Positions 1 through 64,000 of a stretch of DNA of 64,000 nt are shown here, piece after piece; position 1 is the first letter of the stretch; each line of letters begins with the position of its first letter. A program made the translations under genes and the position numbers. The stretch comes from Donghicola eburneus (lineage in GTDB: Bacteria; Pseudomonadota; Alphaproteobacteria; Rhodobacterales; Rhodobacteraceae): contig NZ_FOXY01000005.1 in assembly GCF_900115865.1 (NCBI RefSeq), positions 310,001 to 374,000 on the forward strand. Reading direction: 5' to 3'. A model generated the notes under the pieces. It ran no database searches. It was given only the letters and a program-made list of their open reading frames with translations, and was not told where the DNA came from.

Positions 1-159
1 GTATAATCGGTCTTACTCCTGCTGAAATTGCGTCAGACATTCCATGCTGCGGGGCGGCGGTCAATAATGCTGACGTGTCCTGCGTTTTTCATCACCTGAT
101 ATGCGGGTTGGGTCTTGTCCCTGCCGATTGGTTGGGCTAGTCAGTCCCACACAGTGCCT

Positions 160-245
160 GCCTGAGTGGCGGAATGGTAGACGCAGGGGATTCAAAATCC
201 CCCGATGGCAACATCGTGTGGGTTCGAGTCCCACCTTAGGCACCA
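160..245 (+). tRNA. tRNA-Leu (CAA anticodon)
   Basis: The cloverleaf can be drawn by eye. The acceptor arms GCCTGAG and CTTAGGC pair with one G-T wobble, the D arm contains GGAATGGTAGACGC, and the anticodon stem GGGGA/TCCCC encloses the loop TTCAAAA, giving anticodon CAA at 193-195. A long variable arm (CGATGGCAACATCG) marks it as class II, as expected for leucine. The T arm contains GGTTCGAGTCC. CCA is encoded at 243-245. It stands alone, with no other RNA gene nearby. Confidence 0.97.
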
Positions 246-1015
246 CAGTTTCTCAATGACATCGATGACGCAGAGTTTGCAGGGATCACCCGCGCTCTTG
301 CAGCTGTGTTCTGCATTTGCAGTGCCGCAGTGCGGCTTGCATTTTGAAACCCCATACTTTCGAGATTTAACTGCTTGAAACCGCGCGTGATTCGGAGCGG
401 GCGGCGCGACGAATGTCGATATAGCGGACGAAATTCCGTCAAAACGCCAAAATATCCATACTAACGAATGTGGTCGAAAGTGGGCGTGACCCCCTGTGCA
501 TAAAGTTTTCACAAAAAAACTAAATTCATTCTGTACGGGAAACGTTCACGTTTCGATGATACTCCGTGAATTGATGCAAAACCCAATAAATAAAAGCTAA
601 AATCTGCTGATCGAGGTTTCTGCAGGTGCATCATTGGATCATTTTGCGAAACAAACGGGGCTCGATTTCGTGAATAAGGCGAAAAAAAGGCAGCTTTAAG
701 GCCGAAAAAAGGGGTCAACCCGCTAACCATTTCGAATTTTCTCTTTGTCTTAAGGGTAGGTGGGATGTATCCCAAAGGAGTGCCCATCTGGGGGGATGGC
801 GCTTTTGACTGAGTAACACGGGCTCGCAGGGCAACCTGCGTGGCAAGTGCGGAAGGCGTAAAGAGTTCTGCGACGTCCACCTATGGGCACCATAAACCGT
901 CTGGTTTGTGAACGATCTCATACACCTTTGAGTCAGAAGTGGCATTGTGGTTCTGTCGAACCTCTGTGGGCTCTTGTTGACGCCACGGCCTTTGCGCCGG
1001 ACAGGAGTAAGAGAG
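246..1015. other. Long non-coding region with possible structured leader
   Basis: No convincing gene lies here; the open frames are short and lack a Shine-Dalgarno sequence. The part from about 490 to 720 is clearly AT-richer than its surroundings. From 750 onward the DNA is rich in short inverted repeats: GGGA/TCCC around 762-773, CGCAGG-GCAA-CCTGCG at 825-840 (a perfect stem on a GNRA-type loop) and AAACC-GTCT-GGTTT at 894-907. TAGGTGG at 757-763 complements CCACCTA at 877-883, and GTGCCCAT at 780-787 complements ATGGGCAC at 883-890. It probably contains the promoter and 5' leader of the RTX gene that starts at 1016. Confidence 0.5.
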
Positions 1016-4000
1016 ATGACGTTTTATAAGTACAGCTCATGGATGGACTGGTACAAAAGCCACTCGTCCGACTATGACGGCTCTACCGCCATGAATTACA
1101 CCGATGACTCGCAGGGCCTGATTGGCCTGTGGGATTTCCTGAACGGCACCGCAGATACCGGTCTCGAGGACGGCGTTGCCCAGAACGGCAAACTGTTCGG
1201 ACATGCCAACGTCAAGGACGGACAGCTGCATCTTGACGGTCACGAAGATTACATGACCATCGAAGGCAACGATAACCCCTTCGATCTGGGTCAGGGCACC
1301 ATTGAGGTCCAGTTCACCCAGAAAGAGCACGTTGGCACCTCTGAGGACGTCATCATCTCGCGCGGCGAAGCCGAGGATGCGTACGGCGGTGAGGTGAACA
1401 CACCTGAAGGTTACTTCGAGATTGGCGTCACGAAGGACGGTCGGGTGTATGTCATGCACATCGACGATGGCAAAAAAGCGCTTCTGAAAACCGATGATTG
1501 CTTCTTCAAAGAAGGCGACACGCTGAACGTCTCGTATTCCTGGGACGAAAACACCGGCGGCACTTTTGTTGTTCAGAACCTGACCGATAGCTCGGAAACC
1601 ACTCTGACACACGATGTCAAAGGTCTCGATATGGAGATCGGTGACAACGATGGCGAAAGCTGGACCGTCGGCGCACGTGAAGACAGCGACTACGACGGCG
1701 ACTACTCGCACTATTTCAAAGGCGCGATCGACTATGTCGCGATCTTTGACAACGCAGCGCCTCAGGGCGACGGCTATGTCGAAGGCACCGCTGGCGACGA
1801 CCTGATCGACATCAATTACGATGGCGACCCCGAAGGCGACATGATCGACAACGAGGATGCGATCCTCGCGAACAGCGACCTGAACGACGACGTGGTTCTG
1901 GCAGGCGCAGGCGATGACACTGTCAAAGCTGGCGAAGGCAATGACATCGTTTATGGCGATAGCAAGCAGGGCTCTGCAGAAGCGTCGCCTGTCACGATCA
2001 AGATCGACAGCGCGTCGGCCGAGTTCGCGAACAAGATCTACGCCTACACCATCGACCCCGAGACGGGCGAAATCTCGAACGTGAAGCTGCTTGAGGCAGA
2101 TGCGCGTGACGGTGTTGGCAGCACATATGAGTACAACGCGGCTCAAGGCGCAGTTGTCGGTGTGGGTATCGTCAACGAGCACGGCCAGTTCCTGTCCTCG
2201 GGTTATGGCGACAACATCAACCTGAACAGCGACTGCAAAGTCCACACCAAGGGCATCCAGCAAGTTGATGAAACCACTGTCAAAATTGGTTTCGAAGACT
2301 GGTATAATCTGGGTGACAAGGACTTCAACGACGTCAAGATCACCGTTGATCTGGGCACTTCGGGTGCATCTTTCGACAACGCACATTACGAAACTTCGTC
2401 GGATGTGGGGTCGGCGATTGTCACCGAAGGCGCAGGCGACGACCAAATCCACGGCGAAGCGGGCGACGACACCCTGTACGGCGAAGGTGGTAACGACACC
2501 ATCGACGGCGGCGCGGATGACGACCTGATCTACGCAGGCGACGGCAACGACTCTGTGATCGGCGGCGACGGCAACGACACCATCTTCTACGGTGCAGGCA
2601 ACGACACCATCGAAGGCGGCGCAGGCGACGATCTGATTGACGACGCGGACAAGGTGATCCTTGACGGCGCAGACGTGATCGACGCGGGCGACGGCAATGA
2701 CACGGTTTATTCGGGTCTCGGCGACGACACCATCGAAGGCGGTACGGGTGCTGACCTGATCTTTGGCGAAGGCGGCGATGACAGCATCACCGGCGGGTCC
2801 GAGAACGACTCGATCTACGCAGGCGACGGTGCCGACAGTGTGCGCGCTGGAACGGGCGACGACTCGATCCGTGGCGAAGGTGGCAATGACACCCTGCGCG
2901 GCGAAGACGGCAATGACTTCGTCGATGGTGGTGACGGCAACGACAGCGTGTCTGGCGGAGCAGGAGACGACACCGTTTTGGGTGGTGCTGGCGACGACCT
3001 TGTTCGCGGTGGTTCGGGCAACGACCTAATGGAAGGTGGTTCGGGCAACGACTACATCGACAGTGGCTCGGGCGATGACACCATCGACGCAGGTGACGGC
3101 GACGACACCGTCGATGCGTACAACGGTTCGGACAGTGTTCTGGGTGGCGCTGGCAACGACTCGATCATGGTCGGCTGGCAGGACACCGAAGCTCTGCCCG
3201 ATCTGGGCTACCCTGGCCTGTTCGACGCGGACAGCGACCCCGAGAATGACCGTGACTTTGTCGATGCGGGCGAAGGCAACAACTACGTCTGGACCGGTGA
3301 CGACCGCGACACGATCTACTCGGGCAGCGGCAATGACACCATTCTGGCGGGTATCGACGACGACTACGTAGACTCTGGCGCTGGCGACGACCTGATCGTT
3401 GGCGGCGAAGGGGCCGACACCATTCTGGCGGGTGATGGCAACGACACCGTGTACGCTGGCTTTGCGCCTGATTTGCCCGACGACCTGAACATCCCCGATG
3501 GCGAAGACCTCGTCACCAATAACGGCACCGACTATGTCGATGCGGGCGCGGGCAATGACCTTGTGTTTGGTTCCGATGATGCGGACACCATTCTGGGTGG
3601 CGACGGTGATGACACCATCGACGGTGGGATTGACGCGGACTCGCTGATCGGTGGCAAGGGCGATGACACCATCATCCTTGGTCTGCCGGGCGACGCGCAC
3701 GCAGACTATGCCGAAGGCGGCGATGACCGTGACACCTTTACCGGCGTGGGCGCAGGCGACACCGTTGACGGTGGCACTGGTGGCGACGACTTCGATACCT
3801 TGGACCTGACCGGTCTGGGTAAATGGCAGTTCAACAATGTCACCACTGACGCGGACGGCGACTCCACCAGCGGTGAGGTCAACTTCCTCGACAGCCTTGG
3901 CAATGTGACGGGCACTCTGAAGTTCGAAGAGATCGAAAAGATCATCCCGTGCTTCACCCCCGGCACCGTCATTGCGACCCCCATGGGCGAGCGTCTGGTC

Positions 4001-4531
4001 GAAGAGCTGCAGGTTGGCGATCGTGTGATCACTCGCGACAACGGCATCCAGCGCATCCGCTGGGTTGGCGCAAAGAATGTGACCTCTCTGGATCTGCAGC
4101 GTTCGACACATCTGCGCCCGATCATGATCAAGGCTGGCGCGCTGGGTAGCGGCCTGCCGGAAACCGACATCATGGTCAGCCCAAACCACCGGATGCTGAT
4201 CGCGAACGAGAAGACCTCGCTTTACTTCGAAGAGCCCGAAGTTCTGGCGGCGGCCAAGCACCTGCTGGGAACTGGCGGCATCTACGAAGTGAACGTGCCC
4301 TCGACCACCTACATCCACTTCATGTTCGACCGCCACGAGGTTGTCCTATCGAACGGATGCTGGTCTGAAAGCTTCCAGCCCGGTGACTACTCGTTGAAGG
4401 GAATCGGCGAGGAGCAGCGGAACGAAATCTACGATCTGTTCCCCGAGCTGAAGAACCAGAAGGGTCTGGAGAACTTCGAAGCGGCGCGTCGTTCGCTGAA
4501 GAAGCACGAAGCGAAGCTGCTGGTTCACTAA
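1016..4531 (+). CDS. RTX/LamG calcium-binding protein with C-terminal Hint domain
   Basis: Likely secreted, very acidic protein of 1171 residues. I chose the ATG at 1016 over the upstream in-frame codon at 947 because AGGAG (1003-1007) precedes it by 8 bases. In order: a concanavalin/LamG-like domain (about residues 35-245), a first short block of glycine-aspartate repeats, a DUF4114-like domain (about 328-440, ending in KDFNDVKITV), a long array of GGxGxDxUx nonapeptide repeats (about 468-920), and a Hint (hedgehog/intein-type) domain starting at Cys979 in CFTPGT. The Hint domain continues with the conserved SPNHRML and RHEVVLSNG blocks. RTX repeats normally bind calcium outside the cell after type I secretion, but no ABC or membrane-fusion genes are nearby. 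There is no Sec signal peptide, which fits type I export. Substrate and role are unknown. The repeat array creates long spurious antisense frames. Confidence 0.9.
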   Translation: MTFYKYSSWMDWYKSHSSDYDGSTAMNYTDDSQGLIGLWDFLNGTADTGLEDGVAQNGKLFGHANVKDGQLHLDGHEDYMTIEGNDNPFDLGQGTIEVQFTQKEHVGTSEDVIISRGEAEDAYGGEVNTPEGYFEIGVTKDGRVYVMHIDDGKKALLKTDDCFFKEGDTLNVSYSWDENTGGTFVVQNLTDSSETTLTHDVKGLDMEIGDNDGESWTVGAREDSDYDGDYSHYFKGAIDYVAIFDNAAPQGDGYVEGTAGDDLIDINYDGDPEGDMIDNEDAILANSDLNDDVVLAGAGDDTVKAGEGNDIVYGDSKQGSAEASPVTIKIDSASAEFANKIYAYTIDPETGEISNVKLLEADARDGVGSTYEYNAAQGAVVGVGIVNEHGQFLSSGYGDNINLNSDCKVHTKGIQQVDETTVKIGFEDWYNLGDKDFNDVKITVDLGTSGASFDNAHYETSSDVGSAIVTEGAGDDQIHGEAGDDTLYGEGGNDTIDGGADDDLIYAGDGNDSVIGGDGNDTIFYGAGNDTIEGGAGDDLIDDADKVILDGADVIDAGDGNDTVYSGLGDDTIEGGTGADLIFGEGGDDSITGGSENDSIYAGDGADSVRAGTGDDSIRGEGGNDTLRGEDGNDFVDGGDGNDSVSGGAGDDTVLGGAGDDLVRGGSGNDLMEGGSGNDYIDSGSGDDTIDAGDGDDTVDAYNGSDSVLGGAGNDSIMVGWQDTEALPDLGYPGLFDADSDPENDRDFVDAGEGNNYVWTGDDRDTIYSGSGNDTILAGIDDDYVDSGAGDDLIVGGEGADTILAGDGNDTVYAGFAPDLPDDLNIPDGEDLVTNNGTDYVDAGAGNDLVFGSDDADTILGGDGDDTIDGGIDADSLIGGKGDDTIILGLPGDAHADYAEGGDDRDTFTGVGAGDTVDGGTGGDDFDTLDLTGLGKWQFNNVTTDADGDSTSGEVNFLDSLGNVTGTLKFEEIEKIIPCFTPGTVIATPMGERLVEELQVGDRVITRDNGIQRIRWVGAKNVTSLDLQRSTHLRPIMIKAGALGSGLPETDIMVSPNHRMLIANEKTSLYFEEPEVLAAAKHLLGTGGIYEVNVPSTTYIHFMFDRHEVVLSNGCWSESFQPGDYSLKGIGEEQRNEIYDLFPELKNQKGLENFEAARRSLKKHEAKLLVH

Positions 4532-4560
4532 AGCGCTATCAAAAACAATACTTTTGAAGA

Positions 4561-4590
4561 GGGGCGGTATCCTTGGGGTGCCGCCCTTTA
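4561..4590 (+). terminator. Rho-independent terminator after the RTX-Hint gene
   Basis: GGGCGGTA (4562-4569) pairs with TGCCGCCC (4579-4586), with one T-G wobble, and is followed by TTT. It lies 30 bases after the stop codon of the RTX-Hint gene. Confidence 0.75.
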
Positions 4591-4709
4591 ACTTTTTAAG
4601 TAAGAAATACTCACATAACCGCCTGCAACAGGGCGCATTTGTGCCCTATTTTGATGTCAGAAATCTTGAATATGGACGCGTGTGTGTTCGTTGAGGGTGT
4701 GTGAGGGCA

Positions 4710-5414
4710 ATGGATCAATCGGGTGGAAAAGTGGTGCAGATGCGATCTGGCTGGCAAAGGGCCAGCGGTCCCGTCGTTGCTCCTGATTCCTCGAACGATC
4801 CTTCCTTTGCGACGCCATTTAGCGTGCCTTGCTTTACGCCGGGAACACATATTGCGACGCGCCAAGGCCCAAGAGCGGTCGAGGAATTGCGTACTGGCGA
4901 CCAGTTGCTGACAAGAGACAATGGGTTTTGCCCCGTGCTCTGGGTTGGTCGGAGCCGCTACAAGCTCAGCAATGCCAATGGCGGCGCCCGTCTGCAGCCT
5001 GTACTGATCAAGGCCGGAACGTTTGGCGATGGCGTCCCACAAAGTGACCTTCTTGTCTCTCCCGACCATCAATTGTTGCTCACGCGGCAGTTGGTGCGGG
5101 GGAATTTGCCGTCTGTCGAGCTATTGGTGCCTGCGCGGTGTTTCCTTGGTCGGGATGGGGTCGTTGTGGCGCCTCAGCGCGAAGTCGAGTTTGTGCATGT
5201 CCTGATGGAGCGGCACGAAATCCTGCTCGCGGATGGCGCTTGGACCGAAAGCTATCGTCCTGACTCGACCGTTGTCCGAGCACTGCCGGATGTGGTCCGC
5301 GAAGACTTGCTTGCGGCTCTGGCAGGCCGTGATCCCGTGCGGGGTCCGGTGTTCGAGGCGGCTCGTCAGTCCTGCGGGGCCGAGGTTTTTGATCCGCGCA
5401 AAGAGCCGGAATAA
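4710..5414 (+). CDS. Stand-alone Hint-domain protein
   Basis: A 234-residue protein that is almost entirely one Hint domain of the type at the end of the preceding RTX protein. It starts at Cys41 in CFTPGTHIAT, then has VEELRTGDQLLTRDN, SPDHQLLL and ERHEILLADGAWTESY, which match the neighbouring protein block by block. The first 40 residues are low-complexity with no signal peptide. The start is uncertain: ATG 4710 is used here, but GTG 4701 is in frame and GAGGG motifs precede both. Hint domains can perform self-cleavage through the N-terminal Cys; whether this family does so is not established. The 3' end overlaps the convergent MobA-like gene by 49 bases. A duplication of the domain in the upstream gene is the simplest origin. 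Confidence 0.85.
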   Translation: MDQSGGKVVQMRSGWQRASGPVVAPDSSNDPSFATPFSVPCFTPGTHIATRQGPRAVEELRTGDQLLTRDNGFCPVLWVGRSRYKLSNANGGARLQPVLIKAGTFGDGVPQSDLLVSPDHQLLLTRQLVRGNLPSVELLVPARCFLGRDGVVVAPQREVEFVHVLMERHEILLADGAWTESYRPDSTVVRALPDVVREDLLAALAGRDPVRGPVFEAARQSCGAEVFDPRKEPE

Positions 5415-5995
5415 TACGCCTCCCACGCTTCAGGCGTGTCCAGATCCAATGTCGCGCGTCGTCCTGCAAGTGGCACGGCTTTAAGTCGGTCCAGGTTACG
5501 TTTGACCACCGATTTGGCGCCGTCGTCTCCAGCCAGTTCTGATAGCTGAGAGAACAAGTCCTTCGGGAAAATGACGGGGTGCCCCATGGTGTCTTCGGCG
5601 TCAGTTGCGCGCCATATCAGGTCCGGTGCAGTCCGGTGCAATTCAGTAAAATGGACCAGATCAGCAGTCTGTATGTCGGGCATATCGGCGGGCAGGATCA
5701 AGGCTCCGGTCACGTGATCGGGCAGGGCGCTGATGCCGCCCCTTATCGAATGTCCCATGCCGTCCGCTGCGTCGGGGATCACCACCTGCGTGACTTTGAG
5801 GCCGTGCAATGCCTCGGTGCGTGCGGGGCGGTCGGGCGGCAGGGCCACGTAGACCGGCAATCCCGTCGCCAAAGCCCGCTCGGTGAGAACACGCAGACAT
5901 GGCTGTCCGGCCACATCCATTAGCAGTTTATCGGCCCCGCGCATGCGCGAGGATGCTCCGGCAGCGAGAATGAGGATAGCGGGCGCGGGTGTCAT
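5366..5995 (-). CDS. MobA-like NTP transferase (molybdenum cofactor nucleotidyltransferase family)
   Basis: A 209-residue nucleotidyltransferase-fold protein. The N-terminus ILAAGASSRMRGADKLL is the nucleotide-binding signature LAAGxSxRMGxxK of the MobA/MocA group, LPADMPD is the metal-binding acidic motif, and GHPVIFP is the conserved substrate-loop motif. Relatives transfer CMP or GMP to molybdopterin; cytidylyltransferase (MocA-like) activity is more likely than MobA proper because of the GHPV motif. An extended frame reaches 6097, but ATG 5995 sits directly before the family N-terminus. It is 37 bases downstream of mnmA on the same strand. No molybdoenzyme gene lies in the window to fix the substrate. 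Confidence 0.85.
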   Translation of the reverse strand: MTPAPAILILAAGASSRMRGADKLLMDVAGQPCLRVLTERALATGLPVYVALPPDRPARTEALHGLKVTQVVIPDAADGMGHSIRGGISALPDHVTGALILPADMPDIQTADLVHFTELHRTAPDLIWRATDAEDTMGHPVIFPKDLFSQLSELAGDDGAKSVVKRNLDRLKAVPLAGRRATLDLDTPEAWEAYYSGSLRGSKTSAPQD

Positions 5996-6032
5996 GCCTG
6001 ACTGTACCGCGCCGCGCGATGGGAGCAAGGGA

Positions 6033-7178
6033 TCAGTATCCGCGCCAGATCCAGCCGCCACCCAGAATGCGGGTGCTGTCGGGATCGTAGAACACACAGG
6101 CCTGACCGGGGCTGATGCCCTCTTCGGCGGTCAGGAGTTCAACCTCTGCCTCGGTGTCGCTGATCGGACGCAGGATTGCGGGCGCTGGCGGACGGGTGCT
6201 GCGGACTTTGACCGCGATTTCGCGCTCTGCCATGTCGGTGAACGGACCGTCGCCAAGCCAGTTGATCTCTCGCACGGGGACTTTGCGCGTGGCCAGCAGC
6301 TCTTTGGGGCCAACGATGACTTGCTTCTGGTCTACGTCCAGTTTGACCACATACAGCGGTTCAGACAGCCCGCCGATCCCAAGGCCGCGGCGCTGACCGA
6401 TGGTGTAGTGGATCACGCCGTTGTGCTCGCCCAAAACGCGGCCGTCTGCATGGACGATCTGACCAGGCTCTGCCGCACCGGGGCGCAGCTTTTCAATCAC
6501 GCTGGCGTAGTTGCCGTTCGGGACAAAGCAGATGTCCTGACTGTCGGGCTTGTCCGCCACGCTTAAGCCATATTTCGCGGCCAGCTCGCGGGTCGCGTCC
6601 TTGGATGGCAAATGTCCCAAGGGGAAACGCAGATAGGACAGCTGTTCGGGCGTGGTCGAGAACAGGAAGTAGCTCTGATCGCGGTTCGCATCGGCGGCGC
6701 AATGCAGCTCGGGGCCATTCTCGCCGTCCTTGCGCTGGATATAGTGGCCGGTCGCCATGCAGTCGGCGTCCAGATCCCGCGCGGTTTCCAGCAGGTCTTT
6801 GAACTTCACTCGCTCGTTGCAGCGGATGCAGGGCACGGGGGTCGCGCCAGCCAGATAGCTGTCGGCGAACTCGTCGATCACCGCGTCCTTAAAAATGTTC
6901 TCATAATCCAGAACGTAATGGGGGAATCCCATCTTTTCGGCCACGCGGCGCGCATCGTGGATGTCGATGCCCGCGCAGCACGCGCCCTTTTTCGCCAGAG
7001 CCGCCCCGTGATCGTACAGCTGCAAGGTGACGCCGACCACGTCATAGCCTTCCTCGGCAAGCTGTGCGGCCACAACCGAACTGTCCACGCCTCCGGACAT
7101 CGCGACGACCACGCGGGTCTCCGACGGGGGCTTGGCGAAACCAAGGGAATTGAGCGGGGTGCCGTTGTCCAGCGCCAT
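6033..7178 (-). CDS. mnmA: tRNA-specific 2-thiouridylase MnmA
   Basis: Cytoplasmic enzyme that thiolates U34 of tRNA-Lys, -Glu and -Gln, taking sulfur from a persulfide relay and using ATP. 381 residues, usual family length. Visible: PP-loop [11 protein letters not shown] near residue 25, the catalytic Cys in [19 protein letters not shown], the QSYFL block, [17 protein letters not shown], and the second catalytic Cys in GQACVFYDP near the C-terminus. ATG 7178 is used because AGGAG lies 9 bases upstream; the frame stays open to 7238 without a better start. It is divergent from sciP and followed on the same strand by the MobA-like gene. Confidence 0.97.
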
Positions 7179-7308
7179 GGGGCATACTCCTGCGGGTTTG
7201 GAACCTGCGGAATATATGAAAATCCTCAGTACTCTCAAGAGCCGGTTTCAGGTCCTGTTAAGTCCCTTGGCCGATTTTCCCTGTGTGGGAAGCAAAAAGG
7301 GGACTGAT

Positions 7309-7611
7309 ATGTTTCTAAAACGTGTAGACGGGGTGCGCACTGTGGCGCTGCCCGATGGTCGAGTACTCAGCCATGCGGACCTGCCGCCGACCAATACCCT
7401 GCGCTGGGTCGCCTCGCGCAAGGAATCGGTGGTGCTGGCCGTGCGTCATGGATTGCTGAGTCGTAAATCTGCCTTAGAGAGGTATGGCCTCTCGGACGAA
7501 GAGCTCGATAGCTGGGATTCCGCACTTAACTCTTATGGATCAAGGGCTTTGAAGGCGACACAGGTACAAAATTATAGACAACCTAGAGAGGATAATGAAA
7601 GATTGGGTTAA
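7309..7611 (+). CDS. sciP: CtrA inhibitor SciP (DUF1153)
   Basis: A 100-residue DNA-binding protein of the DUF1153/SciP family. In Caulobacter SciP represses CtrA-dependent promoters in G1 cells by binding CtrA and DNA. The conserved core is visible: DGRVLSHADLPP, then TLRWVASRKESVVLAVRHGLLSRKSALERYGLSDEELDSW, a Trp-rich helix-turn-helix. ATG 7309 is chosen because AAGGGG precedes it by about 6 bases and the homologous part begins there, although the frame is open upstream into mnmA. It lies 73 bases upstream of ctrA on the same strand, so regulator and target are linked. Confidence 0.93.
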   Translation: MFLKRVDGVRTVALPDGRVLSHADLPPTNTLRWVASRKESVVLAVRHGLLSRKSALERYGLSDEELDSWDSALNSYGSRALKATQVQNYRQPREDNERLG

Positions 7612-7637
7612 TTGGTAACGTGCAGTTAACCCTTTTT
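7605..7637 (+). terminator. Inverted repeat with T-run between sciP and ctrA; also resembles paired CtrA half-sites
   Basis: GGGTTAA (7605-7611, containing the sciP stop codon) and TTAACCC (7626-7632) are perfect inverted repeats 14 bases apart, followed by five T. This is a weak rho-independent terminator layout. The arms also equal the TTAACC half-site of the CtrA recognition sequence, so the element may instead, or also, bind CtrA ahead of its own gene. The sequence cannot decide between these readings. Confidence 0.5.
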
Positions 7638-7684
7638 AGGCAGTCTGTACGCAAGATGGTTCAAGAGTTTTGGGAATCTTATAA

Positions 7685-8404
7685 ATGCGTATTTTGCTGA
7701 TTGAGGATGATCCGGCGACAACCAAGAGCATCGAGTTGATGCTGGGTCATGCTAACCTGAATGTGTATTCGACTGCCTTTGGTGAAGAAGGGATCGAGCT
7801 GGCTAAGCTTTATGACTACGATTTGATCCTCTTGGATCTGTCGTTACCGGACATGAGCGGTCACGAAGTGTTGCGCCAGGTCCGTTTGGCGCGGGTTGAA
7901 ACGCCCGCGCTGATCCTGTCGGGAGCAGATGACACCGAGAGCAAGCTCAAGGGGTTCGGGTTTGGCGCTGACGATTACCTGACCAAGCCGTTCCACCGAG
8001 ACGAATTGGTCGCCCGCATCCACGCGATCATTCGCCGGTCCAAGGGGCATTCTCAGTCTATGATCCGCACAGGCCGCATTTGTGTGAACCTTGATGCCAA
8101 GACAGTGGATATCGAGGGTGATCCTGTACACCTGACCGGCAAGGAATATCAGATGCTGGAACTCCTGAGCCTGCGCAAAGGGACCACGCTGACCAAAGAG
8201 ATGTTTCTGAACCATCTTTACGGTGGGATGGATGAACCGGAACTCAAGATCATCGACGTTTTCATCTGCAAGCTTCGGAAAAAGCTGGCAAAAGCAACTG
8301 GCGGTGAAACTCATATCGAAACCGTTTGGGGGCGCGGCTACGTGATGCGCGATCCTTCGGATGCGGCAGGCGCGACCAACAAACAGATCGCTGTCGGCGG
8401 CTGA
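7685..8404 (+). CDS. ctrA: Cell-cycle response regulator CtrA
   Basis: OmpR-type response regulator of 239 residues. The receiver domain (1-120) has the acidic pair ED at 7-8, phosphoacceptor Asp51 in LLDLSLP, and K in LTKPF. The winged-helix output domain (about 125-230) contains [12 protein letters not shown] and [10 protein letters not shown]. In alphaproteobacteria CtrA is phosphorylated through CckA-ChpT; in roseobacters it governs motility, gene transfer agent and quorum-linked genes. The C-terminus here ends in IAVGG, not the di-alanine that marks Caulobacter CtrA for ClpXP. ATG 7685 has only a weak GGGAA upstream. Confidence 0.97.
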
Positions 8405-8457
8405 GGCGACTGGACGACCGGCACGCACCGTCCTAAACCATCAGGCACACGGAATAG

Positions 8458-10599
<2,142 letters not shown>

Positions 10600-10602
10600 T
10601 CC

Positions 10603-12690
10603 ATGAGCCGTCCCGAAATTCTGTTCCCGCTGTTTGGGGGGCTGGAAACCCTGAACGGGATCGGCCCCAAGACCGCCGAAGCGATGGAAAACCTGCGGAT
10701 CACCCGTCCGCGGGATCTGCTGTTTCACTTGCCCTATAGCGGGATCAGCCGTGCGCGGCGCGAGACGGTCCAAGGGGCGACAACGGGCGAAGTTGTCACC
10801 GTTGCGGCGCGCGTCTTGCGCCATACCCCGCCAACGGGCCGTGGCCGCCCGTACCGTGTGATGGTCGAGGATGCGCAGGTCAGTTTTCCCTTGGTGTTTT
10901 TCCACGCGCGGGACCGCTACTTGCAGCAAATTCTGCCAGAGGGCGAAGAGCGGATCATCTCGGGCAAGGTTGAATTTTTCGACGGCATCCCCCAGATCGC
11001 GCACCCCGATCATGTGGTTCCGATGGACGAAGAGGCGTCAATCCCGCCCTTTGAACCGACCTATGCGCTGACCTCTGGCGTGACGGCCAAGCAGGTGATT
11101 AAGGGCGTGGCCAGCGCGCTGGACATGGCGCCGGATCTGCCCGAGTGGATTGACTCGTCCTTGATGAAGCAAAAAGGCTGGCCCACATGGCGCGAGGCTT
11201 TGACCGCCGCCCATACCCCCGAAAACGGGGGGGATTTGGCAGCCGAGGCGCCAGCGCGGACGCGTCTGGCCTATGACGAATTCTTTGCGCATCAACTGAC
11301 TTTGGGGCTTGCCCGCGCGTCGCGCCGCGAAAAGCCCGGCTTGCCATCGGTTGCCACCGGCCGGCTGCAACGGCGGGTGCTGGCGGAGCTGCCGTATCGC
11401 CCGACGGGCGCCCAAGAGCGTGCCATTCGCGAAATCAGCGATGATCTGGCACGGCCCGTGCGCATGAACCGGCTCTTGCAGGGCGACGTGGGCGCAGGCA
11501 AAACTCTGGTCGCGCTGATGTCACTGCTGGTCGCGGTCGAGGCAGGCGGGCAGGGCGTGATGATGGCCCCGACCGAGATCCTCGCGCGTCAGCACATGGA
11601 GGGACTGCAGCCCTTGGCCGAAAGCGCAGGCGTGGTGATCGAGCTCCTCACGGGGCGCGACAAGGGCAAAGAGCGCAAGGCCAAGCTGGAGGCGCTGGCC
11701 AAGGGGAATATCCACATTTTGGTCGGCACTCATGCAGTCTTTCAAAAGGATGTCGAATTCCACGACCTGCGCCTTGCGGTGATCGACGAACAGCATCGAT
11801 TTGGCGTCGCGCAGCGGCTGGAGCTGGGGCGCAAGGGGCGCGCGGTCGATGTACTGGTAATGACCGCGACACCGATCCCGCGCAGCCTTGCGCTGACCCA
11901 ATTCGGGGATATGGATGTCTCGATCCTCGACGAAAAGCCGCCTGGACGCACACCGGTGAAAACCGCGCTCATCTCGAACGAGCGCATGGACGAAGTGACC
12001 GAGCATCTGCGCCACGCGATCTCGCAGGGGCGTCAGGCCTACTGGGTTTGCCCGCTTGTCGAAGAGAGCGAGGTCTCTGACCTGACCTCTGCCCAAGAGC
12101 GGTTCGAACGCCTACGTGCAGCACTCGGAGAAGGCGTGGTCGATCTGGTCCACGGCCAGATGCCCCCCGATCACAAAGACACGGCCATGGCGCGGTTCCA
12201 GTCGGGCGAGACCAAGGTGCTGGTCGCGACCACGGTGATCGAGGTTGGGGTGAACGTGCCCAATGCCTCGATCATGGTTATCGAACGGGCCGAGATTTTC
12301 GGCCTTGCGCAGCTTCACCAGTTGCGTGGACGGGTGGGGCGCGGCGCGGCGGCTTCGACGTGCCTGCTCATGTACCAACCCCCGCTGTCCGAGACCGGCC
12401 AGCGCCGCCTGACCACGTTGCGCGATACCGAGGACGGTTTTCGCATCAGTGAGGTGGATCTGCAAATGCGCGGGGCAGGTGACCTGATCGGGACCGCGCA
12501 ATCGGGCCTGCCACGATTTCGGATCGCCGATATGGAGCGACAAGCGGACTTGATGGCGACGGCCCAAACCGATGCGCGCGCGCTGCTGACGACGGACCCG
12601 CACCTGACATCTGAGCGTGGCAAGGCCGCCAGAACGCTGCTTTGGCTGATGGAGCAAGATCAGGCGATCCGTTTGATTTCAGTGGGTTAA
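10603..12690 (+). CDS. recG: ATP-dependent DNA helicase RecG
   Basis: Superfamily 2 branch-migration helicase that remodels stalled forks and Holliday junctions. 695 residues, typical. The N-terminal wedge/OB domain starts GIGPKTAEAMENL; the motor has motif I GDVGAGKTLVA, motif II in the DExH form DEQH (VIDEQHRFGV), motif III TATPIPRSLALT, motif VI QLRGRVGRG and the RecG C-terminal TLRDTEDGFRISEVDLQMRGAGD. ATG 10603 directly follows ligA. A LexA-type box and a 40-codon membrane-protein gene lie just downstream, suggesting a small DNA-repair neighbourhood. Confidence 0.98.
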   Translation: MSRPEILFPLFGGLETLNGIGPKTAEAMENLRITRPRDLLFHLPYSGISRARRETVQGATTGEVVTVAARVLRHTPPTGRGRPYRVMVEDAQVSFPLVFFHARDRYLQQILPEGEERIISGKVEFFDGIPQIAHPDHVVPMDEEASIPPFEPTYALTSGVTAKQVIKGVASALDMAPDLPEWIDSSLMKQKGWPTWREALTAAHTPENGGDLAAEAPARTRLAYDEFFAHQLTLGLARASRREKPGLPSVATGRLQRRVLAELPYRPTGAQERAIREISDDLARPVRMNRLLQGDVGAGKTLVALMSLLVAVEAGGQGVMMAPTEILARQHMEGLQPLAESAGVVIELLTGRDKGKERKAKLEALAKGNIHILVGTHAVFQKDVEFHDLRLAVIDEQHRFGVAQRLELGRKGRAVDVLVMTATPIPRSLALTQFGDMDVSILDEKPPGRTPVKTALISNERMDEVTEHLRHAISQGRQAYWVCPLVEESEVSDLTSAQERFERLRAALGEGVVDLVHGQMPPDHKDTAMARFQSGETKVLVATTVIEVGVNVPNASIMVIERAEIFGLAQLHQLRGRVGRGAAASTCLLMYQPPLSETGQRRLTTLRDTEDGFRISEVDLQMRGAGDLIGTAQSGLPRFRIADMERQADLMATAQTDARALLTTDPHLTSERGKAARTLLWLMEQDQAIRLISVG

Positions 12691-12728
12691 GCGCTTCTCT
12701 CGCGCGGTGTTCTAAAATGTTCACGTTT

Positions 12729-12743
12729 GTTCTCAAAAAGTTC
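12729..12743 (+). promoter_or_regulatory. Candidate LexA (SOS) box GTTC-N7-GTTC
   Basis: GTTC at 12729-12732 and GTTC at 12740-12743 are separated by exactly seven bases (TCAAAAA), the direct-repeat LexA site of alphaproteobacteria. Two further GTTC copies stand at 12709 and 12719 at 10-base steps, so four copies lie on one helical face. The box begins 82 bases before the start of the 40-codon gene at 12811. No -35/-10 pair is certain. Confidence 0.6.
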
Positions 12744-12810
12744 TTTACCGAATCGTTAAGCTATGAGAACAAAGAGGCAACAGGAACATTGAGCGAACGG
12801 AGCGTGCAAA

Positions 12811-12933
12811 ATGGCCCGCCAGATCAAACTGACCCTCGCGCGTAACGCAGACACTTTCATTCCCGATATGATCGGTGCGGCCTCGTTGATGGTCATGCTG
12901 GTCGGCGCGCTTCACTTGCCGATGTTCTTCTGA
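12811..12933 (+). CDS. Small membrane protein, 40 residues, possibly SOS-controlled
   Basis: A 40-residue protein that would be missed by length filters. Reasons to believe it: GGAG (12799-12802) stands 8 bases before ATG 12811, a strong terminator follows, and the product has a plausible design. The polar, positively charged N-terminus (MARQIKLTLARNADTF) is followed by one hydrophobic helix of about 20 residues (IGAASLMVMLVGALHLPMFF). It therefore looks like a single-pass inner-membrane peptide with the N-terminus in the cytoplasm. The GTTC-N7-GTTC box upstream suggests LexA control. Known precedents are SOS-induced membrane micro-proteins that block division, such as Caulobacter SidA; no sequence similarity to SidA is claimed. 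Function otherwise unknown. Confidence 0.65.
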   Translation: MARQIKLTLARNADTFIPDMIGAASLMVMLVGALHLPMFF

Positions 12934-13057
12934 CTGCCCATCCCGCGGTTCTCTGCCGACCGGACTTGCCGCCATGTCCCACTTTGCGGCCTGACTGCCC
13001 GTCTTGTTCTGCCAGCGCCTACTGGTTGAACCTTAGTCCGGTACGAACCGTCTTCTA

Positions 13058-13093
13058 CGCCGCCATCCTTGCCGGGATGTGCGGCGGTTTTTT
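13058..13093 (+). terminator. Strong rho-independent terminator after the 40-codon gene
   Basis: CGCCGC (13058-13063) pairs with GCGGCG (13081-13086). The stem extends inward through ATCC/GGAT with one bulge and is followed by six T (13088-13093). Confidence 0.85.
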
Positions 13094-13119
13094 ATGCGCA
13101 CAAGGCCCAAGGCGCTCAT

Positions 13120-13192
13120 GCTTTCACCTTTGTGAAAATACTCTCGGGGGTGAATTGGTGCCAAAGCACCAAGAGGGGGCAGACAGCCCCCT
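13120..13192 (-). repeat. Mosaic hairpin repeat, copy A
   Basis: Read on the minus strand from the iscU-like stop codon it consists of three parts. First a GGGGGC/GCCCCC hairpin (13175-13191), then a TTGGTG/CACCAA hairpin (13155-13172), then a 35-base core (13120-13154) that begins TTCACC, contains GAGTATTTT and ends GGTGAAAGC. A second copy with the same order lies at 14118-14188 in the opposite orientation. The middle hairpin differs in sequence but keeps its pairing, so structure seems to be what is kept. Probably a REP-like or transcript-end element. Confidence 0.7.
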
Positions 13193-13218
13193 TTGCGCGT
13201 TCACCAATAATCAAAAAC

Positions 13219-13671
13219 TTATACGGTCTGCGCCGCTTCGGCCTCGGCCACCGCTTCGCTCAACGCGTCCAAGGTCAGCATGATCGACGCATGACGATTC
13301 TTGTACTCTCGCGCGGGCAGCAAAGCTTCTAGCCCTTCGAACGGAGCGGACGGTGCCTCTGCGCCATCGCGCAGCATCGCCTTCAACTCGTCACGGGCTT
13401 TGTTGATCTCTGCACTCGTGCGTCCAATCGCGGCGGACCCGACCACACTGGCCGACGCTTGCCCCAAGGCGCAGGCTTTGACGTCTGCGGCGTAGCGGCT
13501 GACTTTCCCGTCCTCGACATCCACATCCACGGTGACGGTGGATCCGCAAAGGGGCGAGCGCTTCTTGACGCTGGCCTGAGGCGCGTCGAGCCGGCCTGTA
13601 TGGGGAATCTCGGCAGCCAGCGCGAGAATACGCTGGGAATAGAGCTTCATCAGGTCGTTCTCGTTCGACAT
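13219..13671 (-). CDS. IscU/SufU-like iron-sulfur scaffold protein
   Basis: A 150-residue NifU N-terminal-domain protein, a fold on which Fe-S clusters are assembled. Two ligand cysteines are recognisable, SPLCGS and KACALGQA, with the following SASVVGSAAIGRT matching the family helix. The third ligand position, normally Cys in R(I/V)xCAxL, appears to read His in KNRHASIML. ATG 13671 has GGAGG 4 bases upstream; the open frame runs on to 13884 but the extra part is unlike the family. It is divergent from hisI with 77 bases between. Its role in general Fe-S assembly is uncertain because of the missing Cys and the lack of isc or suf neighbours. Confidence 0.85.
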   Translation of the reverse strand: MSNENDLMKLYSQRILALAAEIPHTGRLDAPQASVKKRSPLCGSTVTVDVDVEDGKVSRYAADVKACALGQASASVVGSAAIGRTSAEINKARDELKAMLRDGAEAPSAPFEGLEALLPAREYKNRHASIMLTLDALSEAVAEAEAAQTV

Positions 13672-13748
13672 GCGTCCTCCGAGGCTTTCTCTTGGGGTCA
13701 GTTCCGCATAGATAGGCCTTGCACGACCGAAGCAAAAGGATTTTCCAC

Positions 13749-14117
13749 ATGACCTCCGCGGCATTTGATCCGGCAAGTTTGAAATACGACGACAAGGGGT
13801 TGATCCCCGCCATCGCGCAGGATGCCGAGACCCATGAAGTTTTAATGATGGCATGGATGAATGCGGAGTGTGTCGCCAAGACACTGGATACCGGCAAAGT
13901 GACCTACTGGTCGCGGTCCCGTCAGGCGTTCTGGGTCAAGGGCGAGACCAGCGGGCATCTGCAGACGTTGATCGATCTCCGGTATGACTGCGATCAGGAC
14001 TGCATTCTGGTAATGGTGCATCAGGAAGGGCCGGCGTGTCACACCAATCGTCGCAGCTGTTTCTACACAGCGGTGCGTGAGGGCGAGACTGTCGAGCTGA
14101 TGGAGCCGATGGTTTAA
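13749..14117 (+). CDS. hisI: Phosphoribosyl-AMP cyclohydrolase HisI
   Basis: Third step of histidine biosynthesis: opens the adenine ring of phosphoribosyl-AMP, a zinc/magnesium enzyme. 122 residues, the monofunctional (not HisIE) length. Visible: VLMMAWMNAE, VTYWSRSRQAFWVKGETSGH, the metal-site block DLRYDCDQDCILVMV, and QEGPACHTNRRSCFY with the zinc Cys. ATG 13749 follows AAGGA by 8 bases. It is not in a his operon; it stands between the iscU-like gene and gluQ, followed by the second mosaic repeat. Confidence 0.97.
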   Translation: MTSAAFDPASLKYDDKGLIPAIAQDAETHEVLMMAWMNAECVAKTLDTGKVTYWSRSRQAFWVKGETSGHLQTLIDLRYDCDQDCILVMVHQEGPACHTNRRSCFYTAVREGETVELMEPMV

Positions 14118-14188
14118 GGGGGCGCTGCCCCCTCCGGTGCGGCGGCGCCGCACCTTCACCCCGGGAGTATTTTTACAAAGGTGAAAGC
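14118..14188 (+). repeat. Mosaic hairpin repeat, copy B
   Basis: Begins at the hisI stop codon with GGGGGC-GCT-GCCCCC (14118-14132). Then comes GGTGCGGC-GGC-GCCGCACC (14136-14154), then the core from TTCACCCCGGGAG to GGTGAAAGC (14155-14188). Same parts and order as copy A at 13120-13192 but inverted. The right end runs into the convergent gluQ gene and supplies its last five codons and stop. Confidence 0.7.
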
Positions 14189-15039
14189 AGAGGCGTGCCG
14201 ATGAGGTCGGCGACGTCTTTCGGTGTTTTGCCTTCGGCGCGGTAGAGGGCGATGGCGCGGGCGTCATCACGTTTGGCAAGGCGTTTGCCTTGGTCGTCGC
14301 GGATCAGGTCGTGGTGGTGGTAGGTCGGAACCGGTTTGTTCAAGAGGGCCTGTAGGATCACGTGGATCTGGGTGGCCTCGAACAGGTCGGAGCCCCGAGT
14401 GACGTGGGTGATGCCTTGGTCCGAGTCGTCGATGACGACTGACAGATGATAGGACGTGCCCATGTCACGGCGGGCGAGGACAATGTCGCCGAGGGTTTGA
14501 TGGGCTTTGCTCAGATCAACGATGTGGGTGCCCGTGTGGACGGGGCCGATTTCGGTGAAGGTCAGAGTTTCGGTGCCGATGATCGCGAAGGCCTTGGCCA
14601 TGTCGAGGCGCAGGGTTTCGCCATCGGGCATCTGATCCGGTTTTGGTTTGGTGCGGCAGGTGCCCGGATAGATCAGGCCGTCGGGACCGTGAGTGGGAGC
14701 GCCCTCTTGGGGGGCTGACATCGCGGCCTCAATGTCTCGGCGTTTGCAGGTGCAGGGATAGAGCAGGTCCATGTCCCACAGGGTTTGCAACGCGGCGCGG
14801 TAGGCGGGCATGCGATCTGACTGGCGCATGACGGGCGTGGGCCATGTGAGGCCGAGCCATGTCAGGTCGTCGTAGATTTGCGCCTCCCACTCGGGGCGGG
14901 CGCGGGTTTGGTCAATGTCTTCGATCCGCAGTAGGAACTCGCCGCCAAGCGATTGGGCGAAATGCGCCGCCGTCAGGGCAGAAAAGGCGTGCCCCAGATG
15001 GAGGGGCCCTGTGGGCGACGGCGCAAATCGTGTTCGCAT
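14173..15039 (-). CDS. gluQ: Glutamyl-Q tRNA(Asp) synthetase
   Basis: Charges glutamate onto the queuosine base of tRNA-Asp. It is a GluRS catalytic-domain homologue without the anticodon-binding domain. 288 residues, as expected. Visible: RFAPSPTGPLHLGHAFSA (HIGH-type motif HLGH), LLRIEDIDQTR, a zinc-type cluster CTCKRRDIEA with CRT further on, and RLAKRDDA in the KMSKS position. ATG 15039 overlaps the TAA of trmFO (TAATG), so translation is likely coupled; in-frame ATGs at 15060 and 15069 are alternatives without better ribosome sites. The final codons lie inside repeat copy B. Confidence 0.93.
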   Translation of the reverse strand: MRTRFAPSPTGPLHLGHAFSALTAAHFAQSLGGEFLLRIEDIDQTRARPEWEAQIYDDLTWLGLTWPTPVMRQSDRMPAYRAALQTLWDMDLLYPCTCKRRDIEAAMSAPQEGAPTHGPDGLIYPGTCRTKPKPDQMPDGETLRLDMAKAFAIIGTETLTFTEIGPVHTGTHIVDLSKAHQTLGDIVLARRDMGTSYHLSVVIDDSDQGITHVTRGSDLFEATQIHVILQALLNKPVPTYHHHDLIRDDQGKRLAKRDDARAIALYRAEGKTPKDVADLIGTPLLSPL

Positions 15040-16382
15040 TAGCTTTGGCTGGTAAGCCATTGTTGCCAAATCTCTTTGGCGCGGTCGGTGTAACCTTTAT
15101 ACCGGACTTTACGGCCCTTGCGGCCACCGCGCACGTCTTCGAGCGGCTGGAAAAGGCCGAAGTTCACGTTCATCGGCTGGAAGGTTTTCGCATCCGCGCC
15201 GCCGGTGATGTGGTTCACCAAGCTACCCATCGCGGTTTCCAGCGGGACTTCGGGGATGTCCTGACCGAGGATCTCGGCGGCGGCGAAACGGCCGGCCAGC
15301 AGACCCATCGCTGCGGATTCAACATAGCCTTCGACGCCGGTGATCTGTCCTGCGAAGCGCACATTCGGGCGCGACTTCATCCGCAGGCGACTGTCCAGCA
15401 GCGTGGGCGAGTTGATAAAGGTGTTCCGGTGGATGCCGCCAAGGCGGGCAAAGCTGGCGTTCTCCAAACCGGGGATCATGCGGAAGACCTCGGTCTGCGC
15501 GCCGTATTTCATCTTGGTCTGAAAGCCGACGATGTTGAACAGCGTGCCCAAGGCATTGTCGCGGCGCAGCTGGACAACGGCGTAGGCTTTTTCTTCGGGC
15601 TTGTGCGGGTTGGTCAGGCCGACGGGCTTCATGGGGCCGTGGCGCAAGGTTTCGCGGCCACGTTCTGCCATCACCTCGATCGGCAGGCAGCCGTCGAAGT
15701 AACCAGCGGTTTCGCCATCGTGAAATTCGGTTTTGTCGGCGGCCAGAAGCGCGTCGATAAAGGCCTCGTACTGCTCTTTGTTCATGGGGCAGTTGAGGTA
15801 GGCGGTGCGCTCTTCTTCGGTCTCGCCCTTGTCATAGCGGGACTGCATCCACGCTTGGGACATATCGATGCTGTCCGCATAGACGATGGGCGCGATAGCA
15901 TCGAAGAAGGCCAGATGGTCCTGCGCAGTCGCGTCCTGAATAGATTTACCAAGCGCGGTGCTGGTCAGGGGCCCGGTGGCGATAATCCAATTTCCCTCGG
16001 TCGGGAGCTCCGTGATCTCTTCTTCGGAGACGCTGACATTGGGCAGGGCGCGCAGGGTTTGCGTGACCGTCTCGGCAAAGGGATCGCGGTCCACGGCCAG
16101 TGCGCCCCCCGCTGGGATGCGGTGCTTGTCGGCGGTGGTCATGATGATCCCGTTCGCCGCGCGCATTTCCCAATGCAGCAGGCCCACGGCGTTCTGTTCG
16201 TCATCGTCTGAACGGAAGGAGTTCGAGCACACCATCTCGGCCAGATTGCCGGTCTGATGGGCAAAGGTTTCGACCTTGGGGCGCATCTCGTGGATGACCA
16301 CGTCAACGCCCATGTTCGCGGCCTGCCAGGCGGCCTCGGAGCCGGCCATTCCGCCGCCGATGATATGCAATGTCTTGTCCAT
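15039..16382 (-). CDS. trmFO: Folate-dependent tRNA m5U54 methyltransferase TrmFO
   Basis: FAD enzyme that methylates U54 of tRNA using methylenetetrahydrofolate. 447 residues, normal. The N-terminus [21 protein letters not shown] is the FAD-binding Rossmann motif, followed by EMRP and the TrmFO/GidA signature [15 protein letters not shown]. The C-terminal part contains [23 protein letters not shown] 16382 begins exactly at the family start; the frame extends upstream without similarity. gluQ overlaps its stop by one base, so both tRNA-modifying enzymes form one unit. Confidence 0.97.
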
Positions 16383-16518
16383 GACGCGCGATCTAGGGCT
16401 TTCGCGCGCGTTTGGAAAGGGGAAAGGCGGATCGGAAAATGCCCGAACGTCACTTCTAGCAGGGCTTGCTGTTTGGGTTTCGCGCGCCATTGTGGGATGC
16501 GCAAGACGGGAGGGGCAT

Positions 16519-16941
16519 ATGGAACTGAAGATGGATGTGGCCGAGTTGGAGGCCTTTCTGGCGCGAGACTTTCCGCAGGTGGGCGACATGTTCACCATTC
16601 TGGAGGTCGGCGCAGGCACGCTGAAGGTGCGCTTGAACGTCAAAGAAGAGCATCTACGGCCCGGTGGCACGGTGTCTGGACCCACCATGTTCGCGCTGGC
16701 GGATGTGGGTATCTATCTGGCGGTTCTAGCGGTGATCGGGCCGGTCGGCCTTGCTGTGACGACCAACTGTTCGATTGATTTCATGCGCAAACCGGTGGCG
16801 GGTGTCGATCTGGTGGCGGAATGCCGCATTTTGAAGCTGGGGCGCGTCTTGGCGGTGGGTGACGTTCTGATCTATTCCGAAGGAGATGCGCGGCCCGTGG
16901 CGCGGGCGAGCATGACCTATTCCATCCCGCCAAGTGGCTGA
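16519..16941 (+). CDS. PaaI-type hotdog-fold thioesterase
   Basis: A 140-residue hotdog-fold protein of the PaaI/YbgC-like thioesterase group. The motif [25 protein letters not shown] carries the usual G-x-x-(S/A)-G...D of the helix that holds the catalytic acidic residue, and [12 protein letters not shown] is the central strand region. It probably hydrolyses an acyl-CoA; the substrate cannot be read from the sequence. GGGAGGGG ends about 5 bases before ATG 16519, which supports this start over the longer frame. Divergent from trmFO. Confidence 0.88.
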
Positions 16942-17060
16942 ACATTGGATTTTGAGTATTTGGCGCAAAAGAAGCCCGAGGATGGCGTGAAAATGTGGGG
17001 TATTTTAATACCTATTTTATAAGTCATTGTTCTGGCATGGTTTTGATCGCTTAAGTGCGC

Positions 17061-17166
17061 TTGACTGGGGTTCGAAGGGCTGTATAAGACGCCAATCCGA
17101 ATTCGGGTGAGGCTGCGGCCGCACTCGGCTCGAACTTAATTGAATGAAACCCAGGATATCCTGACC
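17061..17166 (+). promoter_or_regulatory. Promoter and leader of rplM-rpsI
   Basis: TTGACT at 17061-17066 and TATAAG at 17083-17088, spaced 16 bases, form a good housekeeping promoter. The leader of about 70 bases contains TGCGGCCGCA, a self-complementary core at about 17112-17121, flanked by TTCG and CGAA that can extend the stem imperfectly. Such leaders often serve autogenous control by a ribosomal protein, but no known motif is recognised. Confidence 0.55.
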
Positions 17167-17631
17167 ATGAAAACCTTCTCTGCAAAGCCTGCAGACATCG
17201 AGAAGAAATGGATCCTGATCGACGCTGAAGGCGTCGTTCTGGGCCGTCTTGCGTCGATCGTCGCAATGCGTCTGCGCGGCAAGCACAAGCCGTCCTTCAC
17301 GCCTCACATGGATTGCGGTGACAACGTCATCATCATCAATGCTGAGAAAATCCAGATGACCGGCAAGAAGCGCGAAGAGCGTTTCTACTGGCACACTGGC
17401 CACCCCGGCGGCATCAAGTCGCGCACCAAGCAGGAAATCCTGGACGGCGCGCACCCCGAGCGTGTGGTTCAGAAAGCTGTTCAGCGTATGCTGCCCGGCA
17501 ACCGTCTGTCGCGCCAGCTGATGACCAACCTGCGCGTTTACGCGGGTACTGAACACCCCCACGAAGCTCAGGCACCTGAAGTCGTTGACGTCAAAGTGCT
17601 GAACTCCAAGAACACGAGGACTGCGAAATAA
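17167..17631 (+). CDS. rplM: 50S ribosomal protein L13
   Basis: 154-residue component of the large ribosomal subunit, early assembly protein. Recognisable: [17 protein letters not shown], the LRGKHKP motif, [23 protein letters not shown] and the C-terminal [17 protein letters not shown] 17167 is the family start; a TTG nine codons upstream is in frame but not needed. The stop overlaps the start of rpsI by one base (TAATG), the usual L13-S9 pair. Confidence 0.98.
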
Positions 17632-18116
17632 TGGCCGATCAAGTCAACTCGCTCGAAGAACTCGGCGCCGTTGCAGGTGACGTCGCAGCAATCGAGATCG
17701 ACGCACCCCGTGAGCCCGTCCGTGACGAGCTGGGTCGTTCCTACGCCACCGGCAAGCGTAAAGACGCTGTTGCCCGTGTTTGGATCAAGCCCGGTTCCGG
17801 TAAGGTTACCGTCAACGGTCGTGAGCTGAACGTATACTTCGCTCGTCCCGTTCTGCAGATGATCCTGCGCCAGCCTTTCGAGGTTGCCGGCGTTGAAGAT
17901 CAGTTCGACGTTTACGCCACCGTCAAAGGCGGCGGTCTGTCGGGCCAAGCTGGTGCGGTCAAGCACGGCATCTCCAAAGCTCTGCAGCTGTACGATCCCT
18001 CGCTGCGTGGCGCTCTGAAAGCCGCTGGCTTCCTGACCCGCGACAGCCGCGTTGTTGAGCGTAAGAAGTTCGGCCGTCGTAAGGCGCGTCGTAGCTTCCA
18101 GTTCTCGAAGCGCTAA
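17631..18116 (+). CDS. rpsI: 30S ribosomal protein S9
   Basis: 161 residues with an acidic N-terminal extension of about 35 residues before the conserved core [14 protein letters not shown]. The core includes [32 protein letters not shown] and the basic tail [16 protein letters not shown], which reaches the tRNA in the P site. The extension is common in alphaproteobacteria. Cotranslated with rplM; a terminator follows. Confidence 0.98.
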
Positions 18117-18147
18117 TTTTCGCTCTTCGGACGACACAAGATTTTGG

Positions 18148-18178
18148 CAAGCGCATGTGGAAACATGCGCTTGTTTTC
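18148..18178 (+). terminator. Terminator of rplM-rpsI
   Basis: An 11-base perfect stem, CAAGCGCATGT (18148-18158) with ACATGCGCTTG (18163-18173), closes the loop GGAA and is followed by TTTT. Confidence 0.92.
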
Positions 18179-18596
18179 GTTTTGAGGTGGCTTCGATACC
18201 GGATCGTTGGTGGCCTCGACGAGCGCGGTGGCGGCAAATGCCACTGAGAAGCGCGAGGAGGCGCAGGAAGCGTTTCTTGTATGCATTTCTGGCTGGCCTC
18301 CGGGGTGTTTGTGCGGGCTGAGAGCCGTCTATTCTACGCTCACAAGTCCGTTGAGGCAGCAGGCGCCTGCTGCCCTCTGCTCGGCCACATCGAGGCTGTG
18401 AGGCGGCGTTGGATCAGCCTGCGCACGGGGCGGTTGGACCCACTAAGATCAATCCGAGATTTCTATGAAGATGGGGAAGCGAGACCACATTCTGCAGCGC
18501 TTGAGGGCTTTGCAATTATCGGCGCGCACTGACATGTAAGCGCAAATTGCATTGCAAATATGGCAATCGGGTGTCCCCACGCCAACTCTCATATCG
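18179..18596. other. Region without a recognisable gene
   Basis: About 420 bases between two terminators. No frame has a ribosome site and family-like sequence. A perfect 20-base palindrome, GGCAGCAGGC followed by its complement, stands at 18355-18374 without a T-run. It could be an operator, a recombination site or a relic. Confidence 0.4.
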
Positions 18597-18634
18597 CAAT
18601 AAAAAAGGTGCTCTCTGGCAGACGAGAGCACCTT
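18597..18634 (-). terminator. Terminator of the winged-helix gene
   Basis: On the minus strand, AAGGTGCTCTC (complement of 18624-18634) pairs with GAGAGCACCTT (complement of 18605-18615) across an 8-base loop. It is followed by a T-rich tract (the A-run at 18597-18606 on the plus strand). Confidence 0.88.
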
Positions 18635-18687
18635 GATAGCATCTGCATTCTGGGCCAAATGCGCCCTGCAGGGCTGGCCGTGCGCCG

Positions 18688-18987
18688 TTAGTGGGCGGTG
18701 GCCAGACGGTAAAGACCGGTCTTGCGCTGGGGGGCGTGTTCGATAAAGCCCTGATCCAGAAGGCGCTTGAGCGTACGGTGGTAAGTCGCATGCTTCATGG
18801 CGCGTACGGTATTGTGCGACCGGATGGATTCCGAATGCACATCGCACTCGGCCTTGGACTCGGCGAGCATGTGAAAGGCGTAGAGAATGTCCTTCTCGTT
18901 TTGGGACATATCATCCAAACCCATGTCTTGCTCGAGTTGGTAAAGAAGTTCGCGCATCGCTGCGAGCTGCTTGTATCCACTATGCAT
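18688..18987 (-). CDS. Small winged-helix DNA-binding protein (MarR-like)
   Basis: A 99-residue regulator. The central part EKDILYAFHMLAESKAECDVHSESIRSHNTV followed by MKHATYHRTLKRLLDQGFIEHAPQRKTGLYRL reads as a winged helix: helix-turn-helix, recognition helix around HATYHRTLKRLL, and a wing around RKTGLYRL. It lacks the long dimerisation helices of full MarR proteins. It is a single-gene unit with its own terminator and AT-rich DNA upstream. The signal and targets are unknown; the start ATG 18987 has only a weak AAGGG upstream. Confidence 0.7.
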   Translation of the reverse strand: MHSGYKQLAAMRELLYQLEQDMGLDDMSQNEKDILYAFHMLAESKAECDVHSESIRSHNTVRAMKHATYHRTLKRLLDQGFIEHAPQRKTGLYRLATAH

Positions 18988-19405
18988 CAGAATACCCTTA
19001 GACTTAAAACACGAAAGAAATGGCGTGTTTTCAATCTAGGAGAAGCTTTTGCCTTCTGTCCAGCCACATTCTCGCCACATTGCGACCACACTTGCCCAGA
19101 TTGGGCCCATTTTTGACACAATATGTAAGCTTAGGTTAATTGATGGATCTGCAGCAAAAACGGCTGTGGCGAGTAATTGTTGCGGTTTGAATCTGCTTAA
19201 CCCTGCTGAAAAGGTCATTTTTCGCGGGTTGTCCTAGCATATGACACAATCATCCTAAGGTTGTTCCCGAGCTTTTCTAGAACAGCCAAGAATGGTTAAA
19301 ATATCGTAAACGGAATTCCGGTTAGTCCCGTTATCAGATCGATTTCGCGAAAAAAATTTTCTGAAATGCTATCTTTTTGGCCTTCTTTGCAAGGAAAAGC
19401 CGGAC
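18988..19405. other. AT-rich intergenic region, no gene seen
   Basis: About 420 bases between the winged-helix gene and the tetR gene. No gene is supported. TTAA-N7-TAAA at 19296-19310 is one base from the CtrA consensus TTAA-N7-TTAA, but it is far from any start codon and may be chance in AT-rich DNA. Confidence 0.4.
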
Positions 19406-20020
19406 TCAGTCGTTTCCGATGAGTCCAAGGCCACGCAAATAGATACCGATTCCCGCCTCGAGCAGATCTTCGGGAGAATAGGGCGAGCGTGTGCCGGGGG
19501 TGCCACGGGCGAACAATTCGACGACGCCGTGGCTCATGGCCCAGATATGTGCCGAGAACATGCTGGCTGGCGGACGGCGATCCGCAGGGATGCGTTCGCT
19601 CAGGGCGGTGGCGGCCTGCTCGAGGATACGCTTGGCTTTGGATGCTGCGTCTGCAAGCTCTGGCGAGCGATTAACCGAGATGCCAGATTCAAACATGGCC
19701 ACATAGTGACCGGGGTATTTTTGGGCAAAGGCAAGATAGGCGCGGCCTGTGGCCTCGAACGCGGCGAGCGCGCTGGGTTGGCCGTCGTTATAAGCAAAGG
19801 CCATGACATCCGAGAAGATGATGTAGCCTTGGCGTGCGGCCTCTGCGATCAGGTCTTCGCGCCCTTGGAAATGGCGGTAGACAGCCGCAGGGGTTACACC
19901 AGCGAGCTTTGCTGCCTCGGAAAGCGTAAACCCCGTGGGGCCTTTGTCGCGCACCAATTCGAGCGCGGCATCGACCAAAGCCTGCCGCAGGTTGCCGTGA
20001 TGGTATCCGCGTTTAGACAT
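19406..20020 (-). CDS. TetR/AcrR-family transcriptional regulator
   Basis: 204 residues. The N-terminal DNA-binding domain is clear: [57 protein letters not shown], the TetR helix-turn-helix with the YRHF signature at about residues 44-47. The remaining 140 residues form the helical ligand-binding and dimer domain, ligand unknown. ATG 20020 lies 8 bases inside the end of ppk2, so it is translated from the ppk2 message. Its target could be this same operon, but no operator is seen. Confidence 0.92.
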
Positions 20021-20879
20021 GGAGCAGGTCCGGTCCACCGACAATGTTCGGATCAGGGGATGCGACCACGTCATGGTCTTTGCGGTCGTATTCCAATCCT
20101 GACAGAAGCAGGCGGATCACTTCGATACGGGCGCGGCGCTTGTCATCGCTGCGCACCACATTCCAAGGGCTCAGTTTGGCATGGCTGCGCAGCAGTGTCT
20201 CTTGGATCGCCTCGGAATAAGCATCCCAGCGTTTCAAACCTTCGACGTCGATCCAGCTAAGCTTCCACTGCTTCAGGGGGTCCTGTTCGCGGTCAAGGAA
20301 GCGGCGAAGCTGCTCGGCGCGCCCGACGTTCAGCCAGACCTTGATGACGTGGACACCTTCGTCGACCAACATTTCCTCAAACGGCAGCACCTGACGGAAG
20401 AAATGCTCGCGCTGCACCTCGTCGCAAAAGCCAAAGACCTTTTCCACCACGCCGCGGTTGTACCAACTGCGGTCGAACAGAACGATTTCTCCGCCCGAGG
20501 GCAGTTGTTCAATATAGCGCTGAAAGTACCACTGGGTCGCCTCGGTCTCGGACGGTTTTGACAGAGCGACCACGCGGCAGCCGCGCGGGTTCAGGTTTTC
20601 GCGGATACGCTTGATGGTGCCGCCCTTGCCAGCCGCATCGCGCCCTTCGAAGACGATGGCGATCCGGGCGCCTGTGTCCTTGACCCAGTGCTGCAGCTTG
20701 ACCAGTTCGACCTGCAGGGCGTGGAGCGTGTCCTCGTAGGTGCTCTTGTCGAGCCGGCTGTCATAGGGGTAGGCGCCTAGGATGTCTTTCTTGCCCGCAT
20801 TCTCGATCGCGGCACGCAGATCGGCTGCGGCCTCGGACTCGTAGAATTCGGTGATCGCACCGTCGAAGGGCAAGTTCAT
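20013..20879 (-). CDS. ppk2: Polyphosphate kinase 2
   Basis: PPK2-family kinase that moves phosphate between polyphosphate and nucleoside diphosphates or monophosphates. 288 residues, one-domain form. Walker A is [15 protein letters not shown] (about residues 79-93), Walker [18 protein letters not shown], followed by the lid region [15 protein letters not shown]. The one-domain length suggests the class that phosphorylates NDPs with polyphosphate, but class cannot be fixed by eye. GAGGTG precedes ATG 20879. It is 33 bases downstream of the alpha/beta hydrolase gene and overlaps tetR. Confidence 0.93.
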
Positions 20880-20911
20880 AGGGGCACCTCTTTTTCCACC
20901 TTTATGGGCGG

Positions 20912-21916
20912 TTAGGGCGTTGGGTGCAATCCGGCGCGGGCGGCGGCGCGGTCAATCGCAGCTTCGACATCATCTTGGGCAACATGGTGGGGCATGTGGC
21001 CGATACCGGGCAAAAGCACGAGGTTGGCGTTCGGGATTTGGCGTGACAGCGGGATCGCGTGGATGGTGGCTGGCACGGTGCCGTCAGCCTCGCCGTGCAG
21101 GATCTCGACCGGCATGGGGAGATCGGAATAGAGCGGGACCATCTGCGCCAGTTGCGGCTTGAGGCTGGTGACCTGACGGGCATTGGCCCGCAGACTGTCG
21201 CGGCGTAGGGCAAGGCTGGCGCCGATGTAATCCGCATAGCCAGCGGGCGCAGATTGCGGGGTAAAGACGCCATCCACCATAGTTTCCAGCGTCTTGTCGC
21301 TGAGAAGGGCCGAGACCAAGGGGACTGCGAGGCGCCCGCCAAGGCTGCTGTTCGGGACGGAATAGCTGGCACCGAGCCCCCCGGGCCACGGATTGGATGC
21401 ACCGGACAGAACGACCAGCGCTGCCGTGTCTTGTGGCCGTTCAAGCCCCCACGCCAACGCCACCGCACCGCCAAAGCTGTGGCCAAGCACAACAGGGTCC
21501 GCCACGCCAATCTTGTCAGCGGCCAGTTGCAGCATGCGGGCTTGTTCGCGCACGGGCTCTGCGCCGTTGTTCGCAGCAGTGTCATACGCGGGATCGGCGC
21601 GGTCGGTGTAGCCCATGCCGGGTCTGTCAAACGCGATCACGCGGTAGCGGTCGGTCAGGCGATCCACAAGACTATAGGTAAAGTCCCGCAGGTTGCCGCT
21701 GGCACCGTGGATCAAGACCAGATCAGGGCCCGAGCCTTCGACAAAGGCGTGGACGCGGCGTCCATCATCCAATTCAACGAACTCTCCTAGGGGCGGAGTG
21801 TTCGCCTCGGCCATGGCTTCGCGCTCGGACGCGCGGCGGTCGATCACCGCGCAGCCAGTCGCCGCTGTCAATCCAGCAAGGGCAATAACCTTAAAGGCCA
21901 ATTTTCTCCAACTCAT
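20912..21916 (-). CDS. Alpha/beta hydrolase, probably membrane- or lipid-anchored
   Basis: 334 residues. The N-terminus ([20 protein letters not shown]) is a hydrophobic export signal with a possible but non-ideal lipobox ending at Cys22. The hydrolase fold follows: [12 protein letters not shown] (oxyanion loop), nucleophile Ser in [12 protein letters not shown], an acid in HGEADGTVP, and His in GIGHMPHH. Substrate unknown. It overlaps the end of metA by 26 bases and so is expressed with it; a metabolic link to methionine synthesis is not implied by the sequence. Confidence 0.85.
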
Positions 21917-22814
21917 AGGGCGTCGTCTGATAAATCTGGTTTATCCAATTCCCATATAGAAGGTGCGCGTGACTTCTCCAGCGATTGAGCGGCTTTTTCG
22001 ACGGATCGTCATCGGGATAGTAGTTTTCCGGCACGTTGATCGGCTTGCCGGCTTCGACGTCGCGGTCGTATTCCTCTTTCAGCGTGTTGTCGTCGTATTC
22101 AAAGTGATTGAACACGTAGAGCGCGCGATGTTTGGGGTCCTCGACCAGACAGGGGCCTGACGCGTCGCTGGCGATCAGGGTCGTCAGGTCCGGGTGCTGG
22201 TCCAGATCGGTCTGGCGGATTTCGGTCCAGCGGCTAACCGGCACGAGCACGTCATCCGAGAACCCGCGCAGATAAGGTGAGGCGGGAGCCAGATTGCGGT
22301 GGCGGAAACAGCCAAAGCATTTCGCGTCCAAGAGGTGCTTGGGCACGCCGTGGAAGTAGTTGATCATCGCCATGCCACCCCAGCACACGCCAAAGGTCGA
22401 ATGCACGTGGTCTTGGGTCCAGTCAAAGACCTGACACAGCTCTTCCCAGTAGGTCACGTCATTGAAATCCAGATGCTCGATGGGCGCGCCAGTGATGATC
22501 AGGCCGTCAAACTTCTCGCCGCTGGCCTTCACCTCCTCGAATGGGCGGTAAAAGCTTTCCATATGTTCGGCAGCTGTGTTCTTGGTCTGATGCTCGCTCA
22601 TGCGGATGAGCGTAAATTCGATCTGCAGAGGGGTCGCACCGATCAGGCGGGCGAACTGGTTCTCTGTCTGGATCTTTTTCGGCATCAGGTTCAGCAGCGC
22701 GATCTTGATCGGGCGGATGTCCTGACGGGCTGCCTGATCGTCTGCCATGACCATAACACCCTCTTTGGATAGGACATCATAGGCGGGCAGGTCGGAGGGC
22801 AGCTTGATAGGCAT
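21891..22814 (-). CDS. metA: Homoserine O-acyltransferase MetA, predicted acetyl-CoA type
   Basis: Activates homoserine for methionine synthesis. 307 residues. MetA-family marks: [22 protein letters not shown] at about 33-54, nucleophile Cys144 in FGVCWGGMA, and the His/Glu pair in NHFEYD. The residue matching E. coli Gly111 is Glu113 here (GAPIEHL); Glu at this place is known to favour acetyl-CoA over succinyl-CoA, so the product is probably O-acetylhomoserine. No SAM-II-like riboswitch pattern is seen upstream. The ribosome site GGAGG-type lies in CCTCCA on the complement. It is followed by the overlapping hydrolase gene. Confidence 0.95.
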
Positions 22815-22861
22815 TGGAGGATTTCCGCTTTATTGGATAGGCATCCTAGATAGTCTTAAGT

Positions 22862-22885
22862 AACGGCAGACTCAAGCCTGCCGTT
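22862..22885 (-). terminator. Hairpin spanning the ATPase stop codon, upstream of metA
   Basis: AACGGCAG and CTGCCGTT form an 8-base stem around an 8-base loop. There is no T-run on either side, so it is a poor intrinsic terminator. It may be an attenuating or mRNA-stabilising hairpin between the ATPase gene and metA. Confidence 0.35.
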
Positions 22886-23732
22886 TAATCGCTTTTGCGA
22901 TCAAAGCGTCGAAATCTGCGGGGGTTTTGACCTGCATGACTTCCTCGGCTTTGATGGTGACACCCCATTTGGCCATCGCCGCATAGCGCGGCTGTCGGTG
23001 CGCCAGCGCCTGCGCGTAGGTCCAACGAACAAAGGCGTCGGGGTTCACCTGCTCCTGCGTCTGGCCGTTCGTTTCGAGGTACTCGCCCCATTTGGCGGTC
23101 AGGAACTCGGGCATGTAGTACATCGGCTTTGGTGCGCGGTCGAAGCGGCGGCAGAGTTCTGCGGTGTGGGCGTCACTACCTTCGATCCAAATCAGCAGGG
23201 TGTCTTCGGACAGGGCCTTCATCACCGGATCGTCGGGGTCGTTGGGATCGACCACCTCGCAAATAGAGCCACCGCTGTCACAAATGAAGTTGTCGTAGCC
23301 GTAGAGCCCCTTGGCCCGCTCGCAGAAATAAGGCGTGTCCAGCAGGGCCGCGATTTCGGCGGTGCGGTGCTGGTCCTGACGGCGGCGATATTCGGCAAAG
23401 GGCAGGCCGCCTTGATCGGGGTTGCCTGGTTTGCCCAGGTAGGTGGACAGCGGCGCCAGATTTTCAAAGGTGATGTTCGAGCCGATAAAGATCGAGTCCG
23501 ACATCAAGAGTTCGCGCAGGGTCGGATGCTGCATCGCCAGACGTTTGTATTCGTCGGTGATGTATTCGCCCATGTACCGCGTGCCGATTCGGTAATCGAT
23601 CGAGTAGTGAAACCAGCCCGCATCGTGACGCAGCATATTGGCCAGAAAGGTTTTTCCCAAACCGGACATTCCGAACAGGGTGATGCGTTTGGAGGCGGCG
23701 GTCAGCCAACTGTCGGCGGTGGGATATAACAT
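22872..23732 (-). CDS. P-loop ATPase of unknown function
   Basis: 286 residues. The N-terminus SKRITLFGMSGLGKTFLANML is a clear Walker A P-loop (GMSGLGKT, about residues 21-28). Other striking segments are YGYDNFICDSGGSICEVVDP and DTLLIWIEGSDAHTAELCRRF, which could hold the Walker B acid and sensor positions. The fold is kinase- or ATPase-like and cytoplasmic, with no membrane segment. I do not recognise a characterised family. It sits 57 bases upstream of metA on the same strand and downstream of the terminated fadL gene, so it likely leads the metA operon. Confidence 0.8.
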   Translation of the reverse strand: MLYPTADSWLTAASKRITLFGMSGLGKTFLANMLRHDAGWFHYSIDYRIGTRYMGEYITDEYKRLAMQHPTLRELLMSDSIFIGSNITFENLAPLSTYLGKPGNPDQGGLPFAEYRRRQDQHRTAEIAALLDTPYFCERAKGLYGYDNFICDSGGSICEVVDPNDPDDPVMKALSEDTLLIWIEGSDAHTAELCRRFDRAPKPMYYMPEFLTAKWGEYLETNGQTQEQVNPDAFVRWTYAQALAHRQPRYAAMAKWGVTIKAEEVMQVKTPADFDALIAKAIKRQA

Positions 23733-23811
23733 GAAAAAGGCTCGGTCTAAGGGCGTTTATGCTGTGTTATCGCCCCCTTAGGGTGCGGTCAAATGCACCG
23801 TGGCGATCCAG

Positions 23812-23845
23812 CAAAAAGAAACGCCCCGCACGGGGTGTGCAGGGC
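23812..23845 (-). terminator. Terminator of the FadL-type porin gene
   Basis: On the minus strand GCCCTGCAC pairs with GTGCGGGGC (one T-G wobble) across ACCCC and is followed by GTTTCTTTTT. It lies about 25 bases after the fadL-like stop codon. Confidence 0.85.
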
Positions 23846-23869
23846 GCTCTGTCTGATCTGGTGGGCAGA

Positions 23870-25048
23870 TCAGAAGGTGTAGGACAGCTTGATGCCTGCG
23901 CCGAAGACGGTGTTCCCGTCAAAGGTCGCACGGGTCGCGTTGCGGGCGTAGCCTTTGGCATCGCCGACCTGACGCCAGCTTGCGCCGCCCGACAGCTCGA
24001 AGCCATTGTCAAAGGTGTATGCGCCGCCAAGGGTCACCGACGTGTAGCCGTTGGTTGGGGCCAAGGGCGACACCTCGTCATCTCCGCCTGCCTCGTACGA
24101 AATCGCGGCCAGTGCCGAGAAGTTCGGCGAGAAGCGACGGCCAACACCCAGAGTATAGGTGTACGTATCTTCTAGGCTGACCAGCTCAGACGAGAGCAGA
24201 TCCGCATAAACGCCAAACACCGAGTGCTCGACCCAGCGGACAGAGCCAAAAACCAGCGTGTCTTCTGCTACGCCAGACTGGAACTCGAGGTTCCAAGACT
24301 TGGGTGTCTTTACGTCTTGGCTGCCGTTTTGGGTGACTTCCGTTGTCGCCACGGTCCCGCCGCCCGGTGCGAGCACAACGTTCGCAGGCAGCGTTTCCTT
24401 GGTGTCCATCTTGTGGGTGATTTCCGAGTTGAAGCTCAGAGCAACACGCAGCGCGATGTCAGGAATTTCATAGGCCGCGCCAACTGTGTAGCCGGTGCCT
24501 ACGGTGTCCTGAAGTTCAATGTTATAGCCAGAGGCGCCTGCCGCGACAGGGGTGCCAGTGGGCAGGACCTGCAGCGTGCCGCCATAAGTGGTCCCGTCCA
24601 GCGTGATATCGCCGGAGGCTTTCTGACGGCGCAGCCCGCCAAAGACGCTTGCATTCTCGTTGACCTGATACTTCAGCAAAAAGGTCTGCGCTTCGACTTC
24701 GGCAAAGGCTTTGGTGCCACCAAGTTCGGTCGTTGCAGAATTGCCGCCGTATTCAATATCAGCACCGAACGGTTGGTCCAGAATGATGCCGAACGACAAA
24801 CGGTCGTTTATGTCTATCTTGGCGCGGAATTCTTTCTGCGAGAAATCATTCGCGACATCATCGTAATCGTAACCGGTCGTTTCACCTTCGCCACTGACGC
24901 TCGGGCGCACAGTGCCAAGACCCAGCTCGACATAGTTGCCCTTTTTGAACAGGACGGAATTGGTTTGGTTGGTGCGTTCAATGCCGCCTGCAGCCACCGT
25001 GGTGCCCAGAACAGCAAGTATTGCACTACTTACTAGTGTCTTATTCAT
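23870..25048 (-). CDS. FadL/OMPP1-type outer-membrane transporter
   Basis: 392-residue outer-membrane beta-barrel. A Sec signal peptide MNKTLVSSAILAVLGTTVAA (cleavage near residue 20) leads into GGIERTNQTNSVLF, the alternative N-terminus of FadL-type proteins whose first residues plug the barrel. Alternating hydrophobic strands fill the rest, and the chain ends in SYTF, the terminal Phe recognised by the BAM complex. Relatives import long-chain fatty acids or other hydrophobic compounds. It is a single-gene unit with its own terminator and a palindromic operator candidate upstream. Confidence 0.9.
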   Translation of the reverse strand: MNKTLVSSAILAVLGTTVAAGGIERTNQTNSVLFKKGNYVELGLGTVRPSVSGEGETTGYDYDDVANDFSQKEFRAKIDINDRLSFGIILDQPFGADIEYGGNSATTELGGTKAFAEVEAQTFLLKYQVNENASVFGGLRRQKASGDITLDGTTYGGTLQVLPTGTPVAAGASGYNIELQDTVGTGYTVGAAYEIPDIALRVALSFNSEITHKMDTKETLPANVVLAPGGGTVATTEVTQNGSQDVKTPKSWNLEFQSGVAEDTLVFGSVRWVEHSVFGVYADLLSSELVSLEDTYTYTLGVGRRFSPNFSALAAISYEAGGDDEVSPLAPTNGYTSVTLGGAYTFDNGFELSGGASWRQVGDAKGYARNATRATFDGNTVFGAGIKLSYTF

Positions 25049-25126
25049 GGATCCTCATCCCTGTTTCCTTCTCCCCAAGGTAATCCGAGCCTACGGGTCC
25101 CCTTGGCGAGCGGTCAATCTTTGCCC

Positions 25127-25140
25127 TTACGTTAACGTGA
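25127..25140 (-). promoter_or_regulatory. Candidate operator upstream of the FadL-type gene
   Basis: TTACGTTAACGTGA contains the perfect palindrome ACGTTAACGT (25129-25138). A related GTAACGTAAC stands at 25152-25161. It lies about 80 bases before the fadL start on the minus strand. The pattern resembles sites of MerR-type regulators of acyl-CoA and branched-chain amino acid breakdown (LiuR-like), an inference only. Confidence 0.4.
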
Positions 25141-25165
25141 CCACTGTGGCCGTAACGTAACTTCG

Positions 25166-26026
25166 TCAGCTCTTCCGCGTCTCTATTCGGATGTTTGCAT
25201 AGTTTGCGGTAATAATGATTAGCGCACCTAACGAAACGTAAACATCAAGGACTTCGGAATACATCAATGCTCCTATTGCAGCAATAAGGGGTAGCCGAAG
25301 GAAATCTATGGGCATCACAATGGATGCTGGCGCGAGGGAAAGCGCGGTGGTCAGGCAGAAATGCGCGGTCACGCCGCAAATCGCGATGACCGTGACCAGC
25401 GGCAAGTTCGCGGCCGTCGGGACAGCGATATCCAAATCGATCCCCGCACAAATCAGACCGAAAACGAACTGCATGCCAGTGAGCCAGAACATGATGGACG
25501 TGATTCTCTCGGTCCGGGTCAGCAAGCGGGTGGTGACCGCTGACGCTGCAAAGCCGATGGCGGCCAGCGCAGGGGTCAGCTGGGCCCAGCCAATCGCGTT
25601 CACTCCGGGGCGGGTGATGACCAGAATACCGACAAAGCCCGCGATGCCCGCAATGACGCGGTTCTTGGTGAGCCGTTCGTTCAGGATGATCGCCGACATC
25701 AGCAAGGCCCAAAGCGGCGCACTGAATTCAATCGCGAAGACCTGCGCCAAGGGCACCACCGTGATCGCAAAGAACCACAGGTTTTGCGCGGTGAAATGGC
25801 AGAGATTCCGGACCAGATGCAGGGGCAGGCGGTCGGTTTTAATGTCGCCGCGGGTGCCCGCAAGGCTCGCCACTGCCAAGACAATTAGGAAGCCGATCAG
25901 GCTGCGGTAGAGCATGATCTCGAACGTATCAAGATTTGTGCTGACTTCGCGGCCGGCGATCGCCATGGCGCTAAAGGACAGGATGGCGCCGCTCATCCAG
26001 AGGCAACCGCGCAGAACCGGTGACAC
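25166..26026 (-). CDS. EamA/DMT-family transporter
   Basis: 286-residue inner-membrane protein with ten predicted hydrophobic segments in two EamA repeats, the second starting near the RPGVNAIGW loop at mid-length. The family exports small metabolites such as amino acids or nucleosides; the substrate is unknown. The start is judged by the ribosome site: AGGAG lies 9 bases before GTG 26026 but only 3 bases before the in-frame TTG 26032, so GTG is preferred. It stands alone between fadL and the DUF218 gene. Confidence 0.88.
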   Translation of the reverse strand: MSPVLRGCLWMSGAILSFSAMAIAGREVSTNLDTFEIMLYRSLIGFLIVLAVASLAGTRGDIKTDRLPLHLVRNLCHFTAQNLWFFAITVVPLAQVFAIEFSAPLWALLMSAIILNERLTKNRVIAGIAGFVGILVITRPGVNAIGWAQLTPALAAIGFAASAVTTRLLTRTERITSIMFWLTGMQFVFGLICAGIDLDIAVPTAANLPLVTVIAICGVTAHFCLTTALSLAPASIVMPIDFLRLPLIAAIGALMYSEVLDVYVSLGALIIITANYANIRIETRKS

Positions 26027-26108
26027 GTGCAAGTGCTCCTATAAGTTGGGGCAGGGTGTCCGGCATCTTTGCGCGCGGAGCGCGAAAGTAAAGTGTTGTG
26101 TGTTGGGG

Positions 26109-26759
26109 TTAGTGCAAGAACGCTCCGCCCAATTGTGGTGTCGCGCCAATCAGATCGGCCGCACTCCAGACTGTGGCGCGGCCCAGATTGAACCAAAAGG
26201 CCAACGCCTCTCGAACCACGAGGCGGGCGCTCATCTCGACACCGTCGGGGCGAAGGGTGCTGCTTTTGCAGACGCCCTCAACCGGCACGCCAGCCCAAGC
26301 AAAGCTTAGCGCCGCACGCCACAGGTGATAGCCATCGCTGACGAGGAGGACGTCTTTGCTGTCCTGAATGAATCGTGCAGAGTTGCGGGCGTTCTGAAGG
26401 GTCGAGCGGGAATTATCCTCGATTGTGATGGCGCTGGCGGGGACGCCTGCAGCCTCTGCCCGTGCGGCCATCTGGATCGCGGCAGCTGTGTGCACGCGGT
26501 TGTCGCTGACCCCGCCCGTCATGTGGAGATGGGGCGCAAGTCCCCGTTCGAACAGATCGATGGCCGCGTCCGTGCGCATTGCCGTATCGGGTCCCAGTAC
26601 ACCATGATCGCCAAGGCTGCCGCTGAGCACAACGATGGTGTCGTAGCGTGTGCTACCATCCAGCGCAAAGCAATCTCGGCTGAGCAGGGCAGACCCAAGC
26701 GCAACGCCTAGCCCGATCAGAGCGCAATAGGTGAACAGGCTAAAAAGGCGTCGCAGCAT
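26109..26759 (-). CDS. DUF218 (YdcF/SanA-type) membrane protein
   Basis: 216 residues. One N-terminal hydrophobic segment (LFTYCALIGLGVALGSALL) anchors a DUF218 domain: DTIVVLSGSLGDHG, RTDAAIDLFERGLAPHLHMTGG, ITIEDNSRSTLQNARNSARFI and VLLVSDGYHLWRAALSF. The pattern of V-L-G...TGG...E-x-x-S-x-S-T-x-x-N matches ElyC/SanA/YdcF proteins, which influence envelope integrity; the biochemical activity of the family is poorly known. Single gene. Confidence 0.88.
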   Translation of the reverse strand: MLRRLFSLFTYCALIGLGVALGSALLSRDCFALDGSTRYDTIVVLSGSLGDHGVLGPDTAMRTDAAIDLFERGLAPHLHMTGGVSDNRVHTAAAIQMAARAEAAGVPASAITIEDNSRSTLQNARNSARFIQDSKDVLLVSDGYHLWRAALSFAWAGVPVEGVCKSSTLRPDGVEMSARLVVREALAFWFNLGRATVWSAADLIGATPQLGGAFLH

Positions 26760-26851
26760 AGGGTGTTCAAAATCAAGGTGACCAGTATCCGGATATCTCT
26801 AACCGGAGAATGGATCAGTATTGTGACCAAATTCTTGCCAATCACGGCATG

Positions 26852-26882
26852 AAAAAGCCCGCCCCGAATGGCTCGGGACGGG
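26852..26882 (-). terminator. Terminator of the carbamoyltransferase/SGNH operon
   Basis: On the minus strand CCCGTCCCGA pairs with TCGGGGCGGG across a 5-base loop (one mismatch) and is followed by CTTTTT. It lies 57 bases after the SGNH hydrolase stop. Confidence 0.88.
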
Positions 26883-26938
26883 TTCCGGATATCTAAGAGC
26901 GGGAGCGCCCCAGCGTAAAGCGATAAATGGTCGGCGCC

Positions 26939-28201
26939 TTACTGGTTTGCGGCCGCCGTGGTCTGGGTTCCGCCACACATCTGGACCACATCGTCGCGGA
27001 TCATTCTGCTGAATTTCACCGAGCCCTGGTCGTTGAAGTGGCCGTTGTCTGCAAAATCTTCGTCCGAGAAGGCGTCGATATCGGGATAAATGAATCCCGC
27101 TCCGACGTCAGGCGCCAAATTGCCCACGAACTTATTAAAGCGATCCTGCAGCTGCCACGTGTCCCCGTCATAGACAAAGGGCAGCCAGCCGTAGATCCGT
27201 GTGGGATCTGTCAGGCGGGCTCGGTTCAGCATCTGCGCCACGAACACCGTCTTGATGCCCCGCGACTCGTTGATGGCGGCAATGCTGCGCACGTTGCGTT
27301 CTGCCACGCGGAACAGATCGTCATCGGCGGTCACGTCCTTGCCCACGGTGCCCTGAGCCTGCGGGAACGGCAGTTCATTGCGCATGAAGTACGCGGCCAA
27401 CAAGTTTAGCGTCGGAGAGGGCGAGCCCAGACTGAAGCGGATTTTCTGCGCCCCGTATTGGGACAACAGGTGAAAGTCCGCATAGCCGTTGTCCAGCTTG
27501 TCAAAGCCGTAGTCGCGGATGTCGTTCCAACCCATGTAGTAGACAGCACAGAACGGCTCGGTCCCCGCGCGATCTTCGTAGAAGGTCGTTTGAACCACAT
27601 GCTCGCTGCTGGAATAGCCCGGGACGCCGTTATTCGAAACCGAATATTCGGGGATCAGGGTGTCCAGTTGGCTGACCCATGTCGCGGCATCGCTGCTGAC
27701 GCCAAGGTCATAGGTCGAAGACCCGCCGAACACAGCGACGTGTGGTTTTGCCGGATCAAAGGGCAGCGCGTTATTCCGCAGATGGTTCGCATTATGCGAC
27801 ACGGTCGGCGCGCTGTAATTCGCCACGGGCAAAGAGGCCAGAAGCGGGTGGAACTGATACCGGTCGCCTTCTTCGACAGGGAAGGTGGTCTCCATCCGTG
27901 TGGGGACGCCCGCCATCGCCAAGGCAAGAGGAATGTATCCCACTGCCAGTTCGACAAACAGGAACATCGACAGAACGGCGGACACCATGTGCCAGCTTTT
28001 GAACGAAGCCAGCAGAGCGAGCCCTGCCAGCACCATCAGGTAAACCTGCGCGTAGAACAGAACCTGTTCTCCGATTCCGACAAGTCGGAACAGCATCATC
28101 ACCAGAACAACAAAAGCGAGCATCAAAGCGATGAAGGAGCCGATGAACCCTTTGTATTGGTTCTCTTTCTCGCTCCCCCAAGTCTTCTCAATCCAGCTCA
28201 T
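26939..28201 (-). CDS. Membrane-anchored SGNH/GDSL hydrolase
   Basis: 420 residues. After a short cytoplasmic N-terminus come three hydrophobic segments (within about residues 18-105), then an SGNH-hydrolase domain: block I VAVFGGSSTYDLG with the catalytic Ser, YYMGWNDIRDYG for the Asn block, and DNGHFNDQGSVKFS with the Asp-x-x-His pair. Such proteins remove or transfer acyl groups on glycans outside the membrane. ATG 28201 overlaps the end of the carbamoyltransferase gene by 14 bases, a tight coupling. It is the last gene of the quartet and is followed by a terminator. Confidence 0.87.
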   Translation of the reverse strand: MSWIEKTWGSEKENQYKGFIGSFIALMLAFVVLVMMLFRLVGIGEQVLFYAQVYLMVLAGLALLASFKSWHMVSAVLSMFLFVELAVGYIPLALAMAGVPTRMETTFPVEEGDRYQFHPLLASLPVANYSAPTVSHNANHLRNNALPFDPAKPHVAVFGGSSTYDLGVSSDAATWVSQLDTLIPEYSVSNNGVPGYSSSEHVVQTTFYEDRAGTEPFCAVYYMGWNDIRDYGFDKLDNGYADFHLLSQYGAQKIRFSLGSPSPTLNLLAAYFMRNELPFPQAQGTVGKDVTADDDLFRVAERNVRSIAAINESRGIKTVFVAQMLNRARLTDPTRIYGWLPFVYDGDTWQLQDRFNKFVGNLAPDVGAGFIYPDIDAFSDEDFADNGHFNDQGSVKFSRMIRDDVVQMCGGTQTTAAANQ

Positions 28202-30026
28202 AACGCTCCTCGTAGTTCTCTTTGAGCGCGGGGTCCTGTTCATCCTTCACCAGGAAGTAGTTGCCGACCGCCAGAACATCGAGCTCTGTTCCCATGAAGC
28301 ATTTGAACGCATCGGTGGGGGTACAGATGATCGGCTCTCCGCGAACGTTGAACGATGTGTTCACCACCAGTGGGCAGCCGGTCTTGTCATAGAACTTCGA
28401 AATCACCGCGTGGTAGCGCGGGTTCGTGTCCTCGTGGACAGTCTGGATGCGGGCCGAATAGTCGACGTGGGTGATCGCCGGAACCGACGAACGGGGCACG
28501 TTCAGCTTTTCGATCCCGAAAAGTGCGTCCTCTTCTTCGGTCATCTTGCGGCGCTTGCTCTCCTGAACATCGGCGACGAGCAGCATGTAAGGGCTGTCGC
28601 TGTCGTGTTCGAACCACTCGTTCACATGCTCTCGTAGGACACTGGGGGCAAAGGGGCGGAAGCTTTCGCGATACTTCACTTTCAGGTTCAGCTGCTTTTG
28701 CATAACCGGCGAGCGCGGGTCCGCGATGATGCTCCGACCGCCCAAGGCGCGCGGACCGAATTCCATGCGGCCTTGCATCCAGCCAATCGCCTTTTCGTCC
28801 GCAAGCGCGCTGGCAACGCTGTCGATCAGACCGTCGTCGTCCATCTTGTGGAACTTGGCACCACACGCCAGAAGCTCGTTCTCGATCTCGGCATCTTCGT
28901 AGACCGGACCCAAATAGGCACCTTGCATCGCATCGCGGTCGTTCGACAGCGTGCGCTCTTTGGCATAGTCCTGATACCAGACCGCCAGCGCCGCACCGAG
29001 CGCACCGCCCGCGTCACCGGCGGCAGGCTGGATCCAGATGTTCTCGAAGATGTTTTCGCGCAGCAGAATGCCATTCGCCACACAGTTCAAAGCCACACCG
29101 CCTGCAAGGCAGAGGTTCTTTTCGCCGGTTTCTTCGGCAATGCCGCGCGCAATCTCGAGAACGATGTCTTCGGTGACTTTTTGCACCGAAGCTGCCAGAT
29201 CCATTTCCCGCTGGGTCAGTTCAGTTTCCGAGGTCCGCGCAGGGCCCCCGAACAGATCGTCGAACTTCTTGTTGGTCATGGTCAGACCGGTCGCGTAGTC
29301 GAAGTAGCTCATGTCCAGCTGGAAGCTGCCATCTTCGGCCACGTGGATCAGATGTTCGCGGATCTTGTCGGCATAGACCGGCTCGCCATAGGGAGCGAGG
29401 CCCATCACCTTGTACTCACCGGAGTTTACCTTGAAACCCGTGTAGTAGGTGAACGCCGAATAGAGCAGACCCAAAGAATGCGGGAAGTGCAGTTCCTTGA
29501 GCACTTTCAGGTCTTTGCCCTTGCCGATTGCCAGCGACGTCGTGGTCCACTCGCCCACACCATCCAGCGTCAGCACTGCTGCGCTGTCAAAGGGCGAGGG
29601 GTAGAACGCACTCGCCGCGTGGGACAGGTGGTGTTCGGAGAACAGGATCCTGTCACGCCATTTGACGTCCTTGCCCAACGTGGCCTCGAGCTCTTTGGTC
29701 AGCATCGACTTCTGGAACAGTTTTTCCTTGATCCACAGGGGCATCGAGGTCCGGAAGCTTTTGAAGCCCTTGGGCGCGAAGGCCAAATAGGTCTCCAGTA
29801 GGCGTTCAAATTTCACAAAAGGCTTCTCGTAGAAGACGACTTTGTCCACGTCTGCGGCCGAAATCCCAGCTTCGGCGATGCAATACTGCACCGCCTTATG
29901 GGGGAATCCCGGATCGTGTTTCTTGCGTGTGAAACGTTCTTCCTGTGCTGCTGCGATGATCACGCCATCCTTCAGCAGGCAGGCCGCGCTATCATGGTAA
30001 AACGCGGAAATACCCAAAATATACAT
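28188..30026 (-). CDS. O-carbamoyltransferase of the NodU/CmcH/TobZ/SxtI family
   Basis: 612 residues, full length for the family. The N-terminal TsaD-like ASKHA domain begins MYILGISAFYHDSAACLL, and has EERFTRKKHD and the metal-binding histidines of SEHHLSHAASAFYPSPF. The C-terminal carbamoyl-phosphate-binding domain contains GWMQGRMEFGPRALGGRSI and NVRGEPIICTP. The reaction forms carbamoyl-adenylate from ATP and carbamoyl phosphate and passes the carbamoyl group to a hydroxyl group. The substrate is not known. The SxtJ-like and DUF5989 genes precede it and an SGNH hydrolase follows; the first three partners mirror the sxtI-sxtJ-sxtK trio of saxitoxin clusters. Confidence 0.95.
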   Translation of the reverse strand: MYILGISAFYHDSAACLLKDGVIIAAAQEERFTRKKHDPGFPHKAVQYCIAEAGISAADVDKVVFYEKPFVKFERLLETYLAFAPKGFKSFRTSMPLWIKEKLFQKSMLTKELEATLGKDVKWRDRILFSEHHLSHAASAFYPSPFDSAAVLTLDGVGEWTTTSLAIGKGKDLKVLKELHFPHSLGLLYSAFTYYTGFKVNSGEYKVMGLAPYGEPVYADKIREHLIHVAEDGSFQLDMSYFDYATGLTMTNKKFDDLFGGPARTSETELTQREMDLAASVQKVTEDIVLEIARGIAEETGEKNLCLAGGVALNCVANGILLRENIFENIWIQPAAGDAGGALGAALAVWYQDYAKERTLSNDRDAMQGAYLGPVYEDAEIENELLACGAKFHKMDDDGLIDSVASALADEKAIGWMQGRMEFGPRALGGRSIIADPRSPVMQKQLNLKVKYRESFRPFAPSVLREHVNEWFEHDSDSPYMLLVADVQESKRRKMTEEEDALFGIEKLNVPRSSVPAITHVDYSARIQTVHEDTNPRYHAVISKFYDKTGCPLVVNTSFNVRGEPIICTPTDAFKCFMGTELDVLAVGNYFLVKDEQDPALKENYEERYELD

Positions 30027-30044
30027 TGTAAGATCAGACCGAAC

Positions 30045-30194
30045 TTAAAATAGGGTGTAAATAAACGGTGCCACAACCGAGCCCTGCGCCAGAATAAGCA
30101 GGCCGCCGAGAATGAACATCACAGTAATAATGGGAAGAAGCCAAAGTTTCTTTTTGGCCCCTAAAAAGGAATAGAGCTCGCCGATAAATTCCAT
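30045..30194 (-). CDS. DUF5989 micro-protein (SxtK-like)
   Basis: A 49-residue single-span membrane protein. The start ATG 30194 is fixed by GAGGGA a few bases upstream; the longer frame has no similarity. The sequence MEFIGELYSFLGAKKKLWLLP, then a hydrophobic helix, ending LAQGSVVAPFIYTLF, is the characteristic DUF5989 pattern. The family nearly always sits next to NodU/SxtI-type carbamoyltransferases and is presumed to be a partner or membrane tether for them. It stands 18 bases upstream of the carbamoyltransferase gene. Confidence 0.87.
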   Translation of the reverse strand: MEFIGELYSFLGAKKKLWLLPIITVMFILGGLLILAQGSVVAPFIYTLF

Positions 30195-30229
30195 AAAATT
30201 TCCCTCACTCCAAAAGTAACACTTGTTCA

Positions 30230-30628
30230 TTAGAATTGATTTTTGAAAGATCCCTGTGCCGCATCGTCCGCGCGCACTTTCCAGTGGGATCCGCTGGTCT
30301 GCATTTTCAGACCCAGTTCGTCTCGGCCCATCGCCCGCATGATCATGCTGATCGGGGTGAAAAGACCGAAGTAAATAACGCCGAGGACAATTGGGCTGAC
30401 GATCATCCCAAGCAGCAGCCCGAGCCCCATCCATGCCTTGTTTAAAGGCAGCAGAATGTCTGCTTTGACAAAAGAGATGATGAAAAATGCAATCGCCGCA
30501 ACGACGGAGATAATTGCAAAGGTTGTCGCATCATGGGCGAAAAACCGCCATGCGACTACGATAAATACAAACGCGAAAAACAGGCCAAACTTTTTGTTTG
30601 ACGGTAAATCAGTGTCAGGCAGTTTCAT
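30230..30628 (-). CDS. SxtJ-family membrane protein
   Basis: 132 residues with two hydrophobic regions: a hairpin of two helices (about 18-60, FGLFFAFVFIVVAWRFF and AIISVVAAIAFFIISFV) and a third long helix (about 72-98, MGLGLLLGMIVSPIVLGVIYF). The tail is short and polar (GRDELGLKMQTSGSHWKVR). This layout and the RDELGLK motif match SxtJ-type proteins found beside carbamoyltransferases. ATG 30628 begins MKLPDTDLPSNKKFG, the family start. It is the first gene of the quartet. The biochemical role is unknown. Confidence 0.85.
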   Translation of the reverse strand: MKLPDTDLPSNKKFGLFFAFVFIVVAWRFFAHDATTFAIISVVAAIAFFIISFVKADILLPLNKAWMGLGLLLGMIVSPIVLGVIYFGLFTPISMIMRAMGRDELGLKMQTSGSHWKVRADDAAQGSFKNQF

Positions 30629-31256
30629 TGGCTTCCCTGAGATAGTGCTTTGCAAAATTTAAGTTTGCGCAGCTGCCAGTTAATTATTTCACTTTGATAT
30701 AATTCGATCCAATGGATCATGTTTCAAATTCGTGCATCCAGATTATTGATCTTTTGAATCGCGGATTCAATCAGATTTAATGCCGCGGCTCATTTTCTGG
30801 GGGTCTGGAACCCCTGTAAAATAAAGTTTGGCTGCGCGATCATCTTTCAAAACGGCTACCTTTCCGGCTTGATTGAATTCTCACGGACGCGTGATCAGAC
30901 TGCTGATTTTGCTTGAATAGATGGGATAGGCTGCCACGGGGTCGCGTAAGCAGACCTGCATGAGCTGTAGCAGCAGGTATCGCCAAAGACTCCGATTGTC
31001 AGAGTGCCGCAGAGCAACACGTCCTGAAAACTTTATCGGGGCGATGCTCAGAAATGCAGGATCATGCGCTGGCGAACCCGCCCTCAGATCGGCGGAGTGA
31101 TTCCTACGATGCGAGACACGCAAGCAGAGGTCTGCCGACTTGGGGGATCAGTTTGAGCCTGCACCCCGCACTGCCGTTGTGAGCACGCTGGTGTGCGCCG
31201 ACGCATAAGATCTTCGGGCGGACTTTTTTGTCGGTTGATTACGAGCAGACGCCAAT
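30629..31256. other. Non-coding region upstream of the carbamoyltransferase quartet
   Basis: About 630 bases. The part nearest the quartet (30650-30880) is AT-rich and probably holds its promoter. The rest has a small minus-strand open frame of 80 codons (30881-31123) with neither ribosome site nor recognisable family; it may be a relic of a lost gene. Two palindromes are noted separately. Confidence 0.4.
30706..30770 (-). promoter_or_regulatory. Two palindromes upstream of the carbamoyltransferase quartet
   Basis: GATCCA-A-TGGATC at 30706-30718 and TTGAATC-GCG-GATTCAA at 30754-30770 are perfect inverted repeats, 78 and 126 bases before the SxtJ-like start. The second recalls the TTGA/TCAA ends of FNR/CRP-type sites, but the spacing is wider (nine bases rather than six between the tetramers), so it is not a standard FNR box. 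Candidate operators. Confidence 0.4.
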
Positions 31257-31284
31257 GAAAAAGCCGCCCGTTTCGGGGCGGCTT
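31256..31284 (-). terminator. Terminator of guaA
   Basis: On the minus strand AAGCCGCCC pairs with GGGCGGCTT around a 6-base loop and is followed by TTTTTC. It lies 10 bases after the guaA stop. Confidence 0.9.
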
Positions 31285-31293
31285 TGACTTGGA

Positions 31294-32856
31294 TTATTCC
31301 CACTCGATGGTGCCCGGAGGCTTCGAGGTGATGTCGTAGGTGCAGCGGTTGATGCCCTTAACCTCGTTGATGATCCGCGTGGCGGTTTCGCCAAGGAATT
31401 CGTGGGTGAAGGGGTAGTAATCCGCTGTCATGCCGTCGACCGAGGTTACGGCGCGCAGAGCGCAGGCGTAGTCGTAGGTCCGGCCATCGCCCATAACACC
31501 AACGGTGCGAACAGGAAGGATCGCCACGAAGGCCTGCCAGATGTCATCGTACAGACCGTGCTTGCGGATTTGGTCGATATAGACCGCGTCTGCCTTGCGC
31601 AGGATCTCCAGCTTCTCTCGGGTGATCTCGCCGGGGCAGCGGATCGCAAGACCCGGCCCAGGGAAGGGGTGACGACCGATGAAGCTGGCGGGCAGACCCA
31701 GTTCGCGGCCCAAAGCGCGGACTTCGTCTTTGAACAGCTCGCGCAGGGGCTCGACCAGTTTCAGGCCCATTTTTTCCGGCAGACCGCCCACGTTGTGGTG
31801 CGACTTGATGGTAACCGAAGGACCGCCCGAGAACGAGACCGACTCGATCACGTCGGGATACAGGGTACCTTGGGCAAGGAATTCGGCCCCTTCGATGGTG
31901 TCGGCGTGCTTCTGGAACACGTCGATGAAGAGCTTGCCGATGGTCTTGCGCTTGACCTCGGGGTCAGACACGCCTTCGAGCGCGCCGATGAACAGGTCAG
32001 CTTCGTCCGCGTGAATCAGCTTGATGTTGTAGTTGTCGCGGAACATTGCGACGACTTCTTCGGCTTCGTTCAGACGCAGAAGGCCGTGGTCCACAAACAC
32101 ACAGGTCAGCTGGTCGCCGATCGCTTCGTGCAGCAGGATCGCGGTGACCGAGCTGTCAACGCCACCCGACAGGCCGCAGATCACCTGCTTGTCGCCAACC
32201 TGCGCGCGGATCGCCTTGATGGCTTCTTCGCGGTAGGCGGCCATGGTCCAGTCACCGGTGAAACCCGCTTTGCGAACAAAGTTCTCGAGCATGATTTTGC
32301 CGTTCGGGGTGTGGTGCACCTCGGGATGGAATTGCACAGCGTAGAACTGGCGATCCTCGTCGGCGATCATGGCATACGGCGCGTTGGGCGAGGTCGCGAC
32401 AATTTCAAAACCGGGGGCGATCTTGGTGACGCGGTCTCCGTGGCTCATCCAGACTTGTTCTTTGTTCTCTTGGGTAAAGAGACCGGCAAAGATGCCGTCC
32501 AGCTTGTGGCCTTCGGCCGGGGTCACAAAGGCACGGCCATATTCGGCGTGGTGGCCGCCTTCGACCTTGCCACCCAGCTGCTCCATCATGACCTGCTGGC
32601 CATAGCAGATACCAAAGATGGGCAGGCCCATCTCGAACAGTTCCTGAGGGGCGCGGGGGCTGCCGTCACGGGTGACGCTGTCAGGGCCGCCGGACAGGAT
32701 GACGGCCTTGGGCGCGAGCTCGCGGATGCTGTCCGCGGTCACGTTCTGGTAGGGGCGAATTTCGCAGTAGACGTTCAGCTCGCGCAGGCGGCGCGCAATC
32801 AGCTGCGTGACCTGAGAGCCAAAGTCGATGATGAGGAGGGCTTCGTGCTGTGTCAT
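31294..32856 (-). CDS. guaA: GMP synthase (glutamine-hydrolysing)
   Basis: Converts XMP to GMP with ATP and glutamine. 520 residues. Class I amidotransferase domain: [18 protein letters not shown], nucleophile Cys in FGICYGQQ, and His/Glu in [11 protein letters not shown]-pyrophosphatase domain: [15 protein letters not shown] (P-loop). C-terminal dimerisation domain ends [16 protein letters not shown] 32856 follows AAGGGG by 5 bases; the in-frame GTG two codons upstream would sit on the ribosome site itself. Single gene, divergent from the MttB-like gene. Confidence 0.98.
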
Positions 32857-33052
32857 GGCCACCCCTTAGGGCGAGATCACATTTTAGGCAAGGGGAAGCA
32901 GAGCGGGTTGTGATAGTGTTTTGGCATGTTCACGATCCCCAAATGTCGCTTTCGCGACGGAGAGGACGCAAACCTTGAATCCCTGCGGCGGTGACGCAGG
33001 GTATATACTGGTCCAAACATGCGCAGTTGCGCACGAATTGGAGGTTTCACGA

Positions 33053-34597
33053 ATGACCGAGACAGCGACCCGCAAACGCGCACGTGGGGGTGGCGGCGCA
33101 GCCCGCCGGGCAGAACGCACCGCAGTCCGTATCGAAAGCGCCAAATTTATCGAACGCAATATCCCGCTGTTCGAGGTGCTGAACGAGGAAGCACTGGAAA
33201 TCATCGAGTATAACGCCGACACCCTGCTCGAAGAGGTCGGCGTTAACTTCCCCGAGAACCCCAAAGCGCTGCAGCGCTGGCGTGATGCTGGTGCTGATGT
33301 GCAGGGTGATCGCGTGCGCATTCCCCGTGGTCTGGCCCGCAAGCTCTGCGAAACCGCACCGTCGAGCTACACCCAGCACGCTCGTAATCCTGAGCGGAAC
33401 GTAGAAATCGGTGGCAAAAGCCTTGTTCTGGCGCCTGTCTACGGACCTCCCTTCGTGCGCGATCTCGAAGGCGGCCGCCGCTACGCGACCATGGAAGACT
33501 TCCGCAACTTCGTGAAACTTGGCTACATGTCCAAGTGGCTGCACCACTCGGGCGGCACCGTGTGCGAACCCACCGACGTGCCCGTGAACAAGCGTCACCT
33601 TGATATGCTGATGGCGCACATGACCCTGTCGGACAAGCCGTACATGGGCTCTGTGACCGAACCCAGCCGTGCGCGCGACTCGGTCGAGATGTCGGAAATC
33701 CTGTTCGGCAAGGAGTTCGTGCAGAACAACGCTGTTATGACCTCGCTCATCAACATCAACTCGCCGATGACCTTCGACGACGTGATGATGGGTGCGCTGG
33801 AGGTCTACGTCGAAGCGGGTCAGGGCTGCATTATTTCGCCGTTCATCGTGGGCGGTGCGATGGCGCCTGTCTCTGTGGCTGGCACGCTGACACAGGTTCT
33901 GGCAGAGGTTCTGGCCGGCATCGCCTACAGCCAGTTGATCCGTCAGGGCGCCCCTGTGATCTTTGGTACTTTTGTGTCGTCGATCGACATGAACTCTGGT
34001 GCACCGACCTTCGGCACCCCCGAAGCGAGCCTGATCCTGTATGGTGCAGGCCAGTTGGCGCGCCGTCTGGGTCTGCCGTTCCGTTCGGGTGGTAGCCTTT
34101 GTGGTTCTAAGCTGCCTGATGCGCAGGCTGCATATGAAACCGCGAACACCCTGAACGCGGCCCTGATGGGTGGCGTGAACTTTATGCTGCACTCGTGCGG
34201 TTGGCTCGAAGGTGGTCTGGTGTCATCCTACGAGAAGTTCGTAATGGATGCCGACCAGCTTGGCGTGCTGCACCGCATCGCCGAGGGCGTGAAGTTCGAC
34301 GAGAACGCCCAAGCGATGGACGCTATTCGGGAAGTCGGCCCGGGTGGTCACTATCTTGGGTGTGCCCACACACAGGCGAACTTCAAAGACGCGTTCTGGC
34401 GCACCAATGTGCTGGACTACAAGCCCTTCGAGACATGGTACGAAGAAGGTGCGCGTGACACCCAGACGCTCGCCAGCATCAAGGTCAAGAAGTTGCTGTC
34501 CGACTATCAGCAGCCCGCGCTTGATCCCGCCATCAACGAGGCACTGGCCGCATATGTGGCCGAGAAGAAAGCCTCCATGCCGGACGCCTTTACCTGA
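33053..34597 (+). CDS. MttB-superfamily (trimethylamine methyltransferase-like) protein without pyrrolysine
   Basis: 514 residues, TIM-barrel methyltransferase of the MttB group that passes methyl groups from quaternary or tertiary amines to a corrinoid protein. Recognisable: ALEIIEYNADTLLEEVGVNFPENP, VYGPPFVRDLEGGRRY, HMTLSDKPYMGSVTEP, and FGTPEASLILYGAGQLARRLGLPFRSGGSLCGSKLPDAQAAYE. No in-frame TAG is present, so it is a non-pyrrolysine member whose relatives act on compounds such as glycine betaine, proline betaine or carnitine. GGAGG ends 8 bases before ATG 33053. No corrinoid protein or reductive activase is adjacent, so the acceptor must be encoded elsewhere. Its end overlaps the convergent DUF6477 gene by 91 bases. 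Confidence 0.9.
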   Translation: MTETATRKRARGGGGAARRAERTAVRIESAKFIERNIPLFEVLNEEALEIIEYNADTLLEEVGVNFPENPKALQRWRDAGADVQGDRVRIPRGLARKLCETAPSSYTQHARNPERNVEIGGKSLVLAPVYGPPFVRDLEGGRRYATMEDFRNFVKLGYMSKWLHHSGGTVCEPTDVPVNKRHLDMLMAHMTLSDKPYMGSVTEPSRARDSVEMSEILFGKEFVQNNAVMTSLININSPMTFDDVMMGALEVYVEAGQGCIISPFIVGGAMAPVSVAGTLTQVLAEVLAGIAYSQLIRQGAPVIFGTFVSSIDMNSGAPTFGTPEASLILYGAGQLARRLGLPFRSGGSLCGSKLPDAQAAYETANTLNAALMGGVNFMLHSCGWLEGGLVSSYEKFVMDADQLGVLHRIAEGVKFDENAQAMDAIREVGPGGHYLGCAHTQANFKDAFWRTNVLDYKPFETWYEEGARDTQTLASIKVKKLLSDYQQPALDPAINEALAAYVAEKKASMPDAFT

Positions 34598-34887
34598 TCT
34601 TCGTCCTGCGCAGCCTCTCGTTGAGCGGCCTCGCACCTTAGGGCAATCAGCACCTCTACATGACGGGCAGCGCGATATTCCGCGTTGCCCGTTTTGCGTT
34701 GCGACTCCAGTTCTTGTTCTCGGTTCAGCAACAATTCCAGGATGACCTCATGTTTTTGGGGGATATCTGTGCCCAAAATTCGGGACAGATGACGACTCCG
34801 ATCATACATTGCGGCCCCTGCACGGGCGGCACGAGCCAGCAGCTTGGGGCGGCGCAGGTTCTGTAGTTCTTGCGTAATATCAGTCAT
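34507..34887 (-). CDS. DUF6477 family protein
   Basis: 126 residues. The core MTDITQELQNLRRPKLLARAARAGAAMYDRSRHLSRIL followed by ELLLNREQELESQRKTGNAEYRAARHVEVLIALRCEA matches a small Rhodobacteraceae-specific family (DUF6477) of unknown function. The last 30 residues lie in the overlap with the MttB-like gene and are unlike the family, so the stop may have been lost and extended. Arg-rich and soluble. Divergent from the DUF6456 gene, its usual neighbour in this group. Confidence 0.75.
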   Translation of the reverse strand: MTDITQELQNLRRPKLLARAARAGAAMYDRSRHLSRILGTDIPQKHEVILELLLNREQELESQRKTGNAEYRAARHVEVLIALRCEAAQREAAQDEDQVKASGMEAFFSATYAASASLMAGSSAGC

Positions 34888-35117
34888 TTCGCGCTCTCTT
34901 TGATGTCTGGGGTCAGATCATCACAGCACGACTTCCGAGGTGTTGCGTCACCGTACGGAGGGGCGCACGGTGCCTTTAAGACTGTTTTCCAAATGGAAAC
35001 AAAAAATGGCTTTGCAAAGGATTTTTAACGCATCGGTAACAGCTGTTCCAATACGTTAACCATGATCCCGCAGCCAGGTTGCCCTGCGCTCTCGACGAGA
35101 CACACAAGGAGGTTCAC
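34888..35117. promoter_or_regulatory. Divergent promoter region of the DUF6477 and DUF6456 genes
   Basis: AT-rich 230 bases. TTTCC-AAAT-GGAAA (34986-34999) is a 5-base inverted repeat placed between the two starts and could bind a regulator of both. No promoter pair is certain. Confidence 0.35.
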
Positions 35118-36227
35118 ATGCATTCGTCGCGCCCGTCCGGCTCTCTGGCCAACACGTTGCCCCAATGGGTGCCCAGTGGCGCACGTCGCTATTTGGCCCA
35201 CACCGAAGAAGGGCTCTCGATCCGTGAACTGGCGCGAGCGGCAGGGTGTCATGCCTCGACCATTCTGCGCCAAGTCCAAAAGGTCGAAACGCGGCGCGAC
35301 GATCCTCTGGTTGACGAAGTGCTCTTGCAGTTGGGCCATGCGCTGTCCGGCGCCAAAGACCCACACCCAGAGGAGGACACTGCCATGTCCCAAACCGCTT
35401 ATCAGCCCGCTGTTCAACCAGACCCCGACACCCTGCGCCGCGAAGGCAAACGCATCCTGCGCCATCTGGCCGAGCGGGGCGCTGTGCTTGCCGTGGCAGA
35501 GGGAATGGAGAAAGCCGTCGTTGTGCGCAGCACGAATGGCGAAGCCCAGAACACCGCCGTCACTGATCGGGCGATTGCCCGCGCTCTGGCGCTCAAGGAC
35601 TGGTTGGAATGCACGGATCCGGGCCGCATCTCCAAATATTGCATCACGCCCGAGGGGCGCGCCGCGCTCAAACGCATGTTGGCCGAGGACGAGAACCGTG
35701 CCAGCGGTTTTGCCGAAGCGCAGACCCCCTTTATGGCGCAGGCCGCCGGTGTTGCAGGCCCCTCCGAAGGGTCCGAGCGGCGCATGCGCTTTACCAGTTA
35801 CGAGACCCCGTTGGCCGTGCTGGCGCGGCGCCGCGACAAAGACGGCTCGCTCTTCCTCGAAGAGGATCTGGTTCGCGCCGGTGAGCGCCTGCGAGAGGAT
35901 TTCGAGCTGGCTCAGATGGGTAGGTCCGGCGATCAAGACTGGGAAAAGGTTCTGAGCGGTGCAGCACAGACCTCGTACCAAGGGGACGATATGGTCGGCT
36001 ACAGCCCCGAAGCGGCCCGCGCCCGTGTCGCAGCAGCCCTGCGCGATCTGGGGCCCGGCCTTGGCGATGTGGTGCTGCGCTGCTGCTGCTTGCTCGAAGG
36101 GTTGGAAAATGCCGAAAAGCAGCTCGGTTGGTCAGCTCGATCTGGCAAAATTGTTCTTCGGATCGCGCTGCAACGGCTCAAGCGCTATTACCAACTCTTC
36201 GAGAGCTCGGGTCAGTTGATCGGCTAG
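35118..36227 (+). CDS. DUF6456 helix-turn-helix protein
   Basis: 369 residues. The N-terminal segment RRYLAHTEEGLSIRELARAAGCHASTILRQVQKVETRRDDPLVD reads as a helix-turn-helix with recognition helix near HASTILRQVQ. A linker with a second low-complexity stretch leads to a C-terminal DUF6456 domain (about 215-369) that contains MRFTSYETPLAVLARRRDKDG, LVRAGERLREDFELAQM, and VVLRCCCLLEGLENAEKQLGWSARSGKIVLRIALQRLKRYY. It is a probable DNA-binding regulator specific to this bacterial family, target unknown. GGAGG lies 5 bases before ATG 35118. The TAG stop shares the tetramer CTAG with the stop of the convergent VIT gene. Confidence 0.85.
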   Translation: MHSSRPSGSLANTLPQWVPSGARRYLAHTEEGLSIRELARAAGCHASTILRQVQKVETRRDDPLVDEVLLQLGHALSGAKDPHPEEDTAMSQTAYQPAVQPDPDTLRREGKRILRHLAERGAVLAVAEGMEKAVVVRSTNGEAQNTAVTDRAIARALALKDWLECTDPGRISKYCITPEGRAALKRMLAEDENRASGFAEAQTPFMAQAAGVAGPSEGSERRMRFTSYETPLAVLARRRDKDGSLFLEEDLVRAGERLREDFELAQMGRSGDQDWEKVLSGAAQTSYQGDDMVGYSPEAARARVAAALRDLGPGLGDVVLRCCCLLEGLENAEKQLGWSARSGKIVLRIALQRLKRYYQLFESSGQLIG

Positions 36228-36931
36228 CCGCCGACGACCCAGCCCACCCCATAAGCCACCCCTGCGCAAATGGCCCCAACGAGCACAGTCTCGCCCACCG
36301 CGCGCAGGGCAGGGTCCTCTGTCACCCGCCAACGCAGTAGCCCCAAAGCGATCAGGGCGCTCGCGGTGGTGGCCACCGACCCCCCCAGTGCCGCGTCGCC
36401 CACACCTCCCACAAAATAGGGCAGCAAGGGCAGGGAGCCGAATGCGACAAAGGCCAGAAAGGTCACCAGCCCACTGACCCAAGGGCTTTCCTGATCGGGA
36501 TCGGTCATGCCGTGCTCAAAGGTCATGGCCAGATCCGCCAGTACATCTGGGTGACTTTCCAGAACTTCGGTCACCTGCGCGGCGTTCTGATCCGCCACAC
36601 CGCGCGCCAGTAAGAACCGGCGCACTGTCGCGGCAGACCGCGTCCCTTCGAACTGGCTGCGGCGCGTACGATACATGGCGTGGCGCGACCGCAGGGACAG
36701 AAATTCGCCCAAGCCCATGCTGACCGCATCCGCAAACAGGTTCGCCAAACCAAACACCAGCACGGCGATTCCGCCGATCTGTGCCGTCCCGTCCGCTTGC
36801 GCCCCCGCAAATCCTGCGACAATGGCAAAGGTTGTGACAATTCCATCGTTCCCGCCAAACACGATTTGCTTCAGAAAGTCCCGCGTCCGCGCGATGCTTC
36901 TGCTTTCTGGTTTCTGTGGCGCTGTCTGCAT
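36224..36931 (-). CDS. VIT1/CCC1-family iron or manganese transporter
   Basis: 235-residue membrane protein. FLKQIVFGGNDGIVTTFAIVAGFAGA is the first helix with the family's GxNDGI motif, and LFADAVSMGLGEFLSLRS carries the metal-path Asp, Met and Glu. The short cytoplasmic loop (about 90-150, RFLLARGVADQNAAQVTEVLESHPD) is acidic, then three more helices follow. Relatives carry Fe(II) or Mn(II) out of the cytoplasm. ATG 36931 is chosen for the AGGGACAG upstream. It is divergent from oxyR, a plausible pairing of metal handling and peroxide defence. Confidence 0.9.
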   Translation of the reverse strand: MQTAPQKPESRSIARTRDFLKQIVFGGNDGIVTTFAIVAGFAGAQADGTAQIGGIAVLVFGLANLFADAVSMGLGEFLSLRSRHAMYRTRRSQFEGTRSAATVRRFLLARGVADQNAAQVTEVLESHPDVLADLAMTFEHGMTDPDQESPWVSGLVTFLAFVAFGSLPLLPYFVGGVGDAALGGSVATTASALIALGLLRWRVTEDPALRAVGETVLVGAICAGVAYGVGWVVGG

Positions 36932-37032
36932 TTGGGCTGTCCCTTTGGATGGCGTGCCCACAGTAAACTCATCCCCCGCGACCACAAGCGCGCGCTCTGG
37001 CACACCCCGTCAAAGAGCGATAATCTGTTCTT

Positions 37033-37956
37033 ATGAAACTTACCCTTCGACAGCTAGAATACTTCATCGCTCTGGCCGAGATGCGCCACTTTGGTCATGC
37101 AGCGGCCAAGGTCCACATCAGCCAGCCTGCCTTGTCCGTGCAGATCAAGGAACTGGAGGCGACCCTTGGTGGCCCCTTGGTAGAGCGGCACGCGCGCGAC
37201 CTGACCCTGACGCCCTTCGGGCGCCTTGCGCTGGAACAAGCCAAAGAGATTGTGGCGCAGGTGCGCGCTCTGGAGCATTCTGCCCGGTGGCGCGACGGCT
37301 TAGCCGGCAAACTGGTGATCGGAATGATTCCTACCGTCGCGCCCTATCTCTTGCCCTCGGCGCTGGCAGAGTTGCGCGCGCGCGACCTGAGCCTTGATGT
37401 TCAAGTCCAAGAGGCCAAGACGGCGCGCCTTCTGACGGCGCTTCAACAAGGGGAGCTCGATGCTGCTGTCATCGCCCTCCCAGCCGAGGCGACTGGTTTG
37501 GTCGAACGCCCCCTGTTCGAGGATCGCTTTCTTCTCGCAGGCTCTCACGCACGGATCGCGAACCTTGGCCAAAGCCTCGAAGAGTTGCGACCGGTTTCAC
37601 TAGACCCAGACCAACTCCTTCTGCTCGAAGACGGCCACTGCCTCACGGACCAAGCGCTCGAAGTTTGCGGCCGCTCGAACCATCAAATCAATATGGGTGC
37701 GTCATCTCTCGCGACTCTGTCCAGAATGGTGGCAGCCGGGTTTGGCCTGACGCTCTTGCCTGAGATTGCAGCCGTCACCGAATGCCGCGCTGCGCCAGAC
37801 ATGGCGCTCTCGCGCTTTCATGGGCCCGAGCCAAATCGGACCATCGGCCTTGTGCGTCGTGACGTGGCCGGGGACGATGGCTGGTTCACGGAACTCGGCG
37901 ATATCCTGACACGCGTGGGCGAAGAGCTGGTTCACGACGCCCGCGCTGCCTTCTAG
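37033..37956 (+). CDS. oxyR: Hydrogen-peroxide sensor OxyR (LysR family)
   Basis: 307 residues. LysR helix-turn-helix MRHFGHAAAKVHISQPALSVQIKELEATLG at the N-terminus, then the periplasmic-binding-like sensor domain. OxyR rather than another LysR member because the redox pair is present: the first Cys in LLLLEDGHCLTDQALEVCG corresponds to the peroxidatic Cys199 of E. coli and the second to Cys208. It activates peroxide-defence genes when the two form a disulfide. It lies divergent to the VIT transporter and convergent with a peroxiredoxin. Confidence 0.93.
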   Translation: MKLTLRQLEYFIALAEMRHFGHAAAKVHISQPALSVQIKELEATLGGPLVERHARDLTLTPFGRLALEQAKEIVAQVRALEHSARWRDGLAGKLVIGMIPTVAPYLLPSALAELRARDLSLDVQVQEAKTARLLTALQQGELDAAVIALPAEATGLVERPLFEDRFLLAGSHARIANLGQSLEELRPVSLDPDQLLLLEDGHCLTDQALEVCGRSNHQINMGASSLATLSRMVAAGFGLTLLPEIAAVTECRAAPDMALSRFHGPEPNRTIGLVRRDVAGDDGWFTELGDILTRVGEELVHDARAAF

Positions 37957-37982
37957 GCTTCTTTTTGCTCTAAATACGCAAA

Positions 37983-38013
37983 CGCCCTGCGCTCCGCTCA
38001 GGAGCGCAGGGCG
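37983..38013. terminator. Bidirectional hairpin between oxyR and the peroxiredoxin gene
   Basis: CGCCCTGCGCTCC (37983-37995) is perfectly complementary to GGAGCGCAGGGCG (38001-38013) with a 5-base loop. It serves both convergent genes. T-tracts are short, so termination efficiency is uncertain. Confidence 0.8.
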
Positions 38014-38033
38014 CAAACAATCAGGAACGCCGA

Positions 38034-38585
38034 TTACTCAGCTGCGACGGGCTTCGACGCGTTTTCCAGATAGGCCAGCAGGGTCTCGGGCGAGCTCTCG
38101 CCATAGGGATCCTCGCCAAAGTTGTCGCAACGGCCGGGCTCTTCGAACCATGCTTCGATGATGCCGTCGTTTACGACAGCGGCATAGCGCCACGAACGCA
38201 TGCCAAAGCCAAGGTTCTCTTTGGCGACAAGCATGCCGATCTTGCGGGTGAATTCGCCCGAGCCATCGGGGATGACTTTGACGTTTTTGATGTCCTGCAT
38301 CTGGGCCCACTTGTTCATGACAAAGCTGTCATTCACGGACATGCAGTAGATCTCGTCGACACCCAGGTCCTGGAATTTGGCAAAGTTCTCTTCGAAACCG
38401 GGCAGCTGGTAGGTCGAGCAGGTGGGGGTGAACGCGCCGGGCAGCGAGAACAGGATCACGCGCTTGCCAGCGAAGTAGTCGGCAGTGGTCTTGTCTTCCC
38501 AGCGGAAGGGGTTGGGGCCACCAACAGCTTCGTCGCGTACGCGGGTGTGGAAGGTGACTTCGGGCAGACGGATGCCAGGCTTCAT
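38034..38585 (-). CDS. Peroxiredoxin (Prx5/AhpE-like, glutaredoxin-type reductant likely)
   Basis: 183 residues with the thioredoxin fold. The peroxidatic Cys is in LPGAFTPTCSTYQLPGF, the Prx5 signature, and DEIYCMSVNDSFVMNKWAQ follows. Further on RYAAVVNDGIIEAWFEEPGRCDNFGEDPYGESSPE matches the family. It reduces hydrogen peroxide and alkyl hydroperoxides. GGAGA precedes ATG 38585. It lies opposite oxyR, so OxyR control is likely but no site is recognised. Confidence 0.93.
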   Translation of the reverse strand: MKPGIRLPEVTFHTRVRDEAVGGPNPFRWEDKTTADYFAGKRVILFSLPGAFTPTCSTYQLPGFEENFAKFQDLGVDEIYCMSVNDSFVMNKWAQMQDIKNVKVIPDGSGEFTRKIGMLVAKENLGFGMRSWRYAAVVNDGIIEAWFEEPGRCDNFGEDPYGESSPETLLAYLENASKPVAAE

Positions 38586-38905
38586 GTCGGTCTCTCCGTA
38601 GAGTTGGGGAAGGGAGGTATGCTGCGACGCAGTGCTGCGCCTGCAGCAAGAAATAGAATCGTTCCAAGTCGGGTGCAATCCCGTCTGTGGCAATTTCGAG
38701 CCACACCCCAATTCTCACGCAAAAGCGAAGGGTTATGCCCGCGAGACTTTGGGATTTTGCCATAAAAACATGCAGCTTCGGGCAGCTATTCGCGTAACGC
38801 AAACGCGCGATGCGTCACATGCAAACCACGTGGACAGAACTGGAACTTTCATCAAACGCGCACTAAAGTAGGACAACGCAACAAAACCCCGTCTGGAGTC
38901 ACCCC
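38586..38905. other. Intergenic region between peroxiredoxin and lipA
   Basis: About 320 bases with divergent promoters expected for the peroxiredoxin gene and lipA. No gene and no clear operator seen. Confidence 0.4.
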
Positions 38906-39856
38906 GTGCGAGACCTCAAGATCCCCAGCCAGCGCCACCCCGAAAAGGCGCACCGCCCTGACAACGCTCAGCCCAAGAAGCCAGAGTGGATCCGCGTCAA
39001 GGCACCCACGAGCGAGGGATACCGCGAGACCCACAAAATCATGCGCGACCATGGACTGGTCACCGTCTGCGAGGAGGCGGGTTGCCCCAACGTCGGGGAA
39101 TGCTGGTCGCAGGGTCACGCCACCATGATGATCATGGGCGACATCTGTACCCGCGGTTGTTCGTTCTGCAACATCGCGACAGGTCGTCCCGATGCGCTGG
39201 ACGTGTTCGAACCAGGCCGCGTCGCAGATGCCGTTCAAAAGCTGGGGCTCAATCACGTGGTCATCACCTCGGTGGACCGCGACGATCTGGAGGACGGCGG
39301 GGCAGAGCATTTTGCCCAGACCATCCGCGCCGTGCGCCATCGCAGCCCGACCACCACAATTGAAATTCTAACGCCGGACTTCCTGAAATGTGATCCGTCG
39401 GTGCTCGAGGCGGTCGTTGCTGCAAAGCCCGACGTGTTCAACCACAACCTTGAAACTGTTCCCGGCCAGTACCCCACCGTGCGTCCCGGTGCGCGCTACT
39501 TCCACTCGCTGCGCCTGCTTCAACGCGTCAAAGAGATCGACCCGACCATCTTTACTAAGTCGGGCATTATGGTCGGCCTTGGCGAAACCAACGAACAGGT
39601 CCGCCAGGTCATGGATGACATGCGCGCCGCTGACGTGGATTTCCTGACCATCGGCCAGTACTTGCAGCCGACGCCCAAGCACCACGCTGTCGACCGTTTT
39701 GTGACCCCAGAGGAGTTCGCAGCCTACGAGAAAGCTGCGTGGGCCAAGAACTTCTTGATGGTGTCGGCGACACCGCTGACCCGTTCAAGCTACCATGCGG
39801 GTGACGACTTTGCGCGCCTGCGCGAAAACCGCCTGAAGAAATTGGCCGAGGCCTGA
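38906..39856 (+). CDS. lipA: Lipoyl synthase LipA
   Basis: Radical-SAM enzyme that inserts two sulfurs into octanoyl groups of lipoyl-dependent proteins. 316 residues. Auxiliary-cluster cysteines [15 protein letters not shown]-cluster motif CTRGCSFC, then [30 protein letters not shown] and [11 protein letters not shown]. Start GTG 38906 is preceded by GGAG with 7 bases of spacing; no ATG lies near. A terminator hairpin follows. Confidence 0.97.
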
Positions 39857-39878
39857 TTTTCAGAAAGATCGACGTTCG

Positions 39879-39904
39879 AACGGGGCCCGCTTTGGCCCCG
39901 TTTT
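39879..39904 (+). terminator. Terminator of lipA
   Basis: AACGGGGCC (39879-39887) pairs with GGCCCCGTT (39894-39902) around a 6-base loop. It ends in TTTT. Confidence 0.85.
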
Positions 39905-39914
39905 GCATTTCCCC

Positions 39915-40790
39915 TCAGGGCAAGGCCAGCAAGTAGGCGGCGATCGCGTCGCGGTCTTCGTCGGGCAGCTTTGATGTGTTCTCGATCACCAAGGCCATGT
40001 GGCCGCCAGCGCTGTCATAATCAGGGGTGAAGCCAGAGGACAGATAGTAGGCGATATCCTCTTTGCTCCAGTTCAGTATGCCGCGGGTGATGCCGGGAAT
40101 TTCGCCTTTGCCCGACGGGTTGGGTGCGCCCTGTAGCCACGCTGACCGGTCCAGCCCGCCGAACTGGTCACGCGGAGTGTGACACTCGCCGCAATGGCCC
40201 ATCGCCTCGACCAGATAGCGTCCGCGCTCGATTTCACTGCCCGGGGTGTTTGTCACCACGTAACTGTCCTTGAGATACAGCTGCTTCCACAATCCAAGGC
40301 TGCGCCGGATGTTGAAGGGGAACGGCATATCGTGGTCTGCGTTTTCCTGCGACGAGGCGGGCAGGGTGTCCATATACGCCTTGAGATCGACGATGTCTTG
40401 CGCGGCCATGTGGGTGTAGGACGTGTAGGGGAAGGCCGGATAGTAATGCTGGCCCTTTGGCGACACGCCCTTTTGCAGCGCGGTCGCGAATTCGGTTACC
40501 GTCCATCCACCAATGCCATGCTCCGGATCGGTCGAGATGTTCGGCACCACAAAGGACCCAAAGGGCGACGGCAATTCCATGCCGCCAGTCAAGACAGTCT
40601 TTTCCTTGGTCTCTTCGTTCATGTGGCACGAGGCGCAACCCGCGGCCAAAAAAACTTGCTCGCCATGGGTGGCGTCGCCGGTCAAGCCCTCAAAATCAGA
40701 GGGGTCGGCATGAATTGGACGAGAGAGCCACCAAGCGGTGCCTCCCCCGAGGATGGCCAGAATTGCGGCCGTTTTGAGTAGTTTGGACAT
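39915..40790 (-). CDS. Diheme c-type cytochrome
   Basis: 291 residues, exported. The N-terminal hydrophobic segment (LLKTAAILAILGGGTAWWL) is a signal anchor. Two heme-c sites are present, CASCH (near residue 51) and CGECH (near 198), in two cytochrome c domains. FGSFVVPNISTDPEHGIGGWT and YYPAFPYTSYT are typical of the cytochrome subunit of alcohol/aldehyde/gluconate dehydrogenase-like systems, although no dehydrogenase is adjacent. It begins 6 bases after the cytochrome c'-like gene and probably accepts or passes electrons with it in the periplasm. Confidence 0.9.
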   Translation of the reverse strand: MSKLLKTAAILAILGGGTAWWLSRPIHADPSDFEGLTGDATHGEQVFLAAGCASCHMNEETKEKTVLTGGMELPSPFGSFVVPNISTDPEHGIGGWTVTEFATALQKGVSPKGQHYYPAFPYTSYTHMAAQDIVDLKAYMDTLPASSQENADHDMPFPFNIRRSLGLWKQLYLKDSYVVTNTPGSEIERGRYLVEAMGHCGECHTPRDQFGGLDRSAWLQGAPNPSGKGEIPGITRGILNWSKEDIAYYLSSGFTPDYDSAGGHMALVIENTSKLPDEDRDAIAAYLLALP

Positions 40791-40796
40791 CGGTCT

Positions 40797-41249
40797 TTAC
40801 TGCGGTGCGCGGTAGGTCTCGTGGCAGGATTTGCAGGCCCCGCCCAATGCGCCCATCGCAGGCCCCATCGCGTCGGTGCCAGTGGCGGCAGCGGTTTGCA
40901 TTTGCGCCGCAACCTCGCCAAAGGCGGCCCACTTGGCGGCAAAATCATCGGGGTTTTCCCAAATGGCGGGCAGGGCGCGGGTGCCATCGACGCTCATTTC
41001 ATCGGACCCTTCGGCAAAGAGCGTGGGCTGGTGCACCATGGAAATCCCTACCAGACTTTCCGCTGCTGCTTGCGCGGCGGTCGCGTCATATTCAGTGGCG
41101 CCTTTGACCATGTCCCCCAGAACCCCAAGGTTCAGGGCCATGATCCGGAATTGGCCTTGGCGTGCCTTGAGCTGGGCCGACATGTCCTGCGCGGCGGCAG
41201 GCAAGGCGAGGGTCGCGCTGAGTGCAATAGTGGTCAGTAAAGTTTTCAT
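40797..41249 (-). CDS. Cytochrome c'-type protein
   Basis: 150 residues: signal peptide MKTLLTTIALSATLALPAAAQ, then a four-helix cytochrome c' domain with the heme-binding CKSCH at the C-terminal end, the hallmark of this class. ATG 41249 follows AGGAG (CTCCT on the plus strand). Cytochromes c' bind nitric oxide and may protect against it. It is the first gene of a two-gene unit with the diheme cytochrome. Confidence 0.9.
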   Translation of the reverse strand: MKTLLTTIALSATLALPAAAQDMSAQLKARQGQFRIMALNLGVLGDMVKGATEYDATAAQAAAESLVGISMVHQPTLFAEGSDEMSVDGTRALPAIWENPDDFAAKWAAFGEVAAQMQTAAATGTDAMGPAMGALGGACKSCHETYRAPQ

Positions 41250-41333
41250 GAAAATCTCCTCTTCTGACCAGAAGGCTAGCACAGAGGAGCGGCAATCCGG
41301 CCCGCGAACTCTGTGATGTTTTTCACAGTCGCG

Positions 41334-41519
41334 TTAGAATTTTGGCGCGCCGCCGCGCAGGTTTCCGTTGGTGGTGAGCCAGTCGGGCCAACCGAAAAAG
41401 AATTCGATCCCGACGATGATCAAGCACAGGGCGATGATGCCAAGAACCAGTTTGACCCGTTGGGGCGACGGAGGGTTCCGCGCCCATTTCGACATGCGGA
41501 CCAGCCAGATCAGGTTCAT
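41334..41519 (-). CDS. Small conserved membrane protein
   Basis: 61 residues. [48 protein letters not shown]: a short amphipathic start, basic loop, then one transmembrane helix, ending in [10 protein letters not shown]. This pattern recurs in Rhodobacteraceae without known function. Its ATG overlaps the hpt stop (ATGA), so it is translated with hpt. Confidence 0.75.
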
Positions 41520-42052
41520 TCGGGGAACCTGACTTTGCCGATATAGCCAAGGTTCCGGTTGCGCTGCGCATAGTCGATCCCGTAGCCCACAACAAATTCG
41601 TCTGGAATTTCAAAACCAATATAGTCCGCCTTGAAATCCACCTCGCGCCGCGAGGGTTTATCCAAAAGAGCGATTGTTTTCAAACGCTTGGGCTTGCGCG
41701 ATTTCAGCAGGGAAATCACGTGCGACAGGGTGTATCCGGTGTCCACGATATCCTCGACCACCAGCACATCGCGCCCTTCGATCTGGCCGCGCAGATCCTT
41801 GAGGATGCGGACTTCCCGCGAGCTGACCATCTCGTTGCCATAGGAACTGACCTCCATGAAATCGACCTCGACCGGCAGGTCCAGCTCTCGGGCAAGGTCC
41901 GCGATGAACACGAAGCTGCCCCGCAACAGACCGATAACGACGACCTGTTCGGTGTCTGCGTATTCCTGTGAAATTTCCTTGGCCAGCTCTTCGATCCGGG
42001 CGGCAATCGCCTTGGCCGAGATCATTTCATCGATGACATATGGACGCGACAC
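41516..42052 (-). CDS. hpt: Hypoxanthine phosphoribosyltransferase
   Basis: Purine salvage: hypoxanthine (and guanine) plus PRPP to IMP/GMP. 178 residues. PRPP-binding motif [38 protein letters not shown] is the typical first strand-loop, and [18 protein letters not shown] ends the protein. Start GTG 42052 is chosen since GGGGGA lies a few bases upstream and the family sequence begins [11 protein letters not shown]; an open frame runs to 42163 without similarity. Confidence 0.94.
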
Positions 42053-42125
42053 AGGAGATCCCCCTTGAAGTTTCGGGCGTATACTACGAAATGCTGCACC
42101 ACTGTCACGAATAATCCTTGGTGCT

Positions 42126-42593
42126 ATGCCGACCCATTCTGAAAACCGCTTTATGCCGTACACCGCCCAACAGATGTATGATCTGGTGGCGGATGTGAAC
42201 AGCTATCCCAAGTTCCTGCCGTGGTGTGCCGCTGCCCGTGTGCGCAAGACCACCGAACAGGGCGAGGCGACCGTCATGGACGCCGATCTGGTGATCAGCT
42301 TCAAGGTGTTCCGCGAACGGTTCGGCAGCCGCGTGACCCTGTGGCCGAACGACAAGAAGATCGACACCGAATATCTGGATGGTCCCTTCAAGTACATGAA
42401 GTCCAACTGGTCGTTCACAGATGTCGAAGGGGGCTGCGAAGTGGCGTTCTTTGTGGATTTCGAATTCAAGAACGCCATGCTGCAGCGGATCATCGGCCTC
42501 GTGTTCAACGAAGCGATGCAGCGGATTGTCCGCGCGTTTCTAGAACGCGCAAACACCCTTTACGGCGCAGACAGCAAGAGCGCGAGCGCGTGA
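42126..42593 (+). CDS. START/polyketide-cyclase family protein (Coq10/RatA-like)
   Basis: 155 residues. The pattern [28 protein letters not shown], then [47 protein letters not shown], and [11 protein letters not shown] is the Coq10-type START domain. Such proteins bind ubiquinone and help respiration; some relatives were named RatA toxins from one study in E. coli. No toxin-antitoxin partner is seen. Its 3' end overlaps the convergent cinA-like gene by 34 bases. Confidence 0.9.
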
Positions 42594-43027
42594 TCCCGCG
42601 CCGCGGCACGAACCATGTCGCGGCCCAAGGCACCAAACTCAATCGTCTCGGTATGAAGGTATCCAGCCTCGGTCACGATGCCAAAGCAGACGCGACCTTC
42701 GGGCTTGTGATCTGACCCGCCAGGACCAGCAATTCCTGTGATGCTGACAGCGACCTGCGCCGCGGAATTAGCCAAGGCGCCGCTCGCCATTTCTCGCGCG
42801 ACCCCCTCGGACACAGCGCCCACAGCCTCTAGCGTTGCGGCTTTCACACCCAGCATCTGCTGTTTTGCCAGATTGGTGTAGGTGACAAAGCCACGCTCGA
42901 CCACAGCGCTGGACCCTGCGATGTCGGTCAGGGCGGCGCTGACCATGCCGCCCGTGCAGCTTTCGGCGGTGGCGATCATGCGCCCCTCCGCCTTGTAGCG
43001 ATTCAGAATTTCGACGGCCAAGCTCAT
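42560..43027 (-). CDS. pncC: CinA C-terminal-domain protein (nicotinamide-nucleotide amidohydrolase)
   Basis: 155 residues, the stand-alone CinA C-terminal domain. IATAESCTGGMVSAALTDIAGSSAVVERGFVTYTNLAKQQMLGV carries the ESCTGG motif; SGALANSAAQVAVSITGIAGPGG contains the second motif. It deamidates NMN to NaMN in pyridine-nucleotide recycling. ATG 43027 overlaps the pgpA stop (ATGA), the third step of an ispDF-pgpA-cinA chain. Confidence 0.93.
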   Translation of the reverse strand: MSLAVEILNRYKAEGRMIATAESCTGGMVSAALTDIAGSSAVVERGFVTYTNLAKQQMLGVKAATLEAVGAVSEGVAREMASGALANSAAQVAVSITGIAGPGGSDHKPEGRVCFGIVTEAGYLHTETIEFGALGRDMVRAAARDHALALLLSAP

Positions 43028-43515
43028 ACGCCAAGCAACCCGTGGCTGATACCCGCGCCGATCATAACACAGATGGCCGCGATGATTCCTGCGAAAACGT
43101 CGTCCAGCATCACGCCAAGCGCGTCGCCGCGGCGGTCTGCCCAACCCACAGGCCCGGGCTTCCAGATGTCAAACAGGCGGAAGCCGACGAAAGCCACAAC
43201 CCAGCCCGGCCACAGGGCCAGCATATCTGCGCCCGCATGTGTCGCGCCCAATGACACCGGCAGCAGGGCAATCCACTGGCCCGCGACTTCGTCGATCACG
43301 ATTTCGCTGGGGTCATGGTTGTCTCTGCCCTTGGTCGCGGCGGCCGTCGCCCACCAGCCGATGATGAATACCGCCACAGTGGCAATGGCGAACCCGTAGA
43401 AGCCCACGGTTTCGTGCAGCACATACCCGACGGGCAGGGCGGCCAGTGACCCCCAAGTGCCCGGTGCCTTGGGCAGGTTTCCGACGCCAAAGAAGGTTGC
43501 GATAAACTTGCTCAT
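43024..43515 (-). CDS. pgpA: Phosphatidylglycerophosphatase A
   Basis: 163-residue inner-membrane enzyme that dephosphorylates phosphatidylglycerol phosphate. [19 protein letters not shown] is the family N-terminus, [18 protein letters not shown] the catalytic acidic segment, [18 protein letters not shown] follows, and [13 protein letters not shown] the C-terminal motif. The start overlaps the ispDF stop (ATGA) and the stop overlaps the cinA-like start. Confidence 0.95.
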
Positions 43516-44639
43516 AGCTTCACCAATGTTGCTGTTGCGATCGAGGCGATGCCCTCTTCACGGCCCGTGAACCCCAGACGCTCGCTGGTGGTCGCCTTGA
43601 CCGAGATGCGGTCCTTGGCGATGCCCATGATCGCCGACAGGGCCTCCATCATAGCATCCGCGTGGGGGCCGACCTTGGGGCGCTCGCAGATCAGGGTGCA
43701 ATCGACGTTGCTGATGGTGAACCCTTTAGCGGTCGCCAGATCCACCGCATGTTTCAGGAAAATCTCTGACGCGGCCCCCTTCCACTCCGGGTCCGACGGG
43801 GGGAAGTGGCGGCCGATGTCGCCCTCGGCCAAAGCGCCATAGATCGCGTCGGTGATGGCGTGCATGCCCACATCCGCGTCCGAATGGCCCTTCAATGCCT
43901 TGGTGTGCGGCACATTCACGCCGCAGAGGATGACGTGATCGCCCTCTTCGAACGCGTGCACGTCGTAGCCATTGCCTAGTCTGATATCCATACCTGTCTC
44001 CAACAGTCGCGCCGCGCGGGCAAAGTCCTGCGGGTGCGTAATCTTGAAATTATCTGCGGACCCTGCGGTGATCGCGACGGTCATGCCTGCGGCGCGGGCG
44101 ACCTCAACGTCATCGGCGGCGTCCTGTCCGTGCGTGCGATGGGCGTGCAGGATCGCATCATAGTGAAACCCTTGGGGCGTCTGAGCGCGATAGAGCCCGT
44201 CGCGTGCTTGGGTCCCGTTCACATTCCCGTCCGCCCCGATCCAGAGCGCATCGACAACGGGCAGGGCGGGTGCAGCCCCCTGATGAGTATCCAGCGCCGC
44301 GATCACATCGTCGATCACTTGATCGGTCAGTCCGGGGCGCGCGATGTCGTGGATCAGCACCTTGGTCACGCCCTTGCCCGCCAGAGCCTCTAGCCCGTTC
44401 ATCACCGAATCCCGACGGCTGGCGCCACCCGTGACGCAGCTCCAGCCCAAGGCTTCGGCCCGCGCCAGATCGTCCGGGTGCACGACCACGACCACATGCG
44501 CCACATCGGGGTGCGCTGTCAGCGTCGCGACACTGTATTCGCCCACCAGACGCGCGCCCAAAGACCGCCATTGCTTGGGAATATCGCCGCCTGCGCGGGT
44601 GCCGCGGCCTGCGGCGACAATGACTGCTGCTGTGGTCAT
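43512..44639 (-). CDS. ispDF: Bifunctional IspD/IspF (MEP pathway)
   Basis: 375 residues fusing two isoprenoid-precursor enzymes. IspD (about 1-215): [30 protein letters not shown] and [13 protein letters not shown]; transfers CMP to MEP. IspF (about 217-375): [48 protein letters not shown] with the zinc Asp-x-His, then [12 protein letters not shown]; makes the cyclodiphosphate. IspE is not here. ATG 44639 precedes the IspD motif; it is the first gene of ispDF-pgpA-cinA. The fused form is common in alphaproteobacteria. Confidence 0.97.
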
Positions 44640-44818
44640 AGCCCTCGTCCTGTAATTCCCGCCCTGCTTAGGCTGTCCAAACAGCGCTGGCAATCCACCC
44701 CTCGGTTGTGATTAAAAAATGTGCGTTCGCTCAATTGCGGGCGCTAAATCAGCACCGTGCCGTTGAAAGAAAGGCGCATGCTGGGTAACACATTACCAAT
44801 TGCACAAGGATTAATCAT

Positions 44819-45802
44819 TTGTCCATTCGCGTGGCAAACCTCTCGATCGAGCCTCCAGTTCTCTTGGCCCCCTTGGCGGGGATCACCGATTTGCCCTTCC
44901 GCAATCTGGTGTCGCGCTTTGGTGCCGGACTGGTGGTCAGTGAAATGGTCGCCAGCCAAGAGATGATTCAGTCCAAACCCGGTGTGCGGGCCAAGGCTGA
45001 GTTAGGGCTTGGTGTAGACAGGACCAGTGTGCAGATCGCGGGCAAGGACGCCTACTGGATGGCCGAAGCTGCGAAGCGCGTGGCCGGTGACGGTGCGCGT
45101 GTCATCGACATCAATATGGGGTGCCCCGCCAAAAAGGTGACCAACGGTTATTCTGGCTCGGCTTTGATGCGCGATCTGGATCATGCCCTGACCTTGATCG
45201 AGGCTGTGGTGGCCGCGGTGGATGTGCCCGTGACCCTGAAGTGTCGCCTTGGTTGGGATGATGACTGCCTGAACGCACCGGAATTGGCGAAGCGCGCCGA
45301 AGTAGCGGGCGTGCAGATGATGACCATTCATGGCCGCACCCGCTGTCAGTTTTACAAAGGGTCTGCCGATTGGGCTGCGATTGCCAACGTCAAACAGGCG
45401 GTCAGCATTCCAGTCATTGCAAATGGCGATATCGTGGATGCGGACACGGCCCGTATGGCGCTGGATCAGTCCGGAGCGGATGGGGTCATGATCGGACGCG
45501 GCGCACAGGGGCGCCCTTGGGTGCTGGCCGAGATCGCGCATGAGCTTTTTGGGACCCCCGCACCGGACATCCCCGAGGGGCAGGCGCTCGTGGATATGGT
45601 CGCCGGACATTACGACGAAATGCTCTCTTTTTATGGCGGCGAGCTTGGCCTCAAGGTCGCGCGCAAACATCTAGGCTGGTATATGGACAACGCACAAACG
45701 AACGCCGCAGCACGGCGTCACATCCTGACGGCAAAAGAGCCGTCCGCTGTTTTCGAGCATCTGGAAGAGGCGCTGCTGAACCCCATGGGAGAGGCGGCAT
45801 GA
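44819..45802 (+). CDS. dusB: tRNA-dihydrouridine synthase DusB (NifR3)
   Basis: FMN enzyme reducing uridines in tRNA. 327 residues. [20 protein letters not shown], active-site Cys in [38 protein letters not shown] and [13 protein letters not shown]. The start codon is TTG 44819: AAGGA (44806-44810) is 8 bases upstream and no ATG exists nearby. Leads the nitrogen-regulation cluster, in the position classically called nifR3; its TGA overlaps the ntrB start (ATGA). Confidence 0.95.
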
Positions 45803-46899
45803 CCCTTGATACCCTATGGAATTCGCTGCCCATTCCCGGCCTTTTGATCGACGAAGAGAACAAGATCGCGGATATGAACCCTGCCGCCGAGGGGTTCCTG
45901 AACCATTCGACCCGCTCGATGATCGGCTATCCGGTGTTCGACGTGCTGGCCGTGGACGCGCCCATCGAAGAGGCCTTTGGCCGCGCCCGCAAAGACAACT
46001 CGGTTCTGATCGTGAACGATGTAGATGTGGGGACGGGGGACCGCGCGCCCTTGCAGTGTACCTTGCAGATCGCGCCGCTGATCGGCGCGCCGGGCAAATT
46101 TCTGTTCTTACTGTCGACCCGTGAATTCGCGGGCCGGATTACTCAAGGACAGACTGTAAAATCCGCCGCAAAATCCGCCATCGGCATGGCGCAGATGCTG
46201 GCCCACGAGATCAAGAACCCTCTGGCGGGCATTGCTGGCGCGGCGCAGCTGTTGTCCATGAGCCTGCCCAAGCAGGATCTGGAACTGACTGACCTGATCG
46301 TCGGGGAAACCCGCCGGATCGCGGGACTCTTGGATCAGGTGGAACAGTTCGGTAACCAGCGTCCGCCCAAGCTGGCGGCGGTGAACCTGCACGATATTCT
46401 GGACCGCGCCCGCCGGTCGGCCATCCTTGGCTTTGGCGCGAACATGACCTTTGTCGAGGATTTTGACCCATCGCTGCCCGAAGCATGGGTGGATGCGGAC
46501 CAATTGCTTCAGGTGGTCCTGAACCTGCTCAAGAACGCGTCCCAAGCGGCGGGGAACGGCGGCGGGACCATCAAGATGCGGACCTATTACGAGTATTCCT
46601 TGCGTTTGCGCCGAAAGGACGGAGGCGGCAAAGCTCTGCCCCTACAGATCGAGATTCAGGATGACGGCCCCGGTCTGCCGCCGGAAATCGCCGACGATGT
46701 GTTCGATCCATTCGTTTCGGGTCGGGAGAACGGGACTGGACTGGGGCTTGCTTTGGTCAGCAAGATTATCTCGGAACATGACGGCTGGATCTCGGTGGAC
46801 TCGGTCCCCGGCAAAACGACTTTTCGCATTTCGCTGCCTCAGGTGCCCCGTGCGGTGCGCCAGGAGATGAAGGCAGCCCAAGAAGCAAATTCGAAGTAA
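45799..46899 (+). CDS. ntrB: Nitrogen sensor histidine kinase NtrB
   Basis: 366-residue soluble kinase/phosphatase for NtrC. An N-terminal PAS domain (about 1-110) contains the partly conserved [24 protein letters not shown]. HisKA follows with phosphoacceptor His in [20 protein letters not shown], then HATPase with [17 protein letters not shown] and [13 protein letters not shown]. In this family, activity is set by the PII protein GlnB according to nitrogen supply. Overlaps dusB; ntrC starts 12 bases after its stop. Confidence 0.96.
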
Positions 46900-46911
46900 G
46901 GAGAACGGGTT

Positions 46912-48276
46912 ATGGACGGAACTGTATTGGTCGCAGATGACGATCGCACCATTCGCACGGTGTTGACCCAAGCCCTGACTCGCGCAGGCTGTAAAGTGCA
47001 CGCCACGAGCTCTCTGACCACGTTGATGCGGTGGGTCAGCGAGGGCAAAGGCGACGTTGTGATCAGCGATGTGATGATGCCCGACGGGAACGGTCTCGAG
47101 ATGCTGCCCAAGATCGGGGAAGAGCGTCCGAACCTGCCGGTTATCGTGATTTCGGCACAGAACACGATCATGACCGCCATTCAGGCCGCCGAGGCCAAGG
47201 CCTACGATTATCTGCCCAAACCCTTTGACCTGCCCGACCTGATGAAGCGCACCGCCCGCGCCTTGGAGAGCAGTGCCCGCAGCGCCCCCCGCGCCGTCGA
47301 AGAACCCGATCGCCCCGGCGAGTTGCCCTTGGTGGGCCGCACGCCCGCAATGCAGGCGCTGTACCGGCTGGTCGCGCGGGTGATGAATACCGAATTGCCG
47401 GTGTTGATCTCCGGTGAAAGTGGTTCTGGTAAATCCCTGATTGCCAAGGCAATTCATGACTTCAGTGATCGCCGGACCCTGCCTTTTGTGACCGTGAACT
47501 CCAACGATCTGGAAACCCTCGAAGGCCCCGCGCAGGCGCTGGCCAAGGCCCGTGGCGGCTCTCTTTTGTTCGACGAAGTCGGCGACCTGAGTGCCGAGGC
47601 GCAGGCCCGTGTGGTGCGGATGCTGGATAGTCTGACCGACAACGCCCCGCGAATTATGGCGACCAGCCAGACCGATCTGACCAACCGCATGGAAAGCGGC
47701 GAATTCCGTCAGGATCTGTTCTATCGTCTTGGCGGCGTTACCATTCAGGTGCCTGCACTGCGCGAACGGGTGGATGACATTCCGCTGCTTGCCGCGCATT
47801 TCCTGGCCAAATCAGAACAGGACGGTGCGCCCTCGCGTCAGCTCTCGGAAGAGGCCGAAAAGATGGTGCGCGCCTACAGCTGGCCTGGCAACGTGCGCCA
47901 GCTGGAAAACGCGATGAAGCGTCTGGTGGTGACTTCTCGCGAGCCCAGCATCACCCAGACCGAGGTTGAATCCGTGCTTGGCAACCAGCCCAGTATCGAA
48001 CCCATGGTCAGCGGCGCGCCCCAAGAAAAGCTCTCGGCCGCCGTGGCCCGCCACCTGCGCCGTTACTTTGACCTACACGGAGGCGTCTTGCCGCCCCCTG
48101 GCCTGTATCAGCGGATCCTGCACGAGATTGAGCTGCCTTTGATAGAGATTGCGCTGGATGCGACGGGCGGAAATCAGGCCAAATGCGCGGATTTGTTGGG
48201 GATCAACCGGAATACTCTGCGGAAAAAAATCACCGATCTCGATATTCAGGTGACACGGCGCCGCAAGTTGATGTAA
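46912..48276 (+). CDS. ntrC: Nitrogen regulator NtrC, lacking the sigma-54 GAFTGA loop
   Basis: 454 residues. Receiver domain with phosphoacceptor Asp in [13 protein letters not shown] and KPFD. The AAA+ domain has Walker [14 protein letters not shown] and Walker [11 protein letters not shown]. Between them the segment [25 protein letters not shown] is short and contains no GAFTGA, the loop that contacts sigma-54. The C-terminal Fis-type HTH reads [22 protein letters not shown]. In Rhodobacter capsulatus, whose NtrC has the same deletion, the protein activates sigma-70 RNA polymerase; the same is inferred here. A ribosome site GGAGAA precedes ATG 46912. Confidence 0.96.
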
Positions 48277-48375
48277 TTACGCAACAGTAGGCTGGCATTT
48301 CGGGATCACTTCTGGTGTATTGCGGCCTATATTGCGTCGGTGGCCATCATGGCCCCCATCACTTGAGGTAGGTCC

Positions 48376-50637
48376 GTGGTAACAGGGGCACAGCGGCTTG
48401 GCCGCGCTCTGACTTGGGAACGCGTCAATCAACTGCGTTTCCAGCGAAAGGTCCAGAATGTCGCCGCCCTTGGGTTGGTGATCCTGGGGCCGATGTTGGC
48501 GCTTGCGACCTTCCTTGTGCTGGGTCCGTTGGATCAGGGCATGTCCTCGACCCATTTGCGCGGCGTGCTCTTGGCAGACTTTGTCTATGTCCTGCTGGTG
48601 GCTGCATTGGTCTTGGGCCGCGTTGCGCAGATGATTGCAGCGCGGCGTGCGCGGTCCGCTGGGTCGCGATTGCACCTGCGTCTGACCGGCGTGTTCGTGA
48701 TGCTGGCGCTGGTGCCGACCGTGTGCGTGGCGGTGTTCGCGACGCTGACCGTGAATTTCGGTCTCGAAGGCTGGTTCTCTGATCGTGTCCAGCGCGTATT
48801 GGGCAGCTCTCTCGCGGCAGCGCAGGCGTATGAGCAAGAGCATCGTCAAGACTTGTCCGAGGATGCCCGCGCTCTGGCCAGCTTCTTGGAGCTCAATCGC
48901 CGTGCCGCAGGCTATCTGACTGACGGGGATGTGCGCAAACTGTTGGCCGAAGGGCAAAGCCAAATCCAGCGCGGCCTGAGCGAGGCGTTCGTTGTGAACT
49001 CCGCCGGTGAAATCAAGGCGCGGGGCGAAAGCTCTTATCTGTTCAACTACGAGGCGCCTTCGACCGAACAGCTGGATGCGGCCCGTTTGAATGGGCTCGA
49101 GGTGATCGAAGACTGGGATCTGGACGAATTCCGCGCCCTCGTGAACCTGCCCGGATTTGTGGACAGGTTCTTGTATGTCAGTCGCCGCGTGGATGGCGAT
49201 ATTTTGCGGCTCTTGGATGACACGCAGCAGACCGTAAAGCTCTACCAGCAATTGGAAAATGATCGCGGCAAGCTTTTGTTCGAGTTCGGGCTGCTCTACT
49301 TGGGGTTTGCGCTGATCCTGATTTTGGCTGCGATCTGGCTTGGGTTATATTTCGCCGAGCGTTTGGCGCGGCCGATTGGGCGGTTGGCCGGCGCGGCGCA
49401 GCGTGTGGGGTCTGGCGATCTGAACATTCAGGTGCGCGAGGAAAAGGGCGATGACGAGATCGCCATGCTGGGGCGCTACTTTAACCAGATGACGCGGCAG
49501 CTAAAGGTGCAGCGCGACACCTTGCTGGACAATACGGATCAGATCGAGCGTCGGCGCCGACTGTTTGACTCGATCCTGAGTTCCGTGACCTCTGCGGTGG
49601 TCGCGCTCGACCGCGAGGGTCAGATCACGCTGGCGAACCGCTCTGCCATGTCTCTGCTGGGGCTGGAGGGCGACGAAGAAGGCCAAGCGCTGAGCCTGAT
49701 CGTCCCCGAATTCATCCCAGTGTTCGAACGCCTGAGCCATGATCCCAATGATGCGGCCCAAGAGCAGGTGCGTCTGACCCGTGATGGGCGGACAGAAACC
49801 CTGCTGGTGCGTATGTCGGCGCGGATGAACCACGAAGGCATGCTCGAAGGATACGTGCTGGCCTTTGATGACGTTAGCGATCTGGTCTCTGCGCAGCGTA
49901 TGGCCGCATGGGGCGACGTGGCGCGCCGGATCGCCCACGAGATCAAAAACCCGCTGACGCCGATCCGGCTGTCCGCAGAACGCATTCGCCGGAAGTTTGT
50001 CAAGGTGGCGGGGGACGACGCAGAGAAGCTGGAGCAGCTCACCGATGTGATTGTCCGCCAGACCGAAGACCTGCGCCGGATTGTGGATGAATTCTCCAAG
50101 TTCGCGCGGATGCCGCAGCCCCAACGCCGCCCCGTGGATCTGTCCAAAATCCTGCGTGATGCAGTTGTTTTGCAGGACATCGGCCAGACCGGTGTACGTT
50201 TCGACGCGCATATTCCGGAAGAGGAAGTCACTTCGCTTCTGGACGAAACCATGATTTCCCAAGCGCTGATCAACTTGATCAAGAACGCAGGGGAAGCTAT
50301 TGAAAGTTTGCAGGAAAATGGTGTTCCAGATGGGTTTAAGCCCGAAATCAGGATTGCCATGACCCATGATGATACCCGCGCACGGATCACAATCTCGGAC
50401 AACGGGATCGGACTGCCCGAGGATCGCGCGCGCTTGTTTGAACCGTATGTGACCACCCGCGACAAAGGCACCGGCCTTGGTCTGCCGATTGTTAAAAAGA
50501 TTATCGAAGAACATGGCGGTCTTCTGACCCTAGAGGACGCCGAACCTTTTGCCCCCGGGGCACATCGCGGCGCCCGCGCCGAGATTGTTCTGCCGCTGGA
50601 CGAAGGTAAAACGCCAAAAAACGAGGCTTCTGAGTAA
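48376..50637 (+). CDS. ntrY: Membrane sensor histidine kinase NtrY
   Basis: 753 residues. Helices at about 30-50, 62-82 and 100-122, a periplasmic or extracytoplasmic region to about 305, then another helix (LLYLGFALILILAAIWLGLYF). After it come a HAMP domain (ERLARPIGRLAGAAQRVGSGD), PAS (about 400-510), HisKA with [21 protein letters not shown], and HATPase with NLIKNAGEAIE, SDNGIGLP and GTGLGLPIVKKI. It senses redox or nitrogen signals in relatives and phosphorylates NtrX. The start is GTG 48376 with GAGG upstream. The stop is one base from ntrX. Confidence 0.95.
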   Translation: MVTGAQRLGRALTWERVNQLRFQRKVQNVAALGLVILGPMLALATFLVLGPLDQGMSSTHLRGVLLADFVYVLLVAALVLGRVAQMIAARRARSAGSRLHLRLTGVFVMLALVPTVCVAVFATLTVNFGLEGWFSDRVQRVLGSSLAAAQAYEQEHRQDLSEDARALASFLELNRRAAGYLTDGDVRKLLAEGQSQIQRGLSEAFVVNSAGEIKARGESSYLFNYEAPSTEQLDAARLNGLEVIEDWDLDEFRALVNLPGFVDRFLYVSRRVDGDILRLLDDTQQTVKLYQQLENDRGKLLFEFGLLYLGFALILILAAIWLGLYFAERLARPIGRLAGAAQRVGSGDLNIQVREEKGDDEIAMLGRYFNQMTRQLKVQRDTLLDNTDQIERRRRLFDSILSSVTSAVVALDREGQITLANRSAMSLLGLEGDEEGQALSLIVPEFIPVFERLSHDPNDAAQEQVRLTRDGRTETLLVRMSARMNHEGMLEGYVLAFDDVSDLVSAQRMAAWGDVARRIAHEIKNPLTPIRLSAERIRRKFVKVAGDDAEKLEQLTDVIVRQTEDLRRIVDEFSKFARMPQPQRRPVDLSKILRDAVVLQDIGQTGVRFDAHIPEEEVTSLLDETMISQALINLIKNAGEAIESLQENGVPDGFKPEIRIAMTHDDTRARITISDNGIGLPEDRARLFEPYVTTRDKGTGLGLPIVKKIIEEHGGLLTLEDAEPFAPGAHRGARAEIVLPLDEGKTPKNEASE

Positions 50638-50638
50638 G

Positions 50639-52033
50639 ATGAGCGACATTCTTATCGTTGACGACGAGCGCGACATCCGAGAGCTGATCGGAGACATTCT
50701 GGAAGACGAAGGATATGCCGTCCGTCTTGCGGGGTCTTCGGACGAATGTATGCAGCAGCTGAATGCCACGCCGCCAGCGCTGATGATCCTCGATATCTGG
50801 CTCAAGGACAGCCAGATGGATGGGATCGACATCCTGAAAGTCGTGAAACGCGACAATCCTGGCATTCCAGTGGTTATCATCTCAGGGCATGGGAACATCG
50901 AGATTGCGGTCGCTGCGATCAAGCAGGGCGCGTATGACTTCATCGAAAAGCCGTTTAACATCGACCAGCTTTTGGTGGTGATCCGCCGCGCGATGGAGAC
51001 AAGCCTCTTGCGCCGTGAAAACCAGAGCCTGAAGCGGGTGGACCAGAAGCCGCTGGTCATGCTGGGAGAGAGCGCCGTGTTCCGCGCGCTGATCGGGCAA
51101 CTCGACAAAGTCACGCGCTCGAATGGACGGGTCATGCTGACGGGCCCCGCAGGAAGCGGCAAGGAAGTGGCCGCCCGTTATATCCACCAGCATTCGAACC
51201 GCGCAACGGCGCCGTTTGTGACCGTGAGTTGCGCCTCGATCCAGCCCGACCAGATGGAGACGGTTCTGTTTGGCCGCGAAAACGCAGAGCGCGGTGTCGA
51301 GAAGGGCATGCTGGAACAAGCGAACGGCGGCATCCTTTATCTGGACGAAGTTGCCGACATGCCGCTCGGCACCCAGTCCAAGATGCTGCGCGTGCTAGTG
51401 GATCAGACGTTTCAGAGGGTTGGCGGCACGGACAAGGTGCGCGTTGATCTGCGCGTGATTTCGTCAACGGGGCGCGATCTGAAGGACGAGATCGCACAAG
51501 GCAATTTCCGCGAAGAGCTGTATCACCGCCTGAACGTGGTACCCGTGGCAGTGCCCGCGCTGTCGGACCGCCGCGAGGATCTGCCGCTGCTGGTGGACCA
51601 TTTCATTGACGAGTTGCACACGCAGCAGGGCCTGCCCAAGCGAACCCTGAGCGAAGAGGCGGCTGCTGTGCTGCAGTCTCATGTTTGGCCGGGCAACGTG
51701 CGTCAGTTGCGCAATCTGATTGAGCGCGTCTTGATCCTTGGGGACGGAGACGGTCCGATCACCGCTGCTGAAGTGTCTGGAACAGATACGCCGTCGGACG
51801 CGGGCGGCGATCGCGTGGTTCTGTCCGGCGCTTTGGCTGCGCTGCCCCTGCGTGAAGCCCGCGAGGCGTTTGAGCGGGAATACCTGATGACGCAGATCAA
51901 TCGCTTTGGCGGGAACATTAGCCGGACGGCACAGTTTGTTGGCATGGAGCGCAGCGCGCTGCATAGAAAACTGAAATCGCTGGGAATTGGTGCCAAAACC
52001 GGCAGCAAGTCCGACGGCAGCGAAGAAGAGTGA
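50639..52033 (+). CDS. ntrX: Response regulator NtrX
   Basis: 464 residues, NtrC-like. Receiver: ILIVDDERDIRELIGDIL, phosphoacceptor Asp in LMILDIWLKDS, and KPFN. AAA+ domain: Walker A TGPAGSGKEVAARY and Walker B GILYLDEVADM. The stretch between them (VLFGRENAERGVEKGMLEQA) lacks GAFTGA, so direct sigma-54 activation is unlikely. The Fis-type HTH near the C-terminus reads GGNISRTAQFVGMERSALHRKL. In relatives NtrX links respiration and envelope control to NtrY. ATG 50639 comes one base after ntrY. Confidence 0.95.
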   Translation: MSDILIVDDERDIRELIGDILEDEGYAVRLAGSSDECMQQLNATPPALMILDIWLKDSQMDGIDILKVVKRDNPGIPVVIISGHGNIEIAVAAIKQGAYDFIEKPFNIDQLLVVIRRAMETSLLRRENQSLKRVDQKPLVMLGESAVFRALIGQLDKVTRSNGRVMLTGPAGSGKEVAARYIHQHSNRATAPFVTVSCASIQPDQMETVLFGRENAERGVEKGMLEQANGGILYLDEVADMPLGTQSKMLRVLVDQTFQRVGGTDKVRVDLRVISSTGRDLKDEIAQGNFREELYHRLNVVPVAVPALSDRREDLPLLVDHFIDELHTQQGLPKRTLSEEAAAVLQSHVWPGNVRQLRNLIERVLILGDGDGPITAAEVSGTDTPSDAGGDRVVLSGALAALPLREAREAFEREYLMTQINRFGGNISRTAQFVGMERSALHRKLKSLGIGAKTGSKSDGSEEE

Positions 52034-52103
52034 TCGTGCCCCCGATTGACGGGGCACTGACAAACTGCCAAGGAAAAGGCCCAAGAGCAGGAGGCTTCCG
52101 GCG

Positions 52104-53480
52104 ATGAAAGTGATCATCTGCGGTGCAGGTCAGGTCGGCTGGCAGATTGCCCGGCACCTGTCCGGCGAGTTGAACGATGTGACTGTCGTGGACAGCAACC
52201 CCGAACTGGTGCGCCGCGCGACGGACTCGTTGGATGTTCAGGGGATCGCGGGCTTTGCCAGCTATCCAGACGTGCTGGAACGGGCAGGGGCGCGGGACGC
52301 CGATATGATCATCGCGGCAACCTATTCCGACGAGGTGAACATGGTCACCTGTCAAGTCGCGCACTCGGTTTTCGACATTCCGCGCAAGATCGCGCGCCTA
52401 CGGGCCCAGAGTTATCTGACCGCTATCTATTCAGACCTGTATCGCCGCGAACACTTGCCGATTGACGTGGTGATCAGCCCCGAACGCGAGGTGGCTGCGG
52501 CCGCTTTGCAGCGCCTGTCAGCCCCTGATGCCTTTGACACGGATGTATTCTTTGACGGGCGTGGGCGTTTGCTTGGGATCGTGGCCGAAGAAGACTGCCC
52601 CGTTCTGAACACGCCGCTGCGTCAGCTGACCGACCTGTTCTCGACTCTGCGGGCGACTGTGGTGGGCATCCGCCGCGAGGGGACCTTGTATGCCCCAGAG
52701 GCAGGTGACCAGATCTTTGCGGGTGACCAGATTTACCTCTTTGCCTACGAAGAGGACGTGAATCGCTGCATGGAGATTTTCGGCAAGAACCCCCGCAAAC
52801 AAGAGCGGGTGGTGCTGGTCGGTGGCGGAAACGTCGGTTTGGCGGTGGCCAAAGAATTGGAAAGCCAGAAAAACCGCGTGCGCCTGAAGGTGATCGAAAA
52901 GAACCGCAAGGTCGCCGAGAAGGCTGCCGATGCGCTGGAGCGGACAATTGTTCTGCACGGCGATGGCCTGGACGCCGAAATCCTGCAAGAGGCGAACATC
53001 CAACGCGCCGACGCTGTCCTTTGCGTGACGGACGACGATAAAACGAACATGCTGGCCGCGACCCGCGCGAAGTCGTTGGGGTGCCCGATGTCGATCGCCT
53101 TGATCAACGACCCGACGCTGCTGCCAATGATTGAACCGCTGGGGATCGATGCCTTCATCAACCCACGCGCCACGACCGTGAGTTCGATCCTGCGCCATAT
53201 CCGCCATGGCCGTGTGCGCAACGTCTACTCCATTGGCGATGCCGAGGCTGAGGTGATCGAAGCGCAGGTCCTGTCCACCAGCCCGATGTCCGGCACCGCA
53301 GTCGGGGACATCGACTTCCCCGAAGGTGTGCTGCTTGGCGGGATCATGCGCGATGACAAATTCATTCGACCCCGTGGCAAAACAATCGTCGAAGAAGGCG
53401 ATATCGTTGCCCTCTTTGCACTGACCAAAGACGTCCCCGAAGTCGAGCGCCTGCTTCAGGTCTCGATCGATTACTTCTAG
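52104..53480 (+). CDS. trkA: Trk potassium-uptake regulatory subunit TrkA
   Basis: 458 residues, two tandem RCK (NAD-binding plus TrkA-C) units. The first Rossmann motif is VIICGAGQVGWQIARHL at the N-terminus and the second VVLVGGGNVGLAVAKELES at about residue 237. It gates the TrkH channel from the cytoplasm in response to nucleotides. trkH starts 4 bases after its stop, so they form one unit downstream of ntrYX. Confidence 0.97.
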   Translation: MKVIICGAGQVGWQIARHLSGELNDVTVVDSNPELVRRATDSLDVQGIAGFASYPDVLERAGARDADMIIAATYSDEVNMVTCQVAHSVFDIPRKIARLRAQSYLTAIYSDLYRREHLPIDVVISPEREVAAAALQRLSAPDAFDTDVFFDGRGRLLGIVAEEDCPVLNTPLRQLTDLFSTLRATVVGIRREGTLYAPEAGDQIFAGDQIYLFAYEEDVNRCMEIFGKNPRKQERVVLVGGGNVGLAVAKELESQKNRVRLKVIEKNRKVAEKAADALERTIVLHGDGLDAEILQEANIQRADAVLCVTDDDKTNMLAATRAKSLGCPMSIALINDPTLLPMIEPLGIDAFINPRATTVSSILRHIRHGRVRNVYSIGDAEAEVIEAQVLSTSPMSGTAVGDIDFPEGVLLGGIMRDDKFIRPRGKTIVEEGDIVALFALTKDVPEVERLLQVSIDYF

Positions 53481-53484
53481 GCCG

Positions 53485-55002
53485 ATGCTCAGCGCGCTCG
53501 CCAAACTGCCGCTTCTGTTGCACCTGTGCTTGATCGCAGGGGCGGCCATGCTGGTGCCTGCGGCCCATGCCTTGGTGATCGAAGAATTCCACGTGGCGCG
53601 CACCTTCTTTTACGCGGGCATTCTGGTGTTCGTGATCACCACCTTTATCGGGATCGCCATCTCTGGACGGACCAAGCATTACAGCCAGCGCGACCAACTG
53701 CTGACCCTTGTGGTGTCCTTTGTCTTCTTGCCTGTGATCATGGCGGTGCCATTCCAAGAGGCCACGCGCACCATCGGATTTCTGAGCGCGTATTTCGAGA
53801 TGGTCTCAAGCTTTACGACGACCGGCGCGACCCTGTTTGACAAGGCAGGAAGCCTGTCGCCAAGCCTGCATTTGTGGCGCTCGATTGTTGGGTGGATGGG
53901 CGGTCTGCTGATCTGGATTGTCGCGGCGGCGACCCTCGCGCCGATGAACTTGGGCGGGTTTGAAATCACCGGCGCGGGCACGGTGAGCGGCGATCAATCC
54001 GTGGTCCATCGCGGCATGGGGAAAAAGACCCAAGCTGGCCGGGTATGGCAAACCGCCGGTGTGTTGGCCCCGCTCTATGCCGCGCTCACGCTCGGGCTTT
54101 GGGTGCTGTTGCTGATCGCCGGGGACCGCCCCTTGGTCGCGCTGTGCCACGCGATGGGTGTGCTGTCGACCTCTGGTATTTCGCCGGTCGGAGGGACCGA
54201 GTACGCGTCGAGCGGTGTCGGCGGCGAAGTTGTGCTGTTCCTGTTCCTGATTCCCGCTTTGTCGCGCATGACCTTCTCGCGCGAGGTGTTGCTGAACCCA
54301 GAGCGCGTCTTGATCGACCCCGAGTTCAAGGTCGGGATGCTGATCGTCGTGTGCGTGCCGTCGCTGCTTTTCCTGCGCCATTGGATTGGTGCAATCGAGG
54401 TGAACGAACAGGCCAACTGGGTCGCGGGCATCAATGCCTTTTGGGGCTCGATGTTTACTGTGATGTCGTTCCTGACGACAACTGGGTACGAGTCGATGCA
54501 CTGGGAGGCCGCGCGCGGATGGTCGGGGCTGCCCGCGCCGGGTGTGGTGCTGATCGGGCTCGCGATTATCGGGGGCGGCGTGGCGACAACGACAGGCGGT
54601 GTGAAATTGCTGCGGGTCTACGCGCTCTATATGCATGGCCTGCGCGAGATGGAAAAGCTGGTCCACCCGTCCTCGGTCCGCGCGATCGGTGGTCCGGGTC
54701 GGCGGATCCACCAGCAGGGTGCCTATCTGGCATGGCTGTTTTTTATGATCTTCGCCCTGTCGATTGCGGCGATCATGGCGATGCTAACGGCTGTCGGCGT
54801 CACCTTCGAAGAGGCGATGGTGGTTGCGGTTGCGGCGCTCTCGACCACTGGTCCGCTGGCCCATGCAGCGGCCGAGACGTCTTTTAGCTATGCCGCTTTG
54901 GGATCTGGGGCCAAGCTGATCTTGTGTTTCGCGATGGTTCTTGGCCGGTTAGAGGCGCTTGCGCTTATCGCGGTCTTCAACCCAAATTTCTGGCGAAACT
55001 GA
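53485..55002 (+). CDS. trkH: Trk potassium transporter TrkH
   Basis: 505-residue inner-membrane protein with about ten helices and four pore loops: SSFTTTGATLFD, GVLSTSGISPVGG, SFLTTTGYESM and AALSTTGPLAHA, each with the filter Gly of the superfamily (TTG or STS/STTG forms). FLSAYFEMVSSF and WRSIVGWMGGLLIWIV are typical. It imports K+ with TrkA bound below. Immediately downstream of trkA; hfq follows after 128 bases. Confidence 0.96.
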   Translation: MLSALAKLPLLLHLCLIAGAAMLVPAAHALVIEEFHVARTFFYAGILVFVITTFIGIAISGRTKHYSQRDQLLTLVVSFVFLPVIMAVPFQEATRTIGFLSAYFEMVSSFTTTGATLFDKAGSLSPSLHLWRSIVGWMGGLLIWIVAAATLAPMNLGGFEITGAGTVSGDQSVVHRGMGKKTQAGRVWQTAGVLAPLYAALTLGLWVLLLIAGDRPLVALCHAMGVLSTSGISPVGGTEYASSGVGGEVVLFLFLIPALSRMTFSREVLLNPERVLIDPEFKVGMLIVVCVPSLLFLRHWIGAIEVNEQANWVAGINAFWGSMFTVMSFLTTTGYESMHWEAARGWSGLPAPGVVLIGLAIIGGGVATTTGGVKLLRVYALYMHGLREMEKLVHPSSVRAIGGPGRRIHQQGAYLAWLFFMIFALSIAAIMAMLTAVGVTFEEAMVVAVAALSTTGPLAHAAAETSFSYAALGSGAKLILCFAMVLGRLEALALIAVFNPNFWRN

Positions 55003-55130
55003 CACATCTTTGCCGATTTTCGCCCACTCAATCAAAATTCGGACTGGAAACTCATAATTTCCGTCTCCATACTGCATGAGCAGCGCGGGGTATCCCGAGC
55101 AGCATTGGCAAGAATAAAGGCAAAAATACA

Positions 55131-55370
55131 ATGGCTTCCGATAAGCAAAACCTGCAGGACGCATTTTTAAACCACGTCCGGAAGACCAAGATCCCGGTCA
55201 CGATTTTCCTGATCAACGGGGTTAAATTGCAGGGCGTAATTACTTGGTTCGACAATTTCTGTGTGCTTCTGCGCCGCGATGGCCAATCTCAGCTTGTGTA
55301 CAAGCATGCGATTTCGACGATCATGCCGGCGCAACCGCTGAATCTCTATGACGGTGACGGCGACAATTGA
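55131..55370 (+). CDS. hfq: RNA chaperone Hfq
   Basis: 79-residue Sm-like protein that pairs small RNAs with mRNAs. Sm1 motif: [35 protein letters not shown]; Sm2 motif [10 protein letters not shown]. The short tail ([13 protein letters not shown]) is usual in alphaproteobacteria. An AAAGG lies before ATG 55131. The TGA stop overlaps the TTG start of hflX. Confidence 0.98.
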
Positions 55371-56641
55371 CCGAAACAAAATCCGAACTGACTCGCGCGT
55401 TAGTTCTGCATCCGGACATCCGTAGCGATAGTCAACGGCGTGACGCTGGTCCCGCCCTAGAAGAGGCCGTCTCACTGGCCGCAGCCCTGCCGCACCTCGA
55501 GGTGGTGGGGTCATCTGTCGTGCGCTTGCCACGCCCGCATCCCGGGATGTTGTTCGGCTCTGGTAAAATCCAAGAGCTGAAAGAGCAGATCCATGACATG
55601 GAAGCAGAGCTGGTGCTGATCGACGGCCCAGTGAGCCCGATCCAACAGCGCAACCTTGAAAAAGAGTGGAAATGCAAGGTCTTGGACCGGACAGGTCTGA
55701 TCCTTGAAATCTTCTCTGACCGGGCTGCCACCCGCGAAGGTGTGCTGCAGGTCGAGATGGCGGCCCTGTCTTATCAGCGGACGCGACTGGTGCGGGCTTG
55801 GACCCACCTTGAACGTCAGCGGGGCGGATTGGGCTTTGTCGGCGGTCCCGGCGAAACCCAGATCGAGGCTGACCGCCGCGCCATTGATGAACAACTGGTG
55901 CGCCTACGTCGCCAGTTGGAAAAGGTCGTAAAGACCCGCAACCTGCACCGCGCTGCACGGGCCAAGGTCCCATTTCCGATCGTGGCGTTGGTTGGCTACA
56001 CAAACGCTGGCAAATCAACCCTATTTAATCGCCTGACCGGAGCGGACGTTTTGGCCAAAGACATGCTCTTTGCGACGCTCGATCCGACCATGCGCGGGGT
56101 GAAGCTGCCGGACGGCCCAGAGGTCATTCTATCTGATACCGTGGGTTTCATCAGCGATCTGCCTACGGAACTTGTTGCGGCCTTCCGCGCCACCTTGGAA
56201 GAGGTGCTGAGCGCCAATTTGATCCTGCACGTGCGGGACATCAGCCACGCTGAAACCAAAGAGCAAGCCGCCGACGTGCGCGAGATTTTGGAAACCTTGG
56301 GCGTGAACGATTCGACGCCAATGATCGAGGTTTGGAACAAAATCGACCGCGTGGACGAGGAAAACCGGATCGCGCTGGAAAATATGGCAGACCGGTCTGA
56401 CGACGTAATGGTCCTGTCCGCGCTCGAAGGCACGGGGATGGATCAGCTGTTGGAACTGGTCTCCGATCGGCTCGAAGGCGGACGCTGGGAAGAAACACTT
56501 TCCCTGACCTTTGCCGAAGGCAAAGAGCGGGCTTGGCTGTTCCAGCGCGGGGTTGTTCTGGAGGAAACGCAAACAGACACCGGATACGACATTGATGTCC
56601 GGTGGAGCGCTAAAGACGCCAAACGGTTCCGAGAAATCTAG
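55367..56641 (+). CDS. hflX: GTPase HflX (ribosome-splitting)
   Basis: 424 residues. The N-terminal HflX domain contains [16 protein letters not shown] and [31 protein letters not shown]; the central helices hold [20 protein letters not shown]. The G domain has G1 [15 protein letters not shown]3 [10 protein letters not shown] and G4 NKID. It releases stalled ribosomes under stress. TTG 55367 overlaps the hfq stop and no other start fits, so translation probably depends on hfq. A terminator follows. Confidence 0.96.
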
Positions 56642-56642
56642 G

Positions 56643-56666
56643 AAAGCGCCCTTTGGGGCGCTTTTT
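56643..56666 (+). terminator. Terminator after hflX
   Basis: AAAGCGCC (56643-56650) pairs with GGCGCTTT (56657-56664) and is followed by T residues. It closes the hfq-hflX unit. Confidence 0.9.
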
Positions 56667-56668
56667 CG

Positions 56669-57508
56669 TTAAAGGCTCTGTAAAAAGGCCGTCAGCCGAT
56701 CGCGCCCGCCGGGACGCCAACCAAGCTTCTTGAGGACGTCACACGTCATGACGTTTGGCGTGGACGCGGCAGCATTGGGCAGGGGCCGATTGGCACCGCG
56801 CAAGGCCGCATACTCTGCCAGCAAATCGCGCCGATCTAGTAGGATGTCCGAGACGTTTGCAATCTGTGGAGGCTTCGCAGCGCCTAGGATCAGGTTCACC
56901 GCATCGACGAAATCCTCTCCATGGACCTCGGTGCCTTGGCGCGGGGGCAACTCTGCGCCTTGCTCGAATTCCTCGAAGAGTCCGCGCCATTTGTGCCAGC
57001 CTTGGGGATACGCTGCACCGTAAATCCCCGTCGCACGCAGGGTGGTTGGATGAAATCCAGCGTCAGCCAGCGCAAGAAGAGCGACCTCCGCCTCCCATTT
57101 GACCTGCCCATAGAGCGTGTCGGGCGCACAGGGGGTGTGTTCCGCAAGCGTCACACCATTGGGGTGCGTCCCATAGACGGCCCGAGACGACAGGAAAATC
57201 AGACGGCTGATGCCTTGGGCCTTGGCCGCTTTGAACAGGGTGATCGACCCGTCCACGTTCAACATGCGGAAACCTTCGGGATCGTCGCCTTCTCCGCCAC
57301 GGTATTTCCCGGGGACGTGACTGAAGGCACAGTGCACCACGGCATCAACGCCAGCCATGTCGGGCGCATCGCCCAATTGGTATTCTACATGATCATGAGA
57401 CGCACACGGCTGGCGGCTCAGTGCTAATACATCGTGTCCCGCGCGCTTTAGGCCGTTCATCACAAAGTGACCAAGGTATCCAGAAGCGCCGGTGACAGCT
57501 ATTTTCAT
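56669..57508 (-). CDS. sqdC: NAD-dependent epimerase/reductase, SqdC-like
   Basis: 279 residues, extended short-chain dehydrogenase fold. N-terminus VTGASGYLGHFVMNGL (GxxGxxG), strand DAVVHCAFSHVPG, catalytic Ser region FLSSRAVYG, and active pair YGQVK (Tyr-x-x-x-Lys). In Rhodobacter sphaeroides the third gene of the sulfolipid operon, sqdC, encodes such a reductase-like protein needed for normal SQDG production. Identification rests partly on position after sqdB and the sqdD-like gene. Its start overlaps the sqdD stop (ATGA). Confidence 0.78.
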   Translation of the reverse strand: MKIAVTGASGYLGHFVMNGLKRAGHDVLALSRQPCASHDHVEYQLGDAPDMAGVDAVVHCAFSHVPGKYRGGEGDDPEGFRMLNVDGSITLFKAAKAQGISRLIFLSSRAVYGTHPNGVTLAEHTPCAPDTLYGQVKWEAEVALLALADAGFHPTTLRATGIYGAAYPQGWHKWRGLFEEFEQGAELPPRQGTEVHGEDFVDAVNLILGAAKPPQIANVSDILLDRRDLLAEYAALRGANRPLPNAAASTPNVMTCDVLKKLGWRPGGRDRLTAFLQSL

Positions 57509-58341
57509 GCGGGGTTCTCCAAAATATCCAGATCAGGCGCCGCCTTGCCGTCCAGATACCGGTGCCACAGAGTGATGAGCGGCGCCAGTTCCGCGGCTTT
57601 GGGGTGCGGGTCCTGCCATGGCTTTTCATACTGGTAATGCAACACCTTGACCGAAGACCAGCGCCAGAGTTGCGGCATATTAAACCACACATATTGGAGC
57701 ATGTTGTAAGTCACTGGTAAACCATGCCAATCGGGAAAGTAATGTTCCAGAAATGTTTGGTCTGTGCGGCGCCAAAAGACATCGGGTTGGTCGAGTTGGG
57801 CCAGCATCGAGTCGTAGGTTTGCAGCGACGGCCGCGCGGTAAAGACGCCGCTGTTCATGCGGTGAAAATCGCCGAGGCTTTCGTAGACATTCGGGGCCGC
57901 GCAGAATTGTGGATAGGCGAACAGAGTGTCGATGTTGCGCAAAACCAGCGTATCCGCGTCCAGAAAGACGACCGAACTGTAGTCAGTCATCTGCCAGAGG
58001 CGAAGTTTCGCAAAGTTGTCCAAAGGCGTGTGAAAGCTGGGTTTCTCGCCCTTGGTGAATGGGGCCGCGCCATGCAGGTTTCGCCGCGCGTGCCGTTCGT
58101 TGAAAGCGTCGGACGTCGGTAGCAGCGCGACTTGGATCAGCCGCGCTCCAAGCGCTTCGAGCGGGTTTAGGTCCTCGGGTGCGACCCCGCCGGTGTACAT
58201 GACCACCAGATCGGCCTGCGTTCCGGCCCAAACCAGAGACTTCATCAAAGCCGTCGCGCCCATGGCGTAGTCAGCGTTCGTCACCAAGGTTACATACGCC
58301 GTTTGCGCGCGGGCAGGGCGCGAGGCCGTCAGTCCTTCCAT
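57505..58341 (-). CDS. sqdD: Family 8 glycosyltransferase, SqdD-like
   Basis: 278 residues. The GT8 nucleotide-sugar fold is visible: AYVTLVTNADYAMGATALMKSLVWAG, DADTLVLRN (metal-binding DxD), MNSGVFTARPS and HYQYEKPW. In Rhodobacter sphaeroides SqdD is the glycosyltransferase that moves sulfoquinovose from UDP to diacylglycerol. It lies two bases after sqdB and overlaps the sqdC-like gene, as in that operon. ATG 58341 is chosen; the frame stays open upstream into sqdB. Confidence 0.85.
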   Translation of the reverse strand: MEGLTASRPARAQTAYVTLVTNADYAMGATALMKSLVWAGTQADLVVMYTGGVAPEDLNPLEALGARLIQVALLPTSDAFNERHARRNLHGAAPFTKGEKPSFHTPLDNFAKLRLWQMTDYSSVVFLDADTLVLRNIDTLFAYPQFCAAPNVYESLGDFHRMNSGVFTARPSLQTYDSMLAQLDQPDVFWRRTDQTFLEHYFPDWHGLPVTYNMLQYVWFNMPQLWRWSSVKVLHYQYEKPWQDPHPKAAELAPLITLWHRYLDGKAAPDLDILENPA

Positions 58342-58343
58342 TC

Positions 58344-59564
58344 TCAGCCGACCGACTTCAACGCTTTGCCTTCGGGATCGTGGTTTACCGTTGGGGCAAT
58401 GTCCTTGGTCCATGCGGAAACCGCGGGCACACGGCTGCGGTCAATCCTATGGGCGTACTTCTTGGCCACCTCAACGACTTCGGCCAACAGACCGTTTTCG
58501 AGGGTGGTCGGGTTCAGGCCTAGCGCGAGGAACTGCTCGTTCTTCACGATTAGATCATTCTCGGCAGCCTCTTTACGTGGGTTCGGCAGGTTCATGACCT
58601 CGGCGCCGGTCAGCTTCGAGATCAGCGCGGCCAGATCGCGGACGCGGTGTGTCTCTGTCATTTGATTGAAAATCTTGACCCTGTCGCCGCGTTCGGGGGC
58701 GTCTGACAATGCCAGCTCGATGCAACGCACGGAGTCTTGAATGTGGATAAAGGCGCGGGTTTGCCCGCCCGTGCCATGGACGGTCAGCGGATATCCTATG
58801 GCCGCTTGGATTAGGAACCGGTTGAGAACCGTACCGTAATCGCCGTCGTAGTCAAAGCGATTGATCAATTGCTCATCGCGGCGCGTCTGTTCTGTATGTG
58901 TGCCCCAGACGATGCCCTGATGCAGGTCGGTAATCCGTAGCCCGTCATTCTGCGCGTAGAACTGAAACAGGATCTGATCGAGCGACTTCGTCATGTGATA
59001 GACTGAGCCGGGCTTCGTCGGATACAGGATTTCCAGTTCCTTTTTCTCGCCCTCTAGGTTCTCGATCTCGACGTCCAGATACCCCTCGGGGATTGCGGCG
59101 CCGACACTCGAATAGCCGTACACCCCCATAGTGCCAAGGTGCACGATATGTGGGTCTATTCCGGATTCTACAACTGCTGCCAATAGGTTATGGGTTGCGC
59201 TTACGTTGTTGTTAACCGTGTAGACCTTGTGACGATCGGTTTTCATCGAGTAGGGTGCGGCGCGCTGTTCGGCAAAGTGGATGATCGCGTCAGGCTTGTT
59301 TTCGACCAGCCAGGATTTCAGGCGTTCGTATTCTTTGGCCAGATCCAGAAGGTGGAAGCGCAGTGTCTTGCCTGTGACTTCTTTCCAAATCCGGCAGCGC
59401 TCTTGGATCGAGTCCATGGGGGTCAGCGACTGAACTCCGAGCTCTGTGTCGATCCAGCGGCGCGACAGGTTGTCGATGATGTGCACTTCGTGCCCCAAAT
59501 CGGACAGATGCAGCACTGTGGGCCATCCTACGAAACCGTCTCCGCCTAGAACCGCGATCTTCAT
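58344..59564 (-). CDS. sqdB: UDP-sulfoquinovose synthase SqdB
   Basis: 406 residues. Converts UDP-glucose and sulfite to UDP-sulfoquinovose, the head-group donor for the sulfolipid SQDG. VLGGDGFVGWPTVLHLSDLGHEVHIIDNLSRR is the NAD-binding start of this family; IHFAEQRAAPYSMKT and GSVYHMTKSLDQILF (Tyr-x-x-x-Lys) are diagnostic, as is the insert DLHQGIVWGTHTEQTRRDEQLINRFDYDGDYGTVLNRF. GAGG precedes ATG 59564. First gene of the sqdB-sqdD-sqdC operon; such membrane-lipid genes are often induced by low phosphate, but no Pho box is seen. Confidence 0.96.
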   Translation of the reverse strand: MKIAVLGGDGFVGWPTVLHLSDLGHEVHIIDNLSRRWIDTELGVQSLTPMDSIQERCRIWKEVTGKTLRFHLLDLAKEYERLKSWLVENKPDAIIHFAEQRAAPYSMKTDRHKVYTVNNNVSATHNLLAAVVESGIDPHIVHLGTMGVYGYSSVGAAIPEGYLDVEIENLEGEKKELEILYPTKPGSVYHMTKSLDQILFQFYAQNDGLRITDLHQGIVWGTHTEQTRRDEQLINRFDYDGDYGTVLNRFLIQAAIGYPLTVHGTGGQTRAFIHIQDSVRCIELALSDAPERGDRVKIFNQMTETHRVRDLAALISKLTGAEVMNLPNPRKEAAENDLIVKNEQFLALGLNPTTLENGLLAEVVEVAKKYAHRIDRSRVPAVSAWTKDIAPTVNHDPEGKALKSVG

Positions 59565-59684
59565 ATCAACCTCATTTCGGACGTAATTATCAGATTTCAA
59601 ATCATTATCTGAGGTAAGCCTAGCATTTGTGAAGCAAAGACAAAGCTATTGTGACAGTGCAAAAGAGAGGGTCACAGAAAAATG

Positions 59685-59710
59685 AAAAAAGCCGCCTCAA
59701 AGGGCGGCTT
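59685..59710 (-). terminator. Terminator of the YcbK-like gene
   Basis: On the minus strand AAGCCGCC and GGCGGCTT pair across a 6-base loop and are followed by TTTTTTC. It lies 36 bases after the stop of the gene at 59746. Confidence 0.88.
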
Positions 59711-59745
59711 CATCTCTTGGCAGAGTCTTGATTTGAGAGGCGCGA

Positions 59746-60306
59746 TTAGCTGCCCCAGCTGCGAACTTGACCGCAATCCATGTGAACGAAGTTGGAGCGG
59801 CTGTATTTGCCGACACCGCCTGCGTTACAGGCTGCCGCTGCTTTGGCCATCTGGCTGACCGAGCGCGAGGCAAGACGCAGGTCAGCAGCCTGACCGCGCA
59901 TGTGCAGCGAATTTTTTGCCACGCCGGAGGAGCGCGACCGCAGCATGTTGTTGGTCTTCGGGCTGCGGTAGCCCGACAGCATCATGTAGGGCTCGCTCAC
60001 GTCCATAAGACGGTGCGCTGCAGACATGATGTCTACTGTACGTGCATCGATGTTCTTGACCTGATTGGTCCGCCAATCGCGCATGAAATAGTTAATCTCG
60101 TCGAGGGCTTCGGGAATATACTCCCCATCGACCCAGTAGATCGTATTGATCTTCTCGCCAGTGCGGCCAGAATACATTTGAACACGACGTACGTCGCCCG
60201 ACCCACGAAGGAAGCCGAAAGCGTTAGAGTAGGTAGGGGCGGCGGCCACAGCAGTCGCAGCGAAAGCCTGTAGCAACCCACGTCGAGTCACATTCGTGAT
60301 CGTCAT
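59746..60306 (-). CDS. Tat-exported YcbK/DUF882 peptidase-like protein
   Basis: 186 residues. Twin-arginine signal: TRRGLLQAFAATAVAAAPTYSNA. Mature domain is YcbK-type (peptidase M15 fold): LDEINYFMRDWRTNQVKNIDARTVDIM, then SGYRSPKTN, SLHMRGQAADLRL with the zinc His and Asp, and FVHMDCGQVRSW with the second His. Such proteins are murein endopeptidases or carboxypeptidase-like. It is divergent from an L,D-transpeptidase, a pairing that supports a cell-wall role. The ATG at 60306 fits the Tat signal; a longer frame does not. Confidence 0.9.
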   Translation of the reverse strand: MTITNVTRRGLLQAFAATAVAAAPTYSNAFGFLRGSGDVRRVQMYSGRTGEKINTIYWVDGEYIPEALDEINYFMRDWRTNQVKNIDARTVDIMSAAHRLMDVSEPYMMLSGYRSPKTNNMLRSRSSGVAKNSLHMRGQAADLRLASRSVSQMAKAAAACNAGGVGKYSRSNFVHMDCGQVRSWGS

Positions 60307-60598
60307 TATGCCTGTCCCATTCGTCTTGTTCCGCAGTTTCGCGGATTTTTGATCCATCCCCAGATGTGCGCACTTTATGACATATCTGCCGAAACACACC
60401 AAGGCTCGAATCCAATTGGTTCCATACTGATATCACCAATTGGCATTTTTCCGCTCAACACCCCCCGATTGTGACCCAAAGTATACAAAGCTTGGTTAAT
60501 TCCATTCCCCAGTATTGATTGGTTCTTTTGTGAATGGACAAAGCCTGTCAGGACACGATGATTGATGTGAACATTTTCAGAACTGCAAAGGACGTGCC
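60307..60598. promoter_or_regulatory. Divergent cell-wall gene promoter with twin CCAATTGG palindromes
   Basis: 292 bases between the YcbK-like gene and the L,D-transpeptidase gene. The 8-base palindrome CCAATTGG occurs twice, at 60412-60419 and 60436-60443, 24 bases apart, in AT-rich DNA about 110-160 bases from each start. It could be a shared operator. No promoter is fixed. Confidence 0.4.
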
Positions 60599-62206
60599 AT
60601 GCTTTCCTTAATGGCTAAAAAACTAATGCGGATACAGCTTATCGTTGTTGTGATCGCTTTTGTCTTTGCGAGTGTCGGGGCACCTGCGCAGGCGCAGAGT
60701 GCAGCAATAAAACAAGCTATTGCCGAGGCCTCTGTCGGGGACGAGGACATCGCATCCTTTTATCGTGAAACGGATTTTGAGCCGATCTGGCTTGGCCGCG
60801 GGAAAAACAAGCGCCGTCTTCAGGCTCTGTTCGAAGCGCTGGAAACCAGTGGGAACCACGGGCTCCCGACTGCCAGCTACAAAGTTGATGCGCTGCGCAA
60901 CGACATCGCCAATGCGACGACTGCGCGGCAGGCAGGTGCGGTCGAAGTCGCAATCAGCGAGACGTTTTTGAAGTATGCGCGCGATCTGCAGACCGGTGTT
61001 CTGGTCCCGCAGCGGATCGATTCCCTGATTGTGCGGGAAATCCCGTACCGCGCGCGCGTGTCATACCTGACCTCGCTGGTGAAATCGTCGCCGCGTCCGT
61101 TCTTCCGCGCTTTGGCGCCGCAAACCCAAGAGTATAACCGCTTGTTCGGTGTCAAAGCCGATCTGGAGCGTCAGGTGGGCTTGGGCGATTGGGGCCAGAA
61201 GGTCCCTGGGGCGCTGAAACCCGGCGCGACTGGCAACAGCGTGGCCATCCTGCGCAACCGTTTGCAAGCCATGGGCTATTTGGGGCGCAGCGCGACCAGC
61301 ACCTATGATCCTTCGATTCAGCAGGCGGTTCAGGTGTTCCAAATGGACCACGGCTTGACCGCTGACGGTGTGGCAGGACCCGCCACCATCGAAGAGATTA
61401 ACAAGTCAGCCGCAGAGCGTTTGGCCTCGGTCATCGTTGCGATGGAGCGAGAGCGTTGGCTGAACAAAGAACGCGGCAAACGCCACGTTCTGGTGAACCT
61501 GACCGACTTCACGGCCAAAATCATCGACAACGACAAAATCACGTTCGAGACCCGCTCGGTGATCGGTGCGAAATCCCTAGACCGCCGGACGCCCGAGTTC
61601 AGCGATGTGATGGAGCATATGGTCATCAACCCGACCTGGAACGTGCCGCGCTCGATTACAGTCAAAGAATACCTGCCGATGCTGCAGAAGAACCCCAACG
61701 CCGTCGGTCACCTGAATCTGATCGACAGCCGCGGCCGCGTTGTTCCGCGCTCGGCGGTGAACTTTGCCCAGTACTCGGGCAAGACCTTTCCCTTCCGCTT
61801 GAAAGAGCCGCCGAGCCAAGGCAACGCGCTGGGTTTGGTGAAATTCATGTTCCCGAACCCCTATAATATCTATCTTCATGATACTCCGGCAAAGAGCCTG
61901 TTCGGGCGCGAAGTGCGGGCCTATTCCCATGGCTGCGTGCGTCTGCACAAACCCTTTGACTTCGCCTACGCCTTGCTGGCCAAACAAGAAGCCGACCCGC
62001 AGGGCTACTTCCAGAGCGTTCTGAGCACGGGCCGCGAGACCACGGTCCCGTTGAAGGAGCCTGTGCCGGTACACATTATATATAGGACCGCATTCACGTC
62101 GGCCAAAGGACACGTGCAATACCGCCGCGATGTCTATGGGCGTGACGCCGCGATCTGGCGCGCGTTGGAACAGCGGGGGGTGGTACTGCGCGGCATTCAG
62201 GGCTAG
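60599..62206 (+). CDS. YcbB/LdtD-type L,D-transpeptidase
   Basis: 535 residues, exported. A signal peptide (hydrophobic LIVVVIAFVFASVGAPAQAQ) precedes the YcbB N-terminal domain, a peptidoglycan-binding module (SVAILRNRLQAMGYLG...VQVFQMDHGLTADGVAGPATI), and the catalytic YkuD domain with HDTPAKSLFGREVRAYSHGCVRL, where Cys446 is the nucleophile. It makes 3-3 cross-links in murein or attaches lipoproteins. AAGGA precedes ATG 60599 by 7 bases. lpxD begins 32 bases downstream. Confidence 0.93.
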   Translation: MLSLMAKKLMRIQLIVVVIAFVFASVGAPAQAQSAAIKQAIAEASVGDEDIASFYRETDFEPIWLGRGKNKRRLQALFEALETSGNHGLPTASYKVDALRNDIANATTARQAGAVEVAISETFLKYARDLQTGVLVPQRIDSLIVREIPYRARVSYLTSLVKSSPRPFFRALAPQTQEYNRLFGVKADLERQVGLGDWGQKVPGALKPGATGNSVAILRNRLQAMGYLGRSATSTYDPSIQQAVQVFQMDHGLTADGVAGPATIEEINKSAAERLASVIVAMERERWLNKERGKRHVLVNLTDFTAKIIDNDKITFETRSVIGAKSLDRRTPEFSDVMEHMVINPTWNVPRSITVKEYLPMLQKNPNAVGHLNLIDSRGRVVPRSAVNFAQYSGKTFPFRLKEPPSQGNALGLVKFMFPNPYNIYLHDTPAKSLFGREVRAYSHGCVRLHKPFDFAYALLAKQEADPQGYFQSVLSTGRETTVPLKEPVPVHIIYRTAFTSAKGHVQYRRDVYGRDAAIWRALEQRGVVLRGIQG

Positions 62207-62238
62207 ATCAAATCCCGGACTAGGCCGGGAGGCACTGA

Positions 62239-63333
62239 ATGACGACCTTTACACTTGCCGAAATCGCCGCCGCCTTGGGCGTGGACGCTCAGGGCGACGG
62301 CTCTTTGACCATCACGCGGGTTGCAGAACCTGCGACGGCCACGGGCGCTGATCTGGCGCTGGCCATGAAACCCGAATTTGCGGATCAGATTTCAGCGGGC
62401 GCTGCTCAGGCGGCGTTGCTTTGGCAGGGCGCGGATTGGCAAAGCTATGGTCTGAAGGGAGCGATCCTGATGGACCGACCGCGCTATGGCATGTCCAAGC
62501 TGTCCGCCATGATGGACGCGGGGCAGGGCTATGCACCCGGCATTCACCCCACAGCGATCATTGACCCGACTGCGCAGATCGGCGCGGATGCCAGCGTGGG
62601 GCCGTTCTCTATTATTGGCGCGGGTTCGGTGATTGGCGACAACGCCGTCATCGCCAGCCACGTCACCATCGCGCCGCGTGTGTCGATCGGAGCGGACGCC
62701 CTGATCCACCCCGGTGTTCGCATCATGGCCGATACGCGGATCGGCGATCGTGTGATCTTGCACGGGAACGTGGTGATCGGGGGCGACGGCTTCTCCTTTG
62801 TCACGCCCGAAAAGTCAGCGGTTGAACAGGTTCGCGATACCCTTGGTGACAGCAGCGGGACCCGAGCGCAGGCGTGGGCGCGGATCCATTCCCTTGGCGG
62901 GGTCGAGATCGGCGATGATGTCGAGGTTGGCGCGAACTCGACCATCGACCAAGGGTCCGTGCGCGCAACCCGCGTCGGCAGTGGCACCAAGATCGATAAC
63001 CTTGTTCAGGTGGGCCACAACGTCGTTATCGGCACCGACTGCTTGCTCTGTGCGCAGGCAGCGGTGGCGGGGTCGACCGTGATCGGGAACAACTGTGTGC
63101 TTGGCGGCAAATCCGGCGTCGCGGACAACATCAAGATTGGCGACAACGTGGTGATCGGCGCGGCATCGGCAGTTTTGTCGAACGTTCCTGCGGGTCGTGC
63201 TATGCTCGGCTATCCGGCGGTCAAGATGGACACCCATGTCGAGACCTACAAAGCCCTGCGCAGATTGCCACGTCTCTTGCGGGAATTCGCGGAGCTTAAG
63301 AAAACTGTTTCAAAAGACGGGTTAAGTGGCTAA
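62239..63333 (+). CDS. lpxD: UDP-3-O-acylglucosamine N-acyltransferase LpxD
   Basis: 364 residues. Third step of lipid A synthesis: adds the N-linked hydroxyacyl chain. The N-terminal uridine-binding domain is followed by a left-handed beta-helix built from hexapeptide repeats (PTAQIGADASVGPF...). The catalytic His is in QVGHNVVIG, and DGFSFVTPE and SNVPAGRAMLGYPA are family marks. GGGAGG precedes ATG 62239. It is not in the usual bamA-lpxD-fabZ-lpxA cluster but next to an acyl carrier protein and ketosynthase, so a paralogue for special acyl chains is possible. Confidence 0.95.
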   Translation: MTTFTLAEIAAALGVDAQGDGSLTITRVAEPATATGADLALAMKPEFADQISAGAAQAALLWQGADWQSYGLKGAILMDRPRYGMSKLSAMMDAGQGYAPGIHPTAIIDPTAQIGADASVGPFSIIGAGSVIGDNAVIASHVTIAPRVSIGADALIHPGVRIMADTRIGDRVILHGNVVIGGDGFSFVTPEKSAVEQVRDTLGDSSGTRAQAWARIHSLGGVEIGDDVEVGANSTIDQGSVRATRVGSGTKIDNLVQVGHNVVIGTDCLLCAQAAVAGSTVIGNNCVLGGKSGVADNIKIGDNVVIGAASAVLSNVPAGRAMLGYPAVKMDTHVETYKALRRLPRLLREFAELKKTVSKDGLSG

Positions 63334-63365
63334 ATCGCCAAGAAGCCAACGAGAAGGGTAAACCC

Positions 63366-63623
63366 ATGACCGTGAAGGATAAAGTTATCGCAATCATCGC
63401 CGAACAGGCCGTTCTGGAGCCGTCGGATGTGACCATGGATAGCACCCTAGAGGACCTTGGAATCGACAGCATGGGTCTGGTCGAGAGCATTTTTGCCATC
63501 GAAGAAGCCTTTGATATCTCGGTTCCGTTCAACGCCAACGATCCCTCGGAAAGCGACTTTGACATCAGTTCTGTCCAGGCAATCGTGGACGCGGTTGAAA
63601 AACTGGTTGCGGAGCAGTCGTGA
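63366..63623 (+). CDS. Acyl carrier protein (AcpXL-like candidate)
   Basis: 85 residues, acidic four-helix protein. The phosphopantetheine site reads LGIDSMGLVESIF, the DSM variant of the usual DSL, with Ser as the attachment point. It is shorter than rhizobial AcpXL (about 92 residues) but, placed between lpxD and a ketosynthase, it may supply long or modified chains to lipid A. Alternative: a general secondary ACP. AAGGG precedes ATG 63366. Its stop overlaps the ketosynthase start (GTGA). Confidence 0.85.
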   Translation: MTVKDKVIAIIAEQAVLEPSDVTMDSTLEDLGIDSMGLVESIFAIEEAFDISVPFNANDPSESDFDISSVQAIVDAVEKLVAEQS

Positions 63624-64000
63624 GACGCGTCGTCATCACCGGCGCGGGCACGATTAACCCGCTGGGGTCTAATGTCCCCAAGACTTTGGAATCCTTGCGC
63701 GAGGGGCGTTGCGGGATCGCCGAGCTGGACATCCGTGATCTGGATCGTCTGGCCATCCGCATCGGCGGCCAAATTCTGGACTACCACCCCGAGGACCGTT
63801 GGAACCGCCAGCAAATCGCTCTGTACGATCGCTACACGCAATTTGCGATGATTGCCGCAGAAGAGGCGCTGCAGCAGTCAGGTTTGGCCTTTACCGGTGA
63901 TCTGGCCGCGCGGTCCGGCGTCGTGCTGGGAACGGCGGGCGGCGGTCTGCAAACCTCTGACGAGAACTACCGGACGGTGTACGAAGAGGGCAAGAACCGC
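63620..64000 (+). CDS. Beta-ketoacyl-ACP synthase, cut by the window edge
   Basis: First 127 codons of a FabF-type condensing enzyme; the window ends before the active-site Cys and His. Start GTG 63620 overlaps the ACP stop. Visible: RRVVITGAGTINPLGSNVPKTLESLREGRCGIAEL, the FabF N-terminus, then YDRYTQFAMIAAEEALQQSGL and SGVVLGTAGGGLQT. Likely extends the chain carried by the adjacent ACP. It could belong to an AcpXL-type very-long-chain or a secondary fatty-acid route. Confidence 0.9.
   Translation, partial: MRRVVITGAGTINPLGSNVPKTLESLREGRCGIAELDIRDLDRLAIRIGGQILDYHPEDRWNRQQIALYDRYTQFAMIAAEEALQQSGLAFTGDLAARSGVVLGTAGGGLQTSDENYRTVYEEGKNR

Follow-up and report, generated by a model that had tools for sequence, protein, structure and literature searches.

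Rhodobacteraceae are abundant marine and phototrophic bacteria. In Escherichia coli, the SOS-controlled membrane peptide TisB is accompanied by an antisense RNA, IstR-1. SgrS/SgrT is a dual-function mRNA/sRNA that holds a small open reading frame (ORF) and an RNA part in one transcript. SidA of Caulobacter crescentus is a 29-amino-acid, SOS-induced protein of the inner membrane that acts on FtsW and inhibits division (PMC4211646). DinQ of E. coli has 27 amino acids, is under LexA control, has an antisense RNA (AgrB) and depolarises the membrane (PMC3567139). On the RNA side, SorX and CcsR1-4 of Rhodobacter sphaeroides are sRNAs derived from 3'UTRs, and RsaA of Staphylococcus aureus is described as an RNA whose C-rich sequence pairs with a Shine-Dalgarno sequence (PMC3961350).

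Within the accessible parts of the open-access literature, we found no SOS division inhibitor named for Rhodobacteraceae and no mention of the micro-gene described here, which supplementary tables or subscription papers may hold; nor did the portions searched describe the combination of an SOS micro-protein with a UTR RNA under LexA. In their main texts, the LexA study on D. shibae mentions neither recG nor sidA, the sRNA paper on R. pomeroyi neither recG nor SOS, and the paper on UTR-derived sRNAs of R. sphaeroides none of recG, LexA and SOS. We conclude that what began as a SidA-like idea built on an eight-base match is a genuine locus, shared across the family, whose operator is of the SOS type and whose second output had not been anticipated. 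It is a strong candidate SOS division inhibitor of Rhodobacteraceae; it would also give the family an SOS gene with a conserved structured RNA on its mRNA, through which DNA damage could induce protein and RNA together. The micro-gene adjoins the region of the master cell-cycle regulator ctrA (ctrA, ligA, recG), and the locus is open to direct testing in ordinary strains of Rhodobacteraceae.

The micro-gene behind recG and its compound operator

The window, the whole 64,000-nucleotide stretch of Donghicola eburneus DNA analysed here, carries in order ctrA (NF045991, 409 bits), ligA, recG and the micro-gene, followed by a NifU-like gene on the opposite strand. recG (10603-12690, + strand; NCBIfam NF008164 RecG, 1104 bits, plus Pfam) lies immediately 5' of the micro-gene. 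An earlier, sequence-only reading had described a GTTC-N7-GTTC box, extra GTTC copies, a ribosome site and a 40-amino-acid frame behind recG, and each of these is where it had placed them. The LexA-type box 1 (GTTCTCAAAAAGTTC, 12729-12743, + strand) stands 82 bases 5' of the ATG. Two additional GTTC half-sites at 12709 and 12719 (12709-12722, + strand) are in phase with it; the four copies, which that reading had put on one helical face, follow each other in steps of 10, 10 and 11. In promoter column counts, conservation is ~96% for the GTTC at 12719 but falls to 61-77% per base for that at 12709. By the same counts, a -35-like hexamer, TTTACC (12744-12749, + strand), overlaps the operator, and its consensus is TTTACA with the first five columns at ≥95%. 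A second, reverse LexA-like element, GAAC-N7-CAAC (12767-12781, - strand), follows 23 nt after box 1, and its GAACAAA and CAAC columns are almost invariant. A third box in the 5'UTR, GAAC-N7-GAAC (12784-12798, - strand), which the first reading missed, is limited, at that position, to three of the four loci from the same genus (the window's own, L002 and L004, not L003). The Shine-Dalgarno sequence GGAG (12799-12802, + strand) sits 8 nt ahead of the ATG at 12811, which opens the frame of the predicted 40-amino-acid single-helix membrane micro-protein MARQIKLTLARNADTFIPDMIGAASLMVMLVGALHLPMFF (12811-12933, + strand; the stop codon ends at 12933). Beyond it lie the structured 3'UTR RNA (12934-13051, + strand), which its own fold, family covariation and a weak model match support, and a Rho-independent terminator (13058-13093, + strand) with its stem at 13058-13086, then TTTTTT. 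A scan of the locus with the sigma-70 consensus recognised no promoter.

This neighbourhood is widely kept. Among the 18 family genomes for which both places were listed, ctrA and the micro-gene are linked on one contig and on the same strand in 17, with start distances of 5.1-5.9 kb (window span 7685-12933); in the exception, G022, the two lie on separate contigs. The micro-gene stands behind recG in 102/107 unique loci, a count of those in which a word pattern recognised the RecG end.

The sequence-only reading had estimated that an eight-base match of this kind would turn up about twice by chance in the window, and this is approximately right: the window holds six GTTC-N7-GTTC against 2.5 expected. 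Genome-wide, the bare motif is not enriched either (148 copies vs 168 for a reversed control pattern). The motif alone therefore carries no meaning, and it is conservation that gives it significance. Conservation of both frame and half-sites in relatives had been set beforehand as the test, and both are conserved: the frame is found in 255/295 genomes, and the exact GTTC-N7-GTTC lies ≤250 bases 5' of the start in 107/110 loci, the nearest copy being 69-120 bases upstream. Outside the promoter, boxes of either orientation occur in these loci at a rate of 0.0026 per 180 nt. Conservation in relatives thus rules out a chance match. The three exceptions among the 110 (L030, L104 and L107) have GTTC at a 6-base spacing and none at a 7-base spacing. 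Since the 110 operator loci repeat some genomes (e.g. L011/L079 and L026/L096), we also counted 107 unique loci; in these, a scan of spacers from 3 to 13 across the promoter window found a spacer of 7 in 104/107 and of 6 in 99/107, the others reaching 0-4.

The operator is larger than first noted and comprises three forward half-sites plus the opposed GAAC-N7-CAAC, all at fixed spacing. Across 101 promoters the consensus reads GTTC-nCAAAT-GTTC-TCAAAAA-GTTC-TTTACA, ~10 variable bases, then AAAATGAGAACAAA-n4-CAACA. Box 1 and the opposed element occur together in 104/107 unique loci when one base of the second half-site is left free, whereas a control window 610-700 bases upstream never contains both; the 23-nt spacing from box 1 to GAACA is identical in 101/104 distinct promoters that carry the two. 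A set of 20 divergent held-out loci, mostly drawn from lower-scoring search rows, retains the box in every case, 19 times in forward orientation and once (L207) solely as reverse GAAC-N7-GAAC.

GTTC-N7-GTTC is the published LexA motif of Caulobacter (PMC12700426). The genome's own uvrA box (GTTCTTAAAAAGTTC, L062) equals box 1 in 14/15 letters, its lexA has GAAC-N7-GAAC ~50 bases ahead of the start, and its recA has GAACAAGACGGGAAC ~64 bases ahead of a likely start. Further AT-rich boxes lie near uvrD-like and mmcB-like genes, and box orientation varies between genes. Both marks of an alphaproteobacterial LexA regulon, a conserved promoter box and the same box at known SOS genes, are thus found, and the earlier identification of the box as LexA-type is borne out by the held-out loci together with uvrA, lexA and recA of the same genome. 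LexA control of the micro-gene through the compound operator is what we infer most firmly from these sequences, and there is a strong case that LexA binds it and that damage induces the gene.

Other boxes came to our attention alongside. An AT-rich GTTCTGAAAATGTTC lies at 60569-60583 (- strand) of the window (L074), between two apparently divergent frames. GTTCTTTTTATGTTC sits close to the start of a frame in L061, a candidate further SOS gene of this genome that we take to be radA/sms from its appearance, and GTTCCTATTTTGTTC lies ahead of a divergent frame in L067, presumably imuA. GTTC-N7-GTTC also occurs far 5' of mraZ in L263 and L264 (GTTCCATTTTTGTTC and GTTCCTTTTGTGTTC), where it may be chance.

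Distribution and predicted structure of the micro-protein

A profile of 29 sequences (A1) served for the family and class searches. At E ≤0.01, it matches the 255 family genomes given above; restricted to good-quality genomes, the count is 227/260. Six matches in the total of 255 are borderline (E 0.0004-0.007), and 40/295 genomes have no match. Nearly all family genomes show a single match, and four show two. An initial search with one sequence had matched 47/101 genomes, two of them outside the family at E >0.6 and not credible. Against 289 class-wide genomes, the profile gave no credible match outside the family: 14 genomes matched at E ≤0.1, of which only 4, all family members, are credible. 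The 10 out-of-family matches (E 0.013-0.099) cover 17-22 positions inside frames of 237-1329 amino acids, and we rejected a wider distribution in the class. The family was recognised as Rhodobacteraceae from the named loci (best 80 of 131), among which are Ruegeria, Leisingera, Phaeobacter, Tritonibacter, Sulfitobacter, Rhodovulum and others. The micro-gene is present in most sampled genera of Rhodobacteraceae; one locus, L158, comes from a strain of Ruegeria pomeroyi.

The frame bears clear marks of coding. Over the 107 unique loci, pN/pS is 0.18 in frame (152 pairs), whereas the other frames give 1.58 and 7.59, and a Shine-Dalgarno sequence precedes the start in 104/107 against 12.5% at random positions. 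The pN/pS value and the Shine-Dalgarno frequency rule out a non-coding frame, and by this measure the frame is under purifying selection. All chosen starts are ATG, the script having picked the nearest in-frame ATG, and the length is near-constant, with exactly 40 codons in 80/107 unique loci. Seven residues (M1, D19, G22, L26, L30, L34 and P37) are invariant among the 29 profile sequences.

AlphaFold predicts one helix spanning residues 2-39 (mean pLDDT 80, pTM 0.41). The most hydrophobic 19 residues (16-34) reach a hydropathy of 1.89, the N-terminus is net positive in 92/109 loci, and almost nothing follows the helix. The sequence-only description of a single-helix 40-residue protein behind a ribosome site therefore agrees with both the coding signal and the prediction of one hydrophobic helix. 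Membrane insertion of the peptide is strongly indicated, and its N-terminus is probably inside; one predicted helix, a positive N-terminus and little beyond the helix would fit an inner-membrane regulator. No known protein family fits: the best hits are at E 0.13 in Pfam and E 0.071 in NCBIfam, each from one of the 29 members searched, and 31 members gave no match in PADLOC and a best E of 0.2 in PHROGs.

Structured RNA between the stop codon and the terminator

The sequence-only interpretation holds as far as the micro-gene and its LexA-type box are concerned; it was incomplete in that it missed a structured RNA extending from the stop codon to the terminator. A terminator T-run at a hairpin arm lies 94-263 nt past the stop codon in 101/105 loci with enough sequence, and the stretch from stop to terminator has a mean of 145 nt over these 101 loci. 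Two words recur in the 101 UTRs far above expectation, CTGCCTG (112 occurrences vs 3.5 expected, in 77 loci) and CTGTCCC (82 vs 3.6, in 64 loci), and each UTR holds on average 2.6 UCCC and 3.0 GCCU words. Loop motifs found in many species of the family are CUGUCCC, CUGCCUGUCC and UGCCUC-like. Inspected by eye, single-sequence folds of 15 loci mostly show a long closing stem, about three hairpins and then the terminator, with many of the motifs in hairpin loops.

When 80 UTRs aligned by MAFFT were given to RNAalifold, the terminator alone emerged, and we therefore used strand-swap tests, which need no alignment, and a covariance model. Closing-stem strands taken from one species pair at a mean of -26.4 kcal/mol; exchanged between species, they reach -18.8, and the best among 2000 permutations is -20.4. 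The own pairing is within the best 5% for just 35/77 loci. For shorter strands, the two means are -16.75 and -11.41 (0/2000). One interior control was null (1999/2000) and a second was borderline (-7.75 vs -7.41, 101/2000). Hairpins P2 (72 loci), P3 (38) and P4 (44) each scored 0/2000, compared with 688/2000 and 852/2000 for shifted hairpin anchors, the latter from 9 loci only. The covariance model, built on 8 UTRs and applied to the window together with 91 loci from the set of 110, yielded 71 matches at E ≤1, of which 70 lie in the 3'UTR and one (L022) elsewhere; 21 sources had no match, among them the window, L001, L003 and L004. In the fitted alignment of these 71 rows (A5), which includes the off-target row L022 and the 8 model-building rows, 90.5% of cells pair, 22/22 pairs have two-sided changes, covariation scores 0.475, whereas slid structures reach 0.05-0.106, and 0/500 shuffles reach any of five measures; these counts lean towards structure because the alignment was fitted to the model. 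Paired positions contain 98 G-U cells and 17 A-C cells, which makes the sense strand the likely folded one. Motif bases are unpaired with a probability of 0.75, compared with 0.40 elsewhere, a figure without a composition-matched control.

Among the held-out loci, the best match falls in the 3'UTR for 7/20 (E ≤0.0088), and weaker matches are mixed. In 27 loci, the mean fold z-score is only -2.1, and several loci lie close to 0. We saw no second genomic copy of the RNA in 61 genomes, under filters so strict that the locus itself was found in only 4. Rfam 15 returned 0 matches at gathering score for six relatives, and at E ≤5 the window region 12500-13300 gave just a sub-threshold Twister-sister (18.3 vs 34 bits), so that no known RNA family is found at gathering score. 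From covariation and strand pairing across the family, we conclude that a conserved folded RNA lies between the stop codon and the terminator.

The window's copy of this RNA is diverged, with a topology as in the family. Its closing stem pairs 12945-12951 with 13045-13051 and 12959-12966 with 13035-13042, and encloses hairpins at 12968-12990 (loop with TGTCCC), 12993-13003 (loop TGCCC) and 13006-13031 (loop CGCCTA). UTR and terminator together fold at -62.8 kcal/mol (z -3.86), the minimum-energy structure being equal to the centroid; without the terminator, the UTR (L001) has a z of -2.6. The covariance model, which misses the window's own genus at the normal threshold, matches weakly with filters off (8.8 bits, E 0.013 in 251 bases).

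What the RNA might act on is suggested by its loops. We rejected an action on the gene's own ribosome-binding site, for which no co-variation was seen (own -30.74, permuted -30.74, 489/1000), and examined the leaders of ftsZ, mraZ and ctrA as candidate targets. GGGACAG occurs in 7/19 mraZ leaders against 1.8 expected, two of the 19 (L252 and L275) being cut by contig ends and misread in position, and in 0/22 leaders for ftsZ and for ctrA. A seed test of complementarity to the leaders used 17 of the 19 genomes that have both the gene and a leader, G022 and G024 being left out, and 16 in the case of ctrA. Shuffles reaching the observed value numbered 0/200 for dcw, 0/200 for ftsZ and 1/200 for ctrA with 6-base seeds, 0/200, 3/200 and 6/200 with 7 bases, and 0/200, 0/200 and 19/200 with 8 bases. 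As the ftsZ control leader also beats nearly all shuffles, the test is not specific, and a dcw target is a hypothesis only. In the dcw leader, 5' of mraZ, a terminator hairpin (e.g. in L259, L251 and L261, ~75-111 bases ahead of mraZ) keeps its loop as (A/G)TGGCAG while its stem letters change. This loop is present in 19/19 family genomes with the SOS gene and 0/5 without it, a count that leaves out G020 (leader cut by a contig end), concerns related genomes, and counts as lacking the gene G018, with a borderline match (E 0.0066), and the fragmented assemblies G007 and G011. G021 has the loop visible in its terminator, and in G018 the motif matches elsewhere in the leader, not in the terminator loop. 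Contact between the RNA and this loop may involve just 5-7 bases. The leader upstream of mraZ yields the sRNA UpsM (PMC5089854), and the stress sRNA StsR binds UpsM/the dcw leader and affects division (PMC8307010). The dcw leader is perhaps a target, weakly indicated, and its terminator loop may serve StsR instead.

A proposed SOS transcript and its relation to known systems

Frame, operator, terminator, RNA fold and loop motifs are shown by the comparison of loci. With moderate confidence, we propose that together they specify a LexA-repressed, possibly bifunctional transcript, which joins a SidA-like peptide to an RNA with C-rich loops and serves an SOS division pause. LexA would occupy the compound operator, whose forward half-sites in 10- and 11-base steps lie over the -35 region and face the opposed GAAC-N7-CAAC. 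The micro-gene, with its own promoter and terminator behind ctrA-ligA-recG, would then be released by RecA-driven LexA cleavage to give one short mRNA, estimated at ~300-330 nt. From this mRNA would come the 40-residue peptide, its single membrane helix running to the C-terminus; the peptide would act like SidA and restrain the division machinery in the membrane. A division pause caused by the micro-gene, proposed by analogy with SidA, is a hypothesis of moderate strength. The remaining transcript would form the closed RNA, whose hairpins present CUGUCCC, CUGCCUGUCC and UGCCUC-like loops. C-rich loops of this kind hint at contacts with G-rich leaders, in the manner of RsaA, and leaders of target mRNAs would be the RNA's most likely partners; if so, one SOS transcript would have a protein arm and an RNA arm. 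For base-pairing by the RNA, and for its targets, the indications are weak.

The same features can be read in other ways, which overlap in part and whose confidences do not sum to one. The peptide could be a SidA-like division inhibitor and nothing else; the 3'UTR structure would then stabilise the mRNA or take part in its processing by RNase E and would have no target. SidA in Caulobacter is a precedent (PMC4211646), but conserved loop words far above shuffles count against this reading, as they suggest an intermolecular contact; we hold it to be doubtful, if conceivable. We think it unlikely that the gene encodes a type I toxin akin to TisB and DinQ and induced by the SOS response, in which the peptide would depolarise the membrane, the 3'UTR would only stabilise or control the mRNA, and an antisense RNA would exist. 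By motif and prediction only, ~40 amino acids with a single hydrophobic helix, a LexA box and a structured mRNA match such a toxin, and DinQ, a 27-amino-acid LexA-controlled membrane peptide with an antisense RNA, provides a precedent (PMC3567139). Yet nearly all matched genomes have a single match and the gene mostly lies behind recG, unlike a mobile toxin-antitoxin module, and its conserved D19, G22 and P37 would suggest a protein partner. Moreover, the loop words are conserved, whereas stability alone needs no such words, and the G-U counts place the structure on the sense strand.

The RNA might instead be the functional product, an SOS-induced sRNA or protein-binding sponge, with the ORF secondary as a leader peptide or RNA-stability device. 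A fold kept through many compensatory changes and repeated UCCC/GCCU words that are mostly unpaired would be expected of such an RNA; strong purifying selection on the peptide, its near-constant length and its invariant residues would not, and we consider this distinctly improbable. Least of all do we credit a regulator other than LexA as the reader of the GTTC repeats. The first two conserved half-sites stand 6 bases apart, a distance that differs from the LexA spacing, and the GAACAAA element is conserved beyond what a LexA half-site needs. Against this reading, box 1 matches the uvrA box of the genome in all letters but one, and GTTC-N7-GTTC boxes are also present there at lexA and recA.

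Read as the bifunctional SOS transcript that we favour, the locus resembles both known SOS micro-proteins and known UTR-derived RNAs. It shares with TisB/IstR-1 and DinQ/AgrB the LexA control, the tiny membrane peptide and a regulatory RNA at the locus, here by motif and prediction; unlike in TisB and DinQ, the RNA conserved here probably belongs to the sense strand, within the same transcript. The likeness to SorX and CcsR1-4, which come from the same family of bacteria, is that of a sense RNA located in an mRNA's 3'UTR. SorX and CcsR are controlled by other sigma factors, whereas here a LexA box stands at the promoter, and the multibranched fold with CUGUCCC/CUGCCU loops has no Rfam match. 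The C-rich motifs recall RsaA and are, in the micro-gene RNA, mostly in hairpin loops; bacterium and control are unrelated, the RNA is joined to a coding frame, and its targets are hypothetical. Like SgrS/SgrT, the locus would place a small ORF and an RNA part on a single transcript, under LexA-type control in this case and with the ORF 5' of a large closed RNA fold. With SidA it has in common an alphaproteobacterial host, LexA-type control by GTTC-N7-GTTC and a very short micro-protein with a single predicted helix; unlike SidA, to which we compare it by description, the micro-protein has 40 amino acids and invariant residues of its own, is encoded behind recG, and is followed past its stop codon by a structured RNA.
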